Assembly (NCBI GenBank): GCA_016841965.1
Contig: JAEANN010000016.1
Location: forward strand, 103,305 to 143,271
Length of the DNA stretch: 39,967 bases
From: Candidatus Roseilinea mizusawaensis
Lineage (GTDB): Bacteria; Chloroflexota; Anaerolineae; J036; Brachytrichaceae
Direction of reading: 5' to 3'
Part shown: positions 1-39,967 of the stretch, in pieces
Numbering within the stretch: the first letter of the stretch is position 1
How the letters are laid out: the number at the start of each line of letters is the position of its first letter
Notes under the pieces: generated by a model
Told to the model about the DNA's origin: nothing
Databases searched by the model: none
What the model saw: the letters and a program-made list of their open reading frames with translations, nothing else
Translations under genes and position numbers: made by a program

Positions 1-744
1 GCGCAACGCCAGCGGCTTGTCTTCGATCCCGAAGCCGGCCAGGGTGTGAACCTTAAAATGATCGAGCAGCGTCTGGCGGGCGTTGCCGTGCTCGAAGCGG
101 TAGGCGGGGAAGGGGGTCAGGTGGGTGCGCGCCATCGGCGCGCCGTTGAGAGGCAAGACCGGCGGCTGGCCGCGACCGGCTTCGGGCACAAGCACTTCGC
201 GCGGTTGCAGGCGGGCCAGTTCGCGCTCCAGATCGATCAGGCTGTCGAGTTGCGCAGCGGCGAACTCGCCGGTGGTGATGTCGCAATAGGCTAGGCCGGC
301 GGAAGATGCTGGCAGATGCTCCGCCGTTCGTTCCCCGTCTTCTGACGTGATGACCGCCGCCAGATAGTTGGGCGCTTCGGCTTGCAGCATGGCCGGCTCG
401 ATCACCGTGCCGGGGGTGATGACACGGCGCACTTCGCGCGGCACCAGCCCGTTTACGGCTTCGTTGCCGATTTGCTCGGCGATGGCGACGCGATAGCCGC
501 GTTCGATCAGCCGGGCGATGTACGACTCGGCGGCGTGATGCGGCACGCCGGCCATCGGCACGCGCGTGTCTCGGCCCACTGGCCGCGAGGTCAACACCAC
601 ATCCAATTCACGCGCCACCAGTTCGGCGTCGCTGTCGAAGGTTTCATAGAAGTCGCCCAGCCGGAAGAAAAGAATGCAGTCGGCGTGTTTGCGCTTCAAC
701 TCCAGGTATTGCCGGCGAATGGGTGTGGCGTCGGTTGTGCTCAT
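1..744 (-). CDS. mutS: DNA mismatch repair protein MutS (5' end of gene, runs off window)
   Basis: MutS recognises base mismatches and small loops and recruits MutL for repair. About 248 N-terminal codons are visible, read leftwards from the ATG at 744; the rest lies beyond base 1. The N-terminal mismatch-binding domain is intact: the stretch FFRLGDFYETF holds the Phe-x-Glu that stacks on the mismatch, and it is followed by VPMAGVPHHA and AIAEQIG, both typical of MutS domain I. The later part (GLAYCDITTGEF) enters the connector domain. The start is the first in-frame ATG ahead of STTDATPIRRQYLELK, the usual MutS N-terminus. Nothing looks damaged in the visible part. The identification is secure; completeness of the gene cannot be judged here. 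Confidence 0.95.
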   Translation of the reverse strand, partial: MSTTDATPIRRQYLELKRKHADCILFFRLGDFYETFDSDAELVARELDVVLTSRPVGRDTRVPMAGVPHHAAESYIARLIERGYRVAIAEQIGNEAVNGLVPREVRRVITPGTVIEPAMLQAEAPNYLAAVITSEDGERTAEHLPASSAGLAYCDITTGEFAAAQLDSLIDLERELARLQPREVLVPEAGRGQPPVLPLNGAPMARTHLTPFPAYRFEHGNARQTLLDHFKVHTLAGFGIEDKPLALR

Positions 745-784
745 CGGTGTGCGCGGTATGTTACCGCAACGCGCAGCCTATATG

Positions 785-1116
785 ATTGCCCCGTGGCAAA
801 AACGCTTCCTGTCAGCATTGTCAATGGCTGAGGGGAATGTGGTGATCTCATTCGCGCAGAGCCGGGCGCTGCTCGCGCAGATGGGCATCGCCGGCGAAAT
901 CGCGCATACCCCTGGCCACTCGCCCGATTGTGTCTCGCTGTTGCTCGATGATGGTTCGGTGTTGACCGGCGACCTGCCGGCGACCTGCCGCTGGCCGCGC
1001 ACGCTTGGGACAATCCGGCTGCGCTGGCCGCATGGCAACGCCTGCGCGAGCGCGGGGCGGCAGTTGTGTATCCCGCGCATGGGCCGATCCGACCGATTGA
1101 CGAACTGCCGCAATGA
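785..1116 (+). pseudogene. Metallo-beta-lactamase-fold hydrolase remnant, N-truncated and frameshifted
   Basis: This is the C-terminal half of a metallo-beta-lactamase-fold hydrolase. Frame 2 encodes GEIAHTPGHSPDC and then VSLLLDDGSVLTGDL, the family's second metal-binding His and the metal-bridging Asp. After that the reading moves to frame 1, which continues NPAALAAWQRLRERGA and AVVYPAHGPIRP, with the final metal-binding His, to a TGA at 1114-1116. The break falls exactly on an 11-bp tandem duplication (968-978 and 979-989); removing one copy restores one continuous frame. The N-terminal half with the HxHxDH motif is absent, because the homology starts shortly after the mutS start region. 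It is therefore a dead fragment. The duplication could also be a sequencing or assembly error, but the missing N-terminus makes real decay likely. Confidence 0.75.
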
Positions 1117-1125
1117 CACGCTTTG

Positions 1126-2532
1126 CTACTTCAGAATATAGTACGTGCCCTTCTTGTCGCCGATGCGCAGAATGACGCCGGCTTCCACCAGCTCCACAAA
1201 GTCGCGCCGCAATGATTCGGCGCTGACATCGGGGCACAGTTCCTGATACTCGCGGTTGGTGATGCGGCCATGCGCGCGCAGATAGTCGAGCATCTTTTCA
1301 GCGCGCTGTTGTTGCGCTGTTTGGGGCAGCGCGGCGGCGCCGGCGGCTTCATCCGCCGGGTGCGCTGTTGGTTTGCCCGGCAGCGTGACTGAAAACCCGC
1401 CGTCGGTCTCCTCGAACTGCGGCGCAGGATGGCCGGCTTCTTTCATCGCGCGCAGCATGCGGTCGATGCCATAGCCCAGCCGCTCGATGAATCCCATGTC
1501 GGCCAGCACTTGCACGATGGCCTCGTTGCGCGAGTAGCGCTCGTGAAGCAGATTTTTTAAGGTGACGTGGCCGGGCAGCTTGCCGGGGCTGCGCACTTGC
1601 ACCCGGTCGCTAAAGATGAGCAGGTGGATCTGGTTGCCGATCAGCCGATAGTCGCGGTGCGCGATGGCGTTGACGATGGCCTCGCGCAGCACGCCCGGCG
1701 GGTAGGGGGGATCGTCGCTGCGCCGCCAGTTGCCCACTCGCGCGCGCCGGCTGAGATTTTCCGAGATAAACAACTCGGCGCGGCGGATCTGATCGGGCAG
1801 CGTCCCGCCGATGGTCTGGCGGGTGAACACGTCGTCCATGCTGGCGCCGTTGAAGCGCACGGCCATCACTTCTGCGCCGCGCACCCAGCGCTGGGGCTGC
1901 CGGCCAAATAACAACAGGCCGGCGTAGGTGGGCCGCACGCGCCGGCCTGCCATCACAATACAGCCGCGCCGCAACAACACGTCTTCCACCGTAGGCTCGT
2001 TCACGCTGTGCGCGCCGGCGGCGTAGCTTTCGGCGCGCGCCCAGTCCAGGTCGTCTTTGCTGCTGCCGGGCGGGCACTTGGCTTCCCACTCGCGCGCGTC
2101 GTCGCTGCGGGCCAGGATCAGTTCGCGCAGGGCGCGCCCCGGCAAAGCCACGATGCGCGCGCCGTTGCGCGTGACATAGCGGCCATCCAGCCCGTACACG
2201 TGCGGCAGGCCGTCCGGCACTTCCACGATCAGCGCCTGGGGCGCGGCGTCCGGCTCGGCCGGCAGGAAGTAGGGCAGCGGCACGATCAGCGGCGGCTCGG
2301 TCATCAGCAGGGCTTGCATGGCGCGGTCGCGCAGTTCAGCCGGGTCAATCGCGCTGGCGCGTCGGTTCTGGCCGGCCTGCACATCCACGATCAGCACGCC
2401 GCCTTTGGCGTTGGCCAGCGAGGCCAGGCCGCGCGCAATGCGTTCGGGCGTGGCCAGCGCAGGACTGAGCACATCGATGCGCGCGCCGGCGCCAGCGTTC
2501 AGCAGTCTCTTCAGATCAGCGAGTGTGATCAT
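1126..2532 (-). CDS. AlbA_2 (Schlafen-type) domain / HATPase_c_4 putative transcriptional regulator
   Basis: A 468-residue protein of the AlbA_2-domain regulator type (COG2865-like). The N-terminal third carries an AlbA_2/Schlafen-like fold with the segment LASLANAKGGVLIVDV. The charged E-x-E/K entry motif usual in this domain is replaced by ARIDVL, so binding may differ. The middle (about residues 290-370) matches the HATPase_c_4 region: LREAIVNAIAHRDY, SPGKLP and IERLGYGIDRM. The C-terminal 60 residues form a winged-helix-like end (REYQELCPDVSAESLRRD) finishing in GTYYILK. The role is inferred from family: DNA-binding regulation, target unknown. It starts at an ATG 33 bp from the next minus-strand gene upstream and may be co-transcribed with it. 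Family call is good, function open. Confidence 0.8.
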   Translation of the reverse strand: MITLADLKRLLNAGAGARIDVLSPALATPERIARGLASLANAKGGVLIVDVQAGQNRRASAIDPAELRDRAMQALLMTEPPLIVPLPYFLPAEPDAAPQALIVEVPDGLPHVYGLDGRYVTRNGARIVALPGRALRELILARSDDAREWEAKCPPGSSKDDLDWARAESYAAGAHSVNEPTVEDVLLRRGCIVMAGRRVRPTYAGLLLFGRQPQRWVRGAEVMAVRFNGASMDDVFTRQTIGGTLPDQIRRAELFISENLSRRARVGNWRRSDDPPYPPGVLREAIVNAIAHRDYRLIGNQIHLLIFSDRVQVRSPGKLPGHVTLKNLLHERYSRNEAIVQVLADMGFIERLGYGIDRMLRAMKEAGHPAPQFEETDGGFSVTLPGKPTAHPADEAAGAAALPQTAQQQRAEKMLDYLRAHGRITNREYQELCPDVSAESLRRDFVELVEAGVILRIGDKKGTYYILK

Positions 2533-2565
2533 GGATTGTCCGACCGGCAGCGATAGCGCGCGTCC

Positions 2566-3174
2566 CTATCTTTCCACGACCGTGAATGTTGCAATCTGCT
2601 GATTGCCATTTGAGAGCGTCAGCCGGTCGCCGGCTTTCCAGGCCGGCTCGCTGCGGTTCCAAAACAAGTCGGTGGGCACATCGGCCCCGCGGGTAGTATG
2701 CAGATTGATAAAGCTATCTTTCAAAAGCGTCACGTTGCCGAAGGTGTACGCCATGCCGCTCGACGAGGCCAGCACCCAGCCGGTCAAGTCCACGGTGTCG
2801 CCTTCATTCACCAACACCACCACCTCACGCGAGAGCTGGCCGGGAAACAGCACGGTGCTGATGCGCACCCGGGCGTTGGTTGCCGTGGCGCCGGCGACCG
2901 GCGTAGCGCCTGTGGGAATGGGTGTGGCTGTGCTGTCGGCTGCGCCGACGGATGTCGGGGCCGGCTCGCCCGGCGTGGCGGAAGCTGCCGGCGTTTCAGC
3001 CGGCGTGACGCGAGTCGGTGGCTGTGTGGGTTCCACCGGCGCGGCAACGGCCATGCTGGCTGATGGAGGGGCGCCGGGGTTCATCAGGGCGCGCGCCACA
3101 AAAAACGTCGTGACTGCCGACACAACGATGTTGACCACAATAAATAACGCCCATTGTTTGGGTGTGGGCGCCAT
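2566..3174 (-). CDS. Membrane-anchored lamin-tail-domain protein
   Basis: About 202 residues. A single membrane segment near the N-terminus (ALFIVVNIVVSAVTTFFVA) is followed by a low-complexity Ala/Pro/Thr linker of about 80 residues and then a lamin-tail (LTD) immunoglobulin-like domain at the C-terminus: VLVNEGDTVDLTGWVLAS, then FGNVTLLKDSFINLHT and GDRLTLSNGNQQIATF. LTD domains in bacteria are extracytoplasmic binding or anchoring modules; here the likely layout is inner membrane anchor, flexible stalk, exposed LTD. I start at the ATG at 3174 (MAPTPKQW); a GTG at 3195 is also in frame and would add seven residues. The partner is unknown. The gene lies between the AlbA_2 regulator and the trailer end of the CRISPR array. 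Confidence 0.75.
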   Translation of the reverse strand: MAPTPKQWALFIVVNIVVSAVTTFFVARALMNPGAPPSASMAVAAPVEPTQPPTRVTPAETPAASATPGEPAPTSVGAADSTATPIPTGATPVAGATATNARVRISTVLFPGQLSREVVVLVNEGDTVDLTGWVLASSSGMAYTFGNVTLLKDSFINLHTTRGADVPTDLFWNRSEPAWKAGDRLTLSNGNQQIATFTVVER

Positions 3175-3275
3175 GATTGGCGTTCGGGATGACACAGCAG
3201 GCTGAATATATCACGGCCAGGTGGACAAGATGCGCCGATGGGCGCAACAGCGAGCGCGATAGCAGGCACAAAAAC

Positions 3276-3296
3276 GCGGGTCAATTGGCTTGAAGC
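3276..3296 (-). repeat. Terminal degenerate (half) CRISPR repeat
   Basis: Only the 21 bases GCGGGTCAATTGGCTTGAAG plus C of the repeat are kept; the other 15 match at about 3 positions. It is followed by an over-long 51-bp interval (3297-3347) that contains a small hairpin TCGGCT-GA-AGCCGA. Decay of the terminal repeat is typical of the leader-distal end of arrays. Confidence 0.8.
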
Positions 3297-5431
3297 CGGG
3301 GTGGTCGCGGCGTTTAGGCCGCTGTCTCGGCTGAAGCCGAAGACTACTTTCAGTACCCTCGTGCGGGTCAATTGGCTTGAAGCACCTCACTCCTCATCAC
3401 TCATCACTCATCACTACTGACTTTCAGTACCCTCGTGCGGGTCAATTGGCTTGAAGCGATGCGCACCCAGGCGTCACCACCCATCGTGACCACGTTTCAG
3501 TACCCTCGTGCGGGTCAATTGGCTTGAAGCGCAGCCGCGCGCAGGAGGCAAGAGCTGGGGGTGCTCTGTTTCAGTACCCTCGTGCGGGTCAATTGGCTTG
3601 AAGCTACTCCCCCCCTCGCACCTGAATCTATCTCCCCCCAGTTTCAGTACCCTCGTGCGGGTCAATTGGCTTGAAGCTGCAGATTTGTTTTATGGGGGCA
3701 AGCCGGTGAAAGGCGTTTCAGTACCCTCGTGCGGGTCAATTGGCTTGAAGCGGCGCGCCGGCGCGGGAAGGGACCTGCGGCCACGCGTTTCAGTACCCTC
3801 GTGCGGGTCAATTGGCTTGAAGCCCTGCCGGCCCACCTGCCAGCCAGCATCTGGGCGCGTTTCAGTACCCTCGTGCGGGTCAATTGGCTTGAAGCCGGCG
3901 TTGCTGGTGCTGGTCGATGTGTCGTCAAGTAGTTTCAGTACCCTCGTGCGGGTCAATTGGCTTGAAGCACAATGACGAACGAAGAGAGGGCCGGGCTATA
4001 CATCTGTTTCAGTACCCTCGTGCGGGTCAATTGGCTTGAAGCCCGCTTGCTGAGGTGTGTCCGCAGTAATGAGCACCAACCTTTCAGTACCCTCGTGCGG
4101 GTCAATTGGCTTGAAGCGCGCCCCCGAGTGGGTCTGGGCGCTGGCCACCCTGCTTTCAGTACCCTCGTGCGGGTCAATTGGCTTGAAGCCCCCCGCTGCA
4201 ACGCAGTGTTTTATGGGGGCAAGCCTTTCAGTACCCTCGTGCGGGTCAATTGGCTTGAAGCCCCTCATCACTCACCCCTCGCTACTCACCGCTTGAGCTT
4301 TCAGTACCCTCGTGCGGGTCAATTGGCTTGAAGCCTGGTCTCCGACCACTGGCGTGCGCAAGTATGCGCTTTCAGTACCCTCGTGCGGGTCAATTGGCTT
4401 GAAGCCAACGCGCGGCGCAGACGTGCTTGCGCAAGACTACAGACTTTCAGTACCCTCGTGCGGGTCAATTGGCTTGAAGCGTTCTTACCTGGAGATCGCC
4501 GAACGAGTTGGGCCAGCTTTCAGTACCCTCGTGCGGGTCAATTGGCTTGAAGCAAGGGAGGTATACGACCTCAATTGCCAACGTTGACTCTCTTTCAGTA
4601 CCCTCGTGCGGGTCAATTGGCTTGAAGCGCAGTGGCAATCGAGCTTGCGATTCGCGGCAAGAGGTTTCAGTACCCTCGTGCGGGTCAATTGGCTTGAAGC
4701 TTCGAACTCGTGCTACGCGCGCCAATACCCACCACGTTTCAGTACCCTCGTGCGGGTCAATTGGCTTGAAGCTCAGAGCCGGTCATGGCCATGCGCGGGT
4801 TGATCTGTTTCAGTACCCTCGTGCGGGTCAATTGGCTTGAAGCCCGCAGGTGTTAGGGCCGGCGCGCTGATGAGATACAGCTTTCAGTACCCTCGTGCGG
4901 GTCAATTGGCTTGAAGCATGCAATACAGCCGTGGAGTCCTTGCCGCCGCTAAACGCTTTCAGTACCCTCGTGCGGGTCAATTGGCTTGAAGCAAGCGCAA
5001 AGCGCAGAAATAGCAAGTCACAGGCGCGCTTTCAGTACCCTCGTGCGGGTCAATTGGCTTGAAGCAGCCTGCGTTCGAGCGCTTCAATCTGCGCCGATAC
5101 TCTTTCAGTACCCTCGTGCGGGTCAATTGGCTTGAAGCGTGCGATGGCTTTCTCGCTCGCATCTCGCGATGCGTCTTTCAGTACCCTCGTGCGGGTCAAT
5201 TGGCTTGAAGCGGTGTCTATGGGGCCAGGCGCGTACACATGGCAGGCGGTCTTTCAGTACCCTCGTGCGGGTCAATTGGCTTGAAGCTCATCGCCAGCTT
5301 CTCCAGAGCCGGCAGATCGAGCTTTCAGTACCCTCGTGCGGGTCAATTGGCTTGAAGCGCAGGCGCTGGAGCGAGCAGGCGTCATACTGCGTGACTTTCA
5401 GTACCCTCGTGCGGGTCAATTGGCTTGAAGC
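3276..5431 (-). CRISPR. CRISPR array, 29 full repeats plus one half repeat, no adjacent cas genes
   Basis: Twenty-nine copies of a 36-bp repeat, apparently identical throughout, begin at 3348 and end at 5431. In plus-strand text each begins TTTCAGTACC and ends GGCTTGAAGC. Spacing is 35-40 bp. A 21-bp half repeat (3276-3296) lies at the left end, separated from the first full repeat by 51 bp. The base just before each TTTCAG is always C or G, so the unit is better described as 37 bp with a dimorphic end. Read on the minus strand the repeat contains ACCC-GCACGA-GGGT, a hairpin, followed by ACTGAAA(G/C), which resembles the 8-nt crRNA 5' tag of type I/III systems. The half repeat at the left and the long AT-richer non-coding region at the right favour a leader on the right and minus-strand transcription. 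No cas gene occurs in the window, so the type cannot be assigned. Confidence 0.97.
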
Positions 5432-5544
5432 CGCGTGCTGCTTCAACCATCTCGTAGGGGTCAAATGACCTTTTTCTGCTTACAAGCCCTAAATTCGGCC
5501 CTCTGGTGCAGCCGGTTTTTGCGCTGCCCGCCTTCACGAAGCGT

Positions 5545-5550
5545 ATTATA
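5545..5550 (-). promoter_or_regulatory. Putative CRISPR leader -10 element
   Basis: Plus-strand ATTATA reads as a perfect TATAAT on the minus strand, pointing at the array about 115 bp away. No good -35 is visible at 16-18 bp spacing (ATTCGT). It supports transcription of the array from the right. Confidence 0.45.
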
Positions 5551-5556
5551 CCACAG

Positions 5557-5604
5557 TTTGGCGAGAAACGAATTCTGCTGAAAAACCCCGGACATTCTCG
5601 CCAA
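5557..5604. repeat. Inverted-repeat module, copy 1
   Basis: TTGGCGAGAA (5558-5567) and TTCTCGCCAA (5595-5604) form a 10-bp perfect inverted repeat around a 27-nt loop containing GAAAAACCCCGGAC. A second copy with the same arms and a similar loop lies 183 bp to the right. Confidence 0.8.
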
Positions 5605-5739
5605 TTTTTGCCCTCTGAAAAAACGGTGGAGCCCAAGTGGCACGCTGGCCCTGTTTTTGCCCATTTTCGCCGCTGTATCGGCCTGTTTGAGGCATTCAAT
5701 TCCCATATTTTCAGCAGCGCGCCAGACCTGTATATAGGC

Positions 5740-5787
5740 TTTGGCGAGAATCGGTCTGGGGCCGAAAATCCCCCGACTTTCTCGCCA
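5740..5787. repeat. Inverted-repeat module, copy 2
   Basis: TGGCGAGAA (5742-5750) and TTCTCGCCA (5779-5787) form a 9-bp inverted repeat around a 28-nt loop containing GAAAATCCCCCGAC. It matches copy 1 at both arms and in the loop core, so this is a duplicated module, not chance pairing. Confidence 0.8.
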
Positions 5788-5828
5788 CGAGGCCCTACAG
5801 GGGCAAAAAAAGGCCGGGGCAGCAGAGC

Positions 5829-5858
5829 GCGCGCAGAGAGCGCGCGCTCTCTGCGCGC
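5829..5858. repeat. 30-bp perfect palindrome
   Basis: GCGCGCAGAGAGCGC is followed directly by its exact reverse complement. As RNA this is a very strong hairpin. No T-run follows on either strand, so it is not an ordinary rho-independent terminator. Confidence 0.85.
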
Positions 5859-6051
5859 TCACATTACATTCACATATTGTTGCAAAATGGGGGCGGGTAT
5901 CGACTCGCGCATTCGCGCGTTGCTATCTCTTGCATCTGCGCCGGCGGGCTGCGCATTTCGGCTGTCGACGCCGGCCTCAACGCCCCTCTCAACGCCGCCG
6001 GTCTGCCGCGCGCAATGCCTGGGTCACGCCTGTATGCGCCTGTATCGCCTA

Positions 6052-6057
6052 TATAAT
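6052..6057 (+). promoter_or_regulatory. -10 element of the pbpC operon
   Basis: TATAAT on the plus strand, 40 bp before the chosen pbpC start. The -35 region 17 bp upstream is weak. Confidence 0.5.
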
Positions 6058-6097
6058 GACGGCGCATCTGGGCCGCGCAGGTGCGCAGTGCATCGGT

Positions 6098-8631
<2,534 letters not shown>

Positions 8632-8632
<1 letters not shown>

Positions 8633-10785
8633 TGCTGTCTTCACGGACTCCGATATCACCTGCAAAGCCCGCCAGTTCGCCTCGCATAGCCAGAGCCAAC
8701 GCTGCCGGCCCATGGATCGCGCTGGGTCTGCTGCTCGTGCTGGGCGCGGTGCTTCGGTTATACGCGCTTGACCTGATCGATCTGCGTTTCGACGAGGCGT
8801 CGGGTGCGCGCTTTGGCTTGCGAGTGGCAAACGGCGAGTGGTTTGCCGCGCTACCCAATACCGGCTCGGTGGCGAACCATCCGCCGGTGTATGCCTATGT
8901 CATGGCTGTTCCGTACCTCGTCACGCGGGAATTTGTGGCTGTCGCCGCGTACCGCGCCCTGATCGATGTGCTGGCCCTTGCATTGTGTGGCTGGGTGTGC
9001 GCGCGTCATTTCGGTTGGCGCGTGGCGATTCTGGCCACTTTGTTCTATGCCGTCGCGCCGTGGGCTGTGTTGTTCTCGCGCAATCTGGGTGTGCTGCCGC
9101 CACAGGTGTTTCTTGTCCTGTTCCTGTGGGGTGTTCTGGAAGTGGCGCGCCGGCGCAATGCCTGGGGATGGGTCATCGCCGGTTGTGGGGTGACGCTCGC
9201 GTTGGGATCACACTGGTCTGCGGCATACCTGATTCCGACCGTCGTCGTCACGGCAGTGTTGTGCCACCGAACGATGCGGCCGGTCCCCGTCCTGGCGGGG
9301 CTTGCGCCGGGGCTGGTGATCGCCGGCGCATATGTGTGGCGCGATGCCTCGATCGGGCTCGCCAATATCCAGGGTTTATTGAGCGCGACTGTCGCGGGCG
9401 CAGTCGTCGATCTCGATGCGCTATGGCGCGCGGTTTGGCTCAGCGCTGGCCTGCATTTGAGTGACCTGACCGGCCCGGCCTATGGGGCGTGGCACGCGAT
9501 AAGGCCGGCCTGGCTGGATGCTCCTGGTTGGGCGCAGACCGGCCTGATTGCTGCCGGCGCGGCGTGGCTGATTGCTCGCACTGCACGCGACACGCAGTTA
9601 TTGCGCGCGTTCCAGTCCGGCGCGCCGGCTCGCAACGCTGGTAGCCGTGCATCTGACGGCATCGACTGGTCTGGGTTGTTGCTGGTCCTGTGGATTGCGT
9701 TCCCGATTGTGCTGCAACTGCGGCATGCTCAGCCTGTGCAGATGCATTACTTGCTGCCCATCTATCCGGCTCCGTTTATCATCCTGGCCCGATTTATTGA
9801 CGCCCTGCTATCGTGGGCGTCTGTGCGGGGCAAGTCCGGCCTGTTGCTGCTGGCCGATTGCCGGCGTGTTGGCGTGTGGCTGTTCCGCGTTGGCATGGCG
9901 GCTGGCCTGACCGCCATCTCACTGGGGCAGGGTTTTACTTACGTGTATCTGCTGGATTTCGTCGCATCGAATGACACGAGCAATGGCGGATATGGACCGC
10001 CGGCTCGCAATGCACTCGCCATTGCCCGACTGGCTCAGGATGCTGTGTGCGGTGGCGAGAGCTGCGACGGCCCGCGCGATGTGATTGTGGTTGCTCCTGG
10101 TGCAGATCCGCAAGTGAACGAGCAGGCCGCGATCTGGGATGTGATGTTGGCCGGTGTGCCGCATCGGTTTGCCAATAGCGATGCAGGTCTGATCCTGCCC
10201 CAGCATACTGCGCAATACGTGTTTGCGCCGGGCAGTGAGCTTGCGCTGGCCCGGCTGCGCGATTGGCTTGCCGGCGAGCCTGTCACTGCTGAGGTAACCA
10301 CTGTCCCGATTCGATCCGGCAGCGTGGCTACCATCACGAGCCTGCGCGTCGATGCGGATGCGTTGCAGTTGTATCCCAACACGGTCAGCGCGCGCTGGGA
10401 TAGCGGCGTTGCATTGTTAGACAGCCGGGTGATTGTGGCGGATGATCGGCCGGCCCTGCTCGCCAGCCTCTTTCTGCGCGTGGAGAACACGCCGCCAGCC
10501 GGCGTGGATTATCACTGGTTCAATCACCTGTTGGTCAATCAGGACAAGGTCACTCAGGCTGATGGCAGCGGCATTCATCCCGCCAACTGGCGCGTTGGCG
10601 ATGTACTATGGCATTGGTTCGAGATTGACCTGCCGGCCGATCTTGACCTGACTGTTGTTGACAGCAATACCGTTCGGTTGCGCATTGGCAGTTACATCTA
10701 CCCGGCCGTCCAGAATGTGCCGGTCGTGTTCCCTGATGGCAGCGTCAGCGATGGCGTTGAGATTCCCATCCAGGCGATTCCATGA
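8632..10785 (+). CDS. Glycosyltransferase family 39 (ArnT/PMT-like) integral membrane protein
   Basis: A 717-residue multi-pass protein of the GT-C superfamily, which transfers sugars from lipid-linked donors on the outer side of the membrane. The first helix (about 28-42) leads into LRFDEASGARFG; the Asp-Glu pair (about 54-55) is in the place of the catalytic acidic motif in the first extracytoplasmic loop of GT39 enzymes. Many hydrophobic helices follow to about residue 430. The remaining 290 residues are soluble and beta-rich and probably extracytoplasmic; I do not recognise that domain. It overlaps pbpC by one base and the next gene by four (ATGA), placing it in an envelope operon. Acceptor and donor cannot be told from sequence. 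Confidence 0.8.
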
Positions 10786-11951
10786 AAGTATTGTTGATAG
10801 GCGCCGGCGCCGTAGGCGGTTGGATTGGCGCTCATCTGGCGCGCAGTGGTCAATCGGTCACGCTGGTCGGGCGCTCTGCTTTTGTAGACGCCGTGCAGGC
10901 GCGCGGCCTGGAAGTGCTGTATCCCTCTGGCCAACGGTGGGTGACGCACACCCTGCGCGCTGTGGAAACGATCGATGCGGCGATGCAGTCGCAGGCGCCG
11001 TTCTACGCGCCGCCCTACGACGCTGTGCTGGTGTGTGTCAAGGCCTATGACGTGGCGCAGGTGGTCGAGGCGCTGCGCGCAACACAGTCAACCTGGAATC
11101 GCGCCGCGTCGAATTGCGCCGCCACGCCGGTGGTGGCATTTCAAAATGGCGTGGGCAGCGAGGAGCAATTTGCCGGCGCGTTTGGGGCGGCGCGGGTGAT
11201 CGCCGGCACACTGACCAGCCCGGTATCACTGGTCGCGCCGGGTGTGGTGCGGCTGGCGCGCGTTGGCGGCGGCATCGGCCTGGCCCCCTGCGCCGGCCGT
11301 TTGCCCGACCTGTCCTCGCGCGCCGTCGAAGCGGCGCTTGGTCAGCCCGCGCCCGATGCGTTGATCGCCCTGGTCGATGCGCTGCGTCAGACCCTGCTGC
11401 GTGTGCGGGTTTATCGCGACCCGCGCGCCATGAAATGGTCGAAGCTGCTGCTCAATCTGATCGGCAATGCCAGCAGCGCCATTCTCGACTTGACGCCGGC
11501 CCGGATCTACGCCGATCCACGCCTGTTTCGATTGGAGATGCGCATGCTGCGCGAGGCGCTGGCTGTGGCGGGCGCGGCCGGCATTCGCATGGTGAATTTG
11601 CCCGGCGCGCCGGCAGCCTGGCTGGCCGGCTTGATCCACGCGCTGCCCGACTGGGCGCTGCGGCCGGTGTTGCGGCGCTCGATTGCGCGCGGGCGCGGCG
11701 ACAAAATGCCCTCGTTCTATTACGATGTGCCGCGCGCCGGCGCTGTGTCCCGCTCGCGCTGTGAAGTAGCCTGGCTCAACGGGGCAGTGTCGGCGCTGGG
11801 CCGGCAACTGGGGGTTGCCACGCCGGTCAATGCCGCCCTGACCGATGTGCTGACCGACCTGGTGGCCGGCCGCGATGATCCGGCGGGATGGGCCGGCCGC
11901 GTGGATCGGCTGGTTGAAGTCGTTGCCAGTCGGGAGACAGACGACAGATGA
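10782..11951 (+). CDS. panE: Ketopantoate reductase family protein (PanE/ApbA)
   Basis: 389 residues. The N-terminus MKVLLIGAGAVGG is the NAD(P)-binding GxGxxG Rossmann motif. The C-terminal helical domain has MKWSKLLLNLIGNASSAIL, which carries the conserved Lys and Asn of ketopantoate reductases, and ends with LGVATPVNAAL. The family reduces 2-dehydropantoate to pantoate in pantothenate/CoA synthesis, but related enzymes use other 2-keto acids. It is longer than the usual 300 or so residues, mainly through an insertion around 95-105 and a longer helical C-terminal part. It overlaps the GT39 gene by ATGA, an odd partner for a vitamin enzyme, so operon membership may be opportunistic. No terminator is visible before the convergent gene at 11973. 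Confidence 0.85.
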   Translation: MKVLLIGAGAVGGWIGAHLARSGQSVTLVGRSAFVDAVQARGLEVLYPSGQRWVTHTLRAVETIDAAMQSQAPFYAPPYDAVLVCVKAYDVAQVVEALRATQSTWNRAASNCAATPVVAFQNGVGSEEQFAGAFGAARVIAGTLTSPVSLVAPGVVRLARVGGGIGLAPCAGRLPDLSSRAVEAALGQPAPDALIALVDALRQTLLRVRVYRDPRAMKWSKLLLNLIGNASSAILDLTPARIYADPRLFRLEMRMLREALAVAGAAGIRMVNLPGAPAAWLAGLIHALPDWALRPVLRRSIARGRGDKMPSFYYDVPRAGAVSRSRCEVAWLNGAVSALGRQLGVATPVNAALTDVLTDLVAGRDDPAGWAGRVDRLVEVVASRETDDR

Positions 11952-11972
11952 CAGATGGCTGCCTGTCAATCG

Positions 11973-12338
11973 TCAATGCTCCCAATCGTCAATCTGGCAA
12001 TCGTCAATTGCTGGGTTGATCTGTTGCGCGACAATGGTTTCGATGGCTGTCAGCACGGCGGGCAATTCGGCGGGGTCTTGCAGGTCAAACAGCACGGTGA
12101 TGGTGGCGCTGCGCTCGACCAGCATCAGCGCGTCGCGGTCGAGCACGGGAGCGGTGGTTTCGCGGGCCGGTTCGGTCATGTAGGCGATCGTTGCTTTCAG
12201 CCGGCCGCTGTTGTCGATGGCCACTTCCCACACCGTGTCTTGCTCGCGGCGGGCGATCACAGCGTCGCCGCAGGTCACATCGAAGCCGGCGGACTCAAAA
12301 GCAGCCGTGAGGATGTCGGCGTCCAGTGTGAATGACAT
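11973..12338 (-). CDS. Hypothetical protein, 121 aa, coupled to PLD gene
   Basis: I do not recognise this protein. It is acidic and lacks a signal peptide or membrane helix. It has an alternating strand/helix pattern: TVWEVAIDNSGRLKATIAYM looks like a beta hairpin, and PAELPAVLTAIETIVAQQ a helix. The start is the ATG at 12338, which shares its A with the TGA stop of the upstream PLD gene (TGATG), so it is translated with that gene and probably works with it. The last codons (IDDCQIDDWEH) are encoded by a short direct repeat (AATCGTCAAT, three copies at about 11967-12009), so the C-terminus may be recently extended by repeat growth. Confidence 0.65.
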   Translation of the reverse strand: MSFTLDADILTAAFESAGFDVTCGDAVIARREQDTVWEVAIDNSGRLKATIAYMTEPARETTAPVLDRDALMLVERSATITVLFDLQDPAELPAVLTAIETIVAQQINPAIDDCQIDDWEH

Positions 12339-13441
12339 CAGCGATCGACTCCTTTGTTCCAGTCCTTCTCGAACGCTTCGAGCATACGCTGAATGGCCGG
12401 CTGGTCCGAGAGCAGAATTCCCAGCTCGCGGTTGAAGTCGAGTGAGGTGGTGGTGATGTTCTCCGAGCCGGTGTAAGCGAACACACCATCGGCCACAAAC
12501 ATCTTGGCGTGGATGTATGGGCTGCGCACATAGCGCACTTTGACGCCGCCGGCCTGTAGCGCGTCCAGCCCTTTGCTCTCGCCGGTTGTGGAGGGCGAGG
12601 TGATCAAACGCACCGTCACCCCACGCTTGACCGCCTCGGTCATTAATGCAATCTGGCGCGTGTCCTCGGCCACTTCGGCGTACACCTCCAGCGTGCGCGT
12701 GGCGGCGTTGATCACGCTGTTGATCCGCTCGCGCGAATTGACCGGACTCCATACCAGATGCGGGCGCTGCGGCGTGAATGCTTCGCGCTTCCAGTCTGCC
12801 TCGAATGCGGCGGCGACTTCGGCGACATCGGCTGGGTCGCGGGTGATGACCAGCAGTTCGCGGTTGCGGGTGAACGCGGCTTTGGTCATGTTCGCCGTCA
12901 TGATGACGGCCAGATCGTCGATCACGAAACTCTTCTCATGCGTAAAGCGGAAAGTGGGGTTTGTGTACTTGACATCGACGCCGGCCTGTTTGAGCTTGTC
13001 GAACATCTGTTTGGTGGTGCCGGCGCCGCCGAACGGCTTTTCTTCCAGCATGGCGCGCACGTCTGCCCCGTTGCGCATCGCCGACTGCATGGCGTCGATC
13101 ACCTGCTCGTCGGTAAGCAGATAGACCTTCATGTACACGCGCCGGCGGGCCTGGGCGATCATATCCAGCAATTGTTGCTCGCTGTCTTCGGGATAGATGT
13201 GCAACTCGATGCCGGTGGCGCCGGGCAATCCTGCCGTCTCGGTGGGGGTGGCCGGCGGGGTCGGGGCAGGCTGCGGCTGCGGGAAGAGCTGATCGCGCAG
13301 CGCGAGAAAGCCGACCAGGATCAGCCCGGCGACCAGCGCGATCACCTGCGCCTGGCTGACGCCCCTATTTGCACGTTTGCTGGACGCCGGCTTCTTTCTG
13401 GGCTTGGGTGTTGGATCAACTTTGGATGACGAGCGTTTCAT
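12338..13441 (-). CDS. Membrane-anchored phospholipase D-like protein
   Basis: 367 residues with a basic N-terminus, one membrane helix (VIALVAGLILVGFLAL, about residues 32-47), and two PLD half-domains. Each half carries an HKD-type motif: FRFTHEKSFVIDD followed by NMTKAAF, and SPYIHAKMFVADG followed by GSENITTTS. Together they would form one active site with the two His acting on a phosphodiester. Members include phospholipases, cardiolipin synthases and nucleases. The order Hx-Kx4D-x6-N fits the general PLDc_2 group, so the substrate is open. The anchor and Pro/Thr-rich linker suggest that it acts outside the cytoplasm. It overlaps the unknown 121-aa gene by one base. Confidence 0.85.
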   Translation of the reverse strand: MKRSSSKVDPTPKPRKKPASSKRANRGVSQAQVIALVAGLILVGFLALRDQLFPQPQPAPTPPATPTETAGLPGATGIELHIYPEDSEQQLLDMIAQARRRVYMKVYLLTDEQVIDAMQSAMRNGADVRAMLEEKPFGGAGTTKQMFDKLKQAGVDVKYTNPTFRFTHEKSFVIDDLAVIMTANMTKAAFTRNRELLVITRDPADVAEVAAAFEADWKREAFTPQRPHLVWSPVNSRERINSVINAATRTLEVYAEVAEDTRQIALMTEAVKRGVTVRLITSPSTTGESKGLDALQAGGVKVRYVRSPYIHAKMFVADGVFAYTGSENITTTSLDFNRELGILLSDQPAIQRMLEAFEKDWNKGVDR

Positions 13442-13507
13442 TGGGCCTCCTGGAGACAGACGATGCGCGTGTGTTGCGCATTCAGCATCGCGTGTTGGGC
13501 AGGACGG

Positions 13508-15442
13508 TCAGGTTTTTGGGGAGCGGGTGTTGCGCTTGAAGTTCAACGCCGGCAGCCCGCGCTGATAGACCCACCATTCTGCCATCAGCACAACCAGCGC
13601 CAGCGCTGCCAGCCATGGCCAGATCTCGCGCTGAGAGGGCGCCATCTCTGCGCCGGCTGCGGGAGCGAATTCTGTTCTGCCGGCCATGGCTTGCAGGTTC
13701 GGCATGATGTTCGACTCGGCCGGATTGATGAAGTTGACGGCGAAGTCGCTGCGTGTGGGCGCGCGCACGCCGCTCACAAGAGCCTGATAGATGCCTAGCT
13801 GGTCGGTGTCTGCAAAGCCGCGCTCGCCCACTGTGACGAGCGATCCATCCGGCAGTTGCACTGTGCTGTTGGGCGGCAGCGCCACAGCGTCGCCCGGCCT
13901 GACTGAGGCGGGGATGCTTGCGCCCTGGGCCGGCGCCAGCCACTCGACCGTATTGGCGATCAGGACGGGAAAGGCAATTTGCAGCGGCAGATCGCTGCGG
14001 CGCAGATCGAACGGGATGACCACGATGCGCCCGGCTGCCTGGGGGCCTGCCGAAGGCGACTCGATGGGCTGACCCGCGTACAGCGCCGGCCCGCCCTGCG
14101 TTTGAACCACCGACTTCAACCAGGCCGGCGCATCGAGCAGCGCGGCGCGCTGGATGTTCACCCCGCGCCAGTCCACGGCTTCCAGGATGGGGTGCGCTTC
14201 GACGCGCACATACTCGGTGTTGCTGAACTGGCCGGTGACGGTGAATGGGGCCGCCGCGCCGACGTACAGCGCGTTCGCTTCTGGCGGCAACGTCATGCTC
14301 AGGCCATCGAGGATGAACAGATCGAAGCCGAAATCACGGCCGGCGCTGAAAAGCAGGCCGGCCTCGGATAGCGACGGCGGCGTCACAGCGCGGGTGACTT
14401 GCAATTCGGGCAGGGCTGCCAGGGCTTGTTCCAAAAACAGGTTGCCCCGGCTGAGCAGCAGGGCGCGGCGGATGTTGCGCACCGTGTTGACGGCATAGGC
14501 GGTGTCGTCGATGGCGAGGGCATTCCCCGCGCCGGCCTGGAGTGTGGCTTGGATTGCAGCAGCGCGCAGATCGAGTCCGTTCACCGTCCACGCGACCGAT
14601 TGCCCGGCCGGCACGACCAACGTGCGGGCATCGGTCAGCGCGCCATCCACGCGCAACGACACCAGCGCCTCGCGCGGCTGGCTGCCCATGTTCTCCACGC
14701 GCACCAGCGCGGCCAGCCCTTGCAAGGTGCGCCGCAGCGACAGGGTGGTGATGGCGAGATTATCGCCCGAAGTGCCGATAGGGATGAAGCGGGCGGTCTC
14801 GCTCAGCAACCTCAAGGGCGAGGCCGGCGTTGCCGGGTCTGTTTGGTTCAAACCTGTGTCGCCGGCGCCGTCGCCGATGACAGTAATCAAGGCCGGTGCG
14901 CTGCCGGCGATGGCTTGCGCCAGCGCAATTGCCGCGCTCCAGTTGGCCGGGTGCAAAGAGGGCTGCACGGCGTCCAGCGCGTTCAGCAATTCGGCCTTGT
15001 TGTCGGTTGCGGCCGTCAAGGCGCGCGGCGCATGGTCAACCAGAATGATCGACATACTATTGTCGGGGCCGAGTTGCGCCACCATGTCACGCACGTAGGC
15101 GCGGGCTGCCTCGAAGCGCGAGGGCGGCACGTCGGTGGCCTGCATCGATGCCGAAGCGTCGAGCAGCACAATGTGACGCCCGCTGACGCCGCCAGGCGCT
15201 TCGATGTAGGGCCGGCTCAGCGCAAAGACCAGAAAGGCCAGGGTGAGCAGTTGCAACAGCAACAGCAAGTTGCGCCGCAGTCGCTGCCATAGGGTGTTGG
15301 CTTCGCGGTCGAGCAACACCTGCCGCCACAACAGCGTGCTGGAGACAGTCTGTTCGCGCCGGCGCAACCGCAGCAGGTACAGCAGCACAATCGGGATTGC
15401 AATGAGAGCGAACAAGAGGGCCGGCGCGTTCAACAGGTTCAT
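13508..15442 (-). CDS. BatA-like membrane protein with von Willebrand A domain
   Basis: 644 residues. The N-terminus MNLLNAPALLFALIAIPIVL is the BatA-type N-terminal helix. It is followed by a second helix (about 59-78) and a VWA domain starting HIVLLDASASMQATD; D-x-S-x-S is the metal-ion-dependent adhesion site. The C-terminus has another membrane helix (WPWLAALALVVLMAEWWVY). BatA-type proteins belong to MoxR/DUF58/VWA gene sets linked to envelope stress or complex maturation. The DUF58 gene lies 22 bp upstream on the same strand, as expected. A MoxR AAA+ ATPase, the usual first gene, is not adjacent; the upstream neighbour is an isopropylmalate-type dehydrogenase. Confidence 0.85.
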   Translation of the reverse strand: MNLLNAPALLFALIAIPIVLLYLLRLRRREQTVSSTLLWRQVLLDREANTLWQRLRRNLLLLLQLLTLAFLVFALSRPYIEAPGGVSGRHIVLLDASASMQATDVPPSRFEAARAYVRDMVAQLGPDNSMSIILVDHAPRALTAATDNKAELLNALDAVQPSLHPANWSAAIALAQAIAGSAPALITVIGDGAGDTGLNQTDPATPASPLRLLSETARFIPIGTSGDNLAITTLSLRRTLQGLAALVRVENMGSQPREALVSLRVDGALTDARTLVVPAGQSVAWTVNGLDLRAAAIQATLQAGAGNALAIDDTAYAVNTVRNIRRALLLSRGNLFLEQALAALPELQVTRAVTPPSLSEAGLLFSAGRDFGFDLFILDGLSMTLPPEANALYVGAAAPFTVTGQFSNTEYVRVEAHPILEAVDWRGVNIQRAALLDAPAWLKSVVQTQGGPALYAGQPIESPSAGPQAAGRIVVIPFDLRRSDLPLQIAFPVLIANTVEWLAPAQGASIPASVRPGDAVALPPNSTVQLPDGSLVTVGERGFADTDQLGIYQALVSGVRAPTRSDFAVNFINPAESNIMPNLQAMAGRTEFAPAAGAEMAPSQREIWPWLAALALVVLMAEWWVYQRGLPALNFKRNTRSPKT

Positions 15443-15464
15443 CTTCCGCTTTTCGTGTCGCGTT

Positions 15465-16406
15465 TCACACCAACCAACCTTCGCGGCGCAGGTCGCGCAA
15501 CAGGATCTGCTCGATCGGCGTTGCCGTGTTGGTCAGGTGATAGCGGGCGCCGCGCTTGCGGCACAGGTCGTTGAGCGTAGCTGTCCATGCGCGCAGGCGG
15601 TCGCGGTACTGGCGCAGCGTCGCATCGTCGAGGCTGACATCCTGGGTGGCGGCAGTCTCGATATCTTTCAGCCGCACATCGCCGGCGAGTTCGGGTTCCA
15701 ACTCGGCCGGGCACAGGGTATGTAACAACCGCACGTCCAGCCGCCCGGCGCCCAGCGCGTTTAGCCCGTCAACACATCCCTCAGCATCGAACAGATCAGA
15801 GATGATGACGCAGATGCCGGGTTGCGCGTCGAGGGCATAGCGTTTCCACCAGGCGTTTAGACTGCTTGCCGGCCCAAGCAGACCCGGCTCGATGCGCGAC
15901 TCGCGCAGATCCATGTCGGCCGATCTGCTTTCCATGAAGGCGATCAACTCTGCTGTCGCAGGGGAGCCGCGCCTGGGGCCAAACCGTTCGCGGGTGCTTA
16001 GCTCCAGCAGCAGGCGGTCGCCAGATGTTAGCGCAATATGGCCGATGGCGACGGCAAGTTGCGCGGCGCGCGTCCACTTGCCCGATACGGCGGCGCTGCG
16101 CACAAAGTCTGCGCCTTCGGCCCCCTCGTCTCGCCAGCGCATGGACGGGCTGGCGTCGAGCAAGATGTGCACGGTGAGGTCCTGTTCGTCTTCGTAAAGC
16201 TTGATGAAAGGCTTCTCCAGCCGGGCGTAGATGTTCCAATCGACGCGGCGGGGATCATCGCCGGGGGTGTAGTTGCGATAATCGGCAAACTCGATGGAGC
16301 GCCCACGGCGCATGCTGCGGCGCTCGCCCGTCAGATTGCCGGGCCGGCGCTTTGGCGAGGCCAGCCGCAACCCATACAAAGACCTCAGAAGAGATTCGGG
16401 CAACAC
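15465..16406 (-). CDS. DUF58 domain protein
   Basis: 313 residues matching the DUF58 family. The diagnostic stretch is SIEFADYRNYTPGDDPRR followed by VDWNIYARLEKPFIKLYEDE. A degenerate VWA core follows (VHILLDASPSMRW). There is no membrane segment, so the protein is cytoplasmic or membrane-associated. In other genomes DUF58 proteins pair with a MoxR ATPase and VWA membrane proteins. Here only the BatA-like partner follows, 22 bp downstream. The start is the ATG at 16406, which gives the short MLPESLLRSLYGLRLAS lead common in this family. Confidence 0.88.
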   Translation of the reverse strand: MLPESLLRSLYGLRLASPKRRPGNLTGERRSMRRGRSIEFADYRNYTPGDDPRRVDWNIYARLEKPFIKLYEDEQDLTVHILLDASPSMRWRDEGAEGADFVRSAAVSGKWTRAAQLAVAIGHIALTSGDRLLLELSTRERFGPRRGSPATAELIAFMESRSADMDLRESRIEPGLLGPASSLNAWWKRYALDAQPGICVIISDLFDAEGCVDGLNALGAGRLDVRLLHTLCPAELEPELAGDVRLKDIETAATQDVSLDDATLRQYRDRLRAWTATLNDLCRKRGARYHLTNTATPIEQILLRDLRREGWLV

Positions 16407-16430
16407 CGTGACGATTTCCGATTCAGAAGT

Positions 16431-17492
16431 TTAGCTTTGCGCGGTTGGGTTTGATGTGTCCGCGCGCAGAGCGCCCAGAATGGCCTCCATCATCTCACGG
16501 GTGGTGGCGCGGCCGCCCAGGTCGGGCGTGCGACAGCCGGCTGTGATGGCTGCATATACGGCCTGCTCGATGCGATCGGCTTGCTGAGGAAGGCCCCAGT
16601 GATAGCGCAGTAGCAGCGCGATGCTGAGAATGGCGCCGGCCGGGTTGGCGATGCCTCGCCCGGCAATATCGGGTGCGCTGCCATGCACCGGCTCGGCCAC
16701 TGCGACCGACGCGCCCAGGTTGAGCGCCGGCGCGACGCCCATCCCACCGCCCCACACACTGGCAATGTCGGACAGGATGTCGCCAAACAAGTTGGTGGTG
16801 ACGATCACATCGAACTGTTGGGGTTTGGACGCCAGCAGCATGGCGGCTGTGTCCACCAGCGCTTCGTTGATGGTGACGCCGGGGTAGCCGGCCCCGACCT
16901 CGCGCACTGCATCTCGAAATACGCCGTCGGTGATCGGCAAGATATTCGCTTTGTGAACGATGGTGACTTGTTTGCGCGCGCGTTCGGCCGCCAGTTTGAA
17001 TGCCACCTCTCCGATGCGCGTTGAAGCCGCCCGCGTGATGACCCGCTCGGCAATGGCTTCATCGCCGCGCATGTATTCGCGCCCGGCGTACAACCCTTGG
17101 GTGTTTTCGCGCACAATCAACAGATCGATGCCGGCTTTTGCGTCTGGGGTTTTGGGTGGGGTGTTGCCTGTTTCGATCGCAAGCGCGCGGGTGGGGCGCA
17201 GATTGGCGTACAGATCAAAGCGCTGACGCATTTGCACAATCGGGCTGCGATAGCCTTGCACTTTGCGCGATGGCGAGGACACGGCGCCAAACAATGCCGC
17301 GCCACATGCGGCGATCTTTTCAACTGTGGCTTCGGGCAACGCCATGCCGGTGCGGGTGAAACAATCCCAGCCGGCTTCTGCGTCGATCAGCGTCAGGTCG
17401 GGCAACACGTGCTGCAAGACTTCGACGGCGCATGGCACGACCTCACGCCCAACGCCATCGCCGGGGATCACACACAAGCTGAATGCGCTCAT
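16431..17492 (-). CDS. Isocitrate/isopropylmalate/homoisocitrate dehydrogenase family
   Basis: 353 residues of the beta-decarboxylating dehydrogenase family. It has IPGDGVGREV at the N-terminus, the substrate loop SSPSRKVQGYRSPIV with RQRFDLYANLRP, the RENTQGLYAGREY segment, the Lys-containing TIVHKANILPITDG, the metal-binding Asp region NLFGDILSD, and the NAD segment PVHGSAPDIAGRG. The SP[ST]RKV substrate loop resembles homoisocitrate dehydrogenases of the alpha-aminoadipate route more than LeuB, but isocitrate or isopropylmalate cannot be excluded. I start at the ATG at 17492 (MSAFSLCV); an in-frame ATG at 17522 would add ten residues that do not fit the family. No leu or lys neighbours are present; ilvD lies 16 kb away. 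Confidence 0.85.
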   Translation of the reverse strand: MSAFSLCVIPGDGVGREVVPCAVEVLQHVLPDLTLIDAEAGWDCFTRTGMALPEATVEKIAACGAALFGAVSSPSRKVQGYRSPIVQMRQRFDLYANLRPTRALAIETGNTPPKTPDAKAGIDLLIVRENTQGLYAGREYMRGDEAIAERVITRAASTRIGEVAFKLAAERARKQVTIVHKANILPITDGVFRDAVREVGAGYPGVTINEALVDTAAMLLASKPQQFDVIVTTNLFGDILSDIASVWGGGMGVAPALNLGASVAVAEPVHGSAPDIAGRGIANPAGAILSIALLLRYHWGLPQQADRIEQAVYAAITAGCRTPDLGGRATTREMMEAILGALRADTSNPTAQS

Positions 17493-17638
17493 ATCCAGTT
17501 CCAATACACCACAGGCAAGCATTGTACCCGCGCACCCGCCTCAACCGAGATTGACAGTCACCCCATGTCCGTGACGATGAGCAGGGCGACGCTGAGATCA
17601 TCTGTTTGCGCTATTTGCCTTTATCGCTTGTTGACCGA

Positions 17639-17683
17639 TTGACGGTTCGACGTATGTCCGCTAATATCAACGCTTGTTGATAT
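17639..17683 (+). promoter_or_regulatory. arsR promoter with overlapping ArsR-type operator
   Basis: A -35 TTGACG (17639-17644) and a -10 TAATAT (17662-17667) are spaced by 17 bp. Over the -10 and running into the start codon lies a perfect inverted repeat, ATATCAAC-GCTT-GTTGATAT (17664-17683), the classic shape of an ArsR/SmtB operator. Repressor binding would cover the -10 and the start site. The predicted transcript starts about 7 nt before the ATG at 17682, with no room for a Shine-Dalgarno sequence. Confidence 0.75.
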
Positions 17684-18032
17684 GAGCAAAGTGTGTTCGA
17701 CGATCAAGCGCACGCCACGTCAGGCAGAACATGACGCCGAAGCAGTCCGCCCGCTTTTCAAAGTGATGGGTGAGCCGAACCGGCTGCGCATCTTCTCGCT
17801 GCTGACGCAGGGCGAGCTGTGCGTGTGTGACATCGAAAGCGCGCTCGGCCTGCCGCAGAATTTGGTGTCGCACCACCTGGGTGTGCTGCGCGAGGCCGGC
17901 TTCATCCGCGCACGACGCGCCGGCCAGTGGGTGTACTACGCCATCGACAAGCCGGCCCTGGGTCAAATCTACCCGGCCTTGTGTCGTCTGTTCAATCCGC
18001 AGTGTGTGCATGACGAGTCGCGCGCCTGTTGA
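17682..18032 (+). CDS. arsR: ArsR/SmtB-family metalloregulator
   Basis: A 116-residue winged-helix repressor. The metal box ELCVCD (Cys 47 and Cys 49) is the As(III)/Sb(III)-sensing helix of ArsR. The recognition helix follows in LPQNLVSHHLGVLREAG, and the wing in RRAGQWVYYAI. Further cysteines at 5, 101, 108 and 116 could add metal ligands. The ATG at 17682 is embedded in the operator palindrome and the message is probably leaderless. It precedes arsC by 85 bp and fits as autorepressor of the ars operon, released when arsenite binds. Confidence 0.9.
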   Translation: MSKVCSTIKRTPRQAEHDAEAVRPLFKVMGEPNRLRIFSLLTQGELCVCDIESALGLPQNLVSHHLGVLREAGFIRARRAGQWVYYAIDKPALGQIYPALCRLFNPQCVHDESRAC

Positions 18033-18117
18033 GGCAGACAGCCATTTTTTATTTCCCAGCATGTATCAACATCAGCGAGGTGCGCGTTCAGGAGTTGAGA
18101 GAAAGGGAGGCGTCAGC

Positions 18118-18564
18118 GTGACAAATACCGGAAAACTGCGCGTCTTGATTCTGTGCACGGCGAACTCGGCGCGTTCGCAGATGGCAGAGGGTGTGTTGCG
18201 TCATCTGGCCGGCGAGCAGGTCGAAGTGTTCAGCGCCGGCAGCAACCCCAGCGTCGTGAACCGAATGGCGATTCGCGCAATGGCCGAAATCGGCGTCGAT
18301 ATTAGCGGCCACCGTTCGAAATCACTGATGGAGTTCATTGATCAGCCCTTCGACTTCGTGATCACAGTGTGCGACAACGCCGCCGAGACTTGCCCGGTAT
18401 TTCCAGGCCGGGCGCAACGCATCCACTGGAGTTTCCCCGATCCGGCGGCTGTCGAGGGTGAAGACGCAAAGCTGGCCGCCTTCCGTTCGGTGCGCGACGG
18501 CCTGATCGAGCGATTCCGCAGCTTCATACAACAGCAGGGGCTGAGCGAATCTGTAGCTGCTTGA
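18118..18564 (+). CDS. arsC: Arsenate reductase, low-molecular-weight phosphatase type (thioredoxin-coupled)
   Basis: 148 residues. It starts at GTG (18118) with a strong AAGGGAGG about 7 bp upstream. The P-loop LCTANSARSQMAEG gives C-x5-R (Cys 13, Arg 19), the nucleophile loop shared with low-molecular-weight tyrosine phosphatases. The pair Cys 85 and Cys 92 in VCDNAAETCPVFPG is the redox relay of thioredoxin-coupled ArsC. HWSFPDPA supplies the general acid Asp. It reduces arsenate to arsenite in the cytoplasm. No arsenite pump (ArsB/Acr3) is next to it, so export or methylation must come from elsewhere. Confidence 0.93.
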   Translation: MTNTGKLRVLILCTANSARSQMAEGVLRHLAGEQVEVFSAGSNPSVVNRMAIRAMAEIGVDISGHRSKSLMEFIDQPFDFVITVCDNAAETCPVFPGRAQRIHWSFPDPAAVEGEDAKLAAFRSVRDGLIERFRSFIQQQGLSESVAA

Positions 18565-18585
18565 ACGACCCGGACACAAAGTGAC

Positions 18586-18678
18586 ATGGCACAAACTGCG
18601 ATGATTGCAATTGATGAGATTTGTGAAGTCGTGCGCGACCGCTACGCCGAGAACGTCCGGGGTGTGAGCGAGGTCTAG
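18586..18678 (+). pseudogene. Truncated arsenite methyltransferase (ArsM)-like N-terminus
   Basis: A 30-codon open frame, 21 bp after arsC. It reads IDEICEVVRDRYAENVRGV, resembling the first helix of ArsM-type arsenite S-adenosylmethionine methyltransferases (V-R-x-x-Y). It ends at a TAG whose CTA overlaps the stop of the oppositely oriented pyroglutamyl-peptidase gene. The remainder of the gene is absent, as if a rearrangement joined arsM to the 3' end of pcp. The ArsM identity rests on a short match and on position only. Confidence 0.45.
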
Positions 18679-19313
18679 CCCTGCCAGCCCAAGCGCGCAG
18701 CGTGCTCTGCGCGCAGCGCGCTGAACGCAGCCGCCAGCCCGCGCACAGTGGTATCGAGGCTGATCGAGGGCGGGGCAGTTTCTGCGCCGGCCGCCTGTTC
18801 GGGCAGTTGCGGCAGGTGAATGAAGCCGGCCGGGATGTTCGCGCCGCGCCGGGAGAGTTCGTGCATCAAGGTGTAGAAGACCTGGTTGCACAGAAACGCG
18901 CCGGCGCTCAGCGACAACTCCGCCGGTACGCCGGCAGCGCGCGCGGCGTCGCGCATGGCGCGCGCGGGCAGTGTAGTGAAGTAGGCCGCCGGGCCGTCGG
19001 GCACAATCGGCTCGTCGACACATTGCCGGCCGGCGTTGTCGGGAATGCGGAAGTCCAGCAGGTTGATGGCGATCCGCTCGATGGAGAGGGCTGTGCGGCG
19101 GGCCGCTTCGCCCAGGCATACCACGGCGTCCGGGAGCGCCGCGTCGAGCGCGTGCAGCAAGGTTGCCGGGCCGCGTGTGCGGTCAACCGGTAGAATGGCC
19201 ACGCGCACGGTGATCCCCGCCAGGTTGGCCTCGCCCAGTGCGCGCGCAGCCTGCTCGGATGAATTGATCGCCTGACCGCCAAATGGCTCGAAGCCGGTGA
19301 GAAGCAAATTCAT
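18675..19313 (-). CDS. pcp: Pyroglutamyl-peptidase I
   Basis: 212 residues, the usual family length. It removes N-terminal pyroglutamate from peptides in the cytoplasm. The N-terminus LLLTGFEPFGG is diagnostic. The catalytic residues are present: Glu 79 in ALSIERIAINLLDFRIPDN, Cys 142 in GAFLCNQVFY and His 166 in AGFIHLPQLP. The stop codon lies in a CTAG palindrome shared with the end of the arsM-like remnant. No clear co-transcribed partner; the HAD gene is divergent, with 47 bp between them. Confidence 0.95.
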   Translation of the reverse strand: MNLLLTGFEPFGGQAINSSEQAARALGEANLAGITVRVAILPVDRTRGPATLLHALDAALPDAVVCLGEAARRTALSIERIAINLLDFRIPDNAGRQCVDEPIVPDGPAAYFTTLPARAMRDAARAAGVPAELSLSAGAFLCNQVFYTLMHELSRRGANIPAGFIHLPQLPEQAAGAETAPPSISLDTTVRGLAAAFSALRAEHAARLGWQG

Positions 19314-19360
19314 GCCGGTGCATTATCATCTGGCTGACGACTGGCTACTGACTACTACAC

Positions 19361-20122
19361 ATGAATCACATGAACTACCTCATCGACATGGACGGTGTGC
19401 TGATCAGCGGCAAGACGATGATTCCAGGGGCGCGTGAATTCATCGAGCGGCTGATCGCGCGCAAAATCGAATTTCTGGTTTTGACCAATAACTCGATCTA
19501 TACGCCGGGCGATCTGGCGCACCGGCTGCAACTGATCGGCCTGCCGATTCCCAAAGAGCGCATCTTCACCTCGGCTATGGCTACCGCGCGCTTTCTGCAA
19601 TCACAGCACCCCAATGGCAGCGCGTTTGTGGTGGGCGAGAGCGGCCTGACCGAGGCCATTCACGACGCCGGCTATGTGTTGACGGACATGCACCCAGACT
19701 ATGTGGTGCTGGGCGAGACCTACTCGTACAACCTGGAGCGCATCACGCGCGCGGTGCGGCTGGTTGCCGCCGACGCGAAATTTGTGGCGACCAACCCCGA
19801 TCCCACCGGCCCGACGGACGAGGGCATTGTGCCGGCCTGCGGCGCTATGGCTGCGCTGATCGAGCGCGCCACCGGCAAAAGCCCTTTCTTCATCGGCAAG
19901 CCCAACCCGTTCATGATGCGCTCGGCCCTGAACTACCTGGGCGTGCATTCGGAGAACACGGTGATGATCGGCGACCGCATGGACACCGACGTGATCGCCG
20001 GCGTGGAATCCGGCATGGGCACCATTTTGGTGCTGACCGGCGTCACGCGCCGTGAGGATGTGAGCCGCTATCCGTATCAGCCCATGCGCATCTGCGCCTC
20101 GGTAGCGGAGATCGAAGTGTAG
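19361..20122 (+). CDS. HAD-superfamily phosphatase, NagD-like (subclass IIA)
   Basis: 253 residues. Motif I is [12 protein letters not shown] (nucleophile Asp and acid/base Asp). Motif [11 protein letters not shown], and the NagD-type cap follow, and motifs III/IV are [10 protein letters not shown] and [16 protein letters not shown] enzymes dephosphorylate nucleotides and sugar phosphates; the exact substrate is not deducible. The start is the ATG at 19361, with a second ATG three codons on. The stop (TAG) is followed almost directly by the ATG of a decayed kinase-like gene. Confidence 0.9.
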
Positions 20123-20123
20123 G

Positions 20124-20368
20124 ATGGGGGATTCATCTGCTGCGCCAACGATGAAAGGCAAGTTGATCGGGCGAGGGCGCACGGGCGAGGTGTACGCCTG
20201 GGGGAGCGATGACGCGCGTGTGCTGAAGCTCTACAACTCTGGCTTGCCGGTAGGCTGCCGAATGAGTGGATGCTGCCGGTCGCAGTTGCCCGCGCCAACG
20301 AGTCTATCTCTGAGGAGCGCGCCCGGCTGATGCCGTGCATATCTCGTACAATGCCGGCCCATGAGTGA
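20124..20368 (+). pseudogene. Phosphotransferase/kinase-like remnant with internal deletion
   Basis: The first 35 codons encode KLIGRGRTGEVYAWGSDDAR then VLKLY, a glycine-rich nucleotide loop and beta-strand Lys of an aminoglycoside-phosphotransferase/protein-kinase-like fold. The frame then shifts, and the new frame reads LAGRLPNEWMLPVAVARANE followed by SISEERARLM, which resembles the C-terminal end of the same family, to a TGA at 20366-20368. The whole catalytic core between them is missing. This is best read as one gene reduced by an internal deletion. It overlaps the next gene's start by eight bases. Confidence 0.65.
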
Positions 20369-21392
20369 TATGGCTTCACCTGTCATTGCGGTGCTCATCG
20401 GCCGCAATCACTATCGCCGCATGTTGAGCGAGGCGGCCTGGGACAGGCTGCGTCGCATGGCGCGCATCATCGAGCACGAGGGTGGCGAGCCGGCCCAACA
20501 TGCTGATCTGTTACGTCTGCTGCCCGACGCCGATGCCTGCCTGACAAGTTGGGGGGTGGCTGCACTGGATGCCGAAGTGCTGGCAGCCGCGCCGCGCTTG
20601 AGGATGATGGCCCATATGGGCAGCAGCGTGAAGCGTTTTGTGTCAGACGCCGTGTGGCAGCGCGGTATGCGCGTGACATCCGCCGGCCTGGCGCTGGCCG
20701 AAGACGTGGCAATCACCACCGTTGGGTTGATGATTGTGGGCATGAAGCGCGTCTGGCCGCTGGCGCTGAATTTCCGCGCGGGCGGCTGGCGCGAACGCGC
20801 GCGCGCAGGCGATCAACGTCTCCCCATCTGGCCGGCGCGCGAGTTGCGCCACAAAACGGTTGGCATTGTTGGCGCCAGCCGGGTTGGCCGGCACGTCATT
20901 CGATTGCTGCAGCCGTTTCACACCCGAATCCTGGTCTATGATCCGTTTGTCTCGCGCGCAGACTGCGAGGCGATTGGCGCCGAGAAGACCGAGCTTGACG
21001 ACTTGCTGCGGCGCTGCGATATCTTGTCGTTGCATGCGCCGTCGACGCCGGCCACCCGCCGTATGATCGACGCCGGCCGGCTGACGCTGCTGAAGGATGA
21101 CGCGCTCATCATCAACACCGCGCGCGGCGACTTGATCGACGAGCCGGCCCTGATCGCCGAGTTGAGCGCGGGACGCTTCTTCGCGTTTCTCGATGTCACC
21201 GATCCCGAGCCGCCCGCGCCGGACAGCCCGCTGCGCCGGCTGGAGAATGTCGTGGTCATACCTCATATCGCCGGCTGCATCGAGGACTGCACGCACATGG
21301 GCGACGTGGCTGTCGAAGAGCTGCGGCGCTTCCTGGCCGGCGAGCCGGCGCTGTACCCAATCTCGCCCGACATGTTGCAGCACATGTCGTAG
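20361..21392 (+). CDS. D-isomer 2-hydroxyacid dehydrogenase
   Basis: 343 residues. The NAD-binding motif is VGIVGASRVGRHVI. The catalytic Arg is in INTARGDLIDEPAL, the Glu in DVTDPEPPAPDSPL and the His in VVIPHIAG; all three are present. The family oxidises or reduces D-2-hydroxy acids (glycerate, phosphoglycerate, lactate and others). The low conservation of the substrate domain does not allow a precise call. The gene begins inside the end of the kinase-like remnant. Confidence 0.9.
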   Translation: MSDMASPVIAVLIGRNHYRRMLSEAAWDRLRRMARIIEHEGGEPAQHADLLRLLPDADACLTSWGVAALDAEVLAAAPRLRMMAHMGSSVKRFVSDAVWQRGMRVTSAGLALAEDVAITTVGLMIVGMKRVWPLALNFRAGGWRERARAGDQRLPIWPARELRHKTVGIVGASRVGRHVIRLLQPFHTRILVYDPFVSRADCEAIGAEKTELDDLLRRCDILSLHAPSTPATRRMIDAGRLTLLKDDALIINTARGDLIDEPALIAELSAGRFFAFLDVTDPEPPAPDSPLRRLENVVVIPHIAGCIEDCTHMGDVAVEELRRFLAGEPALYPISPDMLQHMS

Positions 21393-21540
21393 ACGCGGCA
21401 TTGTTCGTGCAATCGGCCTGCACAAGTACAATCATGTCCGGCGTTGGCGGAGACATGCAGAGTCGAACCCAGCATGTCGGTATCTGATATTCTCTTGCGC
21501 GAGCGCAATCCAGTCTCAGACTTCACATGCAGGCATAGAT

Positions 21541-23172
21541 ATGAATCGACCTTCGATCACGTTCCAACCCCGCAGCGGCAAGTATCTTCTACACGGCGTC
21601 AGCGCGCTGGCCGAACTGATCCGTCCGACAATCGGGCCGACATTTCGCATGGTTGCTTCGGAGCAGGTTGCCGGGCGCAATCGCCCGCCAGAATTGTTGA
21701 GCGACGGCGCAACGCTGGCCCGGCGCATGATCCAACTCAGCAACGATCCTGCCGATGTGGGGGCCATGTTGTTGCGGCAAGCAGTGTGGCAGGTGGGCGA
21801 GCGCGCCGGCGACGGCACGGCTACCACTGCTGTGCTGGCGCACGCGATCATCAAGGAAGCGTACAAGCGGGTTGCGGCCGGCGCCAACGCTATGCGCATT
21901 CGTGTCGGCATCGAGCGCGCGATGGATGTGGCTGTGCACTCTCTGCGCGACCAGTCTACGCCCGTCAGCGCCAGGCGCGATCTGACGCGCATCGCCGACT
22001 CGCTGTGTCACGATGAAGAGCTGGCCCGCTACCTGGGCGAGGCGTTCAACATTATCGGCGCGGATGGATTCGTGGAGGTGCAGACATCGCGCGGGCGCAA
22101 GATCGAACGCGAATATGTGGAAGGCGCGTGTTGGCGCAGTTCTGTCGGCTATGTGTCGCGCAACTTTGCCGAAAACACGACCACGCCGCGCATCACCATG
22201 CAAGATGCGTCGGTAGTGCTGATCGACGGCAAGCTGAATGATGTGGATGTGGCAGGCCGAATTTTCACGCGCTTATTGCAGGCCGGCCACAAGAACATCT
22301 TCCTGGTCTGCCGCGAGATCTCGGAGACTGTCCTCAGCGTGATGACTGTCAATCACCACAAAGGCAATCTCAAGTTTCTGCCGGTCAAAATGCCGGTCAT
22401 GGAAAGCGACAAGCTGGCGATGTTTGAGGATATCGCGGCGCTGACCGGCGCGACGGTGTTTTACCTCGGCGAGACGAAAGATGTGTCGTTGTTCACGCCG
22501 GACATGGCCGGGCGGGTGCGACGAGCCTGGGCTGACGCAACTCAATTTGGCCTCATCGGTGGGCGCGGCAACCCCAGGGCTTTGCGCGAGCATATCAAGA
22601 CGCTGCGCGCCAGCATGACGCAGGCCAAAGACAAAGACAAAACGGAGGAACAGCGCATGACGGCTGTCCGGCAGCGCATTGCCCGGCTGATGGGCGGCAT
22701 CTGCGTGTTGAGCATCGGCGCGCCGACAGAAGCGGAACAGAAAGCGCGGCAGCAAATCGCCGAGCGGTGCGTGCGCGCCATGTACGCCATCGTGCGCGGC
22801 GGCATTGTGCCGGGCGGCGGGGCGGCCTTTTTGACTTGCCAGAATGCGGTGCGCAAGCTGGCGTTCGACGAGCCGGATGTGCAGGCCGGCGTCGATTGTG
22901 TGGCGCGCGCGCTTGAATCACTGATGCGCGCAATTGCCCGCAATGCCGGCCATCATCCCTCAACCATTGTGGCGCGGGCGCGGCTGGCAGGGCAGGGATT
23001 CGGACTGGATGCGCTGTCTGGCCAGATTGTCAACATGCGCGAGGCCGGCATTGTGGATAGCGCCGAGGTTCTGGAGCAGGTCTTGCGCGCAGCAGGAAGT
23101 GTGGCAGCCACAACCGTGACGACCGATGTGGTGTACCGGCACAAGAAGCCCCAGGAAGCCGTGCAGCCCTGA
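21541..23172 (+). CDS. Divergent GroEL-like chaperonin paralogue lacking the D398-equivalent
   Basis: 543 residues, full GroEL length, chosen from the ATG at 21541 (MNRPSITFQPRSGKYLL). Equatorial, intermediate and apical regions all align. ATP-site Asp residues equal to E. coli D52 (LLSDGATLAR) and D87 (AGDGTATTAVLA) are kept, as is the later GGG (PGGGAAF, 425-427). The position equal to D398, 16 residues before that GGG in an ungapped stretch, is Arg 409. D398 is needed for ATP hydrolysis in GroEL, so this protein may bind ATP without turning it over. The usual GPKGRN is replaced by GPTFRM, and the C-terminal GGM tail is missing. No groES is adjacent. It is probably a specialised paralogue. 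Confidence 0.88.
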   Translation: MNRPSITFQPRSGKYLLHGVSALAELIRPTIGPTFRMVASEQVAGRNRPPELLSDGATLARRMIQLSNDPADVGAMLLRQAVWQVGERAGDGTATTAVLAHAIIKEAYKRVAAGANAMRIRVGIERAMDVAVHSLRDQSTPVSARRDLTRIADSLCHDEELARYLGEAFNIIGADGFVEVQTSRGRKIEREYVEGACWRSSVGYVSRNFAENTTTPRITMQDASVVLIDGKLNDVDVAGRIFTRLLQAGHKNIFLVCREISETVLSVMTVNHHKGNLKFLPVKMPVMESDKLAMFEDIAALTGATVFYLGETKDVSLFTPDMAGRVRRAWADATQFGLIGGRGNPRALREHIKTLRASMTQAKDKDKTEEQRMTAVRQRIARLMGGICVLSIGAPTEAEQKARQQIAERCVRAMYAIVRGGIVPGGGAAFLTCQNAVRKLAFDEPDVQAGVDCVARALESLMRAIARNAGHHPSTIVARARLAGQGFGLDALSGQIVNMREAGIVDSAEVLEQVLRAAGSVAATTVTTDVVYRHKKPQEAVQP

Positions 23173-23431
23173 ACTGACGATTCACCCACGCATCTCTCAC
23201 GTTGGAGTCTGCATCCATCACGGCGTTCCGCCACCGTTCCCAGGCAGGTCAGCCCATCACAGCCGCGATCTGGTGAATTGGCATCGCATCTGCACGGGTC
23301 AGAAGATTGCTTGCCATTGATCCATCGCCTGTTCGACGACCATGGGCGCGCATGGGCGTCGCAAGCGTCGCAGGCGTCGCAAGCGTCGCAGGCGTCGCAG
23401 GCGTCGCAAGCGTCGCAGGCGTCGCATTTGT
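23173..23431. other. Intergenic stretch before the tRNA, with tandem repeat
   Basis: Apart from the 9-bp tandem repeat described separately, I see no gene or convincing regulatory site here. Confidence 0.5.
23356..23426. repeat. 9-bp tandem repeat, about 8 units
   Basis: GCGTCGCA followed by A or G, eight times head to tail. The last base runs A,G,A,G,G,A,G, suggesting growth by an 18-bp unit plus a slip. It ends 5 bp before the tRNA promoter -35. Confidence 0.95.
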
Positions 23432-23461
23432 TTGACTGATTTGGCCAGAATCTGCTATACT
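23432..23461 (+). promoter_or_regulatory. tRNA-Met promoter
   Basis: -35 TTGACT (23432-23437) and -10 TATACT (23456-23461), 18 bp apart, ending 19 bp before the tRNA. Confidence 0.75.
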
Positions 23462-23480
23462 GGCTGCCCGAACGAAAGCT

Positions 23481-23553
23481 GGTGACGTAGCTCAGTCGGT
23501 AGAGCAGGGGACTCATAAGCCCTTGGTCACTGGTTCAAGTCCAGTCGTCACCA
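23481..23553 (+). tRNA. tRNA-Met (CAT anticodon), elongator-like
   Basis: 73 nt. The acceptor arm GGTGACG pairs with CGTCACC, followed by discriminator A; the D arm is GCTC/GAGC; the T arm is ACTGG-TTCAAGT-CCAGT. The anticodon loop CTCATAA gives CAT. A normal G1-C72 pair excludes the initiator. CAT could also be tRNA-Ile2 (lysidine-modified), but the body GGGGACTCATAAGCCC is usual for elongator Met. CCA is not fully encoded. Confidence 0.92.
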
Positions 23554-23564
23554 CTCAAAATCAG

Positions 23565-23598
23565 ACCTCACCGCGCTTTGGACGGGTGAGGTTTTTTT
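23565..23598 (+). terminator. Rho-independent terminator after tRNA
   Basis: ACCTCACC pairs with GGTGAGGT around a 12-nt loop, followed by a run of seven T. Confidence 0.85.
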
Positions 23599-23609
23599 GT
23601 GTGACAACC

Positions 23610-23936
23610 ATGCGACCCACAGCAATCTCTGCCAATCGCGCTACTGCGACAATGACCATCACCTGGGAAGACGGTCACCAGACAGACTACCCTTTCCATG
23701 AGTTAGCTCGCGCGTGCCCGTGCGCCGGCTGCAACGAGAAGCGTGACGCGCTCAAAGCGCAGGGCATCGATCCCATCACCGGCTTTGAGCCAGAGTCGAG
23801 CGAACTGGCCGCCATCGAGCCGGTGGGTGTCTATGCCATCAATATCGTATGGCAAGGTGGCTGCCGGTTTGGCATCTACACCTGGGAATTGCTGCTCGAA
23901 TTGGAGCGACAACACCCGTACTGGCGCCGGCCATAG
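23610..23936 (+). CDS. DUF971 family protein
   Basis: 108 residues from the ATG at 23610 (or 94 from the ATG at 23652, which starts closer to the domain). It shows the DUF971 pattern: ITWEDGHQTDYPFHELARAC then PCAGCNE, with a Cys-x-Cys cluster, and later VGVYAINIVWQGGCRFGIYTW. The same fold occurs as the N-terminal domain of gamma-butyrobetaine hydroxylase and in proteins linked to Fe-S assembly; the Cys cluster could bind metal. Exact function unknown. It sits directly after the tRNA terminator. Confidence 0.8.
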   Translation: MRPTAISANRATATMTITWEDGHQTDYPFHELARACPCAGCNEKRDALKAQGIDPITGFEPESSELAAIEPVGVYAINIVWQGGCRFGIYTWELLLELERQHPYWRRP

Positions 23937-23957
23937 ATGCGCCCGCCTGTGTGCGCT

Positions 23958-25082
23958 TCACCGGCACAGCTTGCTCTGGTGTTCCTCGAATGTGAGTGAG
24001 AACTGGTGTCCGCCGTCCTGGTTGCAATTTGCCACGAAGTACAGGTACTCCGTTTGGGCGGGCGCCAGCACAGCCTGAATCGATGACAGGCCGGGACTGG
24101 CGATCGGCCCCGGCGGCAGCGCCGGATTGACATACGTGTTGTAGCCGGCAGGATCGGCATACCGCAAGTCCTCTAGCGTTAGCCCGCGCTTCCACCAACT
24201 CTGCTGATCTGCCTGGTATCCCAGCGCATATTGCGTGGTCGGGTCTGCCTGCAACGCCATGCCAATCTTCAGCCGGTTGAGGTAGACGCTGGCAATGATT
24301 GGGCGTTCTTGTGGCAGCACGGCTTCCCGTTCGACAATCGATGCGATGGTCAACACCTGATAGGGTGTTCGCCCTTGCAAGTCTGCCTGCTCCATCAGCG
24401 GCGCCACGCGCTGGCCGTAGTTGTCCAGCATTTTCAACAAGACATCTAGCGCGGTGGGATTGAGCGGTAGCCGGTAGGTATCTGGAAAGAGGAACCCCTC
24501 CAGCGAGGCGTCTGCCGGCAAATCTTTGAGAAAGGGGTAGCTGTAATTCGTTCTGCGCGCCAGCCGCGTGAACTCGTCGGCGCTGATGCCGAGTTGCTGC
24601 TCCAGAAGTTCGGCCACCTCTTCCAGTCGCTTGCCCTCAGGAATGGTGATCTGCACCTCCTCGGCCATGCCGCGCTGCAGCGCCTGGGCGATTTGCGGGA
24701 TGTTCATGTTGGGGCGCAGCGTGAAGATGCCGGCGTTGATCTTCACGTCAAGATCGTAATAGCGCACATACAGGCGGAACAGGTCGGCGTCGCGCACCAG
24801 GCCGGCTGCCTGCAGGTTGCGCGCAATCTGATTGACCGATTCGCCGGGGTTGACCACAAACTGTTGTGGCGTCGGGTCGTTGCTCACCGGCCGGCGCAGA
24901 TCGTTGTTGCGAATTAAATCCAGGTATGCGCCGATGACTGTCTTGTCCAGGCTGGATAGGCGTGTGTTGGTTAGCGTGGCGCCGCTGAGTTGTTGCGACA
25001 GCAACGCGCCGGCCCAAACCAGCGCAGCCAGGGCAGCCACAAAAATGGCCAGTCTCAGAGGGGAGAGTCGGTGTCGTCTCAT
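23958..25082 (-). CDS. mltG: Endolytic murein transglycosylase MltG
   Basis: 374 residues. A cytoplasmic basic tip and one membrane helix (about 10-28) are followed by a LysM-like subdomain (FVVNPGESVNQIARNLQAAG) and the YceG/MltG catalytic domain. The catalytic Glu lies in IASIVEREAVLPQERP, followed by ASVYLNRLKIGMALQADPTT and the C-terminal NPALPPGPIASPG. It cleaves nascent glycan strands and sets their length. Its ATG overlaps the ruvX stop by four bases (ATGA), so it is translated with ruvX. Confidence 0.95.
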   Translation of the reverse strand: MRRHRLSPLRLAIFVAALAALVWAGALLSQQLSGATLTNTRLSSLDKTVIGAYLDLIRNNDLRRPVSNDPTPQQFVVNPGESVNQIARNLQAAGLVRDADLFRLYVRYYDLDVKINAGIFTLRPNMNIPQIAQALQRGMAEEVQITIPEGKRLEEVAELLEQQLGISADEFTRLARRTNYSYPFLKDLPADASLEGFLFPDTYRLPLNPTALDVLLKMLDNYGQRVAPLMEQADLQGRTPYQVLTIASIVEREAVLPQERPIIASVYLNRLKIGMALQADPTTQYALGYQADQQSWWKRGLTLEDLRYADPAGYNTYVNPALPPGPIASPGLSSIQAVLAPAQTEYLYFVANCNQDGGHQFSLTFEEHQSKLCR

Positions 25083-25543
25083 GTGTCGGTTGGTCTTTCG
25101 CCTTCGTCGCAGCCGGTCTCATTCATCTGGCCGGCCTGCTCGATGCGTTCGTCCAGATATCGCTGCAAGATCACCGCCGCCGCGATATCGTCGTCGGCGG
25201 TAGTATGGTTTTTGCGCCGGCGCGCGCCGATGATCTCCAGCGCAGCGCCGGTGCTGAATCGCTCGTCGTGATAGCGCAGCGGCACGCTCACACGGGCGCG
25301 CAGCACCTCGACGAACTGCTGCACCCGCTCGGCCTGTTCACCAATGCTGCCGTCGGCGTTGTAAGGGAAGCCAACAATCACTTCGTCCGCTTCGAACTCT
25401 GCGATCAACTCGGCAATGCGCGCCAGCGGATTGACGCGCCGGCGGTCGATGATCTCGACCGGCCGGGCAATCATCTTGGAGCTGTCGCTCACTGCGACGC
25501 CGATTCGTCGTCCGCCAATATCCAGACCGATGCTTCGCGCCAT
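25079..25543 (-). CDS. ruvX: Putative pre-16S rRNA nuclease / Holliday junction resolvase YqgF (RuvX)
   Basis: 154 residues with an RNase H-like fold. The N-terminal GLDIGGRRIGVAVSD holds the first catalytic Asp, VGFPYNADGS the nucleic-acid loop, YHDERFST the second acidic site and TADDDIAAAVILQRYLDE the third. The family matures the 5' end of 16S rRNA in E. coli and has been proposed as a junction resolvase. The gene lies between the baseplate-J-like gene (7 bp) and mltG (4-bp overlap), a compact minus-strand operon led by alaS. Confidence 0.93.
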   Translation of the reverse strand: MARSIGLDIGGRRIGVAVSDSSKMIARPVEIIDRRRVNPLARIAELIAEFEADEVIVGFPYNADGSIGEQAERVQQFVEVLRARVSVPLRYHDERFSTGAALEIIGARRRKNHTTADDDIAAAVILQRYLDERIEQAGQMNETGCDEGERPTDT

Positions 25544-25550
25544 GCCTGTT

Positions 25551-27071
25551 CTACTCGCGTTTGACCGTGACGTTGATGCGCAGTGTGACGAACGGCAGCC
25601 GATTGATGTAGCGTGTCAGCCAGTCCGGCCCGATCTCGATGATCGGATTGCTCCGCAAGGCGAACTTCTCCAGCAGTGTTGACTGGGCCTCGCCGACTGT
25701 CTTGCCGCGCACTTCGCGTTTGACTTGGTTTTCATCGATCTCGGCGCCGGCTACGCCCCGCGCAACCATGAAGAACACGCTATTTGTTCCCGTGCCCTCC
25801 TCGGCCACGTCGCCGCGTTCGATCGACATGCTCAATAGACTGAATCCTTGCGGCGTCTTCGACGCCAAGACTTGCCGCGCCACACTTGCCAGATCGGCGG
25901 GGGAAACAGCCAGGCCGGCCACTTGCAAGCGCATGTTCAGCGTCACCTGATCGGCCTGCTCGGTGATGAAACGATCGTATGTCTCTTCCTGTACGTCGGC
26001 GATGAAGAGGGTGTCCGGGACGACGAACAAACTGTTAGATGTCACATCGGGGTCTTGCCGCATTTTGTCCAGCGCCTGCACGAGCAGCCTGCTCCGCAAG
26101 GTGTTGCGCGCGCGCCGATAATCGGCGTCGGTTACGGCGCGCACGGTTTGATTCGCGCCGCCGGTGGTGGGAGCTTGATTGATGACGCGCACTGCCAGGG
26201 CGGGCATGCCCTCGATGCGATTGATCTGATTGGCCGGCACGTTGCTGCCTGGCCCTGGCTCCAGCGCCTCGATACGCGCCTCTGCCCGTCCCCCGCCCGG
26301 CACCTCCACATTCTGAAGCGTGACAAATCGCACTGCCACGCTGGCCGAGGAGGTGCGGACGACGGTATTCTTTGGCACGACGTAGGGCGTTGCTAACACA
26401 TTGAAGAAAGTGACTGTCCCGACAGACTTGGCGCGCGGCACATCTTTAGCGCCGGTGGTCGGGGTGGTGAACTGGTCTTCGACAATCACATCCACACGTT
26501 GCGCCGGCACAATGCGCGCCGTGACATCCGACTTTGTGGCTCGCGTGTCCAGTGTGACCGGGACGATCGTGGACAGGCTCTGGCTTGATGCCGTCAGGGT
26601 GATATGCGCGCTGGGGGTGATCAGCAAGCCGGCCCCGACTACCGCCGCCAGCGCTGCCAACGCGATGACAACGCGCAACCCAATCGCCAGCCAGCTTTGC
26701 TTTGGGAAGAAACGGCGCAGCGAGTCCGGCGCGAACCGGCGCGGTGGCGTGTGTCGCGTGATCGGCTCCACATCGTCGGAAGGAATCCATGCTTTTTGCA
26801 TGGCATCCTCGATGCGCCTGAACGCTACTAGACCGACCTGTCGGGCCATCTGGCGCTGGGTTGCGTCTGGATGCGCCACAGCAATTTCAGCCCCGTGTTG
26901 ATCGCCGGCGCGCTTGATCAATGCATAGTCGATCTCGCGCAGGTGCAGCGCGGGCGAGTTGTCTTCGGCCATCATGACGAGGACGATCCGGTCGGCATTC
27001 GCCCACGCAATGCGGTCACGAATGCCGGCGGCGTCGTCGTCGGGAGAGACGTAAACGATCCTTCCGATCAT
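25551..27071 (-). CDS. Baseplate J/gp47-like single-pass membrane protein
   Basis: 506 residues. An N-terminal cytoplasmic domain of about 130 residues opens with IGRIVYVSPDDDAAGIRDRI and looks like a small alpha/beta nucleotide-binding or receiver-like domain (IVLVMMAEDN). One membrane helix follows (about 130-152, LAIGLRVVIALAALAAVVG). The large outer part is beta-rich with PRAKSVGTVTFFN and the baseplate-J-like run VRTSSASVAVRFVTLQNVE followed by AEARIEALEPGPGSNVPAN, as in phage gp47 domains. This architecture is found as a stand-alone cellular protein in Chloroflexota, not as part of a phage. Function unknown; it is probably an envelope component, given its operon with mltG. Confidence 0.75.
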   Translation of the reverse strand: MIGRIVYVSPDDDAAGIRDRIAWANADRIVLVMMAEDNSPALHLREIDYALIKRAGDQHGAEIAVAHPDATQRQMARQVGLVAFRRIEDAMQKAWIPSDDVEPITRHTPPRRFAPDSLRRFFPKQSWLAIGLRVVIALAALAAVVGAGLLITPSAHITLTASSQSLSTIVPVTLDTRATKSDVTARIVPAQRVDVIVEDQFTTPTTGAKDVPRAKSVGTVTFFNVLATPYVVPKNTVVRTSSASVAVRFVTLQNVEVPGGGRAEARIEALEPGPGSNVPANQINRIEGMPALAVRVINQAPTTGGANQTVRAVTDADYRRARNTLRSRLLVQALDKMRQDPDVTSNSLFVVPDTLFIADVQEETYDRFITEQADQVTLNMRLQVAGLAVSPADLASVARQVLASKTPQGFSLLSMSIERGDVAEEGTGTNSVFFMVARGVAGAEIDENQVKREVRGKTVGEAQSTLLEKFALRSNPIIEIGPDWLTRYINRLPFVTLRINVTVKRE

Positions 27072-27082
27072 GGGTGTTGGCG

Positions 27083-29803
27083 CTACTTGGGCGCGCTTAG
27101 CAGCGCGTTTTCGATCAGGCCCGAGGCGCTGGTCAGGGCCTCATCGAGGCGACTGGCATCTTTGCCGCCGGCCTGGGCCAGGGTGGGGCGACCCCCGCCG
27201 CCGCCACCCACGACCCGCGCGATGTCGCGGATCAGCTTGCTTGCATCCAGGCCGCGTTTGGTCAGGTCTTGTGTGATTGCCGCCACCAGCGCCGGCCGTT
27301 CTGCGATGATTGCCCCAAGCACGCACACGCTGCTGGGATGCTGCTCGCGGAACCAGTCGGTCATATCGCGCAGCAAATCGGCGTTTTCTGCTTGCACGCG
27401 CGCGCACAACACGGTCACCCCGTTGATCTGGCGCACGCCAGATAGCGCCGTGTTGAACCGGGCGCGCGCCAGCTCGCGTTGCGCTTTTTCCAGCGCTTTC
27501 TGTGTTTCGGCCAGTTGGGCCGCCAGTCTTGAGGCGTGCTCGACTATGTGGTCTGGGGTTGTGCCCAGCGCCTGTGAGACGATTGACAACTGTTGCGCTT
27601 GACGGCGCGCGTGCTCTAGCGCGCCGCGTCCGGTGACGGCTTCGATGCGCCGCACGCCGGCGGCGACTGCGTTCTCGTCGACGATGATCGCGCTGCCGAT
27701 GTCGCCGGTCAATTCGACATGTGTGCCGCCGCACAGCTCTATGCTGAACGGCGCTTCGCCGGGGTTGCCCACCTGAACGACGCGCACCACATCGCCGTAC
27801 TTTTCGCTGAACAACGCCATGGCGCCTTGCGCAATGGCCTCTTTGTAAGGCATTTCTCGCGCGGTGACGGGGTAATTGCTCAGCACTGCATCGTTCATCA
27901 GATCGGCAATCTGCTGAAGCTCATCTGCCGTCAGAGCCGACGGATGCGAGAAGTCGAAGCGCAGCCGGTCGGGTGCAACCAGCGAGCCTTGTTGTTGCAC
28001 ATGCGGCCCCAGCACGGCGCGCAGCGATTTGTGCAGCAGATGAGTCGTCGTGTGATTGCGCATGATCGCCCAGCGCCGCGCTTCATCGACCTGCGCGATA
28101 CAGCGCGCATCGACGCGCGGCTCGCCCCATTCCACCTCGCACACGTGAACGATCAGGCCGGGGGCCGGGCGTCGCACATCGCGCACGGTCACGCACCATT
28201 CGGGCTGAGTTTCATCTTGAGTTGCCGCGCAGATCATGCCGGTGTCGCTGACCTGTCCGCCGCTCTCCACGTAAAAAGGCGTCTCGGCCAGAACAATCTC
28301 GACGTGCTCGCCGGGCACGGCATGCTGGGTCATCTCGCCATCTCGCAGAATGGCGATGACGCGCGTTTCGACGTTGAGTTCGCCGTATGGATTGTGGATC
28401 ACGCCGCTTTCAGGCAGCCGGCCTTCGGCCTTCAATGTTTCGGCTGCGTCCCGGTAGGCCTCAACCAGATCGTAGTTCGCATCAAACTGTCCGCTGGCCC
28501 GATTGCGCTCGCGTGCTGCCTGTCGCGCCGCCTGAAACCCTGCTTCGTCCACGGTGAAACCGCGCTCTTTGGCTTCATCGCGGGTGATTTCGAGCGGCAG
28601 CCCATAGGTGTCGTAGAGCTTGAAAGCGACATCGCCGGGAATGGTGTTAGACGAGGTGCCGGCCATCTGTGCCTGAGCGATGACCTCGGTCAGCTTTTCC
28701 ATGCCGAGATCGAGCGTGCGGGCAAAGCGCTCTTCCTCATGACAGATCGTGCGCAGGATGTGGTCGCGTCGCTCGATCAGCTCGCGGTAGTGGCCGCCCA
28801 TGTTTTCCACGACGGTCTCGCTGACCTTGTGCAGGAACGGCTCGTGGAAGTTGAGTTTGCGCCCGAAGCGCAACGCGCGCCGGATGATCATGCGCAGCAC
28901 GTAGTTGCGTCCTTCATTGCCGGGCAGCACACCATCGGCAATGAGGAACGAGGCAGCGCGCACGTGGTCTGCGATCACGCGGTAGGCCACGTATTGTTCG
29001 CGGCGTTGGGCGTCGGTCTGGCCGGCCAGGCGCTGAATCGTGTCGAGGATCGGCAAAAATAGATCGGTGTCGTAGTTTGACGCGCCGCCCTGCAGAATGC
29101 GCACCAGTCGCTCGAACCCCAGGCCGGTGTCGACGCCGGTGCGGGGCAGTGGGGTGAGCTTGCCGCTACTGTCGCGGTTGAACTGCATGAACACCAGATT
29201 CCAGATTTCAACCGTCGTCTGGTCTTTGTCAGAATTGACGCGATCGGCCGTGTTGTCTTCCTTCTTATTCCCCGTAAAGTAGTGCAGCTCCGAGTTCGGC
29301 CCGCACGGGCCGGTGTCGCCCATTTGCCAGAAATTGTCTTTCTCGCCGAAGCGCAAGATGCGCGACCGGCTGACGCCAACCTTTTGCCACAGTTCTTCCG
29401 ATTCGTCGTCTTCGCGGAAAATGGTGAACCAGAGCCGGTCTAGGTCCAAGCCATACTCGCCGGTGACCAGTTCGAGGGCAAACTTCATGGCATCGGCCTT
29501 GAAGTAGTCGCCAAATGAGAAGTTGCCCAGCATCTCGAAGAATGTATGATGGCGCGGACTGGGGCCGACCTCTTCCAGATCATTGTGCTTGCCGCTGACG
29601 CGCATCACCTTCTGGGCTGTCACCGCGCGGGTGTAGTCGCGCTTCTCCAGGCCGAGAAACACATTCTTGAACTGATTCATCCCAGCGTTGGTAAACAGAA
29701 TGGTCTTGTCGCCGTGCGGGATCAACGATGATGACGGCACTTCCGTGTGCCCATTACGCACAAAGTAGTCGATGTAGGTTCTGCGGATCTGGTTGCTCAG
29801 CAT
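27083..29803 (-). CDS. alaS: Alanyl-tRNA synthetase
   Basis: 906 residues, full length. The class II aminoacylation domain is at the N-terminus: YIDYFVRNGHTEVPSSSLIP, then LFTNAGMNQFKN and SPRHHTFFEMLGNFSFGDYF. The editing domain has the zinc-binding HTTTHLLHKSL and CGGTHVELTGDIG. The C-terminal C-Ala domain ends VVGGGGGGRPTLAQAGGKD. Start: the ATG at 29803 fits TLSNQIRR-type AlaRS N-termini (MLSNQIRRTYIDYF). A TATAAT lies only 9 bp upstream, so the mRNA is probably leaderless. It is the first gene of the alaS / baseplate-J / ruvX / mltG operon. Confidence 0.97.
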   Translation of the reverse strand: MLSNQIRRTYIDYFVRNGHTEVPSSSLIPHGDKTILFTNAGMNQFKNVFLGLEKRDYTRAVTAQKVMRVSGKHNDLEEVGPSPRHHTFFEMLGNFSFGDYFKADAMKFALELVTGEYGLDLDRLWFTIFREDDESEELWQKVGVSRSRILRFGEKDNFWQMGDTGPCGPNSELHYFTGNKKEDNTADRVNSDKDQTTVEIWNLVFMQFNRDSSGKLTPLPRTGVDTGLGFERLVRILQGGASNYDTDLFLPILDTIQRLAGQTDAQRREQYVAYRVIADHVRAASFLIADGVLPGNEGRNYVLRMIIRRALRFGRKLNFHEPFLHKVSETVVENMGGHYRELIERRDHILRTICHEEERFARTLDLGMEKLTEVIAQAQMAGTSSNTIPGDVAFKLYDTYGLPLEITRDEAKERGFTVDEAGFQAARQAARERNRASGQFDANYDLVEAYRDAAETLKAEGRLPESGVIHNPYGELNVETRVIAILRDGEMTQHAVPGEHVEIVLAETPFYVESGGQVSDTGMICAATQDETQPEWCVTVRDVRRPAPGLIVHVCEVEWGEPRVDARCIAQVDEARRWAIMRNHTTTHLLHKSLRAVLGPHVQQQGSLVAPDRLRFDFSHPSALTADELQQIADLMNDAVLSNYPVTAREMPYKEAIAQGAMALFSEKYGDVVRVVQVGNPGEAPFSIELCGGTHVELTGDIGSAIIVDENAVAAGVRRIEAVTGRGALEHARRQAQQLSIVSQALGTTPDHIVEHASRLAAQLAETQKALEKAQRELARARFNTALSGVRQINGVTVLCARVQAENADLLRDMTDWFREQHPSSVCVLGAIIAERPALVAAITQDLTKRGLDASKLIRDIARVVGGGGGGRPTLAQAGGKDASRLDEALTSASGLIENALLSAPK

Positions 29804-29812
29804 AGCCCGACC

Positions 29813-29818
29813 ATTATA
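29813..29818 (-). promoter_or_regulatory. alaS -10 element close to the start codon
   Basis: Perfect minus-strand TATAAT ending 9 bp before the alaS ATG. The predicted 5' UTR is about 2-4 nt. Two direct copies of GTGTAAAC (29820-29827 and 29832-29839) lie in the -35 area and may be an operator. Confidence 0.55.
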
Positions 29819-29870
29819 TGTGTAAACAAGTGTGTAAACCGCTTGTCTGTCCGCGTTGACCTTCGCCAGT

Positions 29871-29899
29871 TTGACGATAGTAGTCGGCTTCGGTATAAT
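29871..29899 (+). promoter_or_regulatory. infC operon promoter
   Basis: -35 TTGACG (29871-29876) and -10 TATAAT (29894-29899) spaced 17 bp, a near-consensus sigma-70 promoter. It predicts a 5' UTR of about 57 nt before infC. Confidence 0.8.
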
Positions 29900-29962
29900 C
29901 GCCGCGCTTGATTAGCCAGTAGTCGTGATTTCAGTTCTGCGTTCAGCAGAGGAGGAACAGGT

Positions 29963-30748
29963 ATACCACCGCCCAGAACTCAATATACGCAACAGTTTCG
30001 TATTAACGAGCAGATTCGGATTCCGCAAGTCCGGTTGATTGCTGCCGACGGCTCGAACAAGGGCATTGTTGACACGCGCGAGGCCTTGCATATGGCTCGC
30101 GCGCAACACCTTGACCTCATCGAGGTTGCGCCGAATGCGGATCCGCCCGTATGCCGGATCTTTGACTACGGCAAGTTTATCTACGAACGCGAGAAAAAAG
30201 AACGCGAGGCCAAACGAAGCCAGAAGGTCTTCGAAGTCAAGGGTATTCGGCTGCGGCCAAAGACAACCGAGCATCATGCTTACTTCAAGATGCGCGCCGC
30301 GCGTCGCTTCCTGGAGCAGGGCAACAAAGTCAAGGTGATGGTGCGGTTCAAAGGGCGCGAAGATCAAATCCCGCACGTCGCTCAGCGTATGCTCGAGAAG
30401 ATCGTGCAAGACTGTTCAGATATTGCGGTGCTGGAGCAGGGCCCCACGATGGAAGGCAAAACAATGCTGATCGTGTTGGCGCCCACAGCAGCCACCCTTG
30501 CGGCTGCTAATTCCAAGGCAACCCAGGCCCGTATCCAGAAGGAACTTGAAGAAGACAAGGCCAGAGGGTACGTGGAAGAGGAAGACGAGGACGAGGCGGA
30601 AACTGAGGAAACTGAGGATGAGGACGAAGCTGTGACTCCTGCTGGGCCTGCTCGGCTGACACAGGAAGAACAGCGGGCTGCTCAGAGGGCCAGAAACCGC
30701 AAAAAGAAGGATAACGAGCGCAGAAGGGAGCAGTACGAGTTGCCGTAG
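29963..30748 (+). CDS. infC: Translation initiation factor IF-3, AUA start
   Basis: About 261 residues. IF-3 binds the 30S subunit and checks the start codon and initiator tRNA. N domain: FRINEQIRIPQVRLIAADGS and DLIEVAPNADPPVCRIFDYG. C domain: VKGIRLRPKTTEHHAYFKMR and VMVRFKGREDQI. No ATG, GTG or TTG precedes the conserved FRINEQIR in this frame back to the stop at 29909-29911. An AGGAGG (29950-29955) sits 7 nt before an ATA at 29963, so I take ATA as the start, parallel to the AUU start of E. coli infC. The tail after about residue 185 is an unusual Asp/Glu-rich stretch followed by a basic one, making the protein about 80 residues longer than usual. It leads rpmI and rplT. Confidence 0.9.
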   Translation: MPPPRTQYTQQFRINEQIRIPQVRLIAADGSNKGIVDTREALHMARAQHLDLIEVAPNADPPVCRIFDYGKFIYEREKKEREAKRSQKVFEVKGIRLRPKTTEHHAYFKMRAARRFLEQGNKVKVMVRFKGREDQIPHVAQRMLEKIVQDCSDIAVLEQGPTMEGKTMLIVLAPTAATLAAANSKATQARIQKELEEDKARGYVEEEDEDEAETEETEDEDEAVTPAGPARLTQEEQRAAQRARNRKKKDNERRREQYELP

Positions 30749-30777
30749 CGCTCGAAACAGCGAATCGGAAAGACACC

Positions 30778-30990
30778 ATGCCTAAGATCAAGACTCATAA
30801 GTCAACTTCAAAGCGATTTCGATTGACCGGCAGCGGCAAATTGATGCGTACCCGTCTGGGCAAGAGCCATCTGCGCCGCAAGAAGTCGAAGCGCGTGAAA
30901 GCTGAGCTGGCAGAGATGCACGAGGTCAGCCTCACGTCTCAGGTGAAGCGCATCAAGACACTTGCGCCTTACCTGGACCAGAAGCGATAG
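30778..30990 (+). CDS. rpmI: 50S ribosomal protein bL35
   Basis: 70 residues, very basic. It opens MPKIKTHKSTSKRFRLTGSG, the standard bL35 N-terminus, and continues HLRRKKSKRVKAEL. It lies 29 bp after infC and 60 bp before rplT, the conserved infC-rpmI-rplT order. Confidence 0.96.
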   Translation: MPKIKTHKSTSKRFRLTGSGKLMRTRLGKSHLRRKKSKRVKAELAEMHEVSLTSQVKRIKTLAPYLDQKR

Positions 30991-31050
30991 TTCACACGCA
31001 CTGCGTCATACGCATGAAGCGATGCGCACTACGAGGGAGAATCGTCTACC

Positions 31051-31401
31051 ATGACAAGAGTAAAGGGCGGCTTTAAAGCGCGCCGCCGTCACAATCGAAT
31101 TTTGGCGATTACCAAAGGGCAATTTGGCGCCCGCCACAAGCATTTCCGGCGCGCCAAAGAGGCCAGCCTGCATGCGCTGTGGTATGCCTATCGTGACCGG
31201 CGCAATCGGCGTCGCGATCTGCGCCGGCTGTGGATTACCCGCATCAACGCTGCGGCCCATATCAACGGCACTACCTACAGCAAGCTGGCGCATGGCATGA
31301 AGTCCGCCAATATCGGCCTTGATCGCAAAGTGCTGGCCGAGCTGGCCGTGCATGATCCGGCCGCTTTCAAGGCCGTCGTCGATGCGGCCGGCATTGTGTA
31401 G
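31051..31401 (+). CDS. rplT: 50S ribosomal protein bL20
   Basis: 116 residues. MTRVKGGFKARRRHNRIL and AYRDRRNRRRDLRRLWITRI are diagnostic for bL20, an early 23S rRNA-binding assembly protein. A GAGGGAGA lies about 10 bp upstream of the ATG. It is the last of the infC operon; a hairpin terminator follows at 31453. Confidence 0.97.
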   Translation: MTRVKGGFKARRRHNRILAITKGQFGARHKHFRRAKEASLHALWYAYRDRRNRRRDLRRLWITRINAAAHINGTTYSKLAHGMKSANIGLDRKVLAELAVHDPAAFKAVVDAAGIV

Positions 31402-31452
31402 GTTGACAGGTCGCACATACGCGGCCAGCAGTCAATGCTCCGCAACGGTCTG

Positions 31453-31479
31453 AAGCCCGCCACCCCGGCGGGCTTTCTT
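31453..31479 (+). terminator. Terminator of the infC operon
   Basis: AAGCCCGCC and GGCGGGCTT form a 9-bp stem around ACCCC, followed by a short T-rich tail (TCTT). It lies just before the methyltransferase start. Confidence 0.75.
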
Positions 31480-31494
31480 GTTGAGGAGGGTTGT

Positions 31495-32268
31495 GTGATT
31501 GTGTCGCCCCAGAACTCGCGTGTGAAGCTGGCCCGGCAGTTGCAGCAGCGCCGCGACTCTCGCGAGGCAGAGGGGTTGTTCGTAGCCGAAGGTGCGCGCC
31601 TGGTGACTGACCTGATTCAGGCCGGCATGCATGCAGCGTTCATCATTCTGTCGGACACTCCCACAGCGCAGGATTGGCGCGCCACGTGTGATATCCCCGT
31701 CGACTGTCTGGTCGTCTCGGAGCAAACCATGCGCGGGCTGTCCGGTGAAGTGACGCCGCCCGGCATTCTGGCGGTGTTTCATACGCCGGCACCGCCTGAT
31801 CTTGCAGCGACGCGGGCTGCGTCCACCCTTCTGGTGCTGGATGGGCTGCGCGATCCCGGCAACCTGGGTGCGTGCTTGCGCGTGGCGGCCGGCGCAGACT
31901 GCCGGCATGTGTTGCTTGCGCCGGGCTGCGTCGATCTTTACAATCCCAAAGTTCTGCGGGGGGCAATGGGTGCGCACGCCCGCTTGCTCATGTGGCAATG
32001 CTCCTGGTCTGACATTCGGGCTGTTTGCGCGGGTCGTGACGTGTGGGTGGCCGATGCATTTGGCCGGCGCGACTACGATATGGTGGACTGGCGTCAGCCC
32101 AACGCTCTTGTGATCGGCGGCGAGGCTGCCGGCGTCTCGCTGGAAGCGCGCAGCATGGCTACCGGCCAGCTCAGGATTCCATTGGCGAATCGGGTCGAGT
32201 CGCTGAATGCCGCCGTCGCCTGTGGGGTGATCCTGTTCGAGGCGGCCCGGCAGCGGCGCCGGGCCTGA
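31495..32268 (+). CDS. TrmH/SpoU-family RNA 2'-O-methyltransferase
   Basis: About 257 residues. The N-terminal substrate-binding region opens SPQNSRVKLARQLQQRRDSR with GLFVAEGARLVTDLI. The SPOUT domain has the three motifs: LDGLRDPGNLGACLR (motif 1), NALVIGGEAAGVS (motif 2) and LRIPLANRVESLNAAVA (motif 3). It methylates a ribose 2'-OH in rRNA or tRNA; the target is not deducible. I start at the GTG at 31495 after GAGGAGGG; GTG 31501 is an alternative, and an upstream ATG at 31435 would place the terminator hairpin inside the gene. It is commonly found beside rplT. Confidence 0.9.
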   Translation: MIVSPQNSRVKLARQLQQRRDSREAEGLFVAEGARLVTDLIQAGMHAAFIILSDTPTAQDWRATCDIPVDCLVVSEQTMRGLSGEVTPPGILAVFHTPAPPDLAATRAASTLLVLDGLRDPGNLGACLRVAAGADCRHVLLAPGCVDLYNPKVLRGAMGAHARLLMWQCSWSDIRAVCAGRDVWVADAFGRRDYDMVDWRQPNALVIGGEAAGVSLEARSMATGQLRIPLANRVESLNAAVACGVILFEAARQRRRA

Positions 32269-32285
32269 CTGATGCTGTCACCAAC

Positions 32286-32374
32286 GCCGGCCGAGGCCGT
32301 AGCGCTCGCCAAGGCCGTAAGGATGTGACGAACCACAAAGACACAAAGACCACGAAGGCATCTGAAGAAACCAT
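32286..32374. repeat. Interspersed direct repeat, copy 1
   Basis: 89 bp starting GCCGGCCGAGG and ending GAAGAAACCAT, with the inner motif ACCACAAAGACACAAAGACC. Copy 2 is identical apart from one inserted T. Confidence 0.95.
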
Positions 32375-32432
32375 CAGAGAAGCGACGGGCGCGGAAGCGG
32401 CCGTATCCATCCTTCTCTTTGTGTGTTTCTTT

Positions 32433-32522
32433 GCCGGCCGAGGCCGTAGCGCTCGCCAAGGCCGTTAAGGATGTGACGAACCACAAAGACACAAAGACCA
32501 CGAAGGCATCTGAAGAAACCAT
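32433..32522. repeat. Interspersed direct repeat, copy 2
   Basis: 90 bp, identical to copy 1 except GCCGTTAAGG instead of GCCGTAAGG. The 58 bp between the copies contain TTTGTGTGTTTCTTTG, a loose inverse of the inner motif. Confidence 0.95.
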
Positions 32523-32657
32523 TTGCCTGGCCGATGAGCGTGGGGCGCACCGTTGGCCCGAGCGACGCATTGGCCTCGAAGGTGTAGCGCAGCGGTTCGA
32601 ACAAACGTGGGGTGTGGCTAGATTGGGCGTCGGCGATCGGTGGATAGCGCCTGGGCG

Positions 32658-34367
32658 CTAGCACTCCAGTACAGCGCCCTGGCTGCCGCTGGTGACCATC
32701 CTGGTGTAGCGGCGCAGCCAGCTTGGCAGATTCTCGCGCACGACCGGCTTCCAGTTGGCCTTGCGCCGCGCCAGCTCGGCCTCATCCACATGCAGGGTGA
32801 GGGCGCGGTTGGGAATGTCCACGGTGATCAGATCGCCTGGCTCGACCAACGCAATCGGGCCGCCGGCGGCTGCCTCGGGGCTGACGTGCCCGATGCACGC
32901 GCCGCGCGTGCCGCCGCTGAAGCGGCCATCGGTGATGAGGGCGACGCTGCTGCCCAGCCCACGTCCCATGATGTACGAGGTGGGGCTGAGCATTTCCTGC
33001 ATGCCGGGGCCGCCCTTTGGGCCTTCATAGCGGATGACGACTACATCGCCGGCCTTGACCTGGCCGGCCAGAATGCCGGCGCAGGCGTCTTCCTGGCTGT
33101 CGAAGATGACGGCCGGGCCGGTGTGGGTGCGCATCTCTGGCGCGACGCCGGCAGTCTTCACCACGCAGCCGTCGGGCGCGAGGTTGCCGAACAGCACGGC
33201 CAGACCGCCATCGGGGCTGTAGGCGTTATCGAGCGGGCGGATGCAGTGCGGGTCCTGGGTCGCGCAGCCGGCGATATTCTCGCCCAGGGTGCGGCCGGTG
33301 ACGGTGAGGCGATCCAGGTTCAGGGCGCCGGGCTTGTGGCTGAGTTCGTGCAGGATGGCGCTGATGCCGCCGGCTTTGGCGACATCCTCGATGTGGTAGT
33401 GACTGGAGGGCGAGACCTTGCAGATGTTGGGTGTGCGCCGGCTGATAGCATCGATGCGGGCGATGGGGTAGTCGAGGCCGGCTTCGCGGGCGATGGCCAG
33501 TGTGTGCAGCACGGTGTTGGTGCTGCCGCCCATGGCCACGTCGAGGGCGATGGCGTTATCGACGCTCTCGACAGTGACGATGTCGCGGGCCTTGATGTCG
33601 TGTTCGAGCAACCACATGATTTGCTGGGCGGCTTGACGGGCCAACGCTTCGCGTTCGGGGCTGAGGGCCATGGCTGTGCCGTTGCCGGGCAGGGCGATGC
33701 CCAAGGCTTCGCATAGGCAGTTCATGGAGTTGGCCGTGAACATGCCACTGCACGAACCACAGGTTGGACAGGCTACCTTTTCGATCTGAGCCAGGCGCTG
33801 TTCGCTCATCTTGCCGGCCGAGACCGATCCGACCGCCTCGAACACCGAAATCAGATCGACCACCTGGCCGTCCTCCGTCTTACCGGCATACATCGGCCCG
33901 CCCGAGACGAAGATAGTCGGGATGTTGCAGCGCATCGCGCCCATCAACATGCCGGGCACAATCTTGTCGCAATTGGGGATGCAGATCAGCGCGTCGAACT
34001 GATGCGCGCTGACCATCGTTTCTACGCTGTCGGCGATGATCTCACGGCTGGGCAGGCTGTACTTCATGCCAAAGTGACCCATCGCAATGCCATCATCCAC
34101 ACCGATGGTGTTGAACAGGAAAGGCACGCCGCCGGCTGCGCGCACGGCATCCTTCACGATCTGCCCGAACTTGTCGAGGTGAACGTGGCCGGGGATGATG
34201 TCTACGTAGCTGTTGGCGATGGCGATGAAGGGCTTGCCAAAATCCTCTTCCTTCACGCCGGTTGCGCGCAGCAAACTGCGATGGGGCGCGCGTTCGAGAC
34301 CCTTTTTAATTGTGTCGGAGCGCATCGCACGGGCTACGCCAGAGCCGTTCTTGCCATTTGTGGACAT
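32658..34367 (-). CDS. ilvD: Dihydroxy-acid dehydratase
   Basis: 569 residues from the ATG at 34367 ([20 protein letters not shown]). It dehydrates 2,3-dihydroxy acids in the last shared step of valine, leucine and isoleucine synthesis. Fe-S ligand cysteines are in [14 protein letters not shown] and [18 protein letters not shown]. The Mg-binding and Lys-containing stretch [20 protein letters not shown] is intact, as is the C-terminal [20 protein letters not shown]. An in-frame extension to 34475 lacks family similarity. Monocistronic; just after the stop there is a short palindrome without a T-run. Confidence 0.97.
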
Positions 34368-34475
34368 GCTGTGCCTCGTTTGTCTTGCTGTGGATGGGCC
34401 GATTATACGCACCGCGTCAACGCCCAATACGCAATACGAAGCGCCGGCCTGGTGTATGCTTGCCGCACCTGGCAC

Positions 34476-34700
34476 ATGGCGCCATCACCCCTGTTGCGTA
34501 ATCTGCGTCGCGCGTTGGCTGATCTGGATGATCCGGAGCAGCTTGCGGCAAATCCGCTGGCCGCACGATTGCCGGCAGCCGGGGACGACCATGCCTTATC
34601 TCGCGCCGCTCAACTACGCCGTGTGATCGTCGATTTGATCGAGCGCCTTAAGCCGGCCGGCGAGTCTGCCGAAATGACGCCGCAGTGGCGGCAATACATC
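34476..34700 (+). pseudogene. Truncated paralogue of the NB-ARC gene's N-terminal domain
   Basis: About 75 codons read LLRNLRRALADLDDPEQLAA with NPLAARL, then LRRVIVDLIERLKPAGES and WRQYI. This matches the N-terminal domain of the NB-ARC/TPR protein at 35298-38135 (SLRRLLRAWHDPAQLNAHPL, then LRGIVLEAIARLRPAGAP and WRGYI). Similarity stops at about 34700, where the sequence changes to FN3-like in another frame. The open frame itself ends at 34733 with unrelated residues. The piece is inverted relative to its relative and has no NB-ARC part, so it is a duplicated and broken fragment, though a short protein could still be made. Confidence 0.7.
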
Positions 34701-35164
34701 CACTGTCCTGGTCTGCCGCCTCCGGCGTGGTGAATCACTATCGCTACTGCTATAACACGACGAGCGGGTGCACGCCGTCAATCGGTGTTGGCACGAACAC
34801 CAACGTGGCGCTGAGCGGGTTGACGGGGGGTACGACCTACTACTGGCAGGTGCGGGCGTGCGCCGACGCTGCGTGCGACGTGTACTGCGCACAACGTGGC
34901 CGGCAACACCGACGCCGACAACAACGCCTGGTGGCCCTTCACCACCCTGCCCAACGCCCCGCACCGCCACCCGCACCTTCGCCGATGGCGGGGTGGACTT
35001 CTTCTTCACCACCGCCAACCTGGATGGGCCGGCCGCTGCCGGGCGGCTACGCGCTGAACAGCAGCGTGACCATCGACGCGCACGATGGTGAGATCCCGCG
35101 CAGCGCGCCGGCGGTGGACGTTGCGCCGTGGCGGGCCTTTGCGCCAATTGTGATCAAACCGTAG
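34700..35164 (+). pseudogene. Decayed C-terminus of an FN3-containing secreted protein
   Basis: Four successive pieces in three frames read as one protein end: PLSWSAASGVVNHYRYCYN with LTGGTTYYWQVRACADAAC (frame 2, fibronectin type III-like), HNVAGNTDADNNAWWPFTTL (frame 3), RTFADGGVDFFFTTANLDGP (frame 1) and GYALNSSVTIDAHDGEIP ending WRAFAPIVIKP-stop (frame 2). The last residues resemble the F/Y-x-P-x-V-x-K/R tail common on exported Chloroflexota proteins. Three frameshifts and no N-terminus show that it is dead. It is joined to the truncated NB-ARC-like fragment without a gap, marking a rearrangement junction at about 34700. Confidence 0.7.
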
Positions 35165-35241
35165 GCGCACGTTGGGGCACGCCTTGTGCGTGCCCCCATG
35201 CGCCTCGTGCGCGCCACAATGCACGTGGCGCGTCCCTACTA
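35162..35241. repeat. Palindromic interspersed element candidate
   Basis: An 80-bp stretch beginning TAGGCGCAC and ending GCGCGTCCCTA, built of hairpins; the clearest is GGGGCACGC-CTTGT-GCGTGCCCC (35174-35196). The shape suggests a REP-like element. Only one copy is seen in this window. Confidence 0.45.
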
Positions 35242-35264
35242 CAACCCCCTGCTGTTGGGGTTCA

Positions 35265-35298
35265 AAGGGCGGTCTGCACGACCGCCCTTCGCTTTTTT
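35265..35298 (+). terminator. Rho-independent terminator
   Basis: AAGGGCGGTC and GACCGCCCTT form a 10-bp stem around TGCAC, followed by CGC and six T. It serves the plus strand, i.e. the decayed FN3 gene, and is still intact. Its last T is also part of the NB-ARC gene's stop codon. Confidence 0.85.
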
Positions 35299-38135
35299 CA
35301 AGCCGGCGTAGAAGGCTGGCTGTTGAGCACGCCGGGGCATGACCAGCGCGCCTCGGCGTCCTCAAGCGTTTCCAGCCAGCCGGCGACTTCACCGGCGCGA
35401 TAGTGTTCGAGTGTGCGCAGGTCGCTCAGGCTAAGCTGGGCAAGCCGGCGCGCTTCGGCCCAATCAGCCTGCTCGGCTCGAACGCGCGCCAACCCAAAGC
35501 GATGAAGCGCAGCCAAATCTGGGTAGTGATTCTGCCCGGCAATTTCCAGGCCGCGCGCAAAGATTGCGCCGGCCTCGGCGATCTGGACCTGTGCCAGGCA
35601 GCACTCGCCCAACTCGATCCGTACGCTGGCCTTGTACCAGGTCAGTCCGTTTTGCTCGGCCAGTTGAAGCGCCTGGAGCAGATGGCTGTGCGCTTGTTCC
35701 CACCGTTTCTGCCGCATGTTCAACACACCGAGCGCGTGTTCCACCAGCGTCAGGTTGTGCAAGCTGGCCAGGTCACGGGCAATCGCGTGCGCCTCTTCGT
35801 AATAGGCCTGGGCTTGCGCATAGTCGTGTTTGTCCACGGCGATCACACCCAGCGCGATGAGCGCGTAGGCGATACGATCGCGAAAATCAATCTGGCGCGC
35901 CAGGGCCAGGCCGGCCTGAAGATGCAGGCTGGCCTCATCGTGGCGATTGCGCTGCCGCAGCAAAGCGCCCAGATTAAGCAGCGCGTTGATCTCTGCCACC
36001 GGCTGCCCAAGCGTGTGAGCCAGCCCGGCGCTTTGCAGGAGCGTGGCTTCGACCTCGTCATGGCGGCCGAGCTGGCCCAAGGCGGCTGTGCGTGTGTGTA
36101 GAATCTGTAAGCGCAACGCAGCCTCGTCGGGGGAGGGAGTCAAGTCAAGCGCCTGATCACAGATTTCTACGGTCTGCCGGGCGTCGCCGGCCAGCCAATG
36201 CGCCTGCGCCAGTGTTGCCAGCGCAGTTGGCAGCGCCTGCGGCGCTTCAGAGCGGGCATATTCAACCGTTTGTTGAAGCTGCGCAATCGCGCCGGCCACG
36301 TCATGATGCCAAAGCAACACCCGTCCGCGCTGAATGTCAAACCGGCAGCGCTCGGCCGGCCCGTGTGAGCGGAGCTGCCGTTCGGCCATATCCAGCAGGC
36401 GCTCGGCCAGCGCGCGCACCCCACGTCGGTCCAGGCAATCGAACAATGTCTGACAGAAGTGCGCGGCTGCCTCGGGCCAGTCCAGATCAACAGAGATCTG
36501 AGCAGCGGCCAGGGCGGCCGTCCATTGTGCGGGGGGCAGGGGGCATTGAGCCGGCGAGTACACCACGCGCATGGCGTGTTCAACCAGCGCGCGGCGGGCG
36601 CGCTCGCTGATGTGCGCCTGGGCTGCGTGTGGCTCGGCCAAGCGCCAGTCGCGGATGGCCGCGTGAATGCTATAACAACCGTTGTAATGCTGGATCAAGC
36701 CGCTATCCACCAATCGGTCAAGCGCGGCCAGAGCCGATGAGGTGTCGGGGATGACCGCGCGCAACACACTCAGGGCTGTCTCTTCATCAAAGACGGCTGG
36801 TTTGGCCGGCAATTCACACAGAGCCAGAAGTCCTTGACGGTGCGCCTCGGGCAGAATGGACACGCTCAGCGCAATGCTTTCGCTCAGTGAGGCATTGTCT
36901 GCTGCCAGACGATCTATGCCCAACGGTAGGCGCAAGGCCAGGCGCGCCTTCGCGTCGCGCAGGGCCTTCAGCGCGGCTGCCACGCGACGCGGCTGGCCGG
37001 CGTGAGATTCGTGCCGCAGATAGTGCCCGACCAGGGTGAGCGCCAGCGGTAACCCACCGCATGCTTCGGCCAGCGCGCGCATGTCGTGGTAGTGGTCGGC
37101 CAGCAAGCCGGGCGCAAGACTGTCCAGCAGTGACAGACTGTCTTCCAAGCTCAGATCAGGTATAGCGATACACCCGCGCGCCTCGGCGAAATTGACGGCC
37201 AGTTCGGGCAGTGTGGTGGAGAGCAAGTAAACACATTGCGCGTTGCCCACGAGTAGCGGCTCGACGTGCGCCATGTCCCAGACATCATTGAGCGCCAATG
37301 CCAACCGCCGTGTGCCGAGCGCCTGACGCACGATTTGCGCGCGTTGGTGCGGCGTCTTGAAGTGTTCCAGGTCGTGCAGGCCGAGGCCAAGCGCTTGGCC
37401 CCATTCTGTCAGGATTGCCGATAGGTCTGGTTGTGGGCCAAGGGTGGCCCACAGCACGCCGTCGGGATAGTGCGTCTTGAGAGAGGGTGCGCTCGCCAGA
37501 TGTGCCAGCAAGGCGCTTTTGCCGCTGCCCGGCAGACCGTGAAACGCCAGCCGGCGGCATCCAAACGTCAACAGCGAGTCGGCCAGTTCAAGCAGCGCCT
37601 GGCGCCCAACGAATGGCCCATGCGGCGCCGGGGCGGTATTGAGTGGGCCTGCCGGGCGTGGGGCAGAGGGGGATTGCACGAAGAAGCCGGCCCCGAGTGG
37701 CGCTTCCGCCCCGCGCAGGAGATCGCCCAGCGCGTCGAGCGCTTGTTGTAACGCGCGCCGGCAACTGACTGCCTCAATGCACAACAGGCGCGCCACGTCC
37801 TCAAGCGCGCGACCTTCCAGGTAGTGTTCGGTCAGTGCGATATAGCCGCGCCAGGCGCGGTCAGGGGGCGTGGGCGGCGCGCCGGCCGGCCGCAGGCGTG
37901 CAATCGCTTCCAGCACGATTCCACGCAGAGCAGTGGGGGCGTCTTCTCCGCGTGCCTGCCGGCGTTGAGCAACAACTGGGCTGCGCGCCAGCGGATGCGC
38001 GTTGAGTTGGGCCGGATCGTGCCAGGCGCGCAGCAGGCGGCGCAGCGATTTGCGCCCATAGATGTCCTCTACGGCGTCCTCTACGCTGGAGCGTCGTGGC
38101 AAGGTCTTGCGGTGCGTCGTATGGTGTGTGGCCAT
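35298..38135 (-). CDS. NB-ARC (AP-ATPase) protein with C-terminal TPR repeats
   Basis: 945 residues from the ATG at 38135; an in-frame start at 38321 would add 62 residues that look non-coding. Layout: an N-terminal helical domain (about 30-140; its middle part, LARLLCIEAVSCRRALQQAL, looks HTH-like), then an NB-ARC ATPase with P-loop GLPGSGKS (about 200-207), Walker B-like LALALNDVWD (about 278-287, Asn replacing the first Asp of the usual DD) and the GLPLAL motif (about 361-366). A winged-helix part follows, then roughly ten TPR-like helical hairpins to the C-terminus. Such STAND proteins are signal-sensing switches, often regulators or immune sensors. A truncated copy of its N-terminal domain lies at 34476. 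The ligand is unknown. Confidence 0.85.
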   Translation of the reverse strand: MATHHTTHRKTLPRRSSVEDAVEDIYGRKSLRRLLRAWHDPAQLNAHPLARSPVVAQRRQARGEDAPTALRGIVLEAIARLRPAGAPPTPPDRAWRGYIALTEHYLEGRALEDVARLLCIEAVSCRRALQQALDALGDLLRGAEAPLGAGFFVQSPSAPRPAGPLNTAPAPHGPFVGRQALLELADSLLTFGCRRLAFHGLPGSGKSALLAHLASAPSLKTHYPDGVLWATLGPQPDLSAILTEWGQALGLGLHDLEHFKTPHQRAQIVRQALGTRRLALALNDVWDMAHVEPLLVGNAQCVYLLSTTLPELAVNFAEARGCIAIPDLSLEDSLSLLDSLAPGLLADHYHDMRALAEACGGLPLALTLVGHYLRHESHAGQPRRVAAALKALRDAKARLALRLPLGIDRLAADNASLSESIALSVSILPEAHRQGLLALCELPAKPAVFDEETALSVLRAVIPDTSSALAALDRLVDSGLIQHYNGCYSIHAAIRDWRLAEPHAAQAHISERARRALVEHAMRVVYSPAQCPLPPAQWTAALAAAQISVDLDWPEAAAHFCQTLFDCLDRRGVRALAERLLDMAERQLRSHGPAERCRFDIQRGRVLLWHHDVAGAIAQLQQTVEYARSEAPQALPTALATLAQAHWLAGDARQTVEICDQALDLTPSPDEAALRLQILHTRTAALGQLGRHDEVEATLLQSAGLAHTLGQPVAEINALLNLGALLRQRNRHDEASLHLQAGLALARQIDFRDRIAYALIALGVIAVDKHDYAQAQAYYEEAHAIARDLASLHNLTLVEHALGVLNMRQKRWEQAHSHLLQALQLAEQNGLTWYKASVRIELGECCLAQVQIAEAGAIFARGLEIAGQNHYPDLAALHRFGLARVRAEQADWAEARRLAQLSLSDLRTLEHYRAGEVAGWLETLEDAEARWSCPGVLNSQPSTPA

Positions 38136-38388
38136 TTTGCTGGCGTAATCAGTCCTCCCCGCACGACACTCATTGTAGACCAATATCCTGAGAAGTGGGG
38201 GGCATACGCCGCGCACGAGGGGAAACCATTCGTTGCCACGGCGCGTCGGCGAGGGGGCAAGGCCTGAGTGCAAATTGTGATCAAACTGTGAGCAAAATGC
38301 GCTGGACATTCTGCACGTCATTTGACAGCATATTTTTTATCGCATGAGTTGGCTTGCTCAAACCCAACGTGTTATTCCGGACGTGAAG

Positions 38389-39738
38389 ATGAAGAACATA
38401 CTGATTTTTATGTCGCTAGTGCTGGCAGCATGTAGCACAGCAGCCGGTGCATCGCTAATGGCAAACGCGTCGCCGACTGTGCAGGCGAGGCGCGCCGGGC
38501 CGGCCCAAGGGGCGACCGTCGTGCCGCGTGCGTGGGCGCCGCTGGCCGGGGCTGCCGTCACCGACACACGGCCTGTGTTGAACAAGTGGGCGTTGTGGAC
38601 GAACGGCGTGCAACTGCGCGGCGCGGACATTTGGCAACGCATTCGCGTGCCCGCCCTGGACCAAAACTATCTGGGGGATGGCTACATCGGCCCGCCCTAT
38701 TCCCAGCAAGACTTTAACCGCCTGGCGCAGTTGGGCGCGAACTATGTGGTGCTGTCGGTGCCCGGCCTGTTCACCGAGCGCCCGCCCTATCAGCTCGATG
38801 TCAATGCGCAGGCGCATCTGGATCAACTGCTAGAGCAAGCACGGCTGGCCGATCTGTTTGCGGTGATTGCCTTTCGCACCGGGCCGGGGCGCAGCGACTT
38901 CACGTTTTACCGCGACGGCGCCGGGGTGTGGTATCCGCCGGAGTTGCTGATCGAAGATGTATGGACGAACCAAGCGGCTCAGGATGCCTGGGTGCAGATG
39001 TGGCGGCACACGGCCCAACGCTATCGGGGGCATCCGGTGGTGGTGGGCTACGAGATCATGGTGGAGCCGAACGCGGATGAAGTGGCGTTGGACATCTACG
39101 ACCCGCAGCAGTTCTATCCGCAGTATGCCGAGACGACGTATGACTGGAACCGCATGCACCGGCCAATTGTGCAGGCGATTCGCGAAGTGGACGCCGATAC
39201 GCCCATTCTGTTGAGCGGGATGGGCTGGGGGTCGGTGTTTTGGTTGCCATATTTGCAGCCGGTGACGGCGACGCGCGTGGTGTATGCAGTGCATCAGTAC
39301 ATGCCGTTTTTGTACACGCATCAACCGGTTGGCGCGAACCGGCCTTACCCAGGTGTGTTTGATGTGGACTGGGACAACCAGCCGGACACGTTCAACTGGG
39401 GATGGATGGCGAACTATTTCAGCCGGCTGGACACATTTGCCGCGCAGCATCCAGGCCCGCAAACCGTGAGCGAATTTGGGGCGTCACGCTGGTCGCCGGG
39501 CGCAGCGGACTTTATGCGCGACCAGATGGATGACTTCGAGCGGCGCGGCATGAATTATGCAATCTGGCTGTGGGACTCGACCTGGGAGCCGTGGCGAACC
39601 TGGGGCAGCAAGGCGATGAACTATCTGTTTGGGCCGGATCCGGCCAACTACACCGAAGTGCCGAACGCCACGATGACAGTGATTGTGCAGGCATGGGGGC
39701 GCAACACGTTGCGACCGTCACAGTTCAGGCAGCCCTAA
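38389..39738 (+). CDS. Glycoside hydrolase family 5-like lipoprotein
   Basis: 449 residues from the ATG at 38389. The N-terminus MKNILIFMSLVLAACS is a lipoprotein signal with Cys 15 after VLAA. After a short linker comes a (beta/alpha)8 cellulase-like domain: YEIMVEPNADE contains the acid/base Glu (about 226, in the place of the NEP motif), VHQYMPF the conserved His/Tyr pair, and TVSEFGAS the nucleophile Glu (about 362), followed by NYAIWLWDSTWEPW. GH5 enzymes cut beta-glucans or mannans; the substrate is not deducible. An upstream ATG at 38344 would add 15 residues and mask the signal peptide. Confidence 0.85.
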   Translation: MKNILIFMSLVLAACSTAAGASLMANASPTVQARRAGPAQGATVVPRAWAPLAGAAVTDTRPVLNKWALWTNGVQLRGADIWQRIRVPALDQNYLGDGYIGPPYSQQDFNRLAQLGANYVVLSVPGLFTERPPYQLDVNAQAHLDQLLEQARLADLFAVIAFRTGPGRSDFTFYRDGAGVWYPPELLIEDVWTNQAAQDAWVQMWRHTAQRYRGHPVVVGYEIMVEPNADEVALDIYDPQQFYPQYAETTYDWNRMHRPIVQAIREVDADTPILLSGMGWGSVFWLPYLQPVTATRVVYAVHQYMPFLYTHQPVGANRPYPGVFDVDWDNQPDTFNWGWMANYFSRLDTFAAQHPGPQTVSEFGASRWSPGAADFMRDQMDDFERRGMNYAIWLWDSTWEPWRTWGSKAMNYLFGPDPANYTEVPNATMTVIVQAWGRNTLRPSQFRQP

Positions 39739-39941
39739 CGCGTGCCTGTGGGTGATAAGGGGAATCGAATCGAGGATGTCCGGTTTTGGCCCTGATTTTG
39801 TCCTATTTTGTGACCTTGCGCTGCGACGCCTGAAGGCGCAAGAGTCGCCGCACGATGGCTGCTTGGGCGCGCCATCGGTCAAAGATGCGCAGCGGTTGCG
39901 CTGCTGAGAACAGACCAGATGTGCCGAAGGAGGTAAAAGTC
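39739..39941. other. Intergenic region upstream of last gene
   Basis: 203 bp, T-rich near 39780-39810. A 7-bp inverted repeat CTTGCGC/GCGCAAG (39815-39842) could form a hairpin in the 5' UTR of the next gene. I see no clear promoter. Confidence 0.4.
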
Positions 39942-39967
39942 ATGCAAACGCGACAACGATTGGGTTT
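39942..39967 (+). CDS. Start of an unidentified gene (runs off window)
   Basis: An ATG preceded by a perfect AAGGAGGT (39927-39934) at 7-nt spacing, followed by eight further codons beginning MQTRQRLG. The strong ribosome binding site makes a real start very likely. Too little is visible for a function. Confidence 0.6.

Follow-up and report, generated by a model that had tools for sequence, protein, structure and literature searches.

A G/C dimorphism at the last repeat base changes in blocks along a CRISPR array of Candidatus Roseilinea mizusawaensis

Why does a CRISPR array whose repeats are otherwise identical alternate, in blocks, between two forms of its last repeat base? The question is raised by an array in the window, the whole 39,967-nt stretch of Candidatus Roseilinea mizusawaensis DNA that was analysed. 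The array comprises 29 full repeats, and a 36-nt core (TTTCAGTACCCTCGTGCGGGTCAATTGGCTTGAAGC on the plus strand; first copy 3348–3383, last copy 5396–5431) is identical in 29/29. On the plus strand, each core is immediately preceded, on its left, by the boundary base. The range given in the earlier note starts at 3348, and the first boundary base is at 3347, just outside it. In the crRNA orientation the repeat reads GCTTCAAGCCAATTGACCCGCACGAGGGTACTGAAA followed by a terminal G or C. The boundary base is the 37th and last repeat base (GAAAG or GAAAC), as the note had read it, and it is outside the individual spacers. It also closes the predicted crRNA 5′ tag (ACUGAAAG/C); processing of the window repeats is predicted to leave an 8-nt 5′ tag, ACUGAAAS, and loading into the effector would follow. 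The 28 internal spacers (34–39 nt) are all unique, and the locus thus has the identical repeats and the unique spacers of constant size expected of a CRISPR array. A truncated 21-nt copy at 3276–3296 was left out of the repeat count. The features of the locus are as follows.

3347–5431, minus strand: CRISPR array, 29 repeats of 37 nt (36-nt invariant core plus terminal G/C)
3276–3296, minus strand: truncated trailer-end repeat copy, 21 nt, the 5′ part of the repeat, terminal base lost
5432–5560, minus strand: leader, with conserved counterparts beside the sister arrays of contigs C48 and C32 (same genome) and in the congener G027

The segment 5395–5560 matches the C48 sister array, across its leader and first repeat, at 83% identity, and the motif GGTCATTTGACC, 27 nt ahead of the first repeat, recurs before the arrays on C32 and in G027. 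A conserved leader therefore adjoins the newest repeat. Because the similarity to C48 places the leader at the right end, the crRNA is read from the minus strand, and the blocks run G8 C3 G8 C8 G2 from newest to oldest. Beyond the leader there is an imperfect direct repeat (5577–5603, GCTGAAAAACCCCGGACATTCTCGCCA; 5761–5787, GCCGAAAATCCCCCGACTTTCTCGCCA), and similar TTCTCGCC elements are found upstream of the arrays on C48, C32 and in G027.

From left to right on the plus strand, the boundary bases are C2 G8 C8 G3 C8, exactly the order described in the earlier note. Only 5 runs are seen, whereas 14.7 are expected (SD 2.5; exact one-sided P = 7.2e-5). The blocks, from the leader outwards, are listed below.

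4881–5431, minus strand: newest block, 8 repeats ending GAAAG (C on the plus strand)
4664–4843, minus strand: second-newest block, 3 repeats ending GAAAC (G on the plus strand)
4081–4628, minus strand: third block from the leader, 8 repeats ending GAAAG
3494–4042, minus strand: fourth block from the leader, 8 repeats ending GAAAC
3347–3457, minus strand: oldest block, 2 repeats ending GAAAG

The four switching spacers are 8, 11, 19 and 27. Spacer length is 35.7 versus 36.4 nt by allele, with overlapping spreads.

Protospacer flanks were read from spacers that overlap others in the same genome (n = 8 pairs); one of the eight, between two genomes, probably matches by chance, and the match of the window pair (spacers 17 and 24) is a diverged one. 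CCN is directly upstream of the protospacers in 5/8 pairs (P = 5e-5) and is a provisional PAM of this Cas1-Cas2-Cas4 clade. The overlapping spacers from which the 5′-CCN motif is deduced are window spacers 17 (4190–4225) and 24 (3678–3715) and spacers of arrays L142, L150 and L152. The apparent PAM leaves position −1 free. This flank base is A, C, G or T, and it equals the terminal repeat base in 1/8. No secure target emerged from searches of phages, plasmids and six viral-contig patterns; the best match, to spacer 27, was in L164 at 78% identity.

Two further links between repeat end and spacer were rejected. Adjacent spacers have the first base in common in 25.7% of cases versus 25.3% after shuffling, so over-long duplication by one base is not frequent. 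An association of the terminal base with the first spacer base (P = 0.035 in the window) was matched by an arbitrary control position (P = 0.041), and no effect was seen in other arrays. Spacers 28 (3384–3420) and 16 (4262–4297) resemble the host's own (C)CATCACTCA-type minisatellites (L068, 490–656; L069, 540–670), which suggests that they are self-derived; in L068, a solitary decayed repeat (TTTTCAGTAGCCTTGGGCAGGTCAGCGGGTCAATTGGCTTGA) is directly ahead of such a minisatellite. In array L113 (G096), one protospacer was captured repeatedly, always from the same 5′ end but with 3′ ends varying by 1–2 nt.

Related arrays were retrieved by Cas1-guided and repeat-guided searches, giving 51 Anaerolineae arrays with 1,440 repeats, the window included; two L153 "arrays" are one array found twice. 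Each of the 50 related arrays (~1,400 repeats) nearly always keeps a single terminal base, either G or C. Fixed arrays include G109, G115, G113, C106 and C134 (base and repeat count). A or T at this position is found in the Anaerolineae set only in degenerate trailer-end repeats, and the preceding ACTGAAA is constant in most arrays. Along the Cas1 tree, the array-level base changes 8 times, the same as with shuffled labels. The base is nearly always fixed within arrays and the last base of the provisional PAM does not predict it; therefore, it is inherited from the leader-proximal repeat. Consecutive repeats share the base, as a leader-copied variant should. The mixed arrays are the following.

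L103: G31 C1 G4 C2 G1 C1 G1
L141: C18 G2 C1
L143: C10 G1 C1
L145: C7 G1
L147: C2 G1 C1
L156: G2 C12

Screening by pattern for neighbouring repeats that differ in their last base yielded further C>G cases, in G236 and in G308; G236 has two arrays with C in the oldest repeats and G in all newer ones. We counted a change as strictly heritable when it was shared by at least two newer repeats against at least two older ones, with degenerate trailer repeats excluded. The terminal base accounts for 7/8 such changes in the 51 arrays (binomial 8e-11 for a named position) and for 3/4 without the window array. Array L184 from G236 adds one, giving 8/9, all of them G<->C. The terminal base is thus a two-state site at which heritable flips are far commoner than at other repeat positions. 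A second boundary hotspot, considered from first-base changes in L142, was discarded because it was one mutation copied by tandem duplication. The earlier note held that a pure repeat mutation would switch once, which is too strict, since G<->C switching at this position recurs in unrelated arrays. The same recurrence keeps recurrent mutation live beside recombination.

Copying of the leader-proximal repeat explains the blocks, and inheritance in blocks is ordinary CRISPR biology. The last repeat base is inherited in this way, and the blocks are descendants of switched repeats. The observations themselves are the core identity, the block order, the conserved leader, the fixation in relatives, the flank independence and the concentration of heritable changes. 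The flips may come from a spacer-side hotspot restricted to G/C or from recombination of array haplotypes. We favour the former, a change at the spacer-side junction with only G or C surviving, at about even probability. Each acquisition would copy the leader-proximal repeat including position 37, so that consecutive repeats agree. The leader-proximal repeat would have switched four times (G>C, C>G, G>C and C>G, from oldest to newest), and each new allele would have been copied into the next 3 to 8 repeats. The changes may occur at the spacer-side integration site, where the last templated base lies at the cut, by a gap-filling or cut-register error. Survival may be limited to G or C if a repeat ending in A or T is a poor integration acceptor or yields a poor crRNA 5′ tag. 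The integration would be performed by Cas1-Cas2-Cas4 acting in trans from contig C32, on which the I-B and III-B effectors are also encoded.

Several points bear against this reading. Plain mutation would have to reach a very high rate to give four G<->C transversions at one site in 28 steps, and no switch is found in many arrays of more than 80 repeats. The spacers at the switches deviate from the array mean by −0.63 ± 0.49 nt, a value compatible both with the shortening by 1 nt that a one-base register slip predicts and with no shortening. The G/C-only outcome must require selection or acceptor preference, both hypothetical. Switches are enriched in the window's own family, and a lineage-specific cause such as recombination fits this too.

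Recombination between two haplotypes of the same array, with leader ends GAAAG and GAAAC and blocks swapped between co-occurring strains, is possible but less probable. Only two alleles ever alternate, as it would predict, and arrays of the clade do rearrange: L142 (G022) contains a three-fold tandem duplication of 4 units, and L103 (G023) contains identical non-adjacent spacers (32 = 38, both after C, and 8 = 16). Array deletion or recombination that keeps the downstream repeat's 3′ end has been documented (PMC8047081, PMC7056967). Deletion inside one array cannot alone yield alternating blocks, because the newer block is removed. Against recombination, the restriction of the polymorphism to the terminal base would still leave a hotspot to be explained. 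Moreover, no GAAAC array and no shared spacer was found, all window spacers being unique.

No cas gene was found among the window ORFs scanned. The sole cas1 of the genome is on contig C32, which encodes a type I-B set (Cst1, Cst2, Cas5 and Cas3), a III-B set (Cmr1-6 including Cas10), a CARF protein, Cas1, Cas2 and Cas4, together with a 4-repeat array, GTTTCAAGCCGGTTGACCCGCACGAGGGTACTGAAAG, whose repeat is near-identical to that of the window. Thus, cas genes and a matching array are present in the same genome. With a single cas1, the change of acquisition machinery over time that the earlier note had raised finds no support. The C48 sister array begins GTTTCAAGCCAATT...GAAAG and is broken off by the contig end. 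Both sister arrays end GAAAG; they differ from the window repeat at position 2, and that on C32 also at positions 11–12. All 29 window cores keep C at position 2 and AA at positions 11–12, and therefore carry no trace of exchange with the sisters. The assembly holds no GAAAC-fixed sister array, and no donor array or haplotype with the other allele was found in the genome or in the relatives examined. The note's account of the blocks is right on inheritance from the leader-end repeat with repeated switching; the GAAAC sister array that it named as possible support has so far not been seen.

Contig C48 (G000; L022, 9937–9973) ends exactly behind the first repeat of the sister array, as expected if the newest spacers vary among strains. 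The syntenic site in the congener (L070, 5000–5100; G027, contig C39), with the same lamin-tail-domain gene as neighbour, has no array; gain or loss of the array therefore took place within the genus. Elsewhere in the window, a PLD-family protein with weak similarity to DISARM DrmC (12338–13441) and an NB-ARC/TPR protein (35298–38321) are possible defence genes.

It is improbable that the array grew from within. Two founder repeats, mutated G>C in place, would have served as internal acceptors around which the two C blocks grew locally; two mutations would then suffice instead of four, and ectopic acquisition is documented for CRISPR3 of S. thermophilus (PMC7999890). However, the leader is intact and conserved, nine internal acquisitions would be required, and single-repeat mutants in other arrays stay single.

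That the contig fuses arrays of different strains through their identical repeats is quite unlikely as well. The genome is a draft of 59 contigs in which two other arrays end at contig ends, one of them right after the first repeat, but alternating blocks of this kind also occur in L103, whose genome is in 5 contigs, and other assemblies show single switches. A terminal base supplied by each prespacer, from its PAM or spacer, has very little probability despite the type I-E precedent of a PAM-derived last repeat base that can change with inverse insertion (PMC4762764), since the runs test, the constancy of the base across more than 100 spacers in many arrays and the agreement of flank base −1 in only 1/8 reject it as a general rule; the earlier note, from the order of the bases, had likewise argued against a PAM-derived base.

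Two known systems come closest. In type I-E (E. coli; inverse insertion in S. avermitilis), variation likewise falls on the exact last repeat base, which is altered by PAM retention or inverse insertion (PMC4762764). There, however, the base arrives with each prespacer, whereas in the window array it is inherited and bears no relation to the protospacer flank. In Legionella pneumophila type I-F, a terminal-base polymorphism (GAAA versus GAAG) is passed to all later repeats (PMC7056967); that such terminal variants are inherited once an array has collapsed is established there (PMC7056967; review PMC8047081). The Legionella change is A/G, with one switch through array collapse and refilling, whereas the window array changes between G and C, back and forth, and keeps its older blocks.

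What is modestly new is that the G<->C switch is reversed repeatedly and affects the terminal base alone. We found no description of it in the literature compared, outside which stood the 2025 survey of CRISPR repeat mutations by Mitrofanov et al. (cited in PMC12638026); to judge by its title, that survey concerns subtype-specific patterns, and it may already include such switching.

GAAA plus a final G or C is the end of many type I and III repeats. The arrays described here suggest why both ends exist: one adaptation system flips the last base while the rest of the repeat stays fixed. Spacer-side integration may sometimes rewrite the last repeat base pair, to G/C only, and the change is then inherited; each block boundary would accordingly record an aberrant integration, a two-state growth mark, a reading that we put forward as doubtful. 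The flips are stored in order in the array and offer a cheap marker of acquisition history. They also provide a handle on the accuracy of spacer-side integration, which is less studied than leader-side integration.

Follow-up and report, generated by a model that had tools for sequence, protein, structure and literature searches.

A divergent chaperonin gene and its genome

The DNA analyzed here, referred to as the window, is a 39,967-nucleotide stretch of a 3.86-Mb genome assembly from the Anaerolineae (Chloroflexota). Positions 21541 to 23172 of its forward strand form a stop-free ORF for a 543-residue divergent group I chaperonin (Cpn60) paralogue. In a phmmer search against PDB sequences the product aligned end to end with Thermus GroEL (7 to 537, E = 9e-78) and also matched E. 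coli GroEL (7 to 532, E about 1e-66), and it passed the Pfam model PF00118 (Cpn60_TCP1) with 157.6 bits over residues 23 to 535, against a cut-off of 34.3. The GroEL equivalog model TIGR02348 was missed, at 332.8 bits versus a cut-off of 582.1; the looser subfamily model NF009487 was passed (357.9 versus 352). An in-frame ATG further upstream, at 21193, would run into the preceding gene, a D-2-hydroxyacid dehydrogenase (20361 to 21392), and the start at 21541 is supported by a 91% identical relative from another genome of the genus, which begins at the same residue. At the locus of that relative (L128), the dehydrogenase gene is apparently missing between the chaperonin gene and a HAD gene that the two loci share. 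Elsewhere in the window, a short tandem repeat at approximately 23355 to 23426, immediately before a tRNA-Met gene, gives the repeated residues CDACDACDA in an ORF of the minus strand, and a minus-strand gene at 35298 to 38321, encoding a 1,007-residue NB-ARC ATPase with TPR repeats, adjoins a GH5 cellulase-like gene (38344 to 39738).

The window protein shares with canonical GroEL its full-length homology, the GP, GDG, and GGG motifs, and D495, but it differs in several conspicuous places. The GPKGRN of GroEL is replaced by GPTFRM, and the GGM repeats at the C terminus are replaced by a Pro-ended tail, VVYRHKKPQEAVQP (23128 to 23169, forward strand), with HKKPQEAVQP standing where GroEL has its GGM tail. 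The sequence-only reading of this DNA had described both losses, along with the lack of a nearby groES; both are borne out by alignment, and no groES was found within the window. Every testable point of that description held. No CIRCE heat-shock operator was found near the chaperonin gene. That reading had also proposed looking for a canonical groESL elsewhere in the genome, and a groES-groEL pair is indeed present on another contig (G000:C24), with Asp398, a GGM-type tail, and an imperfect CIRCE (3 mismatches) 5' of groES. The genome holds three chaperonin genes in all, the third being a further divergent cpn60 on contig C27, in which Asp52 is replaced by Ser and Asp398 by Arg. This third gene (in L146:8050-10919) begins approximately 16 bp after a MalG-type permease gene and has a 4-bp overlap with a GH10 xylanase gene.

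Residue 398 and the nucleotide pocket

Residue equivalences were taken from a HMMER alignment and, independently, from aligning the protein to E. coli K-12 GroEL with MAFFT. In both, the segment GAPTEAEQKARQQIAERCVRAMYAIVRGGIVPGGG of the window protein aligns without a gap with the corresponding E. coli segment, and the catalytic Asp398 is paired with Arg409 (codon at 22765 to 22767, forward strand), the same pairing that had been made earlier by eye. The equivalents of Asp52 and of the Mg/ATP ligand Asp87, also said earlier to remain, are Asp55 (21703 to 21705, forward strand) and Asp91 (21811 to 21813, forward strand); the loop ahead of Asp55 is longer by three residues than in GroEL. An AlphaFold2 model built from four sequences had a mean pLDDT of 41 and was not used.

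Genome searches for relatives covered the Chloroflexota, and loci were picked by similarity to the window protein and do not form a random sample. A chaperonin tree from which columns 52, 90, and 398 had been left out separated 70 divergent from 30 canonical rows on one fully supported branch (100). By its sequence, the window gene is a member of a monophyletic family of divergent paralogues that extends across the Chloroflexota beside normal GroEL; its product falls inside the divergent clade and carries the family's own short C-terminal tail, which in most members is of the type HHRKPxxxxxP and usually ends in Pro. Relatives are common in the Anaerolineae and present in other classes of the phylum. 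Four matches inspected in a plasmid search, which considered a mobile origin, carry GPKGRN and GDGTTT like ordinary GroEL, with Asp at position 398 visible in three (L267 was not read at 398), and they gave no hint of such an origin.

Residue 398 changed at least 15 times across the tree. The divergent family lost Asp398 repeatedly, and in one Anaerolineae clade (34 rows, support 99) its replacement by Arg became fixed. The window protein belongs to this Arg clade, in which Arg occupies position 398 in 33 of 34 rows, the exception being a Glu in L019. In the wider divergent family this position is occupied by Arg, Lys, Glu, Gln, Ala, Ser, Asn, Gly, or His, and the members that keep Asp (L089, L094, L082 to L084, L086, L087, L090, L070, and L071) are scattered on the tree, several of them branching early. 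A sequencing error was ruled out, since the 91% identical gene from the second genome has the same Arg and the pair shows purifying selection; a dN of 0.043 against a dS of 0.56 (dN/dS about 0.08) indicates that the window gene is maintained. Asp in the orthologues or a single-genome error, which had been named earlier as the findings that would overturn the claim, did not materialize, and conservation of Arg across a whole clade is stronger than had been claimed.

The rest of the pocket, in the equatorial domain, presents a different pattern. T30, G32, P33, D87 (34/34), T91, G414, G416, and D495 are invariant in the Arg clade, which also keeps the positions for adenine, ribose, and the phosphate loop and, in 26/34 rows, Asp52. 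Besides D398, the changed positions are T90 (Ala in 31/34) and I150/S151, and A152 has become Cys in 30/34. R197, K327, R395, E409, and R501 of GroEL, which form its allosteric salt bridges, are not retained. The earlier suggestion that nucleotide binding may survive without hydrolysis agrees with this distribution of kept and changed positions. In E. coli GroEL, the D398A mutation leaves about 2% of the ATPase activity; the large apical movement is slowed, and unfolded protein is released more slowly (PMC3813556). The same catalytic residue is removed in the window protein, but by a natural and conserved Arg rather than an engineered Ala. Arg at this position may make the protein dwell in an ATP-bound state; conceivably, Arg409 could also form a pair with Asp55 or Asp91 that keeps the intermediate domain down.

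We also considered whether the ATPase might be retained, through another acid or a rearranged water, the protein being a chaperonin that cycles normally and has a special client. The Asp52 and Asp87 equivalents would be compatible with such activity, and Glu408 adjoins Arg409; however, Glu408 is conserved in only 19/34 rows, T90 has been replaced by Ala in most of the clade, and the wider family has a variety of residues at 398. We regard retained hydrolysis as quite unlikely.

Still less probable is that the protein joins canonical GroEL rings as a subunit and adjusts their ATPase, an option raised in the sequence-only reading that found no support here. Nearly all genomes with a divergent copy also have canonical GroEL, and catalytically impaired subunits could slow a mixed ring. 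Yet the window protein is only about 33% identical to the canonical GroEL of its own genome, the interface salt-bridge positions (R197, E409, R501, K327) are altered, the loop before Asp55 is longer, the divergent genes are not linked to groESL, and a single genome has more than one divergent subfamily, with several being usual. The chlamydial GroEL2 and GroEL3 are likewise divergent group I chaperonins additional to a canonical one, but these belong to a different phylum and their models match the window protein far more weakly (97.9 bits for NF038370 and 139.2 bits for NF038369, each against a cut-off of 600). We know of no link between the chlamydial proteins and propellers.

Propeller and sugar-transport genes near the divergent chaperonins

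At 29/56 divergent loci the chaperonin gene is immediately followed, on the same strand, by a gene for an Asp-box beta-propeller, compared with 0/20 canonical groEL loci (Fisher p about 1e-5, uncorrected for shared ancestry). No other gene follows the chaperonin as often in the divergent family, including at loci that have no transporter nearby. The propellers match the Pfam families BNR (PF02012), Sortilin-Vps10 (PF15902), and YCF48 (PF14870), and fall into lengths of about 280 to 340 and 580 to 720 residues. They share their repeat with these families but differ in having a blade of their own, NGGRAWRE, which is nearly invariant, in traveling with a chaperonin, and in lacking an evident signal peptide; by inspection their N termini look cytosolic, and a secreted propeller was rejected on this basis. 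One genome (G041) has three divergent chaperonin genes, each followed by its own propeller gene.

The association extends to whole genomes. Among 71 genomes drawn from the class, a strong propeller match was found in 17/19 genomes with a divergent chaperonin versus 3/52 without one (Fisher p 2e-11, uncorrected for ancestry); G305 and G330 have the chaperonin and no strong propeller match, and G323 has a propeller with no divergent chaperonin detected. The propeller tree also mirrors the chaperonin tree (Mantel Spearman 0.57, 0/2000 permutations, uncorrected for ancestry), a congruence that can arise from linked genes without physical contact. Two loci, L070 and L071, combine an adjacent propeller gene with a retained Asp398; therefore, the propeller link does not need the loss of Asp398.

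About half of the divergent loci have no adjacent propeller gene, and none was found in the window or at its closest relatives (L006 to L008). The clade of the window keeps the propeller in an unlinked position: in the same genome, it lies at G000:C3:40007-40873, about 85 kb from the window chaperonin gene, and in G022, from the same family, an unlinked propeller gene shares its strand with a MalF-MalG pair and is located downstream of it. Because of this lack of linkage, the partner cannot be seen from the window alone, and we infer the partnership in this clade from the relatives, whose neighborhoods suggest a dedicated beta-propeller partner. A decayed propeller gene with three stop codons was seen in one genome (L138, G017:C1:1117991-1118812), downstream of an intact Arg398 chaperonin gene and separated from it by a phosphodiesterase-like gene; the same genome has an intact propeller elsewhere.

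A second recurrent feature is location in sugar ABC-transporter loci, often shared by the chaperonin gene and its adjacent propeller gene. MalF/MalG permease genes lie within 9 kb at 20/41 divergent loci, compared with 2/20 canonical groEL loci and 0/20 other regions, and at 9/57 divergent loci fewer than 400 bp separate the chaperonin gene from the end of a permease gene upstream on its strand. GH10 or GH2 genes adjoin some of the divergent copies. At the sugar-utilization loci of three relatives of genus g8 (L129, L130, and L131), two homologous proteins of 735 to 741 residues (cluster c5; for example, L129:6768-8975 and 11876-14101) are encoded near the chaperonin; the product of L129:6768-8975 gave no Pfam match.

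These neighbors, and the overlap of the contig C27 copy with its xylanase gene, would suit a holdase or trap that cannot hydrolyze ATP and serves many proteins, such as exported glycosidases and solute-binding proteins from the sugar loci, with the propeller link as a by-product of operon structure. The propeller, however, is the commonest next gene even where there is no transporter, and it co-occurs with the chaperonin genome by genome. We consider a chaperonin with many clients unlikely.

Possible role of the chaperonin and its propeller

The explanation that we favor, tentatively and at somewhat short of an even chance, is that of a chaperonin that binds ATP, is impaired in hydrolysis, and works for a dedicated propeller partner. 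The divergent chaperonin would assemble into rings and bind ATP, with hydrolysis very slow or nil, and we propose that it would for this reason act as an ATP-gated holder or assembly chamber of long lifetime rather than as a cycling foldase. Its main client or obligate partner would be the propeller, and the pair may serve the sugar-transport loci. The fuller form of this proposal, a two-protein system spread over the phylum in which a naturally hydrolysis-dead group I chaperonin provides an ATP-locked chamber for one beta-propeller, as an independent counterpart of CCT and WD40 proteins, is possible but less secure.

The propeller may be client, cofactor, or scaffold, each of which is compatible with the present sequence evidence. 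The client reading is the most natural, because eukaryotic CCT handles WD40 propellers, the folding of which by CCT is described in two reports (PMC8544692 and PMC6599039). CCT/TRiC resembles the present case as a chaperonin functionally tied to cytosolic beta-propellers, a tie that is putative here, but differs in being a group II, hetero-oligomeric chaperonin with an active ATPase, and in that its propellers are of the WD40 rather than the Asp-box type.

The main rival is a cofactor or scaffold role, in which the propeller would act as a lid or adaptor in the place of GroES on a static, ATP-bound ring, with the whole complex serving as scaffold or sensor at sugar-uptake loci. No groES adjoins the divergent genes where this was looked at, and the apical groove positions through which GroEL binds GroES and substrate are altered (V264 to Gln in 19/34, L234 to Glu or Tyr in 8/34). 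Adjacent copies keep one partner each, and the near invariance of the NGGRAWRE blade is what might be expected of a binding surface. The two propeller size classes, however, are unlike a fixed lid, and we know of no co-chaperonin that is a beta-propeller. A cofactor role is, in our judgment, somewhat unlikely, and we retain the propeller as a dedicated client as the preferred reading.

Among open-license papers, we found no description of the divergent family or of a chaperonin-propeller pairing. The holdase function proposed for the window protein in the sequence-only reading is plausible as a hypothesis, and the recurring chaperonin-propeller pairing across the Chloroflexota is the more important finding. 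Chaperonins are thought to require ATP hydrolysis for cycling, and in bacteria GroEL is a generalist. A family that has repeatedly discarded the catalytic Asp, with the ATP pocket and selection kept, would show what a chaperonin is able to do without turnover. The recurrent pairing with a small cytosolic propeller suggests a bacterial chaperonin for one partner rather than for general protein folding, and it offers a testable case of a single-partner chaperonin in bacteria.
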